DNA of 43,694 bases, taken from positions 1-43,694 of the forward strand of contig JAPLJI010000155.1 in assembly GCA_026388655.1 (NCBI GenBank), written 5' to 3'. The position numbers and the translations under genes are program-made. Position 1 is the first letter of the stretch, and each line of letters begins with the position of its first letter. The notes beneath the pieces were generated by a model that made no database searches, was not told the DNA's origin, and worked only from the letters and a program-made list of their open reading frames with translations. This DNA comes from Pseudomonadota bacterium (lineage in GTDB: Bacteria; Desulfobacterota; JAPLJL01). Shown piece after piece: positions 1 through 43,694 of this stretch.

Positions 1-878
1 ACCTTCTCCTCCTCGGCCCGGAACTGGATCACCGAAACGAACTCGGCGGAAAAGATAAACAGGATGGAGCTGTAAAAAACCCAAAGAATAATAATGATAA
101 TGGAGCCGAGGGAACCATAAATCAGGCTCACCGAGCTGAATTTCATGATATAAAAAGTGAAAAGGTTTTTCGCGAATTCGAAGAGGGCGGCGAAGACCGC
201 CCCGCCCACCAAGGCATAGCGGAAATAAACCTTCCCGTGGGGAAGGATCACGACTAAGACACTGAAAGAAACGGTCAGGAGCACCAGCGGAGCCCAAAAA
301 ACCAAAAACTGGTTATAGAGGATCCTCTGCAGGTGGAGCCCGGAGAGGAACTGGACATTCCCAACCAAACTGGCGACAATCCCCAGCCCGACCGAGACAA
401 CCAGGGAAAGCCCCAGGGCCAGGGCCAGCCCCAGGGCGATCAGGTTCGATTTCACATAACCCCGCTTTTTTTTGATCTGGAAGATCCGGTTCAGCACCCT
501 CTCCGAAGAGGTGAAGATCTTGTTCGCGCTCCAGAGAAGGATGATTATCCCCCCTCCCCCGATTGCTTCCCGGCCGGCCACGGTTTTGCGCAGGACCCCG
601 GTCATTCCTTCATCAATGAAAGGAAGAATGATCCTGATCTTGGCAATAATCTGGTCGAAGTGGACGGGTGAATTGCCCGCGAAAAAGCCGATGAGGGAGA
701 TCGAAAGCAGAAGCAAGGGAATAAAAGACAATACAATATAAAAAGAAATGGAAGCCGCCATATTGGTTCCGTCATTAACGGAAAAATCCCGGATAGATTC
801 ATATATTACTTTAGCTAATAGCTTTGATCTATCTAATATTCTTTGATAAATTATTTTGAATGATATCTTGGCAAGCAT
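1..878 (-). CDS. YihY/BrkB family inner-membrane protein (C-terminus cut by window edge)
   Basis: The minus strand is open from an ATG at 878 to the left edge, giving 292 residues without a stop. The N-terminal part reads SVNDGTNMAASISFYIVLSF, the characteristic YihY/BrkB (formerly 'ribonuclease BN') pattern in which a conserved polar stretch leads into the first membrane helix. Several long hydrophobic segments follow, and near the edge comes FSAEFVSVIQ, matching the family's conserved last helix. These are multi-pass inner-membrane proteins whose molecular role is not settled; the old RNase BN name is not supported. No clear ribosome binding site precedes the ATG, but the family's N-terminal length supports this start. 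It is separated from der by 78 bases. Confidence 0.86.
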   Translation of the reverse strand, partial: MLAKISFKIIYQRILDRSKLLAKVIYESIRDFSVNDGTNMAASISFYIVLSFIPLLLLSISLIGFFAGNSPVHFDQIIAKIRIILPFIDEGMTGVLRKTVAGREAIGGGGIIILLWSANKIFTSSERVLNRIFQIKKKRGYVKSNLIALGLALALGLSLVVSVGLGIVASLVGNVQFLSGLHLQRILYNQFLVFWAPLVLLTVSFSVLVVILPHGKVYFRYALVGGAVFAALFEFAKNLFTFYIMKFSSVSLIYGSLGSIIIIILWVFYSSILFIFSAEFVSVIQFRAEEEK

Positions 879-956
879 GGATTAAAACGATGTTGTTTGT
901 TGGTTCATTATGATTATTTTAACTTCTTGCTTCCAATTTTTCACTGCCGAGTTTCT

Positions 957-2327
957 TCAGGTTTTTTTCCTGAATTTCAGCCTGATCGGGATCCCCTTTA
1001 ACCCCAGTTCCTCGCGGATCACGTTGGCCAGATACCTTTGGTAATCGTCCGTGATTCCCTGCGGATGGTTGGTAAAAATCACGAAGACCTGGGGCAGGAT
1101 CTTGACCTGGGTGGCGTAAAGAACCCGGATTTCCTTCCCCCGGAAAGCCGGGGGGTGATGACGCTCAATCGCGCGCTGAATGATATGATTCAAAGTGGAG
1201 GTGGGGATCTTTTTCAGGGCCTCCCGGTAACGGCAAAGGTAACCGAGCAGTTTGTCAATTCCTTCCCCCTGCAAAGCCGAGATCATCACCACATCCGCCA
1301 GGTCGAGCCAGTGATCCCGGTCCTGGACCCCGCCGATGATCCTGATCGGTTCCTGGATATTTTTTCGGCGGACCAGGTCCCATTTGTTCACCACCAGGAT
1401 CAAGCCCCGGCCGCGCTCGTAAACGAAATCGGCCAGACGGGCTTCCTGGGCCAGGAGCTTCACGATAACTTTGTTCTCCACCACCTCGATCGATTCACCC
1501 GCGTCCAGGATCAGCAAGGCCACGTCGGCCCGGCGGATGGCTTTGAGCGAATGGGTCACGCTGTAATGTTCGATCGGATCGGAAACCCGGCTGCGGCGGC
1601 GAATCCCGGCCAGGTCGATCAGGAGAAGATCAAGATCCTGGCCCTCCAGGTGGATTCTGGTTTTAACGTCGATCGGGTCCCGGGTCGTTCCCGGCCGGTC
1701 ATCGACAATTACCCGCGTGTCACCCACGATCCGGTTCACCAGGGTGGATTTTCCCACGTTGGGACGGCCGACAATGGCCACCCGAAGCTCGCTTCCCTCC
1801 TCCGGTCCCGGCTCCCCTTCCGGCTCCGGAGCGGGAAGCCGCCCGATCATCGCGTCCAGGAGCTCCGCCACCGTAGTCCCATGCTCGGCCGAAACGGGAA
1901 ATATCTCCGGGGCCCCGAGGGAGTAGAACTCCGGCAGGTTTTCCCGGGACTTCTGGCCGTCGATCTTGTTTACCGCGACCAGCGTCGGCCGGCCCGAACC
2001 CCTTAAAAAATTATAAATCTCCGGGTCAATCGGGTTCATCCCCTCCTTGCCGTCGAGCAGGAAAATCACCAGGTCAGCCTCGGAAACCGCCCGCTCCGCC
2101 GCCCGGCGGATCTGCTCCTGAAGCGGATCGGTTGAGTTCATCTCCCAGCCGCCGGTGTCGATCAGCTGGAAGGACCGGCCCTGCCAGCTGGCCGGGGCGT
2201 AGTTCCGGTCGCGGGTCACTCCCGGGGTGGGTTCCACGATCGCCCGCCGGGAGCCCACGATCCGGTTGAAGAGCGTGGATTTCCCCACGTTGGGTCTTCC
2301 GATAATTGCGACGGTTGCAAGTTTCAT
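957..2327 (-). CDS. der: GTPase Der (EngA), ribosome assembly
   Basis: Der is a tandem-domain GTPase needed for maturation of the 50S ribosomal subunit in the cytoplasm. The 456-residue length is normal. The first G domain shows GRPNVGKS (10-17), DTGG (57-60) and NKID (120-123). The second shows GRPNVGKS (187-194) and NKWD, followed by the C-terminal KH-like domain ending in RLKFRKK. One oddity is the G3 motif of the second domain, which reads DLAG (238-241) where the family has DTAG. The gene lies 13 bases after the HprK-like gene in a likely rnc-kinase-der operon. Confidence 0.97.
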   Translation of the reverse strand: MKLATVAIIGRPNVGKSTLFNRIVGSRRAIVEPTPGVTRDRNYAPASWQGRSFQLIDTGGWEMNSTDPLQEQIRRAAERAVSEADLVIFLLDGKEGMNPIDPEIYNFLRGSGRPTLVAVNKIDGQKSRENLPEFYSLGAPEIFPVSAEHGTTVAELLDAMIGRLPAPEPEGEPGPEEGSELRVAIVGRPNVGKSTLVNRIVGDTRVIVDDRPGTTRDPIDVKTRIHLEGQDLDLLLIDLAGIRRRSRVSDPIEHYSVTHSLKAIRRADVALLILDAGESIEVVENKVIVKLLAQEARLADFVYERGRGLILVVNKWDLVRRKNIQEPIRIIGGVQDRDHWLDLADVVMISALQGEGIDKLLGYLCRYREALKKIPTSTLNHIIQRAIERHHPPAFRGKEIRVLYATQVKILPQVFVIFTNHPQGITDDYQRYLANVIREELGLKGIPIRLKFRKKT

Positions 2328-2340
2328 GTTCGGGTCCGGT

Positions 2341-3171
2341 TCAAGTGATTAATTTATAAAATTCCGGGTCCGGCCGGAAGTGGAGCTCTCCCACCGGGCA
2401 GGACCGCGCGAATTTCTCCAGGATGCCCAGCAGCTCCGGGGCGGTCTCCGGGTCTTCGGAAACATAAAGAACATTGGCCAGGAGATGGGAGACGGAGGTG
2501 GCCGGTTCGAAAGGGGTGATGAAGTTCCGGCGGTTTTTTATGAGCCGGAAGGCGCTCCGGACCGGCCAGCGGCCGGGAAGCGGGGAAAATCTGGTTTCCA
2601 GGGGCGGCCGGGAAGCCAGGAAACCGTCCCGCGGGTCGGAGCTCACCTGGACGGTATCGTCGCTCAGGACGATTCCCGGTTGCGGTTCCGGGGGCAGGCC
2701 CGGGAGCAGGCCGGCGGCGGTGCTTTTCCCGCTTCCCGAGGGGCCGAAAAGAAGACAAACGGAATTCTCCCGGACAAAGCCGAAAGCATGCAGGAGGAAA
2801 CCTCCCCTCTCGAGAAGAAAATAGGAGTAAATAACCCGGAGAAAATTTTCCAGCGACCCGGAGAGCCGGTCCGGGAAAACCCGGATCTCCCCCGCCCGGC
2901 TTTTCAGATGGTACTCGGCCCGGCAGCCGGCGGAGCGAAACTCAAGCCGGTCGCCTCCCCGCCTGACCTCAATCGGGAGGTCCTGACCGGGAAGCAGGGG
3001 AAAGGGATCCCCGGCCGGAGCCAGGGTCGAAAGCCGGAGATGGGCTTCTCCCTGAATCCGCCGGGGATCGGAGGAGTCCCGACCCGGCGGGAGATCCGGC
3101 CACCCTTCCTTCCAGGCGCCGCGGTCCGGAGCGATCCGGACCAAAAGTTCATCCAGGACAAATTCAGGCAT
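2341..3171 (-). CDS. HprK-like P-loop kinase-related protein, orphan
   Basis: The protein has 276 residues. Its C-terminal half carries a Walker A motif GPSGSGKST (143-151) preceded by LLHAFGFVRENSVCLLF, and a SDD acidic motif about 25 residues later. This arrangement belongs to HPr kinase/phosphorylase C-terminal-like proteins often found with PqqD-type or peptide-modification genes. No HPr, PTS or PqqD gene is visible nearby, so the substrate is unknown. The N-terminal 110 residues look like the small beta-rich domain that precedes the P-loop in such orphan kinases. The start overlaps the end of rnc by 8 bases, so the two are probably translationally coupled. Family assignment is moderately sure; function is not. 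Confidence 0.7.
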   Translation of the reverse strand: MPEFVLDELLVRIAPDRGAWKEGWPDLPPGRDSSDPRRIQGEAHLRLSTLAPAGDPFPLLPGQDLPIEVRRGGDRLEFRSAGCRAEYHLKSRAGEIRVFPDRLSGSLENFLRVIYSYFLLERGGFLLHAFGFVRENSVCLLFGPSGSGKSTAAGLLPGLPPEPQPGIVLSDDTVQVSSDPRDGFLASRPPLETRFSPLPGRWPVRSAFRLIKNRRNFITPFEPATSVSHLLANVLYVSEDPETAPELLGILEKFARSCPVGELHFRPDPEFYKLIT

Positions 3172-3910
3172 GGGAATTATTGCCGGGAAGCTTTTCCAGC
3201 AGGGACCGGGCCGCGGCCTGTTCCGCCGCCCGCTTGGTCTTTCCGGTCCCGGTCGCGGAAAGAGAGGAATCCGGGAGATTCACCTCGGCTTGGAAAACCT
3301 TGGCGTGGTCGGGTCCGGTCTCGGAAACGATCCAGTAAACCGGCAGCTTTTTGAAGCGTTCCTGGGTGATTTCCTGGAGGTCGCTCTTGAAATCCCGACT
3401 GATCCGGCCCCGGGCCAGATCGGAGAAAAACGGATTCAGGATCCGCCCGATCGCTTCCCGGGCCGCGTTGATCCCCCCGTCCAGGTAAATGGCGCCGAAA
3501 ACTGCCTCCAGCGCCGCAGCGATGATCGAATCCTTCTCCCGACCCCCGGTTAGTGTTTCCCCCTGGCTCAGGTTGAGAAAATTCCCCAGGTCCATCCCGC
3601 GGGAAATTTCCGCCAGCCTTTCCCGGGAAACCAGGGTGGAACGCATCTGGGAGAGCTCGCCCTCGTCGACAAGCGGAAAGAGCCGGTAAAGCTCGTCGCT
3701 GGCCACGAGCTCCAGGACCGCGTCGCCTAGAAATTCGAGTCTTTCGTTCCGGGGGATATTCGGCCCGCGGGTTTCGAAGGCGAAGGAATCATGGGTCAGG
3801 GCGGTTTCCAGAAGTTCGAGATGGGCAAACTGGTAGGCCAGTTTCTCTTCCAGGTTTTGCAAGGCCGTTTTCCGCTCCGGCGATATTTTCAGTTCTTCGT
3901 CGGGAAACAT
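3164..3910 (-). CDS. rnc: Ribonuclease III
   Basis: RNase III cleaves double-stranded RNA during rRNA and mRNA processing. The 248-residue protein has the signature NERLEFLGDAVLEL, followed by DEGELSQMRSTLVSRE and the second acidic site EAVFGAIYLDGG, which together supply the metal-binding acids. A C-terminal double-stranded-RNA-binding domain starts near DFKSDLQEITQ and ends with GKTKRAAEQAAARSLLEKL. Length and domain order are typical. It is the first gene of a run continuing into the HprK-like gene (8-base overlap) and der. Confidence 0.97.
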   Translation of the reverse strand: MFPDEELKISPERKTALQNLEEKLAYQFAHLELLETALTHDSFAFETRGPNIPRNERLEFLGDAVLELVASDELYRLFPLVDEGELSQMRSTLVSRERLAEISRGMDLGNFLNLSQGETLTGGREKDSIIAAALEAVFGAIYLDGGINAAREAIGRILNPFFSDLARGRISRDFKSDLQEITQERFKKLPVYWIVSETGPDHAKVFQAEVNLPDSSLSATGTGKTKRAAEQAAARSLLEKLPGNNSHA

Positions 3911-4023
3911 AATTTTTACTTGTGACTCCCCGTGGTCTTGCCACGTGGTTACCTTTTAAGATTTGTTTTAATTACTCTTCGGTCAGGATAAATCATAAGT
4001 CTTTCGGCGAATGGTTGCGATCC

Positions 4024-5373
4024 TCACTCAACTATTTTTTCGACCCGCGTCCCCCAGAGGTACGGGGCCCGGCCTGGAAATATTTTTTCCGCCTTCATCC
4101 GGTAGACCCCGGCGTCCGGCCCGGAAATCCGATCGCGGGTAAAACCCACCAGGATGTAATTGGAGCTGGTACCCCGGAGATTATCCCCCTCCCCCGCCCC
4201 GGCCGGTTGATTTTTCCCGGGTTCTTCCAGGATCACTTCCAGCCACTGTCCGAGGAAACGCTCGTAGAACTCCCGCCTCTTCTTCCGGGAAAGCTCCTGG
4301 AGGATCCGGACCCGCCGCTTGATCTCCCTTTCCGGGGCGCACTTTTTAAATCCACAGGCTTTCGTTCCCGGGCGGGGGGAATAAGGGAAAACATGGAGAT
4401 AAGCCAGCGGCAGCCCTTCCAGGACGGAATAGGTCCGGGCAAAGGATTTTTCAGTCTCGCTGGGGAAACCGGCGATCAAGTCTGCCCCGACGGCCAGTTC
4501 CGGGGTTTTCCCCACCAGGGCCTGGATCAATTCCACCATCCGGCGGGAATCTCCCGGCCGGTTCATTTCTTTCAGGATTTCATCATCCAGGCTCTGAAGC
4601 GCCAGGTGGAAATGCGGGCAAAGGCGGTTCTGGTCCCGGACCAGTTCCATCAGCTGATCGTCCACCCGCCAGGGTTCGAGCGAACTCAGGCGGATCCGGG
4701 TTTTCCGGCTCTCCTGGAAAACATTTTTTAGCCAGGAGGAAAGGCGGGTTTGATATTCCTGCCCGTAGGCGGTGAGCTGGGTTCCGGTCAGGACCACCTC
4801 CCGGTAGCCGAGTCCTTCCAGTTCCCGAATCGCGGCCCGGGATTCCTCCGGGGGGACGGAGCGGGGGGAACCGCGGGTTTCCGGGATCACGCAATAGCTG
4901 CAGCCCTGGGAACAACCCTCCTGAATTTTTAACTCCACCCGGTTGCGCTCGGGATCAGGCCAGGCCCCGAAATTTATCACCCGCTTTTCCCCGGCGATCG
5001 GACTGATCCGGACCAGGGGCAAGCCGGGGTCCGGGAACGGCTGATCCAGGATGATTTCTGCGATCTCCGGTTTTTCGGGATTTCCCAGAACCCAGCTCAC
5101 CTCCGGCAGCGACGCGTACGGCCCGGGATCGCGCTGGGGACCGCACCCGATGACCGCGATCCGGGCCTCGGGATTTCTCCGGCGGGCCCGGCGGAGAAGC
5201 TGCCGGGACTGGAAATCCGCCCGGGCGGTAACCGTGCAGGTATTGACCAGGCATAAATCCGCCGGGGCCCCGAAGGGAACGATGTGCAGGCCCCGGGCCT
5301 GGAACCGGTGGATCATGGCCACCGTGTCGAAATGATTGCTCCGGCAGCCCAGACTGGTAAAAGCCGCGCGCAT
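4024..5373 (-). CDS. mtaB: tRNA t6A37 methylthiotransferase MtaB
   Basis: MtaB is a radical-SAM methylthiotransferase that adds a methylthio group to N6-threonylcarbamoyladenosine at tRNA position 37. The 449-residue protein has the N-terminal UPF0004 domain with three cluster cysteines C10, C46 (VNTCTVT) and C77. The radical-SAM motif is GCSQGCSYC (C154, C158, C161). The VNTCTVT...AD..SRQLLRRA pattern distinguishes the MtaB/YqeV branch from MiaB and RimO. The C-terminal ~60 residues match the position of a TRAM domain. The start faces the dctQ promoter divergently; 113 bases without a recognisable gene separate its stop from rnc. Confidence 0.92.
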   Translation of the reverse strand: MRAAFTSLGCRSNHFDTVAMIHRFQARGLHIVPFGAPADLCLVNTCTVTARADFQSRQLLRRARRRNPEARIAVIGCGPQRDPGPYASLPEVSWVLGNPEKPEIAEIILDQPFPDPGLPLVRISPIAGEKRVINFGAWPDPERNRVELKIQEGCSQGCSYCVIPETRGSPRSVPPEESRAAIRELEGLGYREVVLTGTQLTAYGQEYQTRLSSWLKNVFQESRKTRIRLSSLEPWRVDDQLMELVRDQNRLCPHFHLALQSLDDEILKEMNRPGDSRRMVELIQALVGKTPELAVGADLIAGFPSETEKSFARTYSVLEGLPLAYLHVFPYSPRPGTKACGFKKCAPEREIKRRVRILQELSRKKRREFYERFLGQWLEVILEEPGKNQPAGAGEGDNLRGTSSNYILVGFTRDRISGPDAGVYRMKAEKIFPGRAPYLWGTRVEKIVE

Positions 5374-5409
5374 CCTAAATACCTTACTTAACTCGGGTCT
5401 GAAATCCTC

Positions 5410-5439
5410 TTGACCTTTTCTTACCTATGATAATAATAT
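5410..5439 (+). promoter_or_regulatory. Candidate sigma-70 promoter for the TRAP operon
   Basis: TTGACC (5410-5415) is followed after 18 bases by TAATAT (5434-5439), about 35 bases before the dctQ start. It lies in the 100-base divergent gap between mtaB and dctQ. This is a sequence match only. Confidence 0.45.
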
Positions 5440-5473
5440 CATCTGGCTCATCAGCCGGAAGGGGTAAGCGGAT

Positions 5474-5983
5474 TTGCCAGTCTTAAGAATCATTCGAAAA
5501 CTCGACCTGGGGATTGCCTGGACGGAATACGTTGTCGTAGTGGCAATGCTGGGCTTTATGGCCCTGCTGGCATTCCTCCAGGTTTTTCTCCGCAATTTTT
5601 TCAATTTCGGCTTCCCCTGGGCGGACGAGGTTCTCCGCCACTTGGTGGTTTGGGTAGGCTTGATCGGCGCCAGCCTCGGCATCCGCGAAGACCGTTCCAT
5701 CCGAATCGACGTGATTAACCGCCTTTTCCCCCCGCGGATCAATAAATACAGCGAAGGGATACTGAATCTAGTCGGGGCGATCGTCTCGATTTTACTAATT
5801 TTTGCCTCACTCAAATTCCTGCAAATGGAAAGGGAATATAACGAGGTCTTTTCCACCCTTCGAATCACGATTTGGAAAGTCCTGCTGATTTATCCGATTT
5901 CCTTCGGGATGATCTCGCTCCGTTTCATCCTGAATGGGATCGCTTATCTAACCGGGGAAAAAATAAAGGAAGAAAATCCTTAG
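5474..5983 (+). CDS. dctQ: TRAP transporter small permease DctQ
   Basis: This is the small membrane subunit of a tripartite ATP-independent periplasmic transporter. The 169 residues form four hydrophobic segments. The motif FPWADEVLRHLVVWVGLIGA followed by REDRSIRIDV is diagnostic of the DctQ family. The start is a TTG preceded by a GGGGTAAGCGG purine-rich stretch; an earlier in-frame ATG was not seen. dctM begins 16 bases downstream. The transported solute is not evident; family members carry C4-dicarboxylates, sugar acids and other organic acids. Confidence 0.93.
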   Translation: MPVLRIIRKLDLGIAWTEYVVVVAMLGFMALLAFLQVFLRNFFNFGFPWADEVLRHLVVWVGLIGASLGIREDRSIRIDVINRLFPPRINKYSEGILNLVGAIVSILLIFASLKFLQMEREYNEVFSTLRITIWKVLLIYPISFGMISLRFILNGIAYLTGEKIKEENP

Positions 5984-5999
5984 GTCCTAAAAATATATA

Positions 6000-7280
6000 A
6001 TGACTACCATTCTCATCATTATCCTGATAATTCTGATGTTCACCGGCCTGCCCCTCTTTATTTTTATGGGGGGGATCTCGCTGGTTTTATTCTGTTTTAT
6101 CGCCGATGTCAGCTCCGCGGCGATCTTCTCCGAGGCCTACCGGCTGGCCTCCGCCCCGGCGGTCATCGCCCTCCCTCTCTTCACTTTCGCCGGTTTTCTG
6201 CTCGCCGAGTCCAAGGCCCCGATCCGCATGGTTAATCTTTCCCGGGCTTTTCTGGGCTGGCTTCCCGGCGGACTCTCCATTGTCGCCCTGGTTTCCTGCG
6301 CCGTTTTTACCGCCTTGACCGGGGCTTCCGGGGTCACCATCATCGCCGTGGGCGGGATCCTGTACACCGCCATGCAGAATGACCGTTACCCGGATAAATT
6401 CTCCATGGGCCTGATCACCACCTCCGGAAGCCTGGGCCTGCTTTTCCCCCCCAGCCTGCCGATCATTATTTACGGAATGGTGGCTTCCGCCAGTGTGGAC
6501 AAACTGTTTGTCGCTGGGATCCTGCCCGGGATTCTGCTGATGGTCCTGCTCGCCATCTACAGCATAATTTTCACTTCTAAACAGGAGAAAATTGTCCAGG
6601 AAAAAACTTCCTTGGCCGTGATGTGGTCTTCCTTCAAAGAAGCCGCCTGGGAGATTCCCCTCCCCATTATCATCCTGGGGGGAATATATGGCGGGATCTT
6701 TACCGCCAGCGAAGCGGCGGCGGTCACCGCCTTCTATGTGGCGCTGGTGGAGATTTTCATCAAGCGGGATATCAAGCTCCGGCAGCTTCCCCGCCTGATG
6801 CGGGAAAGCATGATTCTAATCGGCGGAATCCTGATCATCCTCTCCACCGCCCTGGGCTTCACCAATTTCCTGGTGGACCAGCAGGTGCCGATGAAGCTTT
6901 TCGCGGCGATCAAAGCCCACATCACCAGCCACCTGACCTTTCTCTTGGCCCTGAACGGATTTTTAATCATCGTCGGCTGTCTGATGGATATCTTTTCGGC
7001 TTTGATCATCGTGGTCCCCATTATCCTGCCGATCGCTCAATTCTACGGGGTAGATCCTATCCACCTGGGAATCATTTTTCTCCTCAACCTGGAGATCGGC
7101 TATTCCACCCCGCCGGTGGGTGTCAATTTGTTCATTTCCAGCTTCCGCTTTAAAAAATCCATTCCTTATCTCTGGCGCTCGGTGGCGCCGTTTTTAATCA
7201 TTTATGTGATTACTTTAATTATTGTTACTTATATTCCGGCTATTAGTTTGAAGCTATTGGAATTTTCTAAGGCCCGTTAA
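6000..7280 (+). CDS. dctM: TRAP transporter large permease DctM
   Basis: The 426-residue protein is almost wholly hydrophobic, with about a dozen membrane segments. Family signatures include ALPLFTFAGFLLAESK, the GASGVTIIAVGGILY region, TTSGSLGLLFPPSLPIIIYG and GYSTPPVGVNLFISS. It forms the sodium-coupled transport channel with DctQ. The start ATG lies 16 bases after dctQ. It is followed by tatT and dctP, the usual soluble partners. Confidence 0.96.
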   Translation: MTTILIIILIILMFTGLPLFIFMGGISLVLFCFIADVSSAAIFSEAYRLASAPAVIALPLFTFAGFLLAESKAPIRMVNLSRAFLGWLPGGLSIVALVSCAVFTALTGASGVTIIAVGGILYTAMQNDRYPDKFSMGLITTSGSLGLLFPPSLPIIIYGMVASASVDKLFVAGILPGILLMVLLAIYSIIFTSKQEKIVQEKTSLAVMWSSFKEAAWEIPLPIIILGGIYGGIFTASEAAAVTAFYVALVEIFIKRDIKLRQLPRLMRESMILIGGILIILSTALGFTNFLVDQQVPMKLFAAIKAHITSHLTFLLALNGFLIIVGCLMDIFSALIIVVPIILPIAQFYGVDPIHLGIIFLLNLEIGYSTPPVGVNLFISSFRFKKSIPYLWRSVAPFLIIYVITLIIVTYIPAISLKLLEFSKAR

Positions 7281-7355
7281 AAATATTTATTGACACCAGG
7301 CGGCGAAAAGGGAAAAATAGTCTATAATTGTTTTTTAAAATAAGGAGGATATCCG

Positions 7356-8267
7356 ATGAAAAAATGGGGAATTATTCTGGCAGTCCTGGTTTTGACCGCG
7401 TCGGGATGCACCGGGATTATGCGGAGTGGAATGGGCGCGGCCACGCCGATCTTTGACTCGGCGATGGAAGCGGCCATGCGCGGCAAAGATCCCATGATCC
7501 TGGGGGAAGGAGTCCCGGGCCTGGCTCTTCTCCTGGACGGGTTGAGCAACTTCGCCCCCAAGAACCGGGCCTTTATTACCTTCGGGGCCCAGCTTTATAC
7601 CGCGTATGCCCTGGGTTTCGTCGAGGATACAGACCCCGAGCGGGCCCGGGTTCTGTATGCGATCGGCCGGGACTATGGATTGAAAGCTTTAAAAATGAAC
7701 CGCGGGTTCAGAAAAGCCCTGGAAAAAGGGAAACCCTATTCCGAGGCGGCCAAGTCTCTGAAAAAGAAGGACATGGACGCCCTCTTCTGGACCGCTGCGG
7801 CCTGGGCAGCCTGGATGAACCTTTCCACCCGGGATACCGAGGCCCTCTTCGATATCCCCAATATCATGGCCCTTTTGACCCGGTCCCTGGATATCATGGC
7901 CCTTTTGACCCGGTCCCTGGAGCTGGACGATACCTTCTGGTACGGGGGGCCGCATATGTTCTATGCCGCCTACTACTCCCAGTTCCCGGCGATGATGGGC
8001 GGCGGACCGGAGAAAGCCCAGAAGGAGTTCGACAAGGTTAAGGAGATCGTTAAGAAAAAAGCCGGGGAAAAGGGCGAATGGCTGATCGCCGATTATTTCT
8101 ACGCTAAGTATTACGCCACCCTGATCAAGGACGAGGAGCTTTTCGACAAGACTATTCAGAAGATTCTGGACACGCCGAACGATTGCATTCCGGAGATGGC
8201 CGCCGTCAACGGGCTGGCCAAAATCAAGACCCGGCATCTTCTCGAGCAGAAGGACCGATATTTCTAA
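7356..8267 (+). CDS. TatT-like TRAP-associated lipoprotein (T component)
   Basis: The 303-residue protein begins with a lipoprotein signal (LVLTASGC, Cys at 18) and has helical, TPR-like content with the conserved stretches GVPGLALLLDGL and ALFWTAAAWAAWMNLS. This matches the TatT family, whose spirochaete member Tp0956 forms a periplasmic trimer with the substrate-binding TatP. Its place between dctM and dctP fits that role. The ATG follows a strong AAGGAGG site at 7342-7348. The segment around residues 169-188 contains a perfect 10-residue tandem duplication (IMALLTRSLD twice). Confidence 0.85.
   Translation: MKKWGIILAVLVLTASGCTGIMRSGMGAATPIFDSAMEAAMRGKDPMILGEGVPGLALLLDGLSNFAPKNRAFITFGAQLYTAYALGFVEDTDPERARVLYAIGRDYGLKALKMNRGFRKALEKGKPYSEAAKSLKKKDMDALFWTAAAWAAWMNLSTRDTEALFDIPNIMALLTRSLDIMALLTRSLELDDTFWYGGPHMFYAAYYSQFPAMMGGGPEKAQKEFDKVKEIVKKKAGEKGEWLIADYFYAKYYATLIKDEELFDKTIQKILDTPNDCIPEMAAVNGLAKIKTRHLLEQKDRYF
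7861..7920 (+). repeat. Perfect 2 x 30-bp tandem duplication inside tatT
   Basis: Bases 7861-7890 and 7891-7920 are identical. The unit begins ATATCATGGCCCTTTTGACC. Because 30 is divisible by three the frame is kept and ten residues are duplicated. Identity is complete at third codon positions, so the event is either very recent or an assembly artefact. Confidence 0.97.
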
Positions 8268-8274
8268 AACGAAC

Positions 8275-8360
8275 CCCCTCACCCTTCCTCCCCCGAGCAA
8301 GACTCGGGGGCCAACCGGGGGAGAGGGTAGCCTCCGAGTCTTGCTCGGAGGGGGTGAAGG
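8275..8360. repeat. Paired palindromic element in the tatT-dctP gap
   Basis: Two copies of a CCGAG-centred hairpin occur: CCGAGCAAGACTCGG (8293-8307) and its reverse complement CCGAGTCTTGCTCGG (8333-8347). They are flanked by CCCTCACCCTTCC and GGGGGTGAAGG, so the whole segment is also one large inverted repeat. There is no T-run as in an intrinsic terminator. It resembles dispersed intergenic palindromes and could shape the mRNA between tatT and dctP. Confidence 0.7.
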
Positions 8361-8412
8361 TAGAAAATTCCTATTTCGGACAGCTATTGAAGAAAAAAAG
8401 ATGAAATAATTC

Positions 8413-9477
8413 ATGTCTGGAAAAATATACCTAAAAGTCGTGATCGCCATCGCGCTTTTCAGCCTGGGCCTGATTTTCTTTTCCTCCCAGAACCTGAGGG
8501 CGGAGGAGCCCGCCAAATCCACGGCCAAATATCAGATCAAGCTGGGAACCATCGCCCCGGGGAACTCGAGCTGGGGTGACAGCGCCAAGCAGACCGCCAG
8601 GGATGTGGAGGAAAAAACCAACGGCCAGGTAAAAATCACCTGGTATTTCGGGGCGGTGATGGGGGATGAACCGGACATGATCAGGAAGATCCGCCTGGGA
8701 CAGCTCCAGGGCGCGGTTTTTACCCTCCTGGGGGCGGGGAAAATCGCCCCGGAGTTGAAGGTCTTCTCCCTTCCCTTTCTCTTCAATGGATACGAGGAAG
8801 CTGATTACGTCTTGAATAAAATGGGGGTCACGATTGATAAAATTTTCACCGAGAAAGGGTTTGTCAATCTCGGGTTGGTGGACATCGGTTTTGCCCGCAC
8901 CTTCAGCAAAACCCCGCTCAAGAATGAGGCTGACTTCGGTAAGGTTAAGGCCTGGTCCTGGGCCGGGGAACCCATGGTGGACGAGGCCTATAAAATGATG
9001 GGGGTGAAAACCTTTACCCCCCTGCCCCTGACCGAGGTCATGACCTCTTTGCAGACCGGCCTGGTAAATTTGGTTTTCGGCACCTGCTACTCCACCGTGG
9101 GCTTGCAGTGGCATACCCAGGTCAAGTACATGACCAGGTTCAAGGCCGCTTTTTCCCCGGGGTCCATCTTGGTGGACAAGAAGGTTTTTGACGCCCTGCC
9201 CATCGAATATCAGCAGATCTTTCGAGAAAGTTGCCAAAAGCACATTCCCGAACTCCAGAAGATGATCCGCAATGACGAGGAGAAAGCCTGCGAGGGCCTG
9301 AGAAAATACGGGCTGATCGAATACGATATCGACCCTGATTACATGAAAACGATCAGATCGAATTCACTCACTCTCTACGAAAAGTTCGCGGGTGGAAAAA
9401 GGCATAATCAAGTAAAAAAATATTTTCGGTCAACCACCGGGGGGAAGATAGATCTAATTATAGTCCGCGGCGGTTGA
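8413..9477 (+). CDS. dctP: TRAP substrate-binding protein DctP, with unusual C-terminus
   Basis: This is the periplasmic solute receptor of the TRAP transporter. It has 354 residues, an N-terminal signal segment (VVIAIALFSLGLIFFSSQNLRAEE) and the DctP core. Family features include KLGTIAPGNSSWGDSAK, MGDEPDMIRKIRLGQLQGAV, KVWSW-like KVKAWSWAGEPM (with the substrate-carboxylate region around FARTFSKTPL) and LQTGLVN. The last ~25 residues (from FAGGKRHNQVKKY) do not look like the helical tail usual in DctP proteins and end in TTGGKIDLIIVRGG, so the 3' end may have been replaced. The spacing after tatT is 145 bases, filled by a palindromic element. Confidence 0.9.
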   Translation: MSGKIYLKVVIAIALFSLGLIFFSSQNLRAEEPAKSTAKYQIKLGTIAPGNSSWGDSAKQTARDVEEKTNGQVKITWYFGAVMGDEPDMIRKIRLGQLQGAVFTLLGAGKIAPELKVFSLPFLFNGYEEADYVLNKMGVTIDKIFTEKGFVNLGLVDIGFARTFSKTPLKNEADFGKVKAWSWAGEPMVDEAYKMMGVKTFTPLPLTEVMTSLQTGLVNLVFGTCYSTVGLQWHTQVKYMTRFKAAFSPGSILVDKKVFDALPIEYQQIFRESCQKHIPELQKMIRNDEEKACEGLRKYGLIEYDIDPDYMKTIRSNSLTLYEKFAGGKRHNQVKKYFRSTTGGKIDLIIVRGG

Positions 9478-9670
9478 AAATCGCCTGTTTTATATTTTTC
9501 CTTATGTCCAGCTCGCAATCAAGGCGGTGGTCAGTTCGACTTATTTCCGGGCGACGCGGGACTGGCTGGAAACCCCCCAGAGCGCCAAGGAACCTTGGAA
9601 GCTCCTGAAAAAGAAGAAGAGAATCCAGGAGATCCGCCGCCGGGCGGAAGAGCGCAATAAAAAGCAGTAA
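9464..9670 (+). pseudogene. Orphan 3' gene remnant, membrane-proximal basic tail
   Basis: A frame overlapping the end of dctP is open from just after a TAG at 9461 to TAA at 9668-9670 (68 residues) but has no start codon near its beginning. It encodes a hydrophobic stretch (LFYIFPYVQLAIKAVVS) followed by TRDWLETPQSAKEPWKLLKK and a Lys/Arg-rich tail. This looks like the cytoplasmic C-terminus of a larger membrane-associated protein, possibly a glycosyltransferase; that identity is a guess. It directly abuts the atypical dctP end, as expected if a deletion joined two genes. Confidence 0.4.
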
Positions 9671-9681
9671 TTTGGTAGTTT

Positions 9682-9755
9682 AGAAGTCCAGCAGACCAAC
9701 AGGACAGAAGTCCAGCAGACCAACAGACCAATAGACCAGCAGACCAACGGTCCAG
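9682..9755. repeat. Short tandem repeats, CAGCAGACCAAC type
   Basis: A 20-base unit, AGAAGTCCAGCAGACCAACA, occurs at 9682-9701 and again at 9706-9725. Degenerate continuations (GACCAATAGACCAGCAGACC) run to about 9750. There are no spacers of constant length, so it is not CRISPR. The remainder of the gap (9756-9881) holds only a dispersed-repeat-like phrase (ACCCTGAGTTCATCGAAGGG, 9821-9840) and no gene. Confidence 0.8.
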
Positions 9756-9881
9756 TCGTTTTTTCGGGATAAATAAATCAGGCAACATTATTATTCTCGT
9801 TGCTCGTCCCTCATTGTTTACCCTGAGTTCATCGAAGGGCTCGTTGCTTTATCTCTATGCTCTTTGCGCCTTGCTCCCTGC

Positions 9882-10931
9882 CTAGTCTTGCCCCGCGGAC
9901 CTGACCCCATCCCGGGTGGATTGTTTTACCTTGTACATGGCCTGGTCCGCGGCCCGGATAATGTCCAGGGCGGACTGGGCGTCCTCCGGATAGGTGGCGA
10001 CCCCAAAGCTGGCGGTTATTTTCAAGCTAAGATTTTTATCGGGATGAAATTCGTGCAGGTTCAGCGCCTGGCGGAGGCGCTTGGCCACCTTTAGCCCCCG
10101 CGTCGGGGGTGTTTCCGGAAGAATGATGACGAATTCGTCCCCCCCGTAGCGGGTAATGATATCCACATCCCGCAGGGTCCGGCGCAGGACGTCGCCAAAC
10201 TCCTTGAGCAGGTGGCTCCCGGCCAGGTGGCCATACTTGTCGTTCACGTTTTTAAAATAATCCAGGTCGATAAAAATCAGGCAAAACTGTTTCCGGTAAC
10301 GCCGGGACCGCTTGATCTCGCCGTCCAGGGCCTGGTAAAGGAAACGAGAGTTGTTGAGTTCGGTCACGTCATCGGTGATGGTGAGCTCCTGAATTTTCTG
10401 GAAATACTTGGCGTTCTCGATGGCGATGGCGGCGTAATCCGCCAGGGAGGAAAGGAGCTGAAGGTCCTCGGAGCTGAACTTGCCCCGGGCCCCGTCGTTA
10501 ACCAGCTCGATTACCCCCAGAACCCGGTCTTTGCTGATCATGGGGGTGCAGAGGATCGAATAGGTGGTGAAGCCCATGAGGTCGTCGATCCGGGGGTTGA
10601 AGCGGGAATCTCTACTGACGTCGGGAATGAAAAGCGGCGTTCGGTTTTCCGCCACCCAGCCCGCTACCCCCTCCCCGAACTGAATCCGCAGGTTTTTTAA
10701 ATTTTCCGAGGCCGCCCCGACCACGATCTCGAAGTAAAGCTCCTGTCTTCCCTCGTCGATTAAAAGCAGCGACCAGTTCTTGGGATGGAGGAGCGTGTCG
10801 ATCTTTTCCATGATCTTGGTCAAGACCTCCTTGAGGTCCAGGGTGGAGGTCAGGGTTTTGCCGATTTCGTCGAAGACCTTAAAATCCGAGCCCAGATGAT
10901 TGGCCGCGGGTTTGGTGCGGTTGGTAGCCAT
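9882..10931 (-). CDS. GAF-GGDEF diguanylate cyclase
   Basis: The 349-residue protein makes c-di-GMP. An N-terminal GAF domain covers about residues 20-165 (DIGKTLTSTLDLKEVLTKIM-like start; GEGVAGWVAENRTPLFIPDV). A GGDEF domain occupies roughly 180-345 with an intact active site RYGGDEF and an intact inhibitory I-site RDVD five residues before it. No membrane segment or receiver is present, so the input is presumably a small molecule or partner sensed by GAF. It is divergent from the HD-GYP phosphodiesterase at 11164, giving a synthesis/degradation pair. Confidence 0.94.
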   Translation of the reverse strand: MATNRTKPAANHLGSDFKVFDEIGKTLTSTLDLKEVLTKIMEKIDTLLHPKNWSLLLIDEGRQELYFEIVVGAASENLKNLRIQFGEGVAGWVAENRTPLFIPDVSRDSRFNPRIDDLMGFTTYSILCTPMISKDRVLGVIELVNDGARGKFSSEDLQLLSSLADYAAIAIENAKYFQKIQELTITDDVTELNNSRFLYQALDGEIKRSRRYRKQFCLIFIDLDYFKNVNDKYGHLAGSHLLKEFGDVLRRTLRDVDIITRYGGDEFVIILPETPPTRGLKVAKRLRQALNLHEFHPDKNLSLKITASFGVATYPEDAQSALDIIRAADQAMYKVKQSTRDGVRSAGQD

Positions 10932-10983
10932 AGAGATCTTTGATACAACACCTTCCGGATAAAATCAACCCTTTGCCATCAAT

Positions 10984-11112
10984 AAGAAGTTCAAATGTCA
11001 AAGCTCAAATTTTCCCACGACCCCGAAGGGGGTCTCGGGACGAGAACCCCAGAGGGACAAATGAAGCCCAAAGCTGAAATTCTAAATGCTTTTGCGATAA
11101 GCCAAATGCCAT
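10984..11112. repeat. Degenerate A/T-rich intergenic repeat (TTCAAAxxTCAAA type)
   Basis: The divergent gap contains phrases such as AAGTTCAAATGTCAAAGCTC and AAGCCCAAAGCTGAAATTC. The same vocabulary returns at 13921-14089. No gene or clear promoter was seen in this 232-base gap. Confidence 0.4.
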
Positions 11113-11163
11113 ACGGAATAATTTGACTATCGACCCGGCAATCGGTAAACTGCCGGGAGAAAT

Positions 11164-12720
11164 ATGCCCGATAACACCTTGGGAAATAGCCTGCCTGCCG
11201 CCGGCCTTTCTTCCCCCCCGATCAGCGATGATCCCTCCCCGATCCGGGTTCTGATCGTTGACGACGAGAAACCGATCCGGGACGTGATCGTGGATATCCT
11301 GAAGGAAGAAGGCTATCAGGTCGAAAGCGCCGCCGACGGCGACGAGGCCCTGAAAATCCTGGAGAAATATCCGGCCGATCTCATGATCACCGACCTGGAG
11401 ATGCCCCGGGTCCGGGGGATCGAGCTTCTGAAGCAAACCCGCGCCCTGCCCTCTCCCCCCATCACCATCCTGATGACCGGTTTCGGAACCGTGGAAACCG
11501 CGATCGAGGCTATGAAGCTCGGCGCCTACGATTATATCCTGAAGCCTTTCAAGCTCGAGGAATTCATCGAGCTGGTCAAAAAGGCATCCAATAAATTCCG
11601 GTTCGAACGGGAGAACGTCCAGCTCAAGGAACTCCTCTCCCTTTACCGGATCAGCGAGGCGATGATTTCCACCCTGGATTTAAAACAGCTTCTGGCCCTG
11701 ATCGTGGAGATCGTTCTTTCCGAACTCAAGGCCGACCGGGTGGCGGTCTATTTTACCAATGACCGGGGCTTGCTTGATCTCCTGATGGAAAAAAGCAAGT
11801 CGCCCGGGGATCTGGCCCTGGAACCGTTACCCCTTGATTTTGACCGGTTGAAATCTAACCTGGAGAACCGGGAAATGTTCATCGCCTCCGGCTTTAAACT
11901 TACGGAGGTCCTGCGCTCCATCCCAGATAAACCGGCGTCGTTTTTGGCCCATCCACAGACCATATATTCCCTGGTGGCCGCCCCCCTGCGTTTGCAGAAA
12001 GAGCTCCGGGGTTTTTTAATCGCGATTTCCTATGATCCCCGCCTGATTTTCACCGATGGGCATGGTAAGTCCCTGGTAATTTTTTCCAGCCGGGCGGTGA
12101 TGGCCCTGGAAAACGCCCGCCTATATGAAGAACTGGCTCAAACCCTGACCCAGACCATAGAGGGTCTGGTGGCGGCCCTGGAAGCCAAGGATTATTACAC
12201 CGGGGGTCATTCCGAGCGGGTGGCCTTTTATGCCCGCAAAATCGCCGAAGCGATGAACCTGGATCCGTTGCAGATAAACAATATAACTCACGCCGCCCGG
12301 CTCCATGACATCGGCAAGATCGGGATCAAGCTGGATACCCTGAACAAACCGGGAAGGCTGACCAAGGAAGAGCAGAAAATGTTCCAGTATCACACCCAGC
12401 TCGGCAAAATAATTCTCGAGCCGATTAAAATCCTGCAGGATACCGTTCCGATTATCTTTCACCATCATGAACACTTCGACGGCAAGGGTTATCCGGAAGG
12501 AAAAAAGGGAGAAGACATACCCCTGGGAGCCCGGATCCTGGCCGTGGCGGATAGCTACGAGGTAATGACTTCCGACCGCCCTTACCGCAAAGCCCGCAGT
12601 CAAAAACATGCCGTTCAAGAATTGAAACATTGTTCCGGAAGCCAGTTCGATCCCCGGGTGGTGAAATTTTTCTTGAAGATTATTGAAGCCGAGCGTCAAG
12701 CTTTGCCGCCCAAATCCTGA
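11164..12720 (+). CDS. Receiver-GAF-HD-GYP c-di-GMP phosphodiesterase
   Basis: The 518-residue protein has a receiver domain (28-140) with acidic pair D33-D34 region and phosphoacceptor D77 in ITDLEMP. A GAF-like domain follows (about 170-325). A C-terminal HD-GYP domain (about 335-510) retains HDIGK, the second histidine set HHEHFDGKGYPEG containing the GYP motif, and ADSYEVMTSDRPYR. It should hydrolyse c-di-GMP under control of an unknown histidine kinase. The start is an ATG right after the purine-rich GGGAGAAAT. It faces away from the GGDEF gene at 9882. Confidence 0.95.
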   Translation: MPDNTLGNSLPAAGLSSPPISDDPSPIRVLIVDDEKPIRDVIVDILKEEGYQVESAADGDEALKILEKYPADLMITDLEMPRVRGIELLKQTRALPSPPITILMTGFGTVETAIEAMKLGAYDYILKPFKLEEFIELVKKASNKFRFERENVQLKELLSLYRISEAMISTLDLKQLLALIVEIVLSELKADRVAVYFTNDRGLLDLLMEKSKSPGDLALEPLPLDFDRLKSNLENREMFIASGFKLTEVLRSIPDKPASFLAHPQTIYSLVAAPLRLQKELRGFLIAISYDPRLIFTDGHGKSLVIFSSRAVMALENARLYEELAQTLTQTIEGLVAALEAKDYYTGGHSERVAFYARKIAEAMNLDPLQINNITHAARLHDIGKIGIKLDTLNKPGRLTKEEQKMFQYHTQLGKIILEPIKILQDTVPIIFHHHEHFDGKGYPEGKKGEDIPLGARILAVADSYEVMTSDRPYRKARSQKHAVQELKHCSGSQFDPRVVKFFLKIIEAERQALPPKS

Positions 12721-12821
12721 AATATATATCGTTAGCCACGCCCTCGATAAGCTCGGGCTCGCAATGACCAGCCTAATTATTTTCAAAGGCTATTTAGTAA
12801 CTTCGGCAGCATCTCCGAAAG

Positions 12822-13910
12822 CTAAACTTTCGGCTTTCGCCCCAGCCGGAAAAGGACGAGGCAGACCCCGATCGTCCCCAGGATAAACCCGGCCCAGATC
12901 AAGGGAAGTCCCGGATCCTTTTTGACGTAGAGGTTTACCAGCGAAACCGGTTCGTAGCCGACGAATTGGATCGCCAGCGGGAGGGTGTTCCCGGGGACAG
13001 GACCGGGATGTTTGAGAAAGACCCATCCCTTCCCTATTTCTTCCTGTCCCCGGTAGGCCGTGAGATAAACGGCCGGATTCCTGGGCTCCATCGAGGCGGT
13101 GACAAACTCACCCGTTTCCAGGTCAACCCGGAAATCGGCCAGGTATTTCTTCAGTTCCAGATCCAGGTTCAGGCCGGGAACCTTCTCCCGCCGGCCAAAA
13201 GTCAAACCCATTTCCCCGGGCTCCTGGCCGGGCGGGATGATCCGGACAACCGCCCTGCGGACCAGGGTGGGAACTTCATGATAGCTCACCAGGTAAATCC
13301 GGCGTCCCTGATGGTTCAGGGGATGATTGACCTTGATGGTGGCGTCCTCGATCCGGGCCGGGCCCTGCCAGAGGGAAACCTCACAGAGGAAATCGGAGAC
13401 CTGGGTTTCCTCCCGGTCGTAATAGTTTATGCGGAACTTCTCCAGTTTCAGGCTGAAAGGCGAAGCCAGGATCGGCTTGGCATCACCTTCCTGGAGATTA
13501 AGATCCTCGCTGTCACTGAAAACCAGTCCTGCTAGGGCCCCCAGCAGGATCAGGATCATGCTGGCATGGGTTAAAAGCGGGCCGGATTTGATCAACCGGT
13601 CCCGGGATCCCAGGGTTTCCCATTTTCTCAGGAAATTCGGCAGCTGGGTGACCAGACAGCTGAACAGGTTAAGAAACAGGAGAAAAAGCAGGAGAATAAA
13701 TACCGGTGAATGGTAGATATTCGCCAGACCTGATTTTAAGATCCAGAAACCGAGCCGTTCTCCGTATGCGGAAAAATATTCCATCGGCTCTTTTCCCTGG
13801 GGAATAAAAGTACCGAGGATGGAAACCAGGGCGATGACGGTGAAAAGAAATATGGCCAGGCGGACCGAGGTTAAACGGCTTTTCAAATCAAATTTAGGTT
13901 TTTCTGGCAT
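12822..13910 (-). CDS. ResB/Ccs1-like cytochrome c biogenesis protein
   Basis: ResB proteins act with CcsA/ResC in system II haem delivery and attachment to apocytochromes on the outer face of the inner membrane. The 362 residues include an N-terminal helix (LAIFLFTVIALVSILGTF), the conserved IPQG and YHSPVFILLLFLLFLNLFSC segment, a third helix after HASMILILLGALAG, a large periplasmic domain and a final helix (LPLIWAGFILGTIGVCLVLF). This matches the four-helix ResB plan. No CcsA gene is present in the window, and its role is inferred from family. Confidence 0.88.
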   Translation of the reverse strand: MPEKPKFDLKSRLTSVRLAIFLFTVIALVSILGTFIPQGKEPMEYFSAYGERLGFWILKSGLANIYHSPVFILLLFLLFLNLFSCLVTQLPNFLRKWETLGSRDRLIKSGPLLTHASMILILLGALAGLVFSDSEDLNLQEGDAKPILASPFSLKLEKFRINYYDREETQVSDFLCEVSLWQGPARIEDATIKVNHPLNHQGRRIYLVSYHEVPTLVRRAVVRIIPPGQEPGEMGLTFGRREKVPGLNLDLELKKYLADFRVDLETGEFVTASMEPRNPAVYLTAYRGQEEIGKGWVFLKHPGPVPGNTLPLAIQFVGYEPVSLVNLYVKKDPGLPLIWAGFILGTIGVCLVLFRLGRKPKV

Positions 13911-13920
13911 ATGATGGGTA

Positions 13921-14089
13921 AAAGTTCAAATTTCAAAGCCCAAATTTTAAATTAAGTTCAAAGTTCAAAAAATCCAAAAACATTATGAAATAGACATCTT
14001 CGATATGGTTTTGCAACGGTTTTAATTCATGCTTTGACATTTGGATTTTGACATTGATTTGACATTTGGATTTTGAACTTTGGATTTAA
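13921..14089. repeat. Degenerate inverted A/T-rich repeat between resB-like and moeA
   Basis: The gap begins with AAAGTTCAAATTTCAAAGCC and AAGTTCAAAGTTCAAAAAA and ends with TTTGACATTTGGATTTTGAA and CTTTGGATTT, which are roughly reverse complements. No gene is visible. The pattern resembles decayed dispersed repeats. Confidence 0.55.
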
Positions 14090-14094
14090 ACTGT

Positions 14095-15348
14095 TTAATA
14101 ATCTACTATTCCCAGCATTTCATCCCGAAGCAGTTGGACCCGGGCCAAGTCCCCTTTTTCGATTCTTTCCTGATTCTCGGGGAAAATCATTATTCCGTCA
14201 GCCTTGACCATCGAACTCAAGATTCCCGAGCCCTGCGGCCCGGTGGTTTCCGCCCACCACTCGCCTTTCCTCCGGTAAAGCCGGCAGCGCAGAAAAATGG
14301 TATGCCGGGCCGATTTTTCCAGGGACTCACCCGCCCGGGCCAGGATCTCCGGACGATGGATATTCCGGTCCCCGCTCATTTTGCGGATCAGGGGACGGAT
14401 AAATTCCTCAAAACAGATCATTGAAGAAACCGGGTTGCCGGGAAGCCCAAAAACCATTTTTTTATTTTTTCTTCCCAACACCAGGGGTTGGCCGGGACGG
14501 ATGCTGAGTCTCTGGAAAACGATTTTCACCCCCAGTTTTCGATAAACTTCCTTCACAAAATCATATTCTCCCACCGAAACCCCGGCGGAGGTGATGGCAA
14601 TATCCGCTTGCAGGCCCCGGGAAAGCCGGGAGCGGATATCTTCCCGGTTATCCCGGGCGATTCCCAGATTTTGGGGAATCCCTCCGGCCTCGGTTACCTG
14701 GGCGGCCAGGGAATATGAATTCGAAGAGATGATCCGATCCTTCCGAACGGTTTTCCCGACTGGAGAAAGCTCGTCTCCAGTGGCCAGGATCGAAACCCGG
14801 GGTTTCCGGTAAACCGAAACCGAGGCTTGGTTCAAAGCCGCCAGGAGCCCGATTTCCGCCGGCCGGATTTTCGTTCCGGCCTTTAAAACCATATCCCCCG
14901 CGGAAACATCCTCCCCGGCCCGACGGAGATCGGTGCCGGGCTGGACCGGCGCCAGGGCCTGGATCCGCCCCCGGTTGATTTCCCGGGTAATCTCCACCCG
15001 GGCCACCGCGTCCGCTCCGGCCGGGATCGGGGCCCCGGTCATAATCCGGACGGTTTCTCCCGCCGCGACTTTCCCCTTCCACTGTTTTCCCGCGGGCAGA
15101 TCACCGATTACCTTCAGCTCGACGGGATTTTTCCCCCCGGCATTCTCGAGATCCCGGGCCCGGACCGCGAAACCGTCCATGGCCGAGTTGTCCCAGGGCG
15201 GGAGGTTCCGGCCGGCGATGATATCCTCGGCCAGGACCCGGCCCAAGGTTTCCATCAGATTTATTTTTTCCGGCCCGAGCGGATTTATCTTTTCCAAAAT
15301 GATCTGCCGGGCTTCTTCAAACCCGAGGGGTTTTTGCGTTGTTTTCAT
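14095..15348 (-). CDS. moeA: Molybdopterin molybdenumtransferase MoeA
   Basis: MoeA inserts molybdate into adenylylated molybdopterin, the last step of molybdenum cofactor synthesis. The 417-residue protein contains LPPWDNSAMDGFAVRA (about 53-69), RIMTGAPIPAGADAVARVE, the GDEL motif region and ITSAGVSVGEYDFVKE, and GLPGNPVSSMICFEEFIRPL. Domain order and length are typical. No other moa or mob gene is adjacent. It implies the organism uses molybdo- or tungstoenzymes. Confidence 0.96.
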   Translation of the reverse strand: MKTTQKPLGFEEARQIILEKINPLGPEKINLMETLGRVLAEDIIAGRNLPPWDNSAMDGFAVRARDLENAGGKNPVELKVIGDLPAGKQWKGKVAAGETVRIMTGAPIPAGADAVARVEITREINRGRIQALAPVQPGTDLRRAGEDVSAGDMVLKAGTKIRPAEIGLLAALNQASVSVYRKPRVSILATGDELSPVGKTVRKDRIISSNSYSLAAQVTEAGGIPQNLGIARDNREDIRSRLSRGLQADIAITSAGVSVGEYDFVKEVYRKLGVKIVFQRLSIRPGQPLVLGRKNKKMVFGLPGNPVSSMICFEEFIRPLIRKMSGDRNIHRPEILARAGESLEKSARHTIFLRCRLYRRKGEWWAETTGPQGSGILSSMVKADGIMIFPENQERIEKGDLARVQLLRDEMLGIVDY

Positions 15349-15380
15349 TATTCTCCATTTGCTGTTCTTGCGCTTTTTGT

Positions 15381-15483
15381 TGTCATCCCCGTCCCGCCGG
15401 CGGCGGGAGAATCTCCAGCGGGGATCCAGGAAAAAGTGACATAAAACATAAAAATCTGGATTCCTGCTTTCGCAGGAATGACG
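15381..15483. repeat. dRS3-like palindromic repeat (GTCATxCC...GGAATGAC)
   Basis: The segment is bounded by TGTCATCCCC (15381-15390) and AGGAATGACG (15474-15483). It ends with the hairpin ATTCCTGCTTTCGCAGGAAT and contains a second hairpin GTCCCGCCGGCGGCGGGA-like core. This is the widespread 'GTCATTCCCGC...GCGGGAATGAC' class of dispersed palindromes. Related copies are at 20143 and 20350. Confidence 0.75.
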
Positions 15484-15589
15484 TTAATGAGTGGATAACA
15501 ATTTGCCATGAGCCAAAAAAATTCGTTTTTCTTTTAGCGGCCTTGCCCTTCTTGCCTATCATATGGCCGATTGATAATATATCGCACCG

Positions 15590-16630
15590 ATGGGATTGCT
15601 TCAATTCATCCTGATCTCTTACCTGGGGGTTTGCGGTTTCAGTTACGCCGATCTTTCCCGGGTTGAACCCCTGGCTCCGGTTATTATCACCACCGAAGAT
15701 CAGGCCCAGGTCTCCCTTTATCATTACCCGGGAAAGGATCCGCGGAAATCCCCGGTGGTTTTATTTCCAGAAATCGGCACCAACCGCTTGATTTTTAATC
15801 TTCCCTCCTCCGGCGGACTGGCCCCTTACCTGTCCCGAAAAGGGCGCGATGTCTGGGTGGTCGAATTCCGCGGGGCCGACGCAGTTCCCCGGGATTGGAG
15901 CCTGGACGAGCTTTTACGTTATGACCTCCCCCAGGCCCTAGCCCGGGTGGGAGCGGAAACCAAGCAGAAAAACCTTGACCTGGTAGGTTTGGGAATGGGC
16001 GGAACTATTCTGCTTGAGTATTTGTCTTCCAGACCCAATCCTGATCCCGGCATTGAAAAAATCATCTTGATAAATTCCCCCGGTTCAACGCAGGCCGTTA
16101 ATCAGGCAGTCAAGATCTGGGCGGAAAAAGCCCAAGGGCTGGGGGAAGGAGACAAAAGCGAGTTGATTGATCTCAAGAAGGCCTGCCAGACCCCCTGGCC
16201 GGCCGCCCCCGGTACGCTTTTCCATCTGCTTTTCTGGGGCCCGATTGCGGATGAAAAAACCGAAGCCGATGTCTGCCAGTCGGTTTTCGAACCCATCCCA
16301 CCCGGCCTGGCCAAACAGCTGGCCCGCTGGGTAGAAACCGGAATCTTAAGCTCCCGGGATGGCAAAAGAAATTTTTTAATTAATCTGAAGAATATCCGGA
16401 CCCCGGTTCTTTTTCTTTCCGGACAGCTCGACAATCTCGCCCCCCCCTGGCAGGCGGACTTCGCCTATCGGGCCATTTCCTCCGAGAAAAAGAAAATCCG
16501 CATCTTCGGGCGGGCCAACCGCTATCAGAAGGAATATGGCCACTTCGATCTTATCCTCGGGCCGGACGCTTTCCGCGAAGTCTATCCCTATCTTTTTAAC
16601 TGGTTAAAAAACCCTAAGAATTCAAATTGA
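15590..16630 (+). CDS. Exported alpha/beta hydrolase-fold protein lacking the nucleophile
   Basis: The 346 residues begin with a signal-like segment ending in FSYA-D (about residue 20), followed by an alpha/beta hydrolase fold resembling lipase or PHA-synthase-type hydrolases. The nucleophile elbow reads GLGMG (133-137), so glycine 135 sits where serine or cysteine is expected. The presumed acid D281 (SGQLDNLAPP) and histidine H318 (EYGHFD) are kept. It may be a non-catalytic binding protein or use different chemistry. The codon is GGA, not one base from a common serine codon other than AGA-type paths. It converges on the HisC-like genes. A diverged fragment of the same gene family lies at 21077-21191. 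Confidence 0.82.
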   Translation: MGLLQFILISYLGVCGFSYADLSRVEPLAPVIITTEDQAQVSLYHYPGKDPRKSPVVLFPEIGTNRLIFNLPSSGGLAPYLSRKGRDVWVVEFRGADAVPRDWSLDELLRYDLPQALARVGAETKQKNLDLVGLGMGGTILLEYLSSRPNPDPGIEKIILINSPGSTQAVNQAVKIWAEKAQGLGEGDKSELIDLKKACQTPWPAAPGTLFHLLFWGPIADEKTEADVCQSVFEPIPPGLAKQLARWVETGILSSRDGKRNFLINLKNIRTPVLFLSGQLDNLAPPWQADFAYRAISSEKKKIRIFGRANRYQKEYGHFDLILGPDAFREVYPYLFNWLKNPKNSN

Positions 16631-16648
16631 TTGGGCCTTTTGTGGACT

Positions 16649-16686
16649 GCCTCAGCTTGCTGAGGCAACGCAATAGCTAGCTATTG
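16649..16686. repeat. Two adjacent perfect palindromes
   Basis: GCCTCAGCTTGCTGAGGC (16649-16666) and CAATAGCTAGCTATTG (16671-16686) are both perfect hairpins. They follow the hydrolase stop but have no T-run, so terminator function is uncertain. They sit in a 259-base gap that otherwise holds REP-like repeats and no gene. Confidence 0.7.
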
Positions 16687-16775
16687 AACTCCAAAAAAAG
16701 CAACCGATTGAAAAACACCGATCTCGCCAGCAACGGGATAAGTAACCTGACAAGTTTCAAAATTCTTGATTCCAA

Positions 16776-16889
16776 TGTAGTTGCCCAATTTATTGGGCTC
16801 CTCAAATCCTAATTCAAATTATTTATTTATCCCGGCAACCAGAGGAACACTTGGCAGGGATAAGTACGCCGATAAATCGGCAAACTACG
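16776..16889. repeat. REP-like element pair with GTAG feet
   Basis: TGTAGTTGCCCAATTTATTG (from 16776) forms a hairpin with GGGC just after it. CGCCGATAAATCGGCAAAC (from 16868) leads into CTACG on the other side and is the reverse complement of a similar GTAGTTTGCCGATTTATCGG unit. The two define a 114-base segment with inverted ends. The same unit recurs at 20460. The GTAG foot is the hallmark of REP sequences served by RAYT proteins. Confidence 0.65.
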
Positions 16890-18266
16890 TTATTTAAAGA
16901 ATCTGCGGGGATAGGGATTAATCCCGAAACTTATAGCCACCCGGGCCGCCTTTCTCCCTTCGACTGTATCCAGATAATTTTCCGAGGACGCGGCGGGCGA
17001 GCCCAGCAAGTCTTCCAGAACCCGGATAAAATGCTCGTTTTCCTCCGGGAGACCCGGGCAGATCCGGAGCCAGTTGGTCATCTCCCATTCCTCCCCGGGG
17101 CGGAGCACGATTTTTTTGGTCAGGAGCTGGGTGAAAAACGTGACCCCGTCCCGCTGAACGTCGAAGATAACGTAACTTCCCTGGGAGCGGTGATAGGCCA
17201 GCCCCAGCCGGTCGAACTCCCCGTAGAGATATTCCCGGCCGTCCCGGTTATTTTCATAACTGCGCCGGGTTTGTGCTTTCGCGTCATCCAGGCTGGCCAG
17301 GGCGGCGGCCAGACCGGCCTGGCTGATGCCGGCGAAAATGGCCCGGGGGGAGATTTTTTTGGCCAGCTCGAGCGGGGCGATGGAATATCCGACCCGGAGC
17401 CCGGTCAGGGCGAAGGTGTGGGAGAAGGTTTGAACCTGCACCAGGTTTTGACCCTTTTCCACGTAATCAAGAAACCGGGGATAACTGCTTTTTTCGTTCG
17501 CGTCCATGAATTCGGGATCCGAATCATCAGCCACGATCACCGCCTGGGGATGGTGGGCAAAAACATATTGGGCGAATCCGTCAAACTCCGACCGGGTCAG
17601 GAAGCTGCCAATCGGGTTGTTAATATTGTTGAAATGAATAAGACGGATATGGGGATTATCCTCCAGGGCCTGCTTCATCGCCGGAAGATCCGGCTTGTGG
17701 GGATTTTCGGTGTGGGGAACCTTGATGATCTCGGCCCCGACCACCCGGGCCCGATCAATAATGACATGATAAGTCGGCCACTCGGTGAGAAAGGCTGACC
17801 CGGGGGTGAGAAAAGTATCGCAAAGCTGGTTCAGGGATTCCCAGGAACCGCATCCCAGGTTGATATTGTCCAACCCCAGGCCGGGGCCGGCGCGGTTATA
17901 TTTCAGGATCCCGGTCGTTAAATCCTCGTAAGAAAAATCCGGGTAGCGATTGATGTTTCCCGTTTCCGAAATTACCTCCCGCACCGCTTCCAAGGCCGAG
18001 GCGGACGGACCGACGGGATTTTCGTGATAACACATTCTCTGGTAGCCCTCGAAATAAAAGGAGTCGTTGGTGATCGCCCGGGCCTCCCGGAGAGGGATAA
18101 TCCGGGAACCCAGGGCGGAGACGGCTAGGGTTCCGCCGGCGGCCAGACCCAGCCTTTTTAAAAAGGACCGGCGGGAAAACTCCGCCCGCGCCTCCCCTTC
18201 CCGGCGGTGAAGCTGGTTTTGAAAAAGATCCCAGGGATTATATTTTTCAACCATTGGATAATTCAC
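16890..18266 (-). CDS. Tat-exported HisC-like PLP-fold protein with His in place of the PLP lysine (copy A)
   Basis: The 458-residue protein has a twin-arginine signal SRRSFLK (31-37) with a hydrophobic stretch after it, then a fold-type I aminotransferase domain most like histidinol-phosphate aminotransferase. Recognisable landmarks are ENPVGPS, GCGSWESLN, NNINNPIG (N217), ADDSDPEF and TFSHTFALTGLRVGY. In the last motif family members have TxSKxxxLAGLR with the Schiff-base lysine; here it is H283. The phosphate-binding R291 and a C-terminal substrate Arg (LRICPGL) remain. ATG codons at 18266 and 18254 are both possible; the former overlaps the RAYT gene by 20 bases. Function is unknown. Normal transamination is unlikely without the lysine. 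Confidence 0.85.
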   Translation of the reverse strand: MNYPMVEKYNPWDLFQNQLHRREGEARAEFSRRSFLKRLGLAAGGTLAVSALGSRIIPLREARAITNDSFYFEGYQRMCYHENPVGPSASALEAVREVISETGNINRYPDFSYEDLTTGILKYNRAGPGLGLDNINLGCGSWESLNQLCDTFLTPGSAFLTEWPTYHVIIDRARVVGAEIIKVPHTENPHKPDLPAMKQALEDNPHIRLIHFNNINNPIGSFLTRSEFDGFAQYVFAHHPQAVIVADDSDPEFMDANEKSSYPRFLDYVEKGQNLVQVQTFSHTFALTGLRVGYSIAPLELAKKISPRAIFAGISQAGLAAALASLDDAKAQTRRSYENNRDGREYLYGEFDRLGLAYHRSQGSYVIFDVQRDGVTFFTQLLTKKIVLRPGEEWEMTNWLRICPGLPEENEHFIRVLEDLLGSPAASSENYLDTVEGRKAARVAISFGINPYPRRFFK

Positions 18267-18894
18267 TCATTGCTTTTTGTTTCGTGCTGCCATAAATCAA
18301 ATTTTCGATTGTAGGGGCGACGCATGCGTCGCCTTTATTGTTAGGATTTTCCCTGTCGAACTGCCATTTTAAGGGATTTTTAATGATATATTCTCTCACC
18401 TGGTTTAATTCATCCTCATCCCTAATGATGTGTTCGTAATAATTTCTCTGCCAAATAGAAAACCTATTCCCCGGACCAATTCCATTGGCGCATCTGGTCG
18501 TCGCAGACTTGAAAGATCCAACAATGGAACCAATCGTTCTAGGTCCAGGATCACGGGGATTGCTGTTTGAATGATGTTTCTGTAGGGGCGACGCATGCGT
18601 CGCCCCTACATTAATAATTTGGATAATTCCATGAACATGATTTGGCATAATAACGAATTCATCCAATCCAATATTAGGAAAATGCTTGGGGATTTCCTCC
18701 CAACAATATTTTGCAATTCCTCCAATGGTTGTCGGTACTATTTTCTTATCGATTACTTCCCCAAAAATACATTTTTTTCTATTGGTGCACACCGTAACAA
18801 AATAAGCACCTGTTCCTGAATAATCATAATTTTTCAATCGAACTGAGCGTCGGCGTAGCTCTTCTAATTTACCGGCGCCAATCTTGATCTCCAT
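18247..18894 (-). CDS. REP-associated tyrosine transposase (RAYT, Y1/HUH family)
   Basis: RAYTs are single-copy relatives of IS200/IS605 transposases that cut REP hairpins. The 215-residue protein has the N-terminal RAYT-type start (RRRSVRLKNYDYSGTGAYFV), the HUH motif in MPNHVHG (83-89) and a catalytic tyrosine candidate at Y152/Y153 (QRNYYEHIIRDE). Two segments of the protein, about 95-105 (VGATHASPL) and 188-195 (GDACVAPT), are encoded by REP palindromes lying inside the gene. It begins immediately after the stop of HisC-like copy B, overlaps the start of copy A, and shares their direction. Confidence 0.9.
   Translation of the reverse strand: MEIKIGAGKLEELRRRSVRLKNYDYSGTGAYFVTVCTNRKKCIFGEVIDKKIVPTTIGGIAKYCWEEIPKHFPNIGLDEFVIMPNHVHGIIQIINVGATHASPLQKHHSNSNPRDPGPRTIGSIVGSFKSATTRCANGIGPGNRFSIWQRNYYEHIIRDEDELNQVREYIIKNPLKWQFDRENPNNKGDACVAPTIENLIYGSTKQKAMSELSNG
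18310..18333. repeat. Partial REP palindrome inside the RAYT gene
   Basis: Positions 18310-18333 match the left 24 bases of the complete REP at 18581, starting TGTAGGGGCGACGCATGCGT. The right arm decays (GCCTTTATTG instead of the GCCCCTACA arm). In the RAYT frame it encodes GDACVAPT near the C-terminus. Confidence 0.85.
18581..18610. repeat. Perfect 30-bp REP palindrome inside the RAYT gene
   Basis: All 30 bases form one perfect palindrome with arms beginning TGTAGGGGCGACGCA. It has the GTAG foot on both strands. It lies in frame in the RAYT gene and encodes VGATHASPL between the HUH motif and the tyrosine. There is no T-run, and the position within a coding frame argues against a terminator. 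Confidence 0.92.
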
Positions 18895-20136
18895 TCAATA
18901 CCCCCACCAGTAAAGCCTCGGGACGTTATCCGCGACCGGGGAATCGGCGCTGTATTTTCCCAGCGCCTCCGCAAATATCCGCCCTTCCTCCTCCGTCCCG
19001 GTGGAAGCCCTGATCCAGTTGGCATAGCGAGAATGAAAAGCGTTCCCGGATTGCACCTGAATGCCGTTTTTATAGAGGTAAGCCTGAATCCGATCTCCGG
19101 GGATCCCCGTATTGGCCAGGATAAAATTGGTTTCGGAAGGGATATATTCCCAACCCATTTCGGAAAATGCCTGGTAATAAACAGTTTTGATCTTCTGATT
19201 TAATTCCCGGGTTCGATTTAAATGCTCCCCGCCCTCTTTCAGGCTGGCGATCGCCGCCGCCCAGGCGATCCGGTTGTAGTTGGCCCCCAGCTTCCAGTGG
19301 AAACCCATCTCCGAGAGCGAGGGGGTGCGCAGGCCTCCCATCAGGTCGGCCAATTCCAGGGGCGCCAGGGCGTATCCCGCCCGGGCCCCGGCCAGGCCGT
19401 AGGCGTGCGAAAAGGTGCGGACCACGACCAGCGGCCCCTCCCCGAGGTAATCCCGGCCGGAGACGAAATCCGGGTCCTCAACGTAATGGCCATAGGCCTC
19501 GTCGATGACGATGATCGTTTCCGGGTTTTTCTGCCAGGCCGAGGCCAGAAAATTTTCCAGATCATTCTTTTTAATCACCAGGCCGGTGGGATTATTGGGG
19601 TTGCAGAGGAAAATAACCCGGGTGGCTTGATTTACCTCGGAAGCCAGCGCATCCAAGTCAATGCCGTGATCGTTCCTGTTTTCGACCTCCTTGATTTCCG
19701 CCCCCCAGAGGCCGGCGTATTCCGAAGGAAGCCGGAAAGTCGGGACCGCGGTCAGGAAAACGTCCCCGGCGGTCAGGAAGCAGGAAGCGATGATGTTGAA
19801 AATCTCGCTCGACCCGCAGCCGGGCACCACGTTTTCCGGCGCCAGGTTATGAAACTCGGCGATGGCTTTGAAAAGATCCCCCTGGAGAAAATCCGGGTAG
19901 CGGTTCAGGCCGGTCAGGGTTCGGGGTTTATTCCGCTCCGCCTCCATGGCTTCCCGCGCCTTCGGACAGGGACCGAGCGGGTTTTCGTTGAAGGCCAGGC
20001 GGATAAATTCCTCACCTTTTTTATTTCCTCCCCCGCAGGAAGAAAGGCTTCCCGCCAGCACCAGCCCCCCGGCCAGGACCAGCCCTTCCCGGATCAATTC
20101 CCGCCGGGACAAATTTTCAGATTTGTTATCGATCAT
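18895..20136 (-). CDS. Tat lipoprotein, HisC-like PLP-fold protein with His in place of the PLP lysine (copy B)
   Basis: From the ATG at 20136 the protein has 413 residues. It starts with a twin-arginine motif SRRELIR (10-16), a hydrophobic run, and a lipobox SLSSC (Cys34), so it should be a Tat-exported lipoprotein. A longer open frame reaches 20259 but runs through repeat sequence, so it is rejected. The HisC-like domain keeps FNENPLGP, PGCGSSEI, CNPNNPTG (N182), VIDEAY (D212) and the C-terminal Arg in WIRASTGT. In TFSHAYGLAGARAGY the Schiff-base lysine is replaced by H244. It is closer to standard HisC than copy A. The RAYT gene and copy A follow downstream in the same direction. Confidence 0.87.
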   Translation of the reverse strand: MIDNKSENLSRRELIREGLVLAGGLVLAGSLSSCGGGNKKGEEFIRLAFNENPLGPCPKAREAMEAERNKPRTLTGLNRYPDFLQGDLFKAIAEFHNLAPENVVPGCGSSEIFNIIASCFLTAGDVFLTAVPTFRLPSEYAGLWGAEIKEVENRNDHGIDLDALASEVNQATRVIFLCNPNNPTGLVIKKNDLENFLASAWQKNPETIIVIDEAYGHYVEDPDFVSGRDYLGEGPLVVVRTFSHAYGLAGARAGYALAPLELADLMGGLRTPSLSEMGFHWKLGANYNRIAWAAAIASLKEGGEHLNRTRELNQKIKTVYYQAFSEMGWEYIPSETNFILANTGIPGDRIQAYLYKNGIQVQSGNAFHSRYANWIRASTGTEEEGRIFAEALGKYSADSPVADNVPRLYWWGY

Positions 20137-20142
20137 AATATC

Positions 20143-20193
20143 GTCATTCCTGTCCCGCATCAGAGTGCGGGATAAACTCCAGCAGGAATCCAG
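20143..20193. repeat. dRS3-like dispersed palindrome upstream of HisC-like copy B
   Basis: GTCATTCCTGTCCCGCATCA (from 20143) and the downstream CAGCAGGAATCCAG form the typical GTCATTCC...GGAATCC pair, with an inner hairpin around CCCGCATCAGAGTGCGGG. It sits 7 bases upstream of the copy B start, where the promoter and ribosome site would be. Confidence 0.7.
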
Positions 20194-20218
20194 TTTAATC
20201 CAATAATATTTCATGTTT

Positions 20219-20330
20219 CGTAGGGGCGGATTTCTATAGCCGCCCGGGAAGGGAGCCAACCCCTCGATTTCACTCGGGATAAATGGAATGGTTTATCCTG
20301 AAGGGACTCATCCTGAAGGGCTCCCCTACT
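20219..20330. repeat. MITE-like element with GTAGGGG ends
   Basis: GTAGGGG at 20220-20226 is matched by CCCCTAC at 20323-20329. Just inside the left end is the hairpin GGGCGGATTTCTATAGCCGCCC. TATCCTGAAGGG-type phrases repeat inside (ATCCTGAAGGGACTCATCCT). No gene is present. Confidence 0.6.
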
Positions 20331-20349
20331 TTTCATCAATCTCAACGCC

Positions 20350-20422
20350 GTCATTCCCGCCCTTCGACGAAGTTTACACTGAGCGGAGCGAATGTGCTCA
20401 GGATAAACTCCAGCGGGAATCC
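20350..20422. repeat. dRS3-like dispersed palindrome
   Basis: GTCATTCCCGCCCTTCGACG at the left and CTCCAGCGGGAATCC at the right form the outer hairpin. The inner part (CACTGAGCGGAGCGAATGTG) is another common dispersed phrase. With neighbours it fills the 426-base gene-free stretch 20137-20562, in which no gene was seen. Confidence 0.7.
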
Positions 20423-20459
20423 ATCGTCATTTAGAATCAGATTTCAAACGAATATTTTA

Positions 20460-20529
20460 TGTAGTTGCCCGATTTATCGGGCTAAGAGATTATTCCCCCC
20501 AAAATAGCCTCATGAAGGAGGCAACTACA
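20460..20529. repeat. 70-bp MITE-like element with 10-bp inverted ends and GTAG foot
   Basis: TGTAGTTGCC (20460-20469) and GGCAACTACA (20520-20529) are perfect terminal inverted repeats. The left end also folds as GCCCGATTTATCGGGC. It is the same family as the segment at 16776-16889. Confidence 0.75.
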
Positions 20530-20562
20530 AAACAACCAACAAAAAGGATTGTTGGACATCTT

Positions 20563-21102
20563 TCAATTTGTAATCCCCTTACCTCTCAGAGTTTTAATGG
20601 ATTCGCTTATCACCCTGCCCTGCTCTTCAATTATATTCAGAAGCTCTTCAGGCGTGCGGGTGTCTTCCTCGTCCCCAATCGAACTTTCCAGAAAAACCGG
20701 TTCCTCGCTAAATATTTGGTCAATAGGAATATCGGCTCTTTCATCTGCCGGGGCCGAGCCCAGGGTATCTTCCTCGTCCCCGATCGGGCTTTCCAGGGAA
20801 ACCGTTTCCCGGTTCAGTTTGAGAATCTCCGCCACCCGGTCATCCGGCATCCCCAGGCGTTCCCCGATCTCCTTCAGGGAGGGATCGCGGCCAAGCTCGC
20901 GGGAAAGCAACTCTACGGCGCGGTTAAATTTAATCAAAGTGTCGCCCATGTGCACCGGGACCCGGACGGTCCGGGACTTGTCGGCGATGGCCCGGATAAT
21001 GGACTGCCGGATCCACCAGGTGGCGTAAGTGGAAAATTTGAACCCCCGGCGGAAATCGTATTTCTCCACCGCCCGCATCAGGCCCAGGTCTCTTTTTATC
21101 AT
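20563..21102 (-). pseudogene. Truncated sigma-70 fragment fused at a recombination junction
   Basis: The 179-residue open frame is about 90% identical by eye to the RpoD of this window from region 2.3 ([20 protein letters not shown]) through region 3 and the 3.2 finger ([14 protein letters not shown]). It then contains a second finger-like copy ([12 protein letters not shown]) and ends without region 4. The first residues MIKRDL come from the adjacent hydrolase fragment. So the apparent ATG was created by the fusion and has no ribosome binding site. It lacks regions 1.2, 2.1 and 4 and cannot be a normal sigma factor. Most likely it is a decaying fragment; a small expressed sigma-like protein is a less likely alternative. 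Confidence 0.85.
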
Positions 21103-21191
21103 TACACGGGAAAGGATCCGCGGAAACCCCCGGTGGTTTTATTTCCAGAAATCGGCACCAACCACCTGATTTTTGACCTCCCCTCCTCCGG
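21077..21191 (+). pseudogene. Fragment of the alpha/beta hydrolase gene
   Basis: This segment aligns base for base, with scattered differences, to 15699-15813 inside the hydrolase gene; for example TGGTTTTATTTCCAGAAATC occurs in both. It encodes [20 protein letters not shown]. The left edge begins at ATCAGGCCCAGGT, a 13-base sequence also present in rpoD. The right edge ends at CCCTCCTCCGG. Confidence 0.9.
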
Positions 21192-21194
21192 ATC

Positions 21195-21428
21195 GGCGAG
21201 CGGAGAGGCTTGGAAAAGTACCGGGATCAAAACATCGAGATCTTCAACCGCCTGGGGGTAAAAACTATCATCACCTCCTGGGCCGGGTGCACCAGCACTT
21301 TCAGGGAAGAATACGCCGGCAAACTCAACTGCGAGGTCCGGCACGCGATTGAATATTTTGATCGCCTCATCTCCCAGGGGAAAATCCGGCCAAAAAATCG
21401 ATTGACAGGGTTTCAAAAAGTGGATTAG
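21195..21428 (+). pseudogene. Fragment of a CCG-domain Fe-S (HdrB/GlpC-like) protein
   Basis: The frame encodes EIFNRLGVKTIITSWAGC followed by STFREEYAGKLNCEVRHAIE and YFDRLISQGKIRP. This is the C-terminal part of a CCG (cysteine-rich) domain as in heterodisulfide-reductase-like and glycolate/lactate oxidase subunits, where the motif is TSCxGC. The first cysteine of that CxxC is tryptophan here (TGG). No start, no N-terminal domain and no first CCG motif are present. It is the third fragment of the mosaic and its last codons overlap the promoter of the next gene. Confidence 0.7.
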
Positions 21429-21431
21429 TAT
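21402..21431 (+). promoter_or_regulatory. Sigma-70 promoter for the lipoprotein gene
   Basis: TTGACA (21402-21407), an 18-base spacer and TAGTAT (21426-21431) form a good vegetative promoter. The start codon lies about 155 bases downstream, leaving a long leader. The leader contains a half REP (GCCCCTACAATC at 21559-21570). Confidence 0.6.
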
Positions 21432-21586
21432 AAAAAAGCTTAACCTGATGAAGTCGACAGGCCTTTTTAAAAAATAAGTTTGTGCAAAAGACTCTTTCCT
21501 CGGGATTTGAGATTCTGGAACGCTGGGACACTAAGAAGCTATACGCTAGGCAGAGTTTGCCCCTACAATCGGTAAAGAGGACGAAG

Positions 21587-23335
21587 ATGAAAAGAGAAAG
21601 AATAAGAGCGGTAGGCCTTTTCGTAGCCACAGCCCTGGCAATTCTTCCTCTCTCCTCCTGTGGAGACGATGGCAATAACCAAAGCATAACCAAGAAATGT
21701 CAAATTGCTATTAACACCAATAATTATTCAAAAGTTCTTGATGATTGTCCCTGCGGTGAGATCACCTCTGAGCAAAAACTTGTCATCGGGATTAAATGCT
21801 TACAGGAAAACGATTGGTATAAGGCAGAAACTTATTTTTACGCGATTGGACCAGAAGCAGCCGAATATGGCTCTGCTCAGTACGGGATTATGCTGGCTGA
21901 GCTGCAAAATATCATCGGTGAGATAAACCTATACATTCCAATGTTAACTGACTTTCTTGGAATCACGTCCTACCAGCCCCAACAAGAGATGAATCCCTTG
22001 AACGTGCTCGACACAATACTCCAGCCATTTATTGATAGGTTGGAAACCATAAAAGCCAAGAGCATAGATTGCCTCAAGAATAATTGGTCAATTGAGATAG
22101 AAAGATTTCCCTTGATTCTTGGGGAAGAAGGAACGGGATTTTTCTTCCAGATCCTTCTCAACGGAAAGGCGGGCAAATTTCCAGCCCGGAGCTTAGGGCT
22201 CATGTCTGATTCGGTAATATTAATGCTAAAATATCTGCGAGCCCACGAATTATCTCTCAATGTCGATTTATTAATGAATCATCTTAATGATCTCTTATCG
22301 CTTCTGAAGGGATTCAAGGGGGCAGATCTTCTCGGGACGGTCAGAGGATTTGGATGGTTTTTTGAGGAAAATCCCAATTTTCTGACGAAAAGCTCTCGCT
22401 GGGATTCATACACGACGGAGGTAATGACCAAATCTTTGGATTTGATCCGCAGTTTCGGAAATATTAGCGGTGACCTTTCTGAGACCGCAGCCGCAAGCGC
22501 CGCTGGTTGCGCAGATGTATTTTGTTTAATTGATAAAGATGGAAATGGAAAAATCAGTAACGGTGACCTTTTGCGGACAAATGGATCCTTACACCTAACT
22601 GCGATTGGGGCCTCGGTCGACCTGGATTTTACCAACGAGATGATTGTTACTTTTACGGGGATGATTGTAAATATCTTGGTTAATTCGCTTGGTTCTTTGG
22701 AAGAGATGACGGGTGGTGATATCAGTCAACTGTTAAACATTCAACTCCAGAGCCTTAACCCGATGCTTGAAAACCTTGGGCTTCAGCCCCTTCCCAATGT
22801 CCTCCAGATATCTGTTGTCCAGATTATTGGTTTGCCGGTGGGAGCATTTTTTGATTACTACTGTGAGGATGCCAACCATAACCCCATCTCCTGTGATACC
22901 GGGGGGGCCAAGCCGGTATTTCCCTATGAGGTTGAGTTAAGAGATATTCCGGCCCAGTGTAAAACCTACCAAATATGCGGTGATCCGCCTTATCCAAGCT
23001 ATTATAAGCAGGGAGATAGCCCCCACTTTGTCGGAACAAAATTTGAAATTCCGGCAGATTCCGTTTCTCCCCTACTCAGTCCTTCCTTAATTCCTACGGA
23101 TATTCTAATCTATTTTGCCCTGAGAGATCCGACCTTGAATGGCGCCCTCATGGTTAACTTGGGAAATCTTCCGGTTGCCTGCTCCCCGGAAGAGGATGAA
23201 TGGGTATTGGCAGACAATTATGCATTAAACAAGATTTCGAACTGTCTTGTTACTGATTATCTCCCTTGGGTCCAGGCAGGACTGTTTCCATTAATGGTGA
23301 ATTGGATACTGGATTTGGTTGGTTCCTTTTTGTGA
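21587..23335 (+). CDS. Large uncharacterised lipoprotein with one EF-hand-like loop
   Basis: Starting at the ATG at 21587, preceded by AAAGAGGACGAAG, the protein has 582 residues. It opens with a lipoprotein signal (VGLFVATALAILPLSSC, Cys about residue 25). A longer frame from a GTG at 21482 is less likely because the lipoprotein signal would be internal. A calcium-binding EF-hand-type loop DKDGNGKISNGD occurs near the middle. Several CxxC-spaced cysteines occur near the C-terminus (YYCEDANHNPISCD, QCKTYQICGD). Codon use is visibly more A/T-rich than in flanking genes, which suggests transfer. I do not recognise the family and assign no function. Confidence 0.8.
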   Translation: MKRERIRAVGLFVATALAILPLSSCGDDGNNQSITKKCQIAINTNNYSKVLDDCPCGEITSEQKLVIGIKCLQENDWYKAETYFYAIGPEAAEYGSAQYGIMLAELQNIIGEINLYIPMLTDFLGITSYQPQQEMNPLNVLDTILQPFIDRLETIKAKSIDCLKNNWSIEIERFPLILGEEGTGFFFQILLNGKAGKFPARSLGLMSDSVILMLKYLRAHELSLNVDLLMNHLNDLLSLLKGFKGADLLGTVRGFGWFFEENPNFLTKSSRWDSYTTEVMTKSLDLIRSFGNISGDLSETAAASAAGCADVFCLIDKDGNGKISNGDLLRTNGSLHLTAIGASVDLDFTNEMIVTFTGMIVNILVNSLGSLEEMTGGDISQLLNIQLQSLNPMLENLGLQPLPNVLQISVVQIIGLPVGAFFDYYCEDANHNPISCDTGGAKPVFPYEVELRDIPAQCKTYQICGDPPYPSYYKQGDSPHFVGTKFEIPADSVSPLLSPSLIPTDILIYFALRDPTLNGALMVNLGNLPVACSPEEDEWVLADNYALNKISNCLVTDYLPWVQAGLFPLMVNWILDLVGSFL

Positions 23336-23344
23336 GCTACGAAA

Positions 23345-23715
23345 CTAGAGGAAAGCATTCCCTTTTAACCGGTCTTTATCCTCGTCTTCCTTATCCCCTT
23401 TGAAGTATATTTCTATCAGGTCGATTTTATTCTCACGCTCAAAATAGGTATAGATCACTCTGAGGCGAGAGTGCCCTCCGGTACCCTTCAAATAAGTGCA
23501 AGAAAACCTTCTGGCTTTATAAATTTTAGGATATTCAATTGATAATCCAGGTATTTGGCAAATATCTATTGGCTCTTTTTTTAATTCATGGAAATGTTTT
23601 AAGGATGCATTAATAAATCTTATTAAATCTCCTTCGAGACTTTTATATTTCCGGCTTAGTTTTTTCAGGTCTTTTTCAAATTCCGGAAGACGATAGACTT
23701 TTTAAAAATTACCAT
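23345..23715 (-). pseudogene. RelE/ParE-superfamily toxin gene with a broken start
   Basis: The minus strand encodes 118 residues from KVYRLPEFEKDLKKLSRKYK to the stop at 23345-23347, including KARRFSCTYLKG and HSRLRVIYTYFERENKIDLI. This is the pattern of RelE/ParE-like ribonuclease/gyrase toxins. The frame is preceded directly by TAA. An ATG at 23715 reads MVIFKK and would join the toxin frame if the five-base A run at 23703-23699 had one more base. So the gene carries a one-base homopolymer frameshift, or the assembly does. No antitoxin gene is adjacent; upstream lies only the rpoD terminator. It converges on the lipoprotein gene. Confidence 0.72.
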
Positions 23716-23720
23716 CAAAA

Positions 23721-23749
23721 AAGGCCCCGGATTTTAATTCCGGGGCCTT
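23721..23749 (-). terminator. Intrinsic terminator of rpoD
   Basis: AAGGCCCCGG (23721-23730) pairs perfectly with CCGGGGCCTT (23740-23749) around a 9-base loop. On the minus strand it is followed by a run of six T. It lies 26 bases after the rpoD stop. Confidence 0.93.
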
Positions 23750-23775
23750 AAAAACATCCGAGATAAAGATAAAGT

Positions 23776-25269
23776 TTAATTGCGGCTGAGTTCTTTCTCG
23801 TAACCGAAGAATTCCTTCAGGGTGTCCCCCTTGCCCGATTCCTTCAGCTTCTTCAGGGCCCGGGCCTCGATCTGGCGGATGCGCTCGCGGGTGATGTTGA
23901 AGACCTTGCCGATTTCCTCGAGGGTGTACTCGTTGTTCTCCTCGATGCCGAACCGCATCCGCAAAATCTTCTCCTCCCGGGGAGAGAGGGTGGAAAGCGC
24001 CTCGCGGGTGCGGTCGGAAAGGTTCATTTTCGCGGCCAGGTCAATGGGGGCCTCGGTTCGCTCGTCGGCCAGGACCGAGCCCAGGGTGTCTTCCTCGTCC
24101 CCGATCGGGCTTTCCAGGGAAACCGGCTCCCGGTTCAGCTTGAGAATCTCAGCCACCCGGTCGTCCGGCATCTGCAGGCGTTCCCCGATCTCCTTCAGGG
24201 TGGGATCGCGCCCGAGCTCGCGGGAAAGCTCCGCGGTGGCGCGGTTGAAATGCAAAAGGGTGTCGCCCATATGCACGGGGACCCGGATGGTCCGGGATTT
24301 GTCGGCGATGGCCCGGATAATGGACTGCCGGATCCACCAGGTGGCGTAAGTGGAAAATTTGAACCCCCGGCGGAAATCGTATTTCTCCACCGCCCGCATC
24401 AGGCCCAGGTTTCCTTCCTGGATCAAATCCAGGAAGGAAAGCCCCCGGTTCAGGTAACGCTTGGCGATGCTCACGACCAGGCGGAGATTCCCCTGAATGA
24501 ACTTGTGCCGGGCTTCCTGGATTTCCCCCAGGGGTTTCTCCAGGATGAAAAGCAGTCTCTCCCGATCCCGGTTCTTCACCTCGATGTCCACGGGGAAGAT
24601 CTCGTCCGGAACCAGGCGGACCGATTGCGGGCAATCCTGCAAGGCACCGGAAAACTTGAAGATAAATCCCTCGATAAATTCGCCGCGGAGCGGCAGATTC
24701 TGCAGATGGATTTTTATTTTTTCCCGGTTCTCGGTCATCTTGGTTTTAATCCGCTTCTTGCCGATGGCGGTGTAGTTGTTCTTTCTTAGATTGTTCTCCA
24801 CCGTCCGGTATTCTCCCTCCAGCTTGTCGATCTGCCGCAGGATCGCGAGGACTTTTTTAGCCTTGTCCGTCCGGTAAGTAGGTTTCTCAATGAGGGGATC
24901 GGTCGGGGTTATATTGAAAGCCATTTCCAGCTCCGAATCCCGTTTTAAAATTTCCCGAAGGGAATAAATGAAGGCATCCGTTTTGAACAGGAACTCGATC
25001 AGCTTGTTCCGGGCGTCCTCGATTTTCCGGCCCAGCTCCACCTCCTCCTGGCTGGAAAGGAGTTCATAATCCCCCATGTCCCGGAAGTACTGCTGGGAAT
25101 AGTCAATCTCAATTTCTTCCTTACGGTAAGTGGGGATCTGGACCAGATCCTCGGGAAGATCCTGGGGCTCCTCCGCCAGAGGTTCTTCCAGGACGGGCAA
25201 ACCCACGCTGCTTTCGAGTTCCAGCTCGGGGCTTTTCTGTATCTCGGTTTTTTTCTTTGTTTTTTTCAT
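23776..25269 (-). CDS. rpoD: Primary sigma factor RpoD
   Basis: The 497-residue protein has region 1.2 (YFRDMGDYELLSSQEEVELG), a moderate non-conserved region, region 2 (RLVVSIAKRYLNRGLSFLDL, then [19 protein letters not shown]), region 3 with the finger [13 protein letters not shown], and region 4 (STLSPREEKILRMRFGI; EEIGKVFNITRERIRQIEAR). These are the full marks of a housekeeping sigma-70. The N-terminal region 1.1 is reduced to a charged stretch. It has its own terminator at 23721-23749. A partial diverged copy of its middle lies at 20563-21102. Confidence 0.97.
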   Translation of the reverse strand: MKKTKKKTEIQKSPELELESSVGLPVLEEPLAEEPQDLPEDLVQIPTYRKEEIEIDYSQQYFRDMGDYELLSSQEEVELGRKIEDARNKLIEFLFKTDAFIYSLREILKRDSELEMAFNITPTDPLIEKPTYRTDKAKKVLAILRQIDKLEGEYRTVENNLRKNNYTAIGKKRIKTKMTENREKIKIHLQNLPLRGEFIEGFIFKFSGALQDCPQSVRLVPDEIFPVDIEVKNRDRERLLFILEKPLGEIQEARHKFIQGNLRLVVSIAKRYLNRGLSFLDLIQEGNLGLMRAVEKYDFRRGFKFSTYATWWIRQSIIRAIADKSRTIRVPVHMGDTLLHFNRATAELSRELGRDPTLKEIGERLQMPDDRVAEILKLNREPVSLESPIGDEEDTLGSVLADERTEAPIDLAAKMNLSDRTREALSTLSPREEKILRMRFGIEENNEYTLEEIGKVFNITRERIRQIEARALKKLKESGKGDTLKEFFGYEKELSRN

Positions 25270-25294
25270 TTTTTTATCCTTACTTAAATGAGTT

Positions 25295-25323
25295 ATTATA
25301 AACCCATTTTTAAAAAAAGCAAA
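25295..25323 (-). promoter_or_regulatory. Candidate rpoD promoter
   Basis: On the minus strand TTGGCT is followed after 17 bases by a perfect TATAAT, about 25 bases before the start codon. A short inverted repeat AATGTC-N5-GACATT (25342-25358) lies just upstream and could be an operator; that is speculation. Confidence 0.5.
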
Positions 25324-25397
25324 GAAATATTTTCACACCCAATGTCTATTGGACATTTTCCCACAAATTATAGTTCGCGGGAAATAGGTAGGATACC

Positions 25398-27041
25398 TTA
25401 GAATTCCTTTAATTTAAGGGAGAAATCTACTTGAAATATCTTTCCTTTTTCTATTTGAATATTCTTAAACTCCTCAACGAATCCGGAAGATCTGACGCTT
25501 AACTTGTAATTCCCGGCTTTAATCCCGTTAACCAGGTAGGTGCCGTCTTCTTTTATGGAATAACCTACTCCCTGGTCGCCCGTCCAAATAAAGATTTTAC
25601 CCTTTTTAACCGGTTTTCCCTGTTGTTCCGCAACCGTTCCTTTCAAAACCCCGCCCGGTTCCAACCGGAAATTGACCTGGACGGGTCCTCCCCGGTTGAT
25701 CACCACCCTTTCCTCTTCATCAATAAATCCATCGGCCTGGACGCTCAATTTCGCCTCGCCCAGCGGCAGATTTCTGAGCCGGAACCGGCCATTGCTCTCG
25801 ACTGGATACCCAGTTCCGACCGCTCCTACCCAGACAAAAACCTTGGCCTTGCCGATCGGCTGGCCGTCGGTATCTTCAACCTTCCCGCTGATTTCCCCGC
25901 CTTCATCGAGCCGGATCTGGATTCTTTTGGCCTCCCCCTGATTAACGGCAACCCTTTCTTTCCTCGCCGCAAATCCGGGGGCCTGGGAGGTCAGGTCATA
26001 TTCGCCCTGATCAAGCCCGATGAGAAAAACTATTCCGGAATCGTTGGCTTTGTTTACTATTCCTTTCTGGCCCTGCCAGAGGACCAGCTCCGCTCCGGGA
26101 ATAACCTTCCCGGAGCGATCGGTCAGGGTGGCAATCACCCGGCCCCTGACCTTACCCCCGGATCCAACCCGGCCCAGTAGTTTTTTGTTCGGGGAGGGCA
26201 GAGAATCCACCAGCTCCGAGCGGTTTTCCTCCTCGGCGATGGTATAAGAGGTGCTGTGGTCTACGGCGATATATTCCCCTTCCCGGGGAACATTATCCCC
26301 AATATTAAGCCCCCGGATTCCCAACAGGAGATGAAAAGGATCAACGAAGGCTTTGGAATGCTGGGCGTCGGTGAAAACCCATCCGATCTGAGGAAGATAA
26401 ACCTCCAGCCAGGCATGAAAACCTCCTCCTGAGGTTTTCACCCCCCAGTAATCCTTGGAAATTCCCCAGTCATACCCGGGGGGAAGATACCCGGAGACAT
26501 AGCGGGCCGGGAAACCGGAGGCCCGGAGCAAGGTCAGGCTCAAATTCGTGAATCCCACGCAGGAGCCTTTTTTGTTATTTAATACCGAGATGGCGTCCTG
26601 GGGCGTGTTGATTTCGTATTCCAGGGTATCCATGACCCAATCGATGATCCGGTTGTAGGCGGCCACGGCGTTCGGGCTCCCCTGGGTGATTTTTTGCGCC
26701 AGCTCGATCATCCGGGTATTGCCGGCGGGAACATCCTCCTCGGCTCCGAGATACCGGTGGAGATCGGGAGATAAAGAGCCGGGATCGATGGGGAAAGGCC
26801 CCGAAGGGGGCAAGGGATCCATTTTAATGTCCACCCTGACTTTTTTACTGACCCGGTCCTGGGATATTATCTTCTGCGAGTAGCTCTGGTTGGAATATTC
26901 CGGGATGTTCTTCAACCCCCGGGGATTGATGATGTCATAGGTTACGGAATGACTGCCGGAAAGAAGTATGGTTTCCGCCCCGGCCCGGTTCCAGGACGGG
27001 AAGAAAAGTAACCCCGATAATATCAGAAGCCATTTTTTCAT
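25398..27041 (-). CDS. Exported transglutaminase-like protein with three carboxypeptidase-regulatory-like repeats
   Basis: The 547-residue protein has a signal peptide (LLILSGLLFFPSWNRAGA) and a transglutaminase-like domain (about 100-230). Its catalytic triad is complete: C161 in KKGSCVGFTNLSL, H209 in GGGFHAWLEVYLP and D225 in WVFTDAQ. Three consecutive beta-sandwich repeats follow (about 300-547), each with GxVxDxxGxPxxxAxVxxW..G and ending in xVNFRLEPGG. It probably acts as a periplasmic or surface cysteine protease or crosslinking enzyme; the substrate is unknown. It ends a minus-strand cluster with a DUF1573 protein and two LPP20-like proteins. The DUF1573 gene is 9 bases upstream. Confidence 0.87.
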   Translation of the reverse strand: MKKWLLILSGLLFFPSWNRAGAETILLSGSHSVTYDIINPRGLKNIPEYSNQSYSQKIISQDRVSKKVRVDIKMDPLPPSGPFPIDPGSLSPDLHRYLGAEEDVPAGNTRMIELAQKITQGSPNAVAAYNRIIDWVMDTLEYEINTPQDAISVLNNKKGSCVGFTNLSLTLLRASGFPARYVSGYLPPGYDWGISKDYWGVKTSGGGFHAWLEVYLPQIGWVFTDAQHSKAFVDPFHLLLGIRGLNIGDNVPREGEYIAVDHSTSYTIAEEENRSELVDSLPSPNKKLLGRVGSGGKVRGRVIATLTDRSGKVIPGAELVLWQGQKGIVNKANDSGIVFLIGLDQGEYDLTSQAPGFAARKERVAVNQGEAKRIQIRLDEGGEISGKVEDTDGQPIGKAKVFVWVGAVGTGYPVESNGRFRLRNLPLGEAKLSVQADGFIDEEERVVINRGGPVQVNFRLEPGGVLKGTVAEQQGKPVKKGKIFIWTGDQGVGYSIKEDGTYLVNGIKAGNYKLSVRSSGFVEEFKNIQIEKGKIFQVDFSLKLKEF

Positions 27042-27050
27042 TTCTCTTCC

Positions 27051-27758
27051 TTAATCTTTAATGTCTCCCTCGACCAAAAGAACCAGGATGGGGTAAAATT
27101 TGCTGTCCGACAATATTTTTATTACCCCCTGAAAACTCCCGCGATAATCGCTCGGGGCAATCCAGGCCTTTATCCTGGTTTCATAACCCGATACCGAATC
27201 CACCCCCACCCTCAGGAAAGGAATATCCGTCTCGGCAAACCTGACCCGGGCTCCGGACCTGATCATGTCCTTGACCCGGATATATCTCACCAGGTCTTTC
27301 GGGGAGGCGGTCTGGATATGGATGGTCTCAAAATCGATATTCTTCGGTTCCACCTGGATAGTCGGGAGCACCTCGGCTTTGAGACTCAGGGCTGTCACCG
27401 GATGCCCCGGATCGTTGGTATAGACCTCGATCTCCTTGGAAACATTTCCGAGAAATCCGTGGGAATCAAAAGTTACCTTGATCTTCCCGCTTCCCCCGGG
27501 GGGGATTTCCTTCTGGGAAGGCATGGCGTTGGTGCATCCGCACGAGGTTTTAATTTCATCAACAACCAAGGTCTCATCGCCTTTATTTGTGAATTCAAAA
27601 TTGTATTTGGCCCGCCCCCCGGAAGGTAATTTTTCCAGAAAAGCGGTTTTTTGGGGGAAAAAAATCCGGGGGCCGGTTTTTTCCCCCGGGATGGCCGGCT
27701 GAAGATAAATCCCGGTCAGAATCAGCATGGCGATGGCCGCTACCTTTAAATATTGCAT
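27051..27758 (-). CDS. DUF1573 domain-containing exported protein
   Basis: The 235 residues comprise a signal peptide and an immunoglobulin-like DUF1573 domain with the hallmark EIKTSCGCTNAMP (about 68-80) and PGGSGKIKVTFDS. A second beta-sandwich follows. The conserved CGC motif is typical of the family, whose biochemical role is unknown. It lies between the transglutaminase-like gene (9-base gap) and the LPP20-like gene (28-base gap), so the four genes probably form one operon. Confidence 0.87.
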   Translation of the reverse strand: MQYLKVAAIAMLILTGIYLQPAIPGEKTGPRIFFPQKTAFLEKLPSGGRAKYNFEFTNKGDETLVVDEIKTSCGCTNAMPSQKEIPPGGSGKIKVTFDSHGFLGNVSKEIEVYTNDPGHPVTALSLKAEVLPTIQVEPKNIDFETIHIQTASPKDLVRYIRVKDMIRSGARVRFAETDIPFLRVGVDSVSGYETRIKAWIAPSDYRGSFQGVIKILSDSKFYPILVLLVEGDIKD

Positions 27759-27786
27759 GGCAATTTCGGCAGGTTCATACCTGAAT

Positions 27787-28734
27787 TTAAAACGTCACTT
27801 TATACGCAACCGTAACGCGGCATTCCCTTAATATGCTCGGGTCCTGCAGGGCCGATTTCAGCTTGTTCAAGCTGAGATCCTTAACCATGATATCAATCCC
27901 GCCCCGATGCCCCACCGGCACCGTACCCCGGGTAACCAGGGGAAGGACCCCCACCCTTTTCAGATCGTCCTTGACCGCCGCCTGGACCGAGGAGGCATAC
28001 CCGACCAGGCCCATGCTGGCGGCGACCTGCTGATTCTCCGAATTGGGACCGAGGATCAGTTTCCCGTCCTGATCGTAAATCCGGGGGAAAACCCCCGGCT
28101 TTATCTCGGTATCACTGACATCGATCACCAAACCGGAATTCGGGGCGATCGCGGCCTGGGCCCGGGTTCCGCCGAACCAGGCAACCAGAGTACTGACCAT
28201 TCTCCCCAGGTGGGACCAGGAAGAAATCCGGGAAAAGAAGTTTTCCCGCCGGCTGCTCTGGGGAGGCAGGATCTCCCCCAGGAGCGCCTTGGCAAAATCG
28301 CCCCAGAGGGGAGCGCCGACGGTCACTTTCACCGACCCGGAGGGATCTTCCTCCACCTTGACCGTACTCGCTCCCCGGACCAGGCCGTTGACCGTGGCCT
28401 TGATCCGGTCGCTTTTCAAAACGAAGTTCTCCACGGTGGTCTCGGATTCCACCCGGACGCCCTTCACGATCTCGAGGAGATTTCTTTGCGCGATCACCGT
28501 GGCCGCCCTCTCCGCCTGAACCCGGGCCAGCGCCCGGCTGGTTTCTTTGGCATTTAAGGCCGCCTCGCCCCGGGCGTAAATCATCCCCTTGGTCCAATCA
28601 ATCCAGCCTTCCCCGACCGGTTCCTTGAGCGTGGATTGATCTTCCGCCCCGATCCGGGCCAGGCCCAGGATCCCGACCAGAACCAGACTGAAAAACAGAA
28701 GCGCGAGCCCCTTCAGCTTTTTTGTTGCTTTCAT
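27787..28734 (-). CDS. LPP20-like exported protein
   Basis: From the ATG at 28734, preceded by GTGGAG, the protein has 315 residues. A TTG start 18 bases earlier is less likely. A signal segment (LALLFFSLVLVGILGLARIGA) is followed by an LPP20-like region. Its typical elements are GMIYARGEAALNAKETSRAL, RVQAERAATVIAQRNLLEIV and the later KVTVGAPLWG. The C-terminal half (DVSDTEIKPGVFPRIYDQDG) is the domain seen after LPP20 cores in many envelope proteins. It begins 4 bases after the hendecad-repeat gene. Function unknown. Confidence 0.72.
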   Translation of the reverse strand: MKATKKLKGLALLFFSLVLVGILGLARIGAEDQSTLKEPVGEGWIDWTKGMIYARGEAALNAKETSRALARVQAERAATVIAQRNLLEIVKGVRVESETTVENFVLKSDRIKATVNGLVRGASTVKVEEDPSGSVKVTVGAPLWGDFAKALLGEILPPQSSRRENFFSRISSWSHLGRMVSTLVAWFGGTRAQAAIAPNSGLVIDVSDTEIKPGVFPRIYDQDGKLILGPNSENQQVAASMGLVGYASSVQAAVKDDLKRVGVLPLVTRGTVPVGHRGGIDIMVKDLSLNKLKSALQDPSILRECRVTVAYKVTF

Positions 28735-28738
28735 TTTT

Positions 28739-29875
28739 TTACTCCACGGCAATAACCACCCTGCCTTTGGCCAGGATGGACCCGGCGTCGGACAGGCCGA
28801 TCAGGTTGGCATCGTCATTGGAGATGACAATGCGGTTACCTTCGTTAACCTGCCGGGCGGCGATCAACAGCGGCTTTTCTCCGATGCGGATGTTGGCCCG
28901 GGCAGGCTTGATGGTTTTTGTCCATCCGACCAGACCGGTTTGGCACACATACTTGTCATCCGCGATCCCCATTCCATAAACCCTTTTGCCGTCTTCCGAG
29001 ACCAGCTCGGGAGCCAGGCAGGGCAGGAGTTTGATTTTCCGGGCATCAACCAGAAGACCGCTAAAAGGCCCTTCCTGTTTGACCTTGTCCTTTAACCCTT
29101 GGTTCACGTTTTCCGCCAGGGTGAATTGGGGGGTTCCGCCGGTTTCCGCCTTGACCATCGGAGCGATCAGGTCTTTCATTCCCTCCCGGGTCATTGAGGT
29201 TGCTACCGATACCTGCACCAGGCTTTGCTCGGTTCCGGGAACCGCCTCCACCACCTCTTTTTTCGATTCGGGGATGGTATTCTGGGAGATCAGTTTATCC
29301 ACCTGCTCGGAAAGCTTGGGATCCTTCTTCTGGATAACCTCCGCGATGCTTTCCTTGTTGGTGGGTTTCAGGTCCAGCACCTGATCGTTCACCTTGAGGA
29401 GCGCGATGCGGTAAGCCTTGGCCTTGGCCTGTTCAATATCCTCGCCTTTTTTCACCAGGACCGCGGCTGAAGCCCGCAATTCCCCGGATTCGAAATCGGT
29501 GGTGGTCCGGAAATTAGCCCCATACTTTCTCCAGGCCAGGACGTCGGAAGCCTGTTTTTCCTTCCAGACCTTGATGATCGCGGTCTCTTCATCCTTCCAG
29601 AGACGGATTATTTTCTCCTGCTCTTCGCGGTATTCCTGGACGGCCCTTTCTTTCTCGGCCTTCCAGTTCTCGACAATCCGGCGGCGCTCGGCATCCCAGT
29701 CCGCGACCGCTTTCCGGTCCTGGGCCCGGTATTCCTCGACCGCCTTCTTCTGGTTTTCCTGCCAGGCTTTAACTTCATCCCCGGTGCGGGCCGACTTTAT
29801 TCCCCCGGAGAGCAGCAGCAAAGCCAAAACCGCCCCGATCCATAATTTCTTCTTCAGATTAAAACGTGGCTTCAT
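28739..29875 (-). CDS. Exported protein with eight aromatic residues at exact 11-residue spacing (hendecad coiled coil) and LPP20-like tail
   Basis: The 378 residues start with a signal segment. Then comes a highly charged helix in which W38, Y49, W60, W71, Y82, W93, W104 and W115 are spaced exactly 11 apart, with E and K/R between. This is a hendecad pattern, predicted to give a straight coiled coil. The C-terminal two thirds resemble the downstream LPP20-like protein (AKAKAYRIALLKVNDQVLDL and a C-terminal RVVIAVE). The two genes are 4 bases apart and likely co-translated. Function is unknown; a periplasmic scaffold is possible. Confidence 0.75.
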   Translation of the reverse strand: MKPRFNLKKKLWIGAVLALLLLSGGIKSARTGDEVKAWQENQKKAVEEYRAQDRKAVADWDAERRRIVENWKAEKERAVQEYREEQEKIIRLWKDEETAIIKVWKEKQASDVLAWRKYGANFRTTTDFESGELRASAAVLVKKGEDIEQAKAKAYRIALLKVNDQVLDLKPTNKESIAEVIQKKDPKLSEQVDKLISQNTIPESKKEVVEAVPGTEQSLVQVSVATSMTREGMKDLIAPMVKAETGGTPQFTLAENVNQGLKDKVKQEGPFSGLLVDARKIKLLPCLAPELVSEDGKRVYGMGIADDKYVCQTGLVGWTKTIKPARANIRIGEKPLLIAARQVNEGNRIVISNDDANLIGLSDAGSILAKGRVVIAVE

Positions 29876-29878
29876 CCT

Positions 29879-30523
29879 TTACCCCCCCTTTTTTCGTTTC
29901 CGTTTTTCCTCGAAAAGACGCTGAAAATTTCTCACCGTCCCGGTTACATCTTTGGCTCCGGCAATGGCGGAGATCATGGCCGCCCCCGCCGCTCCGGCCT
30001 TGATTACTTCCGGCAAATTGCCCGCGGCGATGCCCCCGATGGCGATCACCGGGATGGATACCGCTTCCACCACCTGTTTCAGCTCGGAAAGCGCCCGCGG
30101 AGAAACCCTGGCCCCGGTTTTCGAAGTGGTCGGGAAAACCGGTCCATAGGCCACGTAGTCGGCTCCCGCCCGGGCCGCCCTCTCGGCTTCCGGAACCGAT
30201 CCGACCGAGATTCCGATGATCATCCCCGGGGAGCATAATTTTTGGGCCACCCTTAAGGGCAGATCATCCTGCCCGAGATGAACCCCATCCGCCGGCAAGG
30301 CCAGGGCGATATCAATTCTATCATTTATTATCAGATTTACCCCGGTTTCCCTGGTGATTTTTCTCACCAGCCGGGCCCGGGCGAAAAATTCCCGGTCGGT
30401 ATGATTTTTACTTCGGATCTGGATCTGGGGGGGTCGGGCGGCCAGGATCAGCCGGGTGAATTCCTCTTCGGAACATCCGGGTTTGACCCCGGAATCAACG
30501 ATGGGATAGATTCCCCAAATCAA
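29879..30523 (-). CDS. thiE: Thiamine phosphate synthase
   Basis: ThiE joins HMP pyrophosphate and the thiazole phosphate to make thiamine phosphate. The 214-residue TIM barrel shows IQIRSKNHTDREF, INDRIDIALALPADGVHLGQ followed by DDLP, the pyrophosphate loop GPVFPTTSKTGA, and IPVIAIGGI. The family's R-E-K in the first motif is R-S-K here. No other thiamine gene is adjacent. It sits at the head of the envelope-protein cluster, three bases before the hendecad gene, so it is probably co-transcribed with it. Confidence 0.92.
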   Translation of the reverse strand: MIWGIYPIVDSGVKPGCSEEEFTRLILAARPPQIQIRSKNHTDREFFARARLVRKITRETGVNLIINDRIDIALALPADGVHLGQDDLPLRVAQKLCSPGMIIGISVGSVPEAERAARAGADYVAYGPVFPTTSKTGARVSPRALSELKQVVEAVSIPVIAIGGIAAGNLPEVIKAGAAGAAMISAIAGAKDVTGTVRNFQRLFEEKRKRKKGG

Positions 30524-30563
30524 AATATTACCCCGGACCGGTATCTAAAGAATGGGCCTCCGT

Positions 30564-30905
30564 CTAGGAAATATTTCCCTCGGTTTTTCTGGCCTTCTTC
30601 CTTCCGCGTTTTCCTCTCCCTTGGATATTAAGTTCCTTGAGCCGACGGGCCAGGGTGTTGCGGTTGATTCCCAGGAGCCGGGCGGCTTCCACCTGGTTTC
30701 CCTGGCAATGCTGGAAAACCAGATCCAGCAGTAGCCGTTCCACCATCTCCATGACGATTTTATAGAGCTGGTCGCCTCCTTGTTTCCCGATTCCCCTCAG
30801 GAGGCGTTCCAGATGATCACGCACCATGGCCTCGAAACTTTGCGAGACCGGTTTGGTCGCACCTTTCTTGGAATCTGAGTCGGGATTCTCCGCTGGCTTG
30901 ATCAT
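30564..30905 (-). CDS. Fis-type helix-turn-helix regulator
   Basis: From the ATG at 30905 the protein has 113 residues; a TTG start at 30941 would add 12. The C-terminus carries a Fis/NtrC-type helix-turn-helix (VFQHCQGNQVEAARLLGINR, then NTLARRLKEL) followed by a basic tail. The rest is helical and has no AAA+ domain. It probably acts as a small nucleoid-type or promoter-architectural protein. It lies 40 bases upstream of thiE in the same direction. Confidence 0.82.
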   Translation of the reverse strand: MIKPAENPDSDSKKGATKPVSQSFEAMVRDHLERLLRGIGKQGGDQLYKIVMEMVERLLLDLVFQHCQGNQVEAARLLGINRNTLARRLKELNIQGRGKRGRKKARKTEGNIS

Positions 30906-31005
30906 AGCGAATGATAATAGCATAATAACATTAGGGATCAAGAGTTAGGTAAAAAATGCAGTCGAACTCAATCTGGAGGTTTATATTTTCCTGGGGTTAA
31001 AAGCA

Positions 31006-32229
31006 TTGAAAAAGATCGCCGCCCTCGTGATTTTCGCCGGGCTGGGCCCGGGATTATTCGGCGGCGGGTGTGCCTCTCTTTCCCCACCGGATTCTTCCCC
31101 CTTCCGGGAACCCTCTCCGATCAATACCGTTTCTTCCGATCATTCGCCGGCGGCGAAGACCGATCTCCTGATCACCGCGGTTGAATCCGTCGCCAGTCTT
31201 CCCGAATTCACCGCCTCCGGTTCGGAGGCTGATCCGCCCTGTCTTTTTCAGGAAACCGCCCCGCTCCAGATTGTCATCAACCCCAAGGTCAATCAATTTA
31301 TCGAATTTTTCCAGAACAAGCAACGGGATCATTTTACCCTCTGGCTGGAGCGTTCCCGGCGTTACCTGCCGATCATGGAACAGATTTTTCTCAACGAGGG
31401 ACTCCCGCCGGAACTGGCTCACCTGGCCCTGATCGAAAGCGGTTTCAACCCCAACGCCCGCTCCCGGGCCCGCGCCGTGGGTCCCTGGCAATTCATCCGC
31501 TATACCGGGAAAAAATACGGCCTCCGGATCAACGATTGGGTGGATGAACGGCGGGACCCGATCAAGTCTACCTACGCTGCGGCCCGCTATTTAAAAGATT
31601 TATATTCCCTCTTCGGATGCTGGTACCTGGCCGCCGCCGGGTATAATGCCGGGGAGGGAAAAATTTCCCGGGCCATTCGTAAATCCAAAGTCAGGGATTT
31701 CTGGGAACTGGTGAGTTTCCCGTACATCAAGCGGGAAACCAAAGATTATGTGCCTAAGTTCATGGCGGCAATTTTGATTTCCCATGAACCGGAAGACTAC
31801 GGCTTTATGGAGATTCAATATCTCCCGACCCTCGATTTCGACCTGGTTTCCACCAATTCTTCGGTTGACCTCGCCCAGGTGTCCGATTTCCTCAATCTTC
31901 CCCTGCAGGATCTGATGGCCTTGAACCCGGAACTTCTTTACCCCTTTACTCCTCCCAATTATCCCAATTACCAGCTCAAGGTCCCGGCGGGGACAGGAGC
32001 CAGCGTGAAGGAATACATCGCCGCGCTTCCCCGGGAAGCCAGGGTATCATTTCTTCAACACCGGGTCCGCCCCCGGGAAACCCTTTCCGCCATCGCCAAG
32101 AAATATCGGGTCAAGGTCAGCGCCATAATGAATCTGAACGGTATCTCCTCATCCCACCGGCTCAAACCCGGGGAAATTCTTCTGATCCCCCTCCCCCCCT
32201 GGAACCCCCGGGTGGCCAAAAGCAAATAG
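31006..32229 (+). CDS. MltD-like membrane-bound lytic transglycosylase with LysM
   Basis: The 407-residue lipoprotein (lipobox FGGGC, Cys22) cleaves peptidoglycan glycan strands. Its SLT domain has the catalytic E144 in LALIESGFNPNARS, then AVGPWQFI and YLAAAGYNAGEGKISRAI. One LysM domain lies near the C-terminus (RPRETLSAIAKKYRVKVSAI). The start is TTG. A GGAGG lies about 30 bases upstream, too far to be an ideal ribosome site. It heads a short run with xseB and the RNase HI-like gene. Confidence 0.93.
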   Translation: MKKIAALVIFAGLGPGLFGGGCASLSPPDSSPFREPSPINTVSSDHSPAAKTDLLITAVESVASLPEFTASGSEADPPCLFQETAPLQIVINPKVNQFIEFFQNKQRDHFTLWLERSRRYLPIMEQIFLNEGLPPELAHLALIESGFNPNARSRARAVGPWQFIRYTGKKYGLRINDWVDERRDPIKSTYAAARYLKDLYSLFGCWYLAAAGYNAGEGKISRAIRKSKVRDFWELVSFPYIKRETKDYVPKFMAAILISHEPEDYGFMEIQYLPTLDFDLVSTNSSVDLAQVSDFLNLPLQDLMALNPELLYPFTPPNYPNYQLKVPAGTGASVKEYIAALPREARVSFLQHRVRPRETLSAIAKKYRVKVSAIMNLNGISSSHRLKPGEILLIPLPPWNPRVAKSK

Positions 32230-32243
32230 CCTCGATTCCGGGC

Positions 32244-32555
32244 ATGAGCCATCCCAAGAAACCCCGGATTACCTACGAACAGGCCCTCGCGCGCCTGGAA
32301 GAAATCACCCGCCTCCTCGAGGGCCGAAGCTTGAGTCTGGAGGAATCCCTGAAAATTTTCGAGTCCGGTGTCAGCCTTTGCCGGTTTTGCCTGAAAAAGC
32401 TGGAGCAGGCCGAAAGCCGCGTCGAGATCATCCTGAAAACCCCCGAGGGAGAAACCCTCACGGATAAGGAGGGCCGGCCCCGGACCGAAACCCCGGGGGA
32501 CACGGACGAATTTGATTCCTCCTCTTCCTCCGAAGAGGAAAATGAGCGCTCCTAA
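32244..32555 (+). CDS. xseB: Exodeoxyribonuclease VII small subunit
   Basis: The 103 residues contain the XseB helical core: TYEQALARLEEITRLLEGRS, LSLEESLKIFESGVSL, then CRFCLKKLEQAESRVEII. A low-complexity Ser/Glu tail follows. It partners with XseA, which is not in this window. It starts 14 bases after the lytic transglycosylase and overlaps the next gene by 14 bases. Confidence 0.93.
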   Translation: MSHPKKPRITYEQALARLEEITRLLEGRSLSLEESLKIFESGVSLCRFCLKKLEQAESRVEIILKTPEGETLTDKEGRPRTETPGDTDEFDSSSSSEEENERS

Positions 32556-33054
32556 ATCCCCCCTCAACCTCGAACTGGATTTTTCCCGTCCGGCCTCAAC
32601 CCGGGCGAAAAAACCGGCTTCCCGCTCCCGGCGCCCGGCGGAAAGCCCGCGCCAGTCCCCGGACCTGGTCATCCACATCGACGGAGCTTCCCGGGGCAAC
32701 CCCGGACCTGCCGGAATCGGGGTCGTGATCAAAAACGAATCCGGTTCGGCGCTCTGGAAATCGGGTCAGTCCATCGGAACAGCCACCAATAATGTCGCGG
32801 AATACCAGGCCCTGATCACCGCGCTGAAATCCGCCCTCGCTTTAACCTCGGGCCGGGTGCTGGTTTATTCCGATTCTGAGCTCCTGGTCCGCCAGGTCCG
32901 GGGTGAATATCGGATCAAGAACCCCGGTCTTCGCCAGCTTTTCCGGGAGGTGGAAATCCTGGCTTCCCAATTCCAGAGCTTCAAGATTTCCCACATTCCC
33001 CGGGAAGAAAACCGGGAAGCCGACCGCCTGGCCAGCCAGGCAACCCTACTTTGA
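32542..33054 (+). CDS. RNase HI family protein
   Basis: From the ATG at 32542 the protein has 170 residues. The RNase H core shows HIDGASRGNPGPAG (first Asp), NNVAEYQALITAL (Glu), VYSDSELLVRQVRGEY (second Asp) and REENREADRLASQA (last Asp), so the four carboxylates are complete. It matches the RnhA-like proteins with a short basic N-terminal extension instead of a hybrid-binding domain. An upstream start at 32512 is less likely. It overlaps xseB by 14 bases. Confidence 0.92.
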   Translation: MSAPKSPLNLELDFSRPASTRAKKPASRSRRPAESPRQSPDLVIHIDGASRGNPGPAGIGVVIKNESGSALWKSGQSIGTATNNVAEYQALITALKSALALTSGRVLVYSDSELLVRQVRGEYRIKNPGLRQLFREVEILASQFQSFKISHIPREENREADRLASQATLL

Positions 33055-33125
33055 ATCGGCAATATTTTTGATTTTTATTCAGTGAGAAGTTGGAATATGA
33101 TTTCCAAACCTCAAGCAATGTCCGG

Positions 33126-33300
33126 CAAATTTCTAATTTCTAATGACGAATTTCTAATCAATGCCCAATTTCAAAACGTCTAACCTGATTTTAAAATTTT
33201 CTATCGGTTGTTTGATAATTGGTGCTTGGTCATTAGTCATTGCTATTTAGGATTTGATTAGAAATTAAAAATTAGAAATTAGAAATTAGTCATTGACCAT
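33126..33300. repeat. Degenerate inverted repeat (TTTCTAATTTCTAATGAC type)
   Basis: The left part (AATTTCTAATTTCTAATGAC) and the right part (ATTAGAAATTAGAAATTAGT) are near reverse complements with many short internal repeats. The 249-base gap 33055-33303 holds no gene. Confidence 0.7.
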
Positions 33301-33303
33301 TCT

Positions 33304-34261
33304 TCATCGATATACTTCCAGATTAAACCATGGGGGTCTGGTGTCCAGGAGCGTGATTTCATCCGGAAGCTCGATTATTGCCCGGCGGCGATATTTTCCT
33401 GGCGACAGGCCGGAACCCTCAAGGTAAACCTTGATCTCTTCCGGTTTAAGCTCGGAAAGAATCAGTTCCGGCCCCAGGACGAAAAGATCGATCCCCGCCG
33501 GACAGTTCCGGCCCCAGGACGAAAAGATCGATCCCCGCCGGACGGATCTGGTATTTGGCCTGAAGAAGTCCAACCACCTTGATCGGAACCGCCTTAAACC
33601 AGCGCTTGTCCAGGGTCTTCACGATCTCCACCTGGACTTCAACTTTTTTCGGTTCCGCCCTGGTAATATGAATCCCTCCGATCACCAGGGGCACCACCAC
33701 CCGGAAGGGCTCGTTCCGGTCCTTTAAAGACACCGGCTCGGTTTCCACGGAATCAATCCGGTTCAGTTCCTGGGCCGCGCCGGTTAGGCCCACCCGCGCG
33801 GGGGAAACGTTGATCTGGGAGATCTTATACCCCCGGGCGCAATCACCCTCGGTCTTGGTCCGGACCAATAATTCCCTGGTAACCACGGGGGAAAACTCAA
33901 AACTAACCTCGGACGGGTTAATCCGGCTCACCCGGAGCCCGCGGGAGAGAACTATCTGCTCGGGAAAAATATGATAGGAAGAGCGGCCCGCCTTCGCCGC
34001 CGAAAGGTCGAGGGAAAGGTTGACCCGGGTCGGGTCCAGGCTCGAAAGGAAGGTCCGGGGTCCCTGCACCCGGACCTCCAGGTGGGTAGCCGGGTTATTT
34101 ACGATTACCAGCGATTCCGGGAGATTTTCAAACCGTACCGGCACTTCCAGCCCGATCTCGGACGATCTCCGCCCGATCACGAAAAACCAGAGGAAGACAG
34201 CCAGTAATAGCGAAATGATTTTGAGAGAAAGTTTGCCGAGAAGCTTTTGCTTGAAGGCCAA
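33304..34261 (-). pseudogene. YbbR/CdaR-like protein, frameshifted by a 40-bp duplication
   Basis: The gene encodes an N-terminal membrane helix (LSLKIISLLLAVFLWFFVIG) and YbbR repeats (LEVPVRFENLPESLVIV; VRVQGPRTFLSSLDPTRV). At 33463-33542 a 40-base unit is present twice in tandem, shifting the frame. The upstream part ends early (GPELSGGDRSF...) and the remaining 3' part continues in another frame (GPELILSELKPEEIKVYLEG to the stop at 33304). Removing one copy restores a single 305-residue frame. YbbR proteins often accompany the diadenylate cyclase CdaA; none is adjacent here. Confidence 0.88.
33463..33542. repeat. Perfect 2 x 40-bp tandem duplication inside the YbbR-like gene
   Basis: Bases 33463-33502 and 33503-33542 are identical, starting CAGTTCCGGCCCCAGGACGA. 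Forty is not divisible by three, so it breaks the frame. Perfect identity means recent origin, reversible slippage or an assembly artefact. Confidence 0.97.
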
Positions 34262-34280
34262 ATCCGGACAATCCGACTGA

Positions 34281-34718
34281 TTAATAATTCTTGACGCTTA
34301 AATACCCCTGGACCGCCTCTAACAGCTTCTGGTGCTCGATCGGTTTGGTGAAATAGGAATCGCAGCCCGACCGGGCACAGCGATCCCGGGTCTCTTCATC
34401 CCCGCGAGAGGTTACTATGATCACCGAAATATCCTTGAGCGCCGGGTTGCTTTTAATAAACTTGCAAACCACATCCCCGTTCATCTCCGGCATGATGATA
34501 TCCAGAAGCACTACGCGGGGACGCTCCTCCTGTACCCGTTTAAGGGCCTCGATCCCATTCCGGGCCTTGATTACCTCGCAGCCGGTCCGCTTGAGCAGAA
34601 TCTCCTCCAGTTTCAAAACCATATCCGCATCGTCAACGATCAATATTTTTTCGGAGCTCTCCCGGGGCTTGAAACCGCCCGGCCGCTCCGGCTGGAGCAG
34701 TCGATCTTTAAGATCCAC
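34281..34718 (-). CDS. Single-domain response regulator (receiver)
   Basis: The 145-residue protein has a 22-residue N-terminal extension followed by a receiver: ILIVDDADMV (acidic pair), phosphoacceptor D73 in LLDIIMPEMNG, the VTSR switch residue and FTKP lysine. It has no output domain. The GTG start shares a base with the stop of the upstream PilZ gene (TAGTG), implying translational coupling. It may signal through the adjacent PilZ protein. Confidence 0.93.
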   Translation of the reverse strand: MDLKDRLLQPERPGGFKPRESSEKILIVDDADMVLKLEEILLKRTGCEVIKARNGIEALKRVQEERPRVVLLDIIMPEMNGDVVCKFIKSNPALKDISVIIVTSRGDEETRDRCARSGCDSYFTKPIEHQKLLEAVQGYLSVKNY

Positions 34719-35149
34719 TATTTTACCTCCTGATCGGCACCCCGCGGGGAAACCGGCGCCGACTTATTGCCGGGATACGCGTTTTTCGCGATAAATTTGC
34801 GAATATACTCCTCGCTTCCCAGATCAAATTTCAGAAACTTGATCCCCATCCCGGCGGGTTCCTTTTCGGAATCTCCGGCCCGGGCCACCCGGACCACCCG
34901 GACCACTTCGCCCAGACCTTTGACTTTCCGGGGAATCTCCGGGAGACTGAACTCGATTAGAACCTTGGTTCCGAACTCGGCCGGTTCCGGAGTTCGGATG
35001 AAAATTCCTCCCGCGCTGATATTGTTGGAATAATCCACGAGGAATTCCTTGGCGCTCGAGTACTTGACACTCAAGTGCATCGGAATCCGCGGATGGATTC
35101 TCCGTTCACCTAAAATTTCCCTTTTCATTTCCCTGGTTTTGCAAACCAT
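34718..35149 (-). CDS. PilZ domain protein, c-di-GMP receptor type
   Basis: The 143 residues carry both c-di-GMP-binding elements: RRIHPR (RxxxR type, near 16-21) and NNISAGGIF (NxSxxG). The rest is the PilZ barrel (GTKVLIEFSLPEIPRKVKGL, then EVVRVVR). It is coupled to the receiver gene that follows. It is a likely effector for c-di-GMP made by the GGDEF protein at 9882 or elsewhere. Confidence 0.92.
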   Translation of the reverse strand: MVCKTREMKREILGERRIHPRIPMHLSVKYSSAKEFLVDYSNNISAGGIFIRTPEPAEFGTKVLIEFSLPEIPRKVKGLGEVVRVVRVARAGDSEKEPAGMGIKFLKFDLGSEEYIRKFIAKNAYPGNKSAPVSPRGADQEVK

Positions 35150-35227
35150 GCATATATATATTACCTCTTTCCGGATACAGTTTAAAGTATAAAAATTTCC
35201 CCCCCTCCCCTCAGCCCCCCTTTTCCC

Positions 35228-36196
35228 CTACTTGATCTGAAACGGGTTCGGAATGAAAGTCAGCAGAAAGATAAACATCGTGGCCCAGCCGAGAATCCTT
35301 CGCCCGGCTGAAAGTTCCACCCGCGCCTCCTCCACCGGAGGATGATGGGGGCCGATGAATCCGAGAAATATCGCCCAGACCAGCCAGAGCCCGGACCCGA
35401 ATATCTTCATCATCCCTAGAATTCCCATGACAAAAAGGACCGGGAGCAAAATCATCCCGATCATCCGGTGCATCCTGCGTCCCAAGAGCGCATAAATAAT
35501 ATGACCGCCGTCAAGCTGGCCGTAAGGAATTAGATTTAGCGTGGTCACAAACAGGCCGATCCACCCGGCGAAGCCAATCGGATGGATTAGAACTTCCTGG
35601 CCGCCGGGAAGATCGCCCATGAAAATTTTTTCCAGTCCGGCAAATAGCAGGGAATTGCCTAGGGCGACACCCTCGGCCGATTCGACGGGAACCGCCTGGG
35701 AAAATTGAAACCCGATAATCACCGCCGCGATGGAAACCACGAAGCCCGCCAGCGGACCCGCGGTGCCGATATCCACCAGGGCCCGGCGGTCCCGGATCGG
35801 GGAGCGCATCCGGATAATCGCTCCAAAGGTCCCGATCATGGAAGGAGCGGGAAGAAAGTAAGGCAGGCTGGCGTCCACCCGGTGATAACGGGAAAAGAGA
35901 TAATGGCCAAGCTCGTGCGTCAGCAAAATCAGCATCAAGGTGATCGCAAAGGGAGCCCCGGCGGAAAATATCCGTCCGGGTTCCTGAAAAGGATCGATCC
36001 CGGCCAGTCCCGTCCCCGCGAACAGGGTCGAGGCAAAAGTCAGGAGCAAAAGCGCAAGGTTAAGAAGATAACCCCGCGGGCGGGAGGACGGATTGTTTCC
36101 CTTTTCACCTGGCGGGGAGGATTCCGGCTTCTCGCGCTCCGGAAGCCGAAGAGGAAATTCTTCCCCGGTTTCTTTCCCGTCGAATCTGTTCGGCAT
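35228..36196 (-). CDS. Site-2-protease family (M50) membrane metallopeptidase
   Basis: The 322-residue protein has the zinc motif HELGHYLFSRY, the segment PAPSMIGTFGAIIRMRSPIR and the third zinc ligand region NLIPYGQLDGGHIIYALLG. Six or so membrane helices are visible. It belongs to the soluble-PDZ-less S2P group (YUP/EGY1-like), not RseP. The N-terminal 35 residues are charged and disordered. The substrate is unknown. It begins one base after the end of the second PilZ gene. Confidence 0.9.
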   Translation of the reverse strand: MPNRFDGKETGEEFPLRLPEREKPESSPPGEKGNNPSSRPRGYLLNLALLLLTFASTLFAGTGLAGIDPFQEPGRIFSAGAPFAITLMLILLTHELGHYLFSRYHRVDASLPYFLPAPSMIGTFGAIIRMRSPIRDRRALVDIGTAGPLAGFVVSIAAVIIGFQFSQAVPVESAEGVALGNSLLFAGLEKIFMGDLPGGQEVLIHPIGFAGWIGLFVTTLNLIPYGQLDGGHIIYALLGRRMHRMIGMILLPVLFVMGILGMMKIFGSGLWLVWAIFLGFIGPHHPPVEEARVELSAGRRILGWATMFIFLLTFIPNPFQIK

Positions 36197-36772
36197 TTAA
36201 TTGGTTCGGCTGAAGCGGAAAGAGGCCATTTCCCAATCAACCTGTTTCCGCAGATCTTCCAGGCTGCGGTAATCCTGGATGTAAGTCGAGGTCAGAAGCT
36301 CCTTGATTTTTTTCATCGGGGGGTTGTCCTGCGACAGCAGGAACTTCAACTCGCGAAAGATCCGGTTTTTTTTGGTTACATAGGAATCAATCATGGATAC
36401 GGCGGACTCATCCACACGGTTGAATTTTATCCCCATCCCCAGGTGGGGATAGCGTTTGTTCGCGCTGGGTTTGGAGATCACCCAGACGACGGTTCCATCG
36501 GCGTGGATTAACTGCTTTTCCCCGGGCATCTTGAATTTCATCCAGATTTCGCTTCCTATCGACAGGAGATCCCCGGTCTGGATGAAAATCCCTCCCCCGC
36601 CGATCACGGAGGTGACGCCCTTGTGTTTTTTTTCGCCTTCCTCCTCGGAAATCTTTTTCTGGGCTTTGCGCTGATCGGCTCGCACCTGGAGACCAAAATC
36701 GATGGGGACCTTCAGGGTCGCCCGCTGAAAATTCCGGAGGTCCTTGGTCAGATGGCGATGAGAGCCCGGCAT
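36197..36772 (-). CDS. PilZ-like protein with degenerate c-di-GMP motif
   Basis: The 191-residue protein has the PilZ barrel order (NFQRATLKVPIDFGLQVRAD; GGGGIFIQTGDLLSIGSEIW; HADGTVVWVI; GMGIKFNRVDESAV). The second motif reads TSVIGGGGIF in place of (D/N)xSxxG, so ligand binding is doubtful. A Lys/Glu-rich insertion (QRKAQKKISEEEGEKKHKG) lies between strands. A C-terminal helical extension follows. It precedes the M50 protease by one base and may be co-translated. Confidence 0.8.
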   Translation of the reverse strand: MPGSHRHLTKDLRNFQRATLKVPIDFGLQVRADQRKAQKKISEEEGEKKHKGVTSVIGGGGIFIQTGDLLSIGSEIWMKFKMPGEKQLIHADGTVVWVISKPSANKRYPHLGMGIKFNRVDESAVSMIDSYVTKKNRIFRELKFLLSQDNPPMKKIKELLTSTYIQDYRSLEDLRKQVDWEMASFRFSRTN

Positions 36773-36807
36773 GTTTTCAATCCTCTCGAGATATTTTCCG
36801 CCCCGGC

Positions 36808-37122
36808 TTACCCCGATTGGGACGACCCGGACCCGGCTTTGGCCGGCCCGGCATTAATCTTTTCGCGCAGTTCTTTCCCCACTTTGAAAAAGGGAATTTT
36901 TCGGGGAGAAACCTGGATGGAAACGCCGGTTTTTGGATTTCTCCCCTGGTAGGAGGTGTAATGCCGGTTGGCGAAACTGCCAAACCCGCGCAATTCAATC
37001 CGTTCCCCGTTCAAGATAGCTTCGCGCATGGCCCCGAAAATAGATTCCACCAGTAAGGCCGCTTCCCGATGCGGAACCTTGGATTTTTCCGCCACCCTGG
37101 CAATCAATTCGGACTTGATCAT
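36808..37122 (-). CDS. HU/IHF family DNA-binding protein
   Basis: The 104 residues give the complete HU/IHF fold: IKSELIARVAEKSKVPHREA, ERIELRGFGSFANRHYTSYQ, GRNPKTG with the DNA-intercalating proline, and FFKVGKELREKIN. The RGFGSF and GRNPKTG forms lean toward IHF-beta-like proteins. A Gly/Ser/Pro tail is added. A GGAGGGATCAGG site precedes the ATG. Confidence 0.95.
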   Translation of the reverse strand: MIKSELIARVAEKSKVPHREAALLVESIFGAMREAILNGERIELRGFGSFANRHYTSYQGRNPKTGVSIQVSPRKIPFFKVGKELREKINAGPAKAGSGSSQSG

Positions 37123-37195
37123 GCCTGATCCCTCCTTCTAAACTGCACGAGGAACGCTTTTCCCCGCTGGCCCTATCTTCGGAAGACCGTTAAAC

Positions 37196-37267
37196 GCCCC
37201 TGGCAGGAATCGAACCTGCGGCCCAAGGATTAGGAATCCTTTGCTCTCTCCACTGAGCTACAGGGGC
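37196..37267 (-). tRNA. tRNA-Arg (anticodon CCU)
   Basis: The minus strand folds as a cloverleaf. The acceptor stem GCCCCTG pairs with CAGGGGC, the D-arm is GCTC/GAGC, the anticodon stem AAGGA/TCCTT has loop TTCCTAA (anticodon CCT), and the T-arm is GCAGG-TTCGATT-CCTGC. CCA is not encoded. It reads AGG codons. Confidence 0.96.
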
Positions 37268-37438
37268 CTTAAGCCCATGTAAAATTTTACTATTAAATTA
37301 ATATGTTAGCTCAGTTCGGTCAAGCCCCGGGTTTACCGGAATTTTTCAACTTGACTGGCTTCGGCTAATCAATTAAATTCTTTCTAAAGAAAAGGGGGAA
37401 TACGTTCCGGGTTTCTTTCCGGCACCCAAGGAGTCGCG

Positions 37439-37816
37439 ATGGCGAAAAAAATTCTACTGATGGATGATAGTGAAATCACCCTGGAGATCCTCAAGGATGG
37501 CCTGGAACAAAAAGGTTTTAAAGTTTATACCACCACTAACCTGGTGGAATTTGATCAAGCCATTATCAAGGTTAAACCCGACCTCATTATCACCGACATT
37601 ATGATGCCGGAAATCAAGGGCGACCACATCTGCGAGGTCCTGAAACGAGACCACCACACTACCAGTACCCCGATTATTCTTTTTTCCAGTATTGAGGAGG
37701 AAGACCTGAAAGTCCTCTGCAAGAAATCCGGCGCGGACGGTTACATCTCGAAGAAAAGCGAGCCCGACGAAATCGTGGAAAAAATCAAGGAATTCGTCGA
37801 CGGAATCGCCTGGTAG
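37439..37816 (+). CDS. Single-domain response regulator (receiver)
   Basis: The 125 residues are one receiver domain: ILLMDDSEIT (acidic pair), phosphoacceptor D53 in IITDIMMPEIKG, the SS switch (FSSIEEED) and the SKKSEPDE lysine region. An AAGGAGTCGCG site precedes the ATG. It converges on the large receiver-DUF4388 gene, with 39 bases between them. A weak promoter-like pair TTGACT-N16-TTAAAT lies at 37351-37378. Confidence 0.94.
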   Translation: MAKKILLMDDSEITLEILKDGLEQKGFKVYTTTNLVEFDQAIIKVKPDLIITDIMMPEIKGDHICEVLKRDHHTTSTPIILFSSIEEEDLKVLCKKSGADGYISKKSEPDEIVEKIKEFVDGIAW

Positions 37817-37855
37817 ACCTCGGGCACCGCGGTTCGGCCCCGAACAAACACCCGC

Positions 37856-40333
37856 CTATTCGCTCAGCAGACTGAGATATTTTTGGAAACAGATGCTGGA
37901 GTTTTTCTGGTCTCCCAGCTTCTGGTATAGAATCCCGAGAATCCGGAAAGCCTCCGGGTTCCTCGGGTTTAATTCAACCGCCGCCTGCAAGGCCTTGACG
38001 GCTTCGGCCACCTGACCGGCCTCGTGGAGGACCATCCCCAGATTAAACTGGGCCTCCGGGCTCTGGGGATTCAGGCCCACCGCCAGGTTGAACTCGGCGA
38101 CAGCTCCTTTCTTGTCCCCTTTCAGATACAAAGCCTTGCCCCTGATCACGTGAATCCTGGATTCCTCCGGGTCGATTTTTTTCACCGGGGCGGAAACGAC
38201 CGGCGGGATGACCGGAGCGGGAGCGGAAGCCTGGGCCGACGCGGCGGGCGCTGGCCGGGCCGGGGCAGGTTTGGGTTTCGTCCTGGGTTTCGCCGCCGTC
38301 AGCTCCGGAGCCGGGGCGGCGGGTTTTTCCTTGGGCGGGGCGGAAACCGTTTCGGCCGGAGCCGCTGGGGTTTTTTCCCGTGGTGAAGAAGGAAGCGTGG
38401 GCGGGAAATTGTCCGGGGTCTTTTTTTCCGGTTCGGGAGATAAAGGTATACTCCGTTCCGGTACTGCTTCCCGGTTTTTTTCCCGGGCGGCCGGAGCAGG
38501 AACCGCGGTCGAACCCCCTGTTTTTTTCGGGGCCGGGATTGCCGGGGCCAACATCGGCACCTGATGGACGGCAACCTCCTGGCCCCGGCGGGCCTGGTTC
38601 TTTTTTATTACCGTGAACAGCAAAATCGATCCGGCCACCAGGGCGACCAGGGCGGCCGCGCCGCCGGCGATCAAGGCTTTGGAGATTTGGACCCGGCGAA
38701 CCGGGGCCGGTTCCGCCTTGGTTTTGGGGGGAGCGGGGGCCTCGGACTGAGCCGGAGCGGCTTCCGCGGCCGGGGCTTTTTCGGCCTTGGTTTCCGCGCC
38801 CTTGGCCGGGGAAGTCCCCGTCTTGGGTGCGGTCTTGGCCGCGGTTTTGGCCGCCGGCGGTTTGAGCTCCGCCTTCTTGGCCAGGGAAGACTGGGACGCT
38901 TCCTCGGGCGGCAAGAACCACATTTCCTCGTCGGAGATAGGTTTTCGGCGGGGGGGCGGTTTAACCTCGACAACCTCTTCTTTAACCGGGGCGGTGATTT
39001 CCACCTCCACCCGGCTTTCAGCCGGCGGAGGAGCCGGAACCGCCGGAGGGCTTGCGGGCGCAAGCCGCTGGGTGGACTCTTCCCCTTCGGAGAAGAAATC
39101 CATCTCGATCTCCAATTCGGTTGGCTTTCCCGGTTTTTCGGAGGCCGGCTCCGGCTTGGGTTTGGCCGAGCTTTCTTTTTCAATCTCGGCCAGGGTTCGT
39201 TTTTTGGGAGCGGAAGAGGCACCCGCGGTTTCGGCCGGGGCGGCGGGGGCGGGAGCCTCTTCGAGGAAAATATGCCCGATGGAATAATCCGGACCGGTTT
39301 CGGTCTGAGCCGGTTCGGGCTCGGGTTCGGAGATGGAGGGAGCCATTTCGGGAACCGGTTTTTCGGTTTTTTCTTCCTTGTCGATCTTGATCACCGGGAT
39401 GAGGTACCCCTCAAAGTAAAGGTGGGAGACCTTTTTTAAAACCTCGAGATCGCTTTCGTTAATCAGGTCGATCGCCTCCCCGATTGTTCTCCGGCCGTCA
39501 AATTCACCCAGGATATTGCTGGTGCCGGCCAGGACCTCTTCGTCCGGATCCGACCCCAGGATCATGTCGGAATTGACCGCCAGAACCGAGTCGAGCGGCG
39601 GCATTCCCTCGCTGATCCCCCGCCACTCGTCAATCCAGCGCATGCCTTCCATCACGAGCTCGTGGGTGGTCATCTCGACGTTGTCTTCGACCTCCGGTTC
39701 GACGAAGTCAACGTTGAAACTGCCCCGGGCGCGGTTCAGGATTCGAAAGAAAGCCTTGATCCCCTCGAAACCCAGAAAATGAATCTTGACTATTTTCCCG
39801 CGGCGAAAATATATTTTGCCTTCCTCGCCCATTTCAAAAACCAGATTGATGATCCCGCTTTTGACCCCCATTTGCATGATCTGGATCAGGTCCACGATCT
39901 CCATCTCTCCCAGGACCCCGCTCAGGCTTTTCTGCCCGCTGACCCGCATGCCTTCACTGTCCCGGCGGTCCACCAGCATCTTGGCCCGGGTAATCAGCTC
40001 TTTGAGAAAGATCGGCTTGACCAGGTAGTCGTCCGCTCCCAATTCCAGGCCCATGACCTTGTTTTCAATCGATTTTTCCTTGGTCAGAAACAGGAAGGGA
40101 ATGGAGCGGAAGCGCGGATCATTTTTTACCTCGGCGCAGAATTCATAGCCATCCATATTGGGGAGATTGACCTCGGAAATAATCAGGTCGGGCTGGAAAA
40201 GCTCGATCTTTTTCAGGGCGTCCCCGCCATCGGTCGCAATGGTGGGAATAAAACCCGCCCGGCGGAAACTGATCTCGTAGAGCCGCAGGTTCTCAACATC
40301 GCTGTCAACCAGAAGAATCTTATTCCGGGGCAT
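37856..40333 (-). CDS. Receiver-DUF4388-transmembrane-TPR protein with Glu at the phosphoacceptor site
   Basis: The 825-residue protein begins with a receiver (1-120: ILLVDSDVEN, DDYLVKP). Its phosphoacceptor position is E54 (IISEVNLP), a substitution that commonly mimics the phosphorylated state. A DUF4388/PATAN-type domain follows (SLSGVLGEMEIVDLIQIMQM; KIYFRRGKIVKI). A long Pro/Ala/Glu-rich linker surrounds one hydrophobic helix (ALIAGGAAALVALVAGSILL), and three TPR repeats end the protein (KGAVAEFNLAVGLNPQSPEA). DUF4388 receivers occur mainly in deltaproteobacteria and relatives. It may be an inner-membrane scaffold. Confidence 0.9.
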   Translation of the reverse strand: MPRNKILLVDSDVENLRLYEISFRRAGFIPTIATDGGDALKKIELFQPDLIISEVNLPNMDGYEFCAEVKNDPRFRSIPFLFLTKEKSIENKVMGLELGADDYLVKPIFLKELITRAKMLVDRRDSEGMRVSGQKSLSGVLGEMEIVDLIQIMQMGVKSGIINLVFEMGEEGKIYFRRGKIVKIHFLGFEGIKAFFRILNRARGSFNVDFVEPEVEDNVEMTTHELVMEGMRWIDEWRGISEGMPPLDSVLAVNSDMILGSDPDEEVLAGTSNILGEFDGRRTIGEAIDLINESDLEVLKKVSHLYFEGYLIPVIKIDKEEKTEKPVPEMAPSISEPEPEPAQTETGPDYSIGHIFLEEAPAPAAPAETAGASSAPKKRTLAEIEKESSAKPKPEPASEKPGKPTELEIEMDFFSEGEESTQRLAPASPPAVPAPPPAESRVEVEITAPVKEEVVEVKPPPRRKPISDEEMWFLPPEEASQSSLAKKAELKPPAAKTAAKTAPKTGTSPAKGAETKAEKAPAAEAAPAQSEAPAPPKTKAEPAPVRRVQISKALIAGGAAALVALVAGSILLFTVIKKNQARRGQEVAVHQVPMLAPAIPAPKKTGGSTAVPAPAAREKNREAVPERSIPLSPEPEKKTPDNFPPTLPSSPREKTPAAPAETVSAPPKEKPAAPAPELTAAKPRTKPKPAPARPAPAASAQASAPAPVIPPVVSAPVKKIDPEESRIHVIRGKALYLKGDKKGAVAEFNLAVGLNPQSPEAQFNLGMVLHEAGQVAEAVKALQAAVELNPRNPEAFRILGILYQKLGDQKNSSICFQKYLSLLSE

Positions 40334-40493
40334 AGATACTCTCGATTAAATTCCGTAATGAGATATATTAAGCTTAATCTTTAAATTTTTCAAAAGAATC
40401 TCGTCCGAGCCACCCTGGGCAATCGGGACAAGCGCCTGCAGATCCTCAGCAATTTCCCGTCCGCTTTGGGAAATTCATTATTCCCAATCCCGG

Positions 40494-42542
40494 CTATTTT
40501 AGTAACAACCAGTCCGGATTCTGGGGATGATTCCGGTCGGTATATTTTTTTATCCCTGGATCCAGGGCCTGGGCCCTCGACCAGGCCCTTTTCCCGGGTT
40601 CTTCCCGCCCGAGCTTAAAATAAACGGAACCCAGATAATACCAGGACCAGGCGGAATTGGGATCCAGGCGAACCGCTTCCTCGAGCTCCACCCGGGCCGG
40701 GTCCGGCTGGCCGGAAAAAAATCCAGCCAGCCCGAGGTAGAAATGCGCCGAGGCGTCCCCCGGGTTCAAGGCCACGGCTTTCCGCCCGTAATCCAGGGAC
40801 TTGGAGAGATCGCCTCCCAGCAATGCATAACCGGTCAGCCGGCTGAGCACATCCCTTCTTTGCCGCGCCGATTTTAACAAAGCCAAAGTTTTTTCCAGTT
40901 CCAGAACCGCATCCTGATACCTGCCCTGACGGGCAAAAACCCGGGCGAGCAGTTCCCGGGTGCTCACCTGATTGGGCAGGATTTCCAGGGATTTTTTCAG
41001 GTCACCGATGACCGGATCCAGCCGGCCACCGGCTTCCAGCTGGATTTCCGCCCGGCGTTCCAGGCTGAGGGGCAGATAGGGATAGATGCGAAGCGCCCGG
41101 CTGTATTCCTCCCGGGCCTGATCCTTTTGATTCCGGACCAACGCCTCCAGACCCTTCAACTCGTATATCCCGGCCAGGCTAAAGCGCCCATACCAGAATA
41201 ACGGGAAACCGGCCGCCAGCACGAAAACCCAGGGCAGAATCCGGGTGGCCACTTCCGGTTGGGCTTTGATTTCCCCGCGCGGATCCCGGGAAATCAAAGC
41301 CGCCAGAAACCAGAAGGCCATTCCGGAGGCCGGGCTCTGCAGTCCGAAACTGAAAATCGAGCCGACCAGTCCGCCGAGCAGGCCCCCGGTAATTCCCAGA
41401 AGCCAGAAAAACTCACCATCATTTTTTGCCGAGCGGAATCCCTGCCGGAGCGAATATCCCACGGAAAATAAAATCCAGAGGAGGCCGAGAGCGCCCAGCA
41501 ACCCTCTTTCCGCCAGAACCTGCAGATAGAAATTGTGGGCTTTTTGGGTAGCCAGCCCGTTTGAAACCACCGTGTTTTCAAGATCCTGGTTCCAGACTTC
41601 CGGGACCGAGGTTTCCAGGTTGCCCACCCCCACCCCGCGCACCGGGTGTTCCAGAAAAAGCTTAAAGCAGGCTTCCCAGAGATTGATCCGGTAGGCAACG
41701 CTGGCTTCCTGGAAATGAGCGACCGAACGCATCCGGGAGAGAACCGAGTTCCCGAGTCCGGAAAAGGAAATAACCAGAAAAACACCGATCAAGATCACCA
41801 GGATGCTCGCCACCCGGGGATCGGACCATTTCAGGGAAATTTTCCGCGAGATTATTCTCCCGGCGATAAAAACCGCGCAGACAAGAAAAGAAAACCCCAG
41901 AGCCACCCAGGCGGTCCGGTTCCGGCATAAAATCACGTAGATCAGGCCCAGCAGGGTGACGATCAGGGCCGGCGTTTTTTTAACATTTCCAAGAAGCAAT
42001 CCCCCCAAAGCCAAGGGGATGATTACCGCCAGGTAATCCGAGGCGTAGTTGGAAATCCCGAAGAGGCTGGCCAGGTCCTCCTCGCCGTATCGATCCAGGG
42101 GCACGGGTAAAACCCGGAACCACTGCAAAATTCCAACGCCGGCAATAATTCCGGCGGGGATAATCGCCAGGAAGGCGGCTTTCTCCCGGGAGCTCTGGTC
42201 GGCCAGGATCCGTCCCGCAATTAAATAAAACCCCAGGAAAGCGAACTCCAGCGAAATGATTTCCAATCCGCGAAACCAGTTGGAGTTACCCAGGACTGAA
42301 ACCGGACCGGAGAGACAGAAAAAAACAAAGGGTAAAATCCTTAACCAATCCGAGCGGATAAAATTCAAGCCTTTTACCGCGAAAATCAGCAGGCTGAAAA
42401 AGACAAAAAACAGCAGGGTTACTCCCTTGATGGAATTGTATGCAGGATGAAAAAATGCCAGGGGAACGATCAAAAGGGCCGAGAAAATCAGGTATTTTAT
42501 CGCGCTTTTTGATTCCACCTGCGGCTGGCAATTAGATACCAT
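40494..42542 (-). CDS. O-antigen ligase/polymerase family protein with C-terminal TPR
   Basis: The 682-residue protein has about eleven membrane helices with the Wzy_C/WaaL pattern. This includes the periplasmic loop motif EHPVRGVGVGNLETSVPEVW and KAHNFYLQVLAERGLLGALG. A C-terminal soluble region (about 470-680) contains TPR repeats (GRYQDAVLELEKTLALLKSA; GDASAHFYLGLAGFFSGQPD). This fusion is common in O-antigen-ligase-like proteins; the exact polymer is unknown. It is divergent from gyrB. The 160-base gap to the receiver-DUF4388 gene holds no confident gene. Confidence 0.9.
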   Translation of the reverse strand: MVSNCQPQVESKSAIKYLIFSALLIVPLAFFHPAYNSIKGVTLLFFVFFSLLIFAVKGLNFIRSDWLRILPFVFFCLSGPVSVLGNSNWFRGLEIISLEFAFLGFYLIAGRILADQSSREKAAFLAIIPAGIIAGVGILQWFRVLPVPLDRYGEEDLASLFGISNYASDYLAVIIPLALGGLLLGNVKKTPALIVTLLGLIYVILCRNRTAWVALGFSFLVCAVFIAGRIISRKISLKWSDPRVASILVILIGVFLVISFSGLGNSVLSRMRSVAHFQEASVAYRINLWEACFKLFLEHPVRGVGVGNLETSVPEVWNQDLENTVVSNGLATQKAHNFYLQVLAERGLLGALGLLWILFSVGYSLRQGFRSAKNDGEFFWLLGITGGLLGGLVGSIFSFGLQSPASGMAFWFLAALISRDPRGEIKAQPEVATRILPWVFVLAAGFPLFWYGRFSLAGIYELKGLEALVRNQKDQAREEYSRALRIYPYLPLSLERRAEIQLEAGGRLDPVIGDLKKSLEILPNQVSTRELLARVFARQGRYQDAVLELEKTLALLKSARQRRDVLSRLTGYALLGGDLSKSLDYGRKAVALNPGDASAHFYLGLAGFFSGQPDPARVELEEAVRLDPNSAWSWYYLGSVYFKLGREEPGKRAWSRAQALDPGIKKYTDRNHPQNPDWLLLK

Positions 42543-42651
42543 ATATTGTGCTGGCCTTATCCTCTTATACTATTAATTGTATTTTCCACCTTTACAACCT
42601 GTCTTATATGATATATTATAATATACTTAAAATAAGCTCTGGAGGGCCAGG

Positions 42652-43694
42652 ATGAACAAATCTCTTAATCACGAAGAAAACTCGACCCAGTACAACGCAG
42701 ATTCTATCAAGGTATTGGAAGGTTTAGAAGCGGTCCGGAAACGGCCCGCGATGTATGTCGGTTCCACCGGTCCCACCGGTCTTCATCATCTGGTTTACGA
42801 AGCGGTGGAAAACTCCATTGACGAGGTCCTGGCCGGTTTCTGCGACCGGATCCGCGTCGTCATCCATCTGGACGGCTCGATCACGGTGGAAGACAACGGC
42901 CGGGGCATCCCGGTGGATATCCACAAGGAGCGGGGCATCCCGGCCGCGGAACTGGTCATGACCACCCTGCACTCCGGGGGCAAGTTCGACAACGAAACCT
43001 ATGCCATCTCCGGCGGTCTGCACGGCGTAGGGATCTCGGTCACCAACGCCCTTTCCGAGAGGCTGGAGCTTGAAGTCCGCCGGGACGGAAAAATTTATAC
43101 CCAGGTCTATGAACGCGGCATCCCGGCTACTCCGTTTAAATCGCTCGGGGAAGGCAGGAAAACCGGAACGAAAATCCGCTTTAAACCCGATCCCGAGATC
43201 TTCGAATCCTGCGAATTCTCCTTTGAAACCCTCTCCCAGCGCTTGCGGGAGCTTTCCTTCCTGAACGCGGGGGTGAAAATATCCATTGAAGACGAACGAA
43301 ACGGGAAAAGTCACGAGTTTCAATTCAAGGGCGGCATTGCCGCTTTCGTGGCGGAGCTGAGCAAGAACAAAAACGTGCTCCATCCCAAGCCGATCTTCCT
43401 GGAAGGCGAAAAAGACAAGGTCGTGGTCGAATGCGCCATCCAGTATAATGACGGATATTCGGAAAGCATCTTTTCCTACGCCAACAACATCAATACCGTG
43501 GATGGCGGGTTTCACCTGATCGGCTTCAAGGCCGCCTTGACCCGGAGTCTGAACAATTACGGCCAGGCCAACAACCTCTTCAAGAATCTGAAGGAAACCC
43601 CTTCCGGGGACGACGCCCGGGAAGGGCTGACCGCGGTGATCAGCGTCAAGCTTCCCAATCCCCAGTTCGAGGGGCAGACCAAGGCCAAGCTCGG
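42652..43694 (+). CDS. gyrB: DNA gyrase subunit B (3' end cut by window edge)
   Basis: Only the first 347 residues are present. The GHKL ATPase domain shows [51 protein letters not shown] and [16 protein letters not shown]. The transducer domain begins with the [10 protein letters not shown] segment. The canonical GGTHL is GGFHL here. A strong GGAGGG site at 42641-42646 precedes the ATG. Upstream is A/T-rich with a TATAAT at 42617-42622, but no convincing -35 partner was found. No DnaA boxes are visible, so there is no sign of an origin. Confidence 0.97.

Follow-up and report, generated by a model that had tools for sequence, protein, structure and literature searches.

A rare pair of exported HisC-like proteins that lack the Schiff-base lysine in a member of the Desulfobacterota

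Introduction

What can two neighboring HisC-like proteins do when both carry export signals and neither retains the lysine that forms the Schiff base with the cofactor? This question is raised by a pair of genes, here called copy A and copy B, on a contig of a Pseudomonadota bacterium (JAPLJI010000155.1 of assembly GCA_026388655.1, Desulfobacterota in the GTDB lineage). The window analyzed is the whole stretch of 43,694 nucleotides. An initial annotation, made from the letters and open reading frames of the window, had drawn attention to a histidine at the lysine position in both copies, and had considered that this change might define a periplasmic branch of the family. Here, we compare both proteins with their relatives, and weigh a two-subunit module against other readings of the pair.

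Two HisC-like proteins with export signals

Both genes are intact open reading frames (Table 1). Copy A starts with a GTG at 18266, with an ATG at 18254 as a plausible alternative, and copy B starts with an ATG at 20136. Both proteins matched the Pfam domain Aminotran_1_2 (E-values of 3.3e-38 for A and 3.5e-49 for B), and copy B also matched Aminotran_5 weakly. Scores on the hisC model TIGR01141 were 187.9 bits for A and 234.1 bits for B, both below the curated cut-off of 276.55 bits. The AlphaFold2 models showed a confident HisC fold with a low-confidence N-terminus in each case (mean pLDDT of 86.5 for A and 87.1 for B), and the best PDB matches of both models were HisC-type enzymes. The two copies are only about 30% identical to each other, and they differ in a B-specific insert and at the position equivalent to Tyr187 of E. 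coli HisC.

The export signals were read by eye from the sequence. Copy A carries SRRSFLK followed by an AxA cleavage site between REARA and IT, and such sites are also present in the copy A relatives (REARA, RTARA, and RANA). Copy B carries SRRELIR followed by the lipobox LSSC. The annotation of both copies as HisC-like proteins with twin-arginine signals, and of copy B as a lipoprotein, was thereby borne out.

Table 1. Positions of the genes, codons, and related family members discussed in the text.
Feature	Record	Position	Strand	Remarks
Copy A, Tat-signal HisC-like protein	window	16890..18266	minus	458 aa; Lys to His (H283); Tyr187 equivalent to Asp (D250)
CAC codon of A H283	window	17418..17420	minus	Schiff-base lysine position (E. 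coli HisC K214)
REP-associated tyrosine transposase-like ORF, between B and A	window	18247..18894	minus	insertion, intact-looking
Copy B, HisC-like lipoprotein with twin-Arg signal	window	18895..20136	minus	413 aa; Lys to His (H244)
CAC codon of B H244	window	19405..19407	minus	Schiff-base lysine position
Separate HisC/GntC-like family member	L026	4063-5487	-
Separate HisC/GntC-like family member	L029	4784-6229	-
Separate HisC/GntC-like family member	L030	1442-2989	-
Separate HisC/GntC-like family member	L032	968-2381	+

The cofactor site is retained except for the lysine, and for a second contact in copy A

The motifs that contain the histidine are QTFSHTFALTGLRVGY in copy A (exact match at 17385-17426) and RTFSHAYGLAGARAGY in copy B (exact match at 19372-19413), with 0.00 chance matches expected from shuffles in each case. 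In an alignment of 46 proteins, which comprised A, B, and their relatives, with E. coli HisC (L125) as the residue reference, H283 and H244 aligned without gaps with K214, confirming the substitution as first described, with the same codon in both copies. N157, D184, S213, and R222 were invariant (46 of 46), R335 was found in 45 and Y55 in 43 of the proteins, and all of these residues were kept in the six A- and B-type proteins. The claim that the other cofactor residues remain holds in full for copy B, which also keeps Y187, but only in part for copy A, where the equivalent of Tyr187 is an aspartate within ADDSDPEF while the other contacts are kept. Two cofactor contacts, rather than one, are thus altered in copy A, and the aspartate may weaken its binding of B6.

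No lysine was invariant across the six A- and B-type proteins. Lysines shared by all A-type proteins (K122, K182, and K198) or by all B-type proteins (K189 and K311) aligned with no active-site position of E. coli HisC, as judged from the alignment rather than from coordinates. On the basis of sequence, neither protein is expected to be able to form the usual internal aldimine. As the phosphate-cup residues and the aspartate of the pyridine nitrogen are kept while the lysine is lost, the B6 phosphate would be held without such an aldimine. The window genome encodes a separate, ordinary HisC on contig C112, in which the lysine is kept (TFSKIHGLAGLRIGY).

The two genes form a conserved module

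A second species of the same genus (G001; record JAPLJL010000188.1) contains both genes in the same order, with proteins 85% (A) and 84% (B) identical to those of the window and histidine in both; its B relative carries SRRELIR and the lipobox LSAC (read by eye). A more distant pair was found in a genome of another class of the same phylum (G656), in which the end of the B-type gene overlaps the start of the A-type gene. The A-type protein of G656 is 38% identical to copy A and keeps the histidine (QTFSHIFGITGLRLGY), along with the A-specific motifs MCYHENPxGP, HFNxINNPxGS, ADDSDPEF, and TFSHxF. Since the histidine is kept alongside these motifs at such a distance, it probably matters in A. 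The B-type protein of G656 has a phenylalanine at the lysine position instead (RTASFAYGMAGLRCGY), suggesting that B needs no base there and making a single histidine chemistry common to both copies unlikely. Conservation of the histidine therefore extends to both copies within the genus, but across classes to A only. The signal of the G656 B-type protein, again read by eye, has a lipobox (LSGC) with a single arginine (TRNAFFK), so that its export route is unsure.

A search of 395 genomes of the phylum recovered B from 3 (E<1e-60) and A from the same 3, and neither occurred alone. Both were absent from the third species of the genus (G002), showing that the pair can be lost. Profile searches found no further pairs in the 42 genomes of the class of G656 (B profile) or in the 3 genomes of the class of the window genome (A profile). 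The A profile had no match among viral contigs, and the matches in plasmid records were of HisC type only, with less than 60% identity. The pair is thus rare and patchy, so far always found together, and known from two independent lineages. We conclude that A and B constitute a conserved two-gene module, which the initial annotation had missed.

Between the window genome and G001, A had a dN/dS of 0.10 and B one of 0.32, compared with 0.12-0.22 for five flanking genes. Both genes are under purifying selection, and the initial annotation had likewise argued for selection over decay.

Genomic context of the pair

The transposase-like ORF between the two genes starts directly after the stop of B, and its end overlaps the start of A, leaving neither gene broken. 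It occupies the same site in G001 and is absent from G656; we consider it an insertion without a likely role in what the pair does. The ORF contains a palindrome-like sequence, GTAGGGGCGACGCATGCGTCGCCCCTAC. In a comparison of window positions 18200-20000 with L015, dS between the window genome and G001 was 0.10 for this ORF and 0.31 for B, against 0.56-1.13 for A and the flanking genes. The low values may reflect a recombination tract around the element.

Genes for a hydrolase, MoeA, ResB, and a sigma factor flank the pair in the window genome and in G001, but not in G656. As the neighbors differ, the gene context suggests no substrate. Downstream of the A gene, G656 carries a co-oriented glyoxalase / methylmalonyl-CoA-epimerase-like gene (L120 11744-12322) that is absent beside the pair in the window. 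By eye, positions 20563-21102 of the window (minus strand) hold a truncated sigma-factor-like ORF that repeats part of the full-length sigma-factor gene (23776-25269, minus strand), and positions 21102-21416 resemble a fragment of the hydrolase gene (15590-16630). Searches with blastn of pieces against G001 agreed with both repeats.

Histidine at the lysine position in other HisC-like proteins

The pattern [FL]SHx[YF][GA]x[AT]GxRxG[YF] was scanned over genome contigs of 84,980 species, with serine codons limited to TCN. This returned 12 loci: 2 Tat-HisC genes of Acidobacteriota, 3 from Anaerobiospirillum, 1 each from Nocardia and Cryptoclostridium, 4 from a separate family of about 470 amino acids, and the 1 of G001.

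Of 299 genomes of the Acidobacteriota class, 26 encode a protein closely related to the Tat-HisC protein. Nearly all of these relatives have lysine, in an RTFSK motif, and histidine was found only in L038 and L039. Most Tat-bearing HisC-like proteins, as sampled in this phylum, thus keep the lysine within an otherwise identical motif, the very observation that the initial annotation had named beforehand as speaking against its proposal. The proposal that histidine marks a Tat-HisC branch was dropped, and the narrower claim on A and B was kept. The phylogenetic tree placed A and B in one group with the G656 proteins and the Tat proteins of Acidobacteriota, at a support of 92/97, just below the mark for firm support of the tool used, and the A clade was supported at 100/100. 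As L038 and L039 were nested in a lysine-bearing clade, histidine must have arisen separately there, and a single origin for all exported proteins of the histidine type was rejected. In the best tree, A and B descended from one lysine-less ancestor, but with a support of only 37/9.6, and the point is best regarded as undecided.

The Acidobacteriota genes with histidine (L028 2541-3662 and L031 2987-4111) share upstream neighbors that look, by eye, like SCO1-type and VCBS/UnbV-type genes; the lysine-bearing copies examined had no SCO1-like match next to them. The separate family (Table 1), found in Elusimicrobia, Dehalococcoidia, and Dadabacteria, has no twin-arginine motif and carries LSHG[FY]G[LM]AG. 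The positions of K214 and Y187 were both histidine in the 3 members aligned, and the family can be read as another line without the lysine, one that is conserved in more than one phylum. The proteins from Anaerobiospirillum (L034, L035, and L027), Cryptoclostridium (L036), and Nocardia (L033) are HisC-like, with histidine at the lysine position and no twin-arginine signal detected, and apparently represent scattered cases.

A possible two-subunit module and alternative readings

Our tentative reading, which we hold with less than even confidence, is that A and B make up a rare exported module of two subunits, derived from a HisC-like aminotransferase, in which B6 is held non-covalently. With its Tat signal and AxA cleavage site, A would be the soluble periplasmic subunit, and B, as a lipoprotein, would tether both to the membrane. 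Active sites of fold-type I enzymes span the dimer interface, and A and B would for this reason probably pair as a heterodimer. Their adjacency and co-occurrence, together with the retained histidine in A and the phenylalanine in B, suggest a heterodimer in which the site of A is altered and B plays a supporting part. The cofactor, which could be PMP, PLP, or a PLP-amine adduct, would be held non-covalently by both subunits, since the phosphate-cup residues and the pyridine-nitrogen aspartate are present in each and neither would form an internal aldimine. The conserved histidine of A, which lies next to the aspartate found in place of Tyr187, could serve as an acid/base like that of the PMP enzymes ColD and E1, and B, which tolerates phenylalanine, is probably a non-catalytic partner. 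A more specific version, in which an obligate exported heterodimer uses non-covalent PMP with a catalytic histidine in one subunit only, seems unlikely as a whole. Under this version, the solution of ColD would have been reinvented in a HisC branch on the periplasmic face, by proteins that must attain their Tat-exportable fold with no internal aldimine.

The most serious alternative, which we consider possible if somewhat doubtful, is that both proteins are pseudoenzymes that make no use of B6, and that the HisC fold now serves, in the periplasm, to bind or sense some other ligand, either phosphorylated or cationic, or a metal at the Asp/His cluster of A. The loss of lysine from both subunits, the phenylalanine in one B-type protein, and the change from Tyr187 to Asp in A would all fit such a role, and lysine-less fold-type I relatives elsewhere, such as Rv3778c, have been judged non-catalytic (PMC12910592). 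However, the invariance of the phosphate-cup residues and the pyridine aspartate would be unexpected if no B6 phosphate were bound, and the metal site would be a guess from the sequence.

It is rather improbable that A and B each form a homodimer, with a ligand or reaction of its own, and are linked by co-transcription only. Their low mutual identity and the differences at Tyr187 and in the insert are in line with this, but the pair co-occurs, adjacent and in the same order, in two classes. If the two were ordinary PLP transaminases and a different lysine formed the Schiff base, it would be clear why the remainder of the cofactor site is kept, but this is very improbable given that no lysine is common to all six proteins and that those invariant in A or B align away from the active site. 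Equally hard to credit is that they are decaying paralogues on the way to becoming pseudogenes, despite the loss of both genes from G002, as the frames are open in three genomes, the dN/dS values are low, the A motifs are invariant across classes, and a change from Lys to His requires two base changes.

Relation to known systems and implications

To our knowledge, there are few Tat-exported B6 enzymes. A and B share with HisC (TIGR01141) the fold and the positions N157, D184, S213, R222, R335, and Tyr55, but differ in lacking the Schiff-base lysine, in scoring below the family cut-off, and in being exported and paired. Closer likenesses are the periplasmic transaminase PtaA of Pseudomonas (NF051461) and PRK09105 (NF006580), which are Tat-exported and HisC-like, and profile scores group A and B with this exported clade. 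PtaA is, however, an ordinary PLP transaminase (PMC6206403), A and B reach only 101.1 and 158.8 bits against its cut-off of 500 bits, they score far below the cut-off of PRK09105 as well, and they lack the lysine. Judged by these comparisons, A and B are neither HisC nor PtaA, but a variant within the exported HisC-like group. The Acidobacteriota proteins L038 and L039 share the twin-arginine signal and FSH motif, but represent an independent change inside a lysine clade and have no partner copy alongside.

Outside this group, histidine replaces the Schiff-base lysine of fold-type I proteins in the PMP-dependent sugar 3-dehydratases ColD, E1, and SpnQ (PMC8987622). These belong to another subfamily, are cytoplasmic, and act on nucleotide-sugars, and their use of PMP is known, while that of A and B is inferred. 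The sugar-aminotransferase family of ColD and E1 was not among the Pfam matches of A and B at E<=0.001. Serine palmitoyltransferase likewise consists of two homologous fold-type I subunits, of which LCB1 is a lysine-less half of the enzyme (PMC3794620); its partner LCB2 keeps the lysine, unlike either A or B. Finally, PvdN with a mutated lysine was reported to be stuck in the membrane (PMC6206403); A and B would need a different route to a Tat-competent fold.

An exported pair in which the lysine is lost from both halves raises the questions of how the fold is stabilized and of what an aldimine-free B6 site does in the periplasm. With this pair, pseudoenzyme pairing could also be tested in a setting other than sphingolipid synthesis, and the repeated origin of histidine among exported HisC-like proteins suggests a recurrent change of cofactor use in this group.

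Follow-up and report, generated by a model that had tools for sequence, protein, structure and literature searches.

Organization of the locus

The DNA analysed, called the window below, is a stretch of 43,694 nucleotides and constitutes one contig (C164) of a draft genome of 3.56 Mb in 194 contigs. Its positions 1-141 repeat exactly the right end of another contig of this draft, C17, and the two contigs are probably neighbours. A patchwork of gene fragments was found to be flanked by two minus-strand genes, an aminotransferase gene (18895-20259) on the left and an intact rpoD gene (23776-25269) on the right. Read from left to right, the order is a REP-like repeat, a stretch without relatives, a 47-nt rpoD fragment, a long rpoD fragment, a hydrolase fragment, a CCG-domain fragment and an ORF of 617 amino acids. 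The relevant features are as follows:

15590..16630, plus strand: intact alpha/beta hydrolase gene (Pfam Abhydrolase_1, E 2.4e-10), parent of the hydrolase fragment, which matches its positions 15699-15813, and left arm of the proposed duplication
16890..20259, minus strand: Y1_Tnp (RAYT-like) ORF flanked by two ORFs of the aminotransferase family, assigned by Pfam
20460..20530: REP-like inverted repeat, TGTAGTTGCC...GGCAACTACA; 10 further places in the genome were found to have a similar copy
20563..20657: stretch to the left of the rpoD fragments, inside the 179-aa ORF
20563..21102, minus strand: 179-aa open frame across the joint, with its start codon in hydrolase-derived DNA and its body from the rpoD fragment
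20658..20704, minus strand: additional 47-nt rpoD fragment, corresponding to 24084-24130 (87%)
20732..21089, minus strand: long rpoD fragment (end of sigma region 2 and region 3), corresponding to 24053-24410 (89.9%), with weaker similarity from 20718
20978..21089, minus strand: 112-nt tract of the rpoD fragment, identical to the intact rpoD and reaching the joint
21077..21089: 13-bp shared sequence ATCAGGCCCAGGT at the joint
21077..21191, plus strand: hydrolase fragment, corresponding to 15699-15813 (92%)
about 21185..21425, plus strand: fragment of a CCG-domain Fe-S protein gene
21482..23335, plus strand: 617-aa ORF with no Pfam match, sitting where the duplicated intervening block would be expected
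23776..25269, minus strand: intact rpoD (Pfam sigma-70 regions 1.2, 2, 3 and 4), parent of the rpoD fragment and right arm of the proposed duplication

The original prediction, made from the sequence and its reading frames, described three fragments lying edge to edge, from a sigma factor gene, a hydrolase gene and a CCG-domain gene. Alignment to rpoD, the hydrolase gene and CCG relatives gave the same coordinates and identities for all three; the count was too low, however, as the 47-nt rpoD fragment at 20658-20704 had been overlooked. For the stretch to its left (20563-20657) no relative was found at E ≤1 in the three genomes of the genus, with one partial exception, a match to a sigma gene of sister genome G002 (E 0.74) that extends about 8 residues in from the adjoining 47-nt fragment. 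Several distant paralogues of the 617-aa ORF (24-36% amino-acid identity) are spread over all three genomes of the genus. Translated by eye, 23348-23701 had suggested a RelE-like protein; this reading was discarded, since no Pfam match was obtained at E 0.01.

Parental genes of the fragments

The long rpoD fragment was aligned with 24053-24410 of the window's own rpoD and showed 36 differences in 358 nt and no indels. Its identity was 89.9% to the own rpoD; for the rpoD genes of the sister genomes, the values were 88.8% (G001) and 88.5% (G002). Contig C19 of this genome carries a second rpoD-like sigma gene, which was rejected as the source, as it is only 71% similar and the residues of the fragment follow the window's own rpoD. 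The rpoD of a sister species was also rejected as a donor: the fragment is about equidistant from the three rpoD genes, and at five sites its joint-proximal tract agrees with the own rpoD and not with the sisters. The hydrolase fragment (21077-21191) matched the local gene at 15699-15813 with 92% identity, 9 differences and no indels, vs 82-83% for the hydrolase genes of the sister genomes.

For the CCG fragment no close donor was found, with 48-52% amino-acid identity for the best matches, whether in this genome or in the two relatives; the order-level donor search covered these three genus genomes. Eight CCG-like matches were present elsewhere in this genome, none of them above 52%, and the best-matching ORF among them (contig C120) encodes a CCG plus 4Fe-4S protein. 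The fragment reads SWAGC where most of the matching relatives have a cysteine at the position of the tryptophan, before xGC, so one cysteine has been lost. In G002 (contig C41, L042), two CCG-domain regions, 3327-3513 and 7678-7864, lie 4,351 bp apart and score equally against the fragment; they possibly represent a duplication in that genome.

The 13-bp joint and the arrangement in sister genomes

The rpoD and hydrolase fragments overlap in exactly 13 bases (21077-21089). The joint had been placed at a short sequence common to local genes, and this was correct: ATCAGGCCCAGGT is present in both parents, at 24398-24410 in rpoD and at 15699-15711 in the hydrolase gene. It is the sole 13-mer that the intact hydrolase gene and rpoD have in common on the same strand. 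When codon-shuffled versions of the two genes were compared, any shared 13-mer appeared in 91 of 2000 trials. Each of the two local fragments lies on the strand of its parent. Read from left to right, the joint leads from position 24410, within rpoD as the right-hand parent, to position 15699, within the hydrolase gene as the left-hand one. The intact parents flank it, with the hydrolase gene (15590-16630) to its left and rpoD (23776-25269) to its right. The parental strand, the right-to-left order of the parents and the place between them together make up the layout of a tandem-duplication novel joint. The general claim of recombination at a microhomology can thus be kept as regards the short shared sequence, and is narrowed by strand, order and place to one specific event. 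By chance, the right strand and order would be met in an estimated 1/4 or so of random joints of two local fragments.

In G001, the hydrolase gene, the aminotransferase genes and rpoD form a single contiguous segment (L036 4292-9456), with 5,165 bp between the corresponding points. Positions 16897-20109 of the window align without interruption to L036 5410-8623, and where the window has 20110-23773 there are about 197 bp in G001. In G002 (L037), the hydrolase gene adjoins rpoD; the aminotransferase/Y1_Tnp block that lies between the parents in the window and in G001 is missing from that position. Both relatives show the unduplicated ancestral arrangement. Only 1 of the 3 genomes searched for the class, the window's own, carries the joint, which was found neither in G001 (L036) nor in G002 (L037), both having single copies. 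The searches at the level of genus, family, order and class all covered the same three genomes, and the lineage is isolated in that sense among the genomes searched. Among viral contigs the joint was found in none. The 179-aa protein was also compared with genome contigs, where it matched the sister rpoD genes and distant sigma factors; no mosaic-like entry was seen in the table rows of the best 80 of 231 matches, which were read as rows and not locus by locus.

A second copy of the intervening block was looked for to the right of the joint, and no convincing trace of 15500-20560 was found in 21192-23775 (best E 0.77). The joint is therefore the one witness to the duplication, and a duplication of the present day is not claimed. 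Loss of the second block copy is to be expected if the duplication is a fossil.

Decay of the fragments and the identical tract

The 25 changes found in the rpoD fragment alone were distributed over codon positions 1, 2 and 3 as 9/6/10, whereas those unique to the intact rpoD fell as 1/0/7. Given this lack of codon-position bias, the fragment looks like a pseudogene, without visible coding constraint.

The fragments do differ from the local genes, as originally noted, but the substitutions described as scattered are not evenly spread. All 36 differences from the own rpoD were located within 20736-20977, whereas the 112 nt adjoining the joint (20978-21089) had none. A difference-free run of this length was not reached in 200,000 random placements. 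The fragment-only changes likewise numbered 25 in the 246 distal nucleotides vs 0 in the 112 proximal ones (Fisher p 7e-5). The own and sister rpoD genes differ at five sites inside 20978-21089, so the tract is not merely invariant. This pattern suggests gene conversion from the intact rpoD or a second crossover. In the crossover version, a later exchange between an older rpoD fragment and a younger duplication joint would explain the tract.

The relative ages of the fragments were assessed from the distribution of changes. For rpoD, the four sequences split into the own gene and the fragment on one side and G001 and G002 on the other, a split that places no root and, taken alone, does not show the rpoD duplication to be younger than the separation of the species. 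The distal part of the rpoD fragment had about equal sides, with 8 changes on the own side vs 6 common to the sisters and 3 in G002 alone; as judged from these counts, it may be as old as the species split. The hydrolase fragment had 4 changes on the own side vs 16 on the sister side (binomial p 0.012), which favours an origin after the split. The 4 changes confined to the hydrolase fragment in 115 nt also differed from the 25 in 246 nt of the distal rpoD fragment (Fisher p 0.036).

Survey of partial gene copies and repeat elements

The locus had also been proposed to be an active gene-shuffling site. Within 27 stretches that add up to 316,543 bases with the window (about 9% of the genome), we looked for partial gene copies inside the same stretch; no second mosaic of local fragments was found in the other 26, so the proposal gains no support within that sample. 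In a masked survey, ORFs of at least 120 aa were masked, except for the window's fragment ORFs, and fragments carrying such ORFs would be missed there. It returned 35 rows, 18 of them within one stretch (15 in L159, 1 in L169 and 2 in the window). Comparisons of unmasked DNA cover this gap and gave 55 within-stretch pairs of at least 80 nt, of which 30 were not both in long ORFs and 25 were. The two fragment pairs of the window were counted in the latter group because of the long open frame that runs through the fragment. By reading, the remaining pairs were repeat elements outside long ORFs, the region of a long tandem-repeat gene (L159), within-gene repeats (including 1667/2198 of the window), adjacent genes with 60-63% identity, a 104-nt pair of an ORF edge with a multi-copy element, and one 141-nt contig-end repeat.

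As for the suggested position beside a RAYT/REP cluster, a Y1_Tnp (RAYT-like) ORF (18247-18894) and the REP-like element are indeed found within 3 kb, but neither is at a joint. The Y1_Tnp ORF lies in the block that aligns uninterrupted to G001 and so predates the mosaic.

Origin of the patchwork

We consider it somewhat more probable than not that the patchwork marks a decayed duplication seam: the hydrolase-rpoD segment would have been duplicated in tandem through the 13-bp microhomology, and the product later mostly deleted. The duplication is deduced from the joint. Illegitimate recombination at the 13 bp would, in the lineage of this species, have doubled head to tail the region bounded by a point within the hydrolase gene and one within rpoD (15699-24410). 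The product would contain a novel joint between the end of the rpoD part and the start of the hydrolase part, with both complete genes surviving outside. Deletions would then have removed most of the redundant copy, the right part being replaced by the CCG-gene remnant and the unrelated 617-aa gene. Pseudogene decay of the remnant would have followed, with gene conversion or a second crossover keeping some 112 nucleotides at the joint end of the rpoD fragment identical to the intact gene.

This sequence of events does not account equally well for everything at the locus. The apparent ages of the fragments are unequal (25/246 changes in the distal rpoD part, 4/115 in the hydrolase part and 0/112 in the proximal rpoD part), and the CCG fragment and the 47-nt fragment need further events beyond the duplication. 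Both points could be understood if short fragments of genes close by, and of a CCG gene since lost, had been copied serially into a gap during repair, by microhomology-mediated replication or break repair, with no tandem duplication on the kilobase scale. Four fragments lying side by side, one of them of only 47 nt, their unequal ages, the lack of any other remnant of a second copy and a third donor, CCG, that is not local all fit such template switching. However, several independent events would be required, and the strand and order of both local fragments, which are those of a duplication joint, would be left unexplained. We regard template switching as rather unlikely, though deserving of serious attention. 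An artefact of the draft assembly or a chimera of strains appears improbable. The draft is in 194 contigs, and the exact 112-nt repeat beside the joint could confuse short reads, but some contig ends overlap by exactly 141 nt (C17 with the window, and C7 with C21), which is indicative of de Bruijn assembly at k = 141. A de Bruijn assembler at this k should not join sequences on an overlap of 13 nt. Further, the fragments differ from the local genes by 36 and 9 substitutions, and the changes resemble neutral decay. These numbers of substitutions also bear out the original view that the locus is not a simple chimera of its present genes.

Finally, the 179-aa frame could be a new gene, expressed as a truncated sigma protein with only the end of region 2 and region 3 and interfering with transcription. 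The frame is open over 179 codons, has no indels in the 358 nt of rpoD similarity and matches Pfam sigma region 3 with E 2.1e-18. As a sigma-70 factor, though, it carries only profile positions 32-71 of region 2, the whole region 2 not being present, in addition to region 3. A weak match to region 4 (E 0.0061) did not reach the curated cut-off and fell on residues inside the region 3 match. The fragment-only changes have no excess at third positions (9/6/10), and 12 of the 29 codons differing from the own rpoD are nonsynonymous, vs 2 of 21 between the own and the G001 rpoD. The frame is also missing from both sister genomes. It is probably not a working gene, as judged from its pattern of substitutions and its distribution, and we see very little chance of the contrary. 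A slightly fainter prospect still is that repeated duplication, crossover and conversion beside rpoD are building a young chimeric gene from sigma and hydrolase DNA, the truncated sigma product of which could disturb transcription. Most likely, the locus is a real but ordinary genome scar, the result of a known kind of genome accident, with probable gene conversion after loss and decay.

Comparison with known systems

Joints of duplications at short homologies are known mostly from laboratory selections in which the duplication is still present. Bacterial tandem duplications of this type resemble the locus in having a novel joint on the same strand, leading from a downstream point to an upstream point through a short shared sequence. 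For E. coli, recombination between engineered microhomology borders is described with a sequenced join point, and recA is given there as not essential for it (PMC11111574). Duplications of this known type are fresh, selected and intact, while here a decayed joint is left, from which the duplication is deduced. A fossil joint with recognisable parents and an unduplicated sister would offer a modest example from nature of the way a duplication ends, through deletion, pseudogene decay and a conversion tract. No known picture is altered by this locus.

Remnants of genes in intergenic regions, or pseudogene fragments, are truncated copies that decay without codon-position bias, and truncation and unbiased decay are common to them and to this locus. 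Unlike ordinary remnants, the locus has three or four fragments, two of which can be traced to parents at distances of about 3 and 5 kb, and a clear microhomology joint. Gene conversion between paralogues leaves a tract identical to the intact gene within an otherwise diverged copy, and 20978-21089 shows such a tract. Unlike in typical conversion, the tract stops at the joint, where the homology ends, and its direction is deduced. RAYT/REP systems are represented within 3 kb by the Y1_Tnp ORF and the REP-like element, but not at the joints.

Elsewhere in the window, exact head-to-tail repeats of 30 nt and 40 nt are present at 7861-7920 and 33463-33542, respectively, each with two copies that are 100% identical. 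They are possibly recent short duplications or effects of the assembly.
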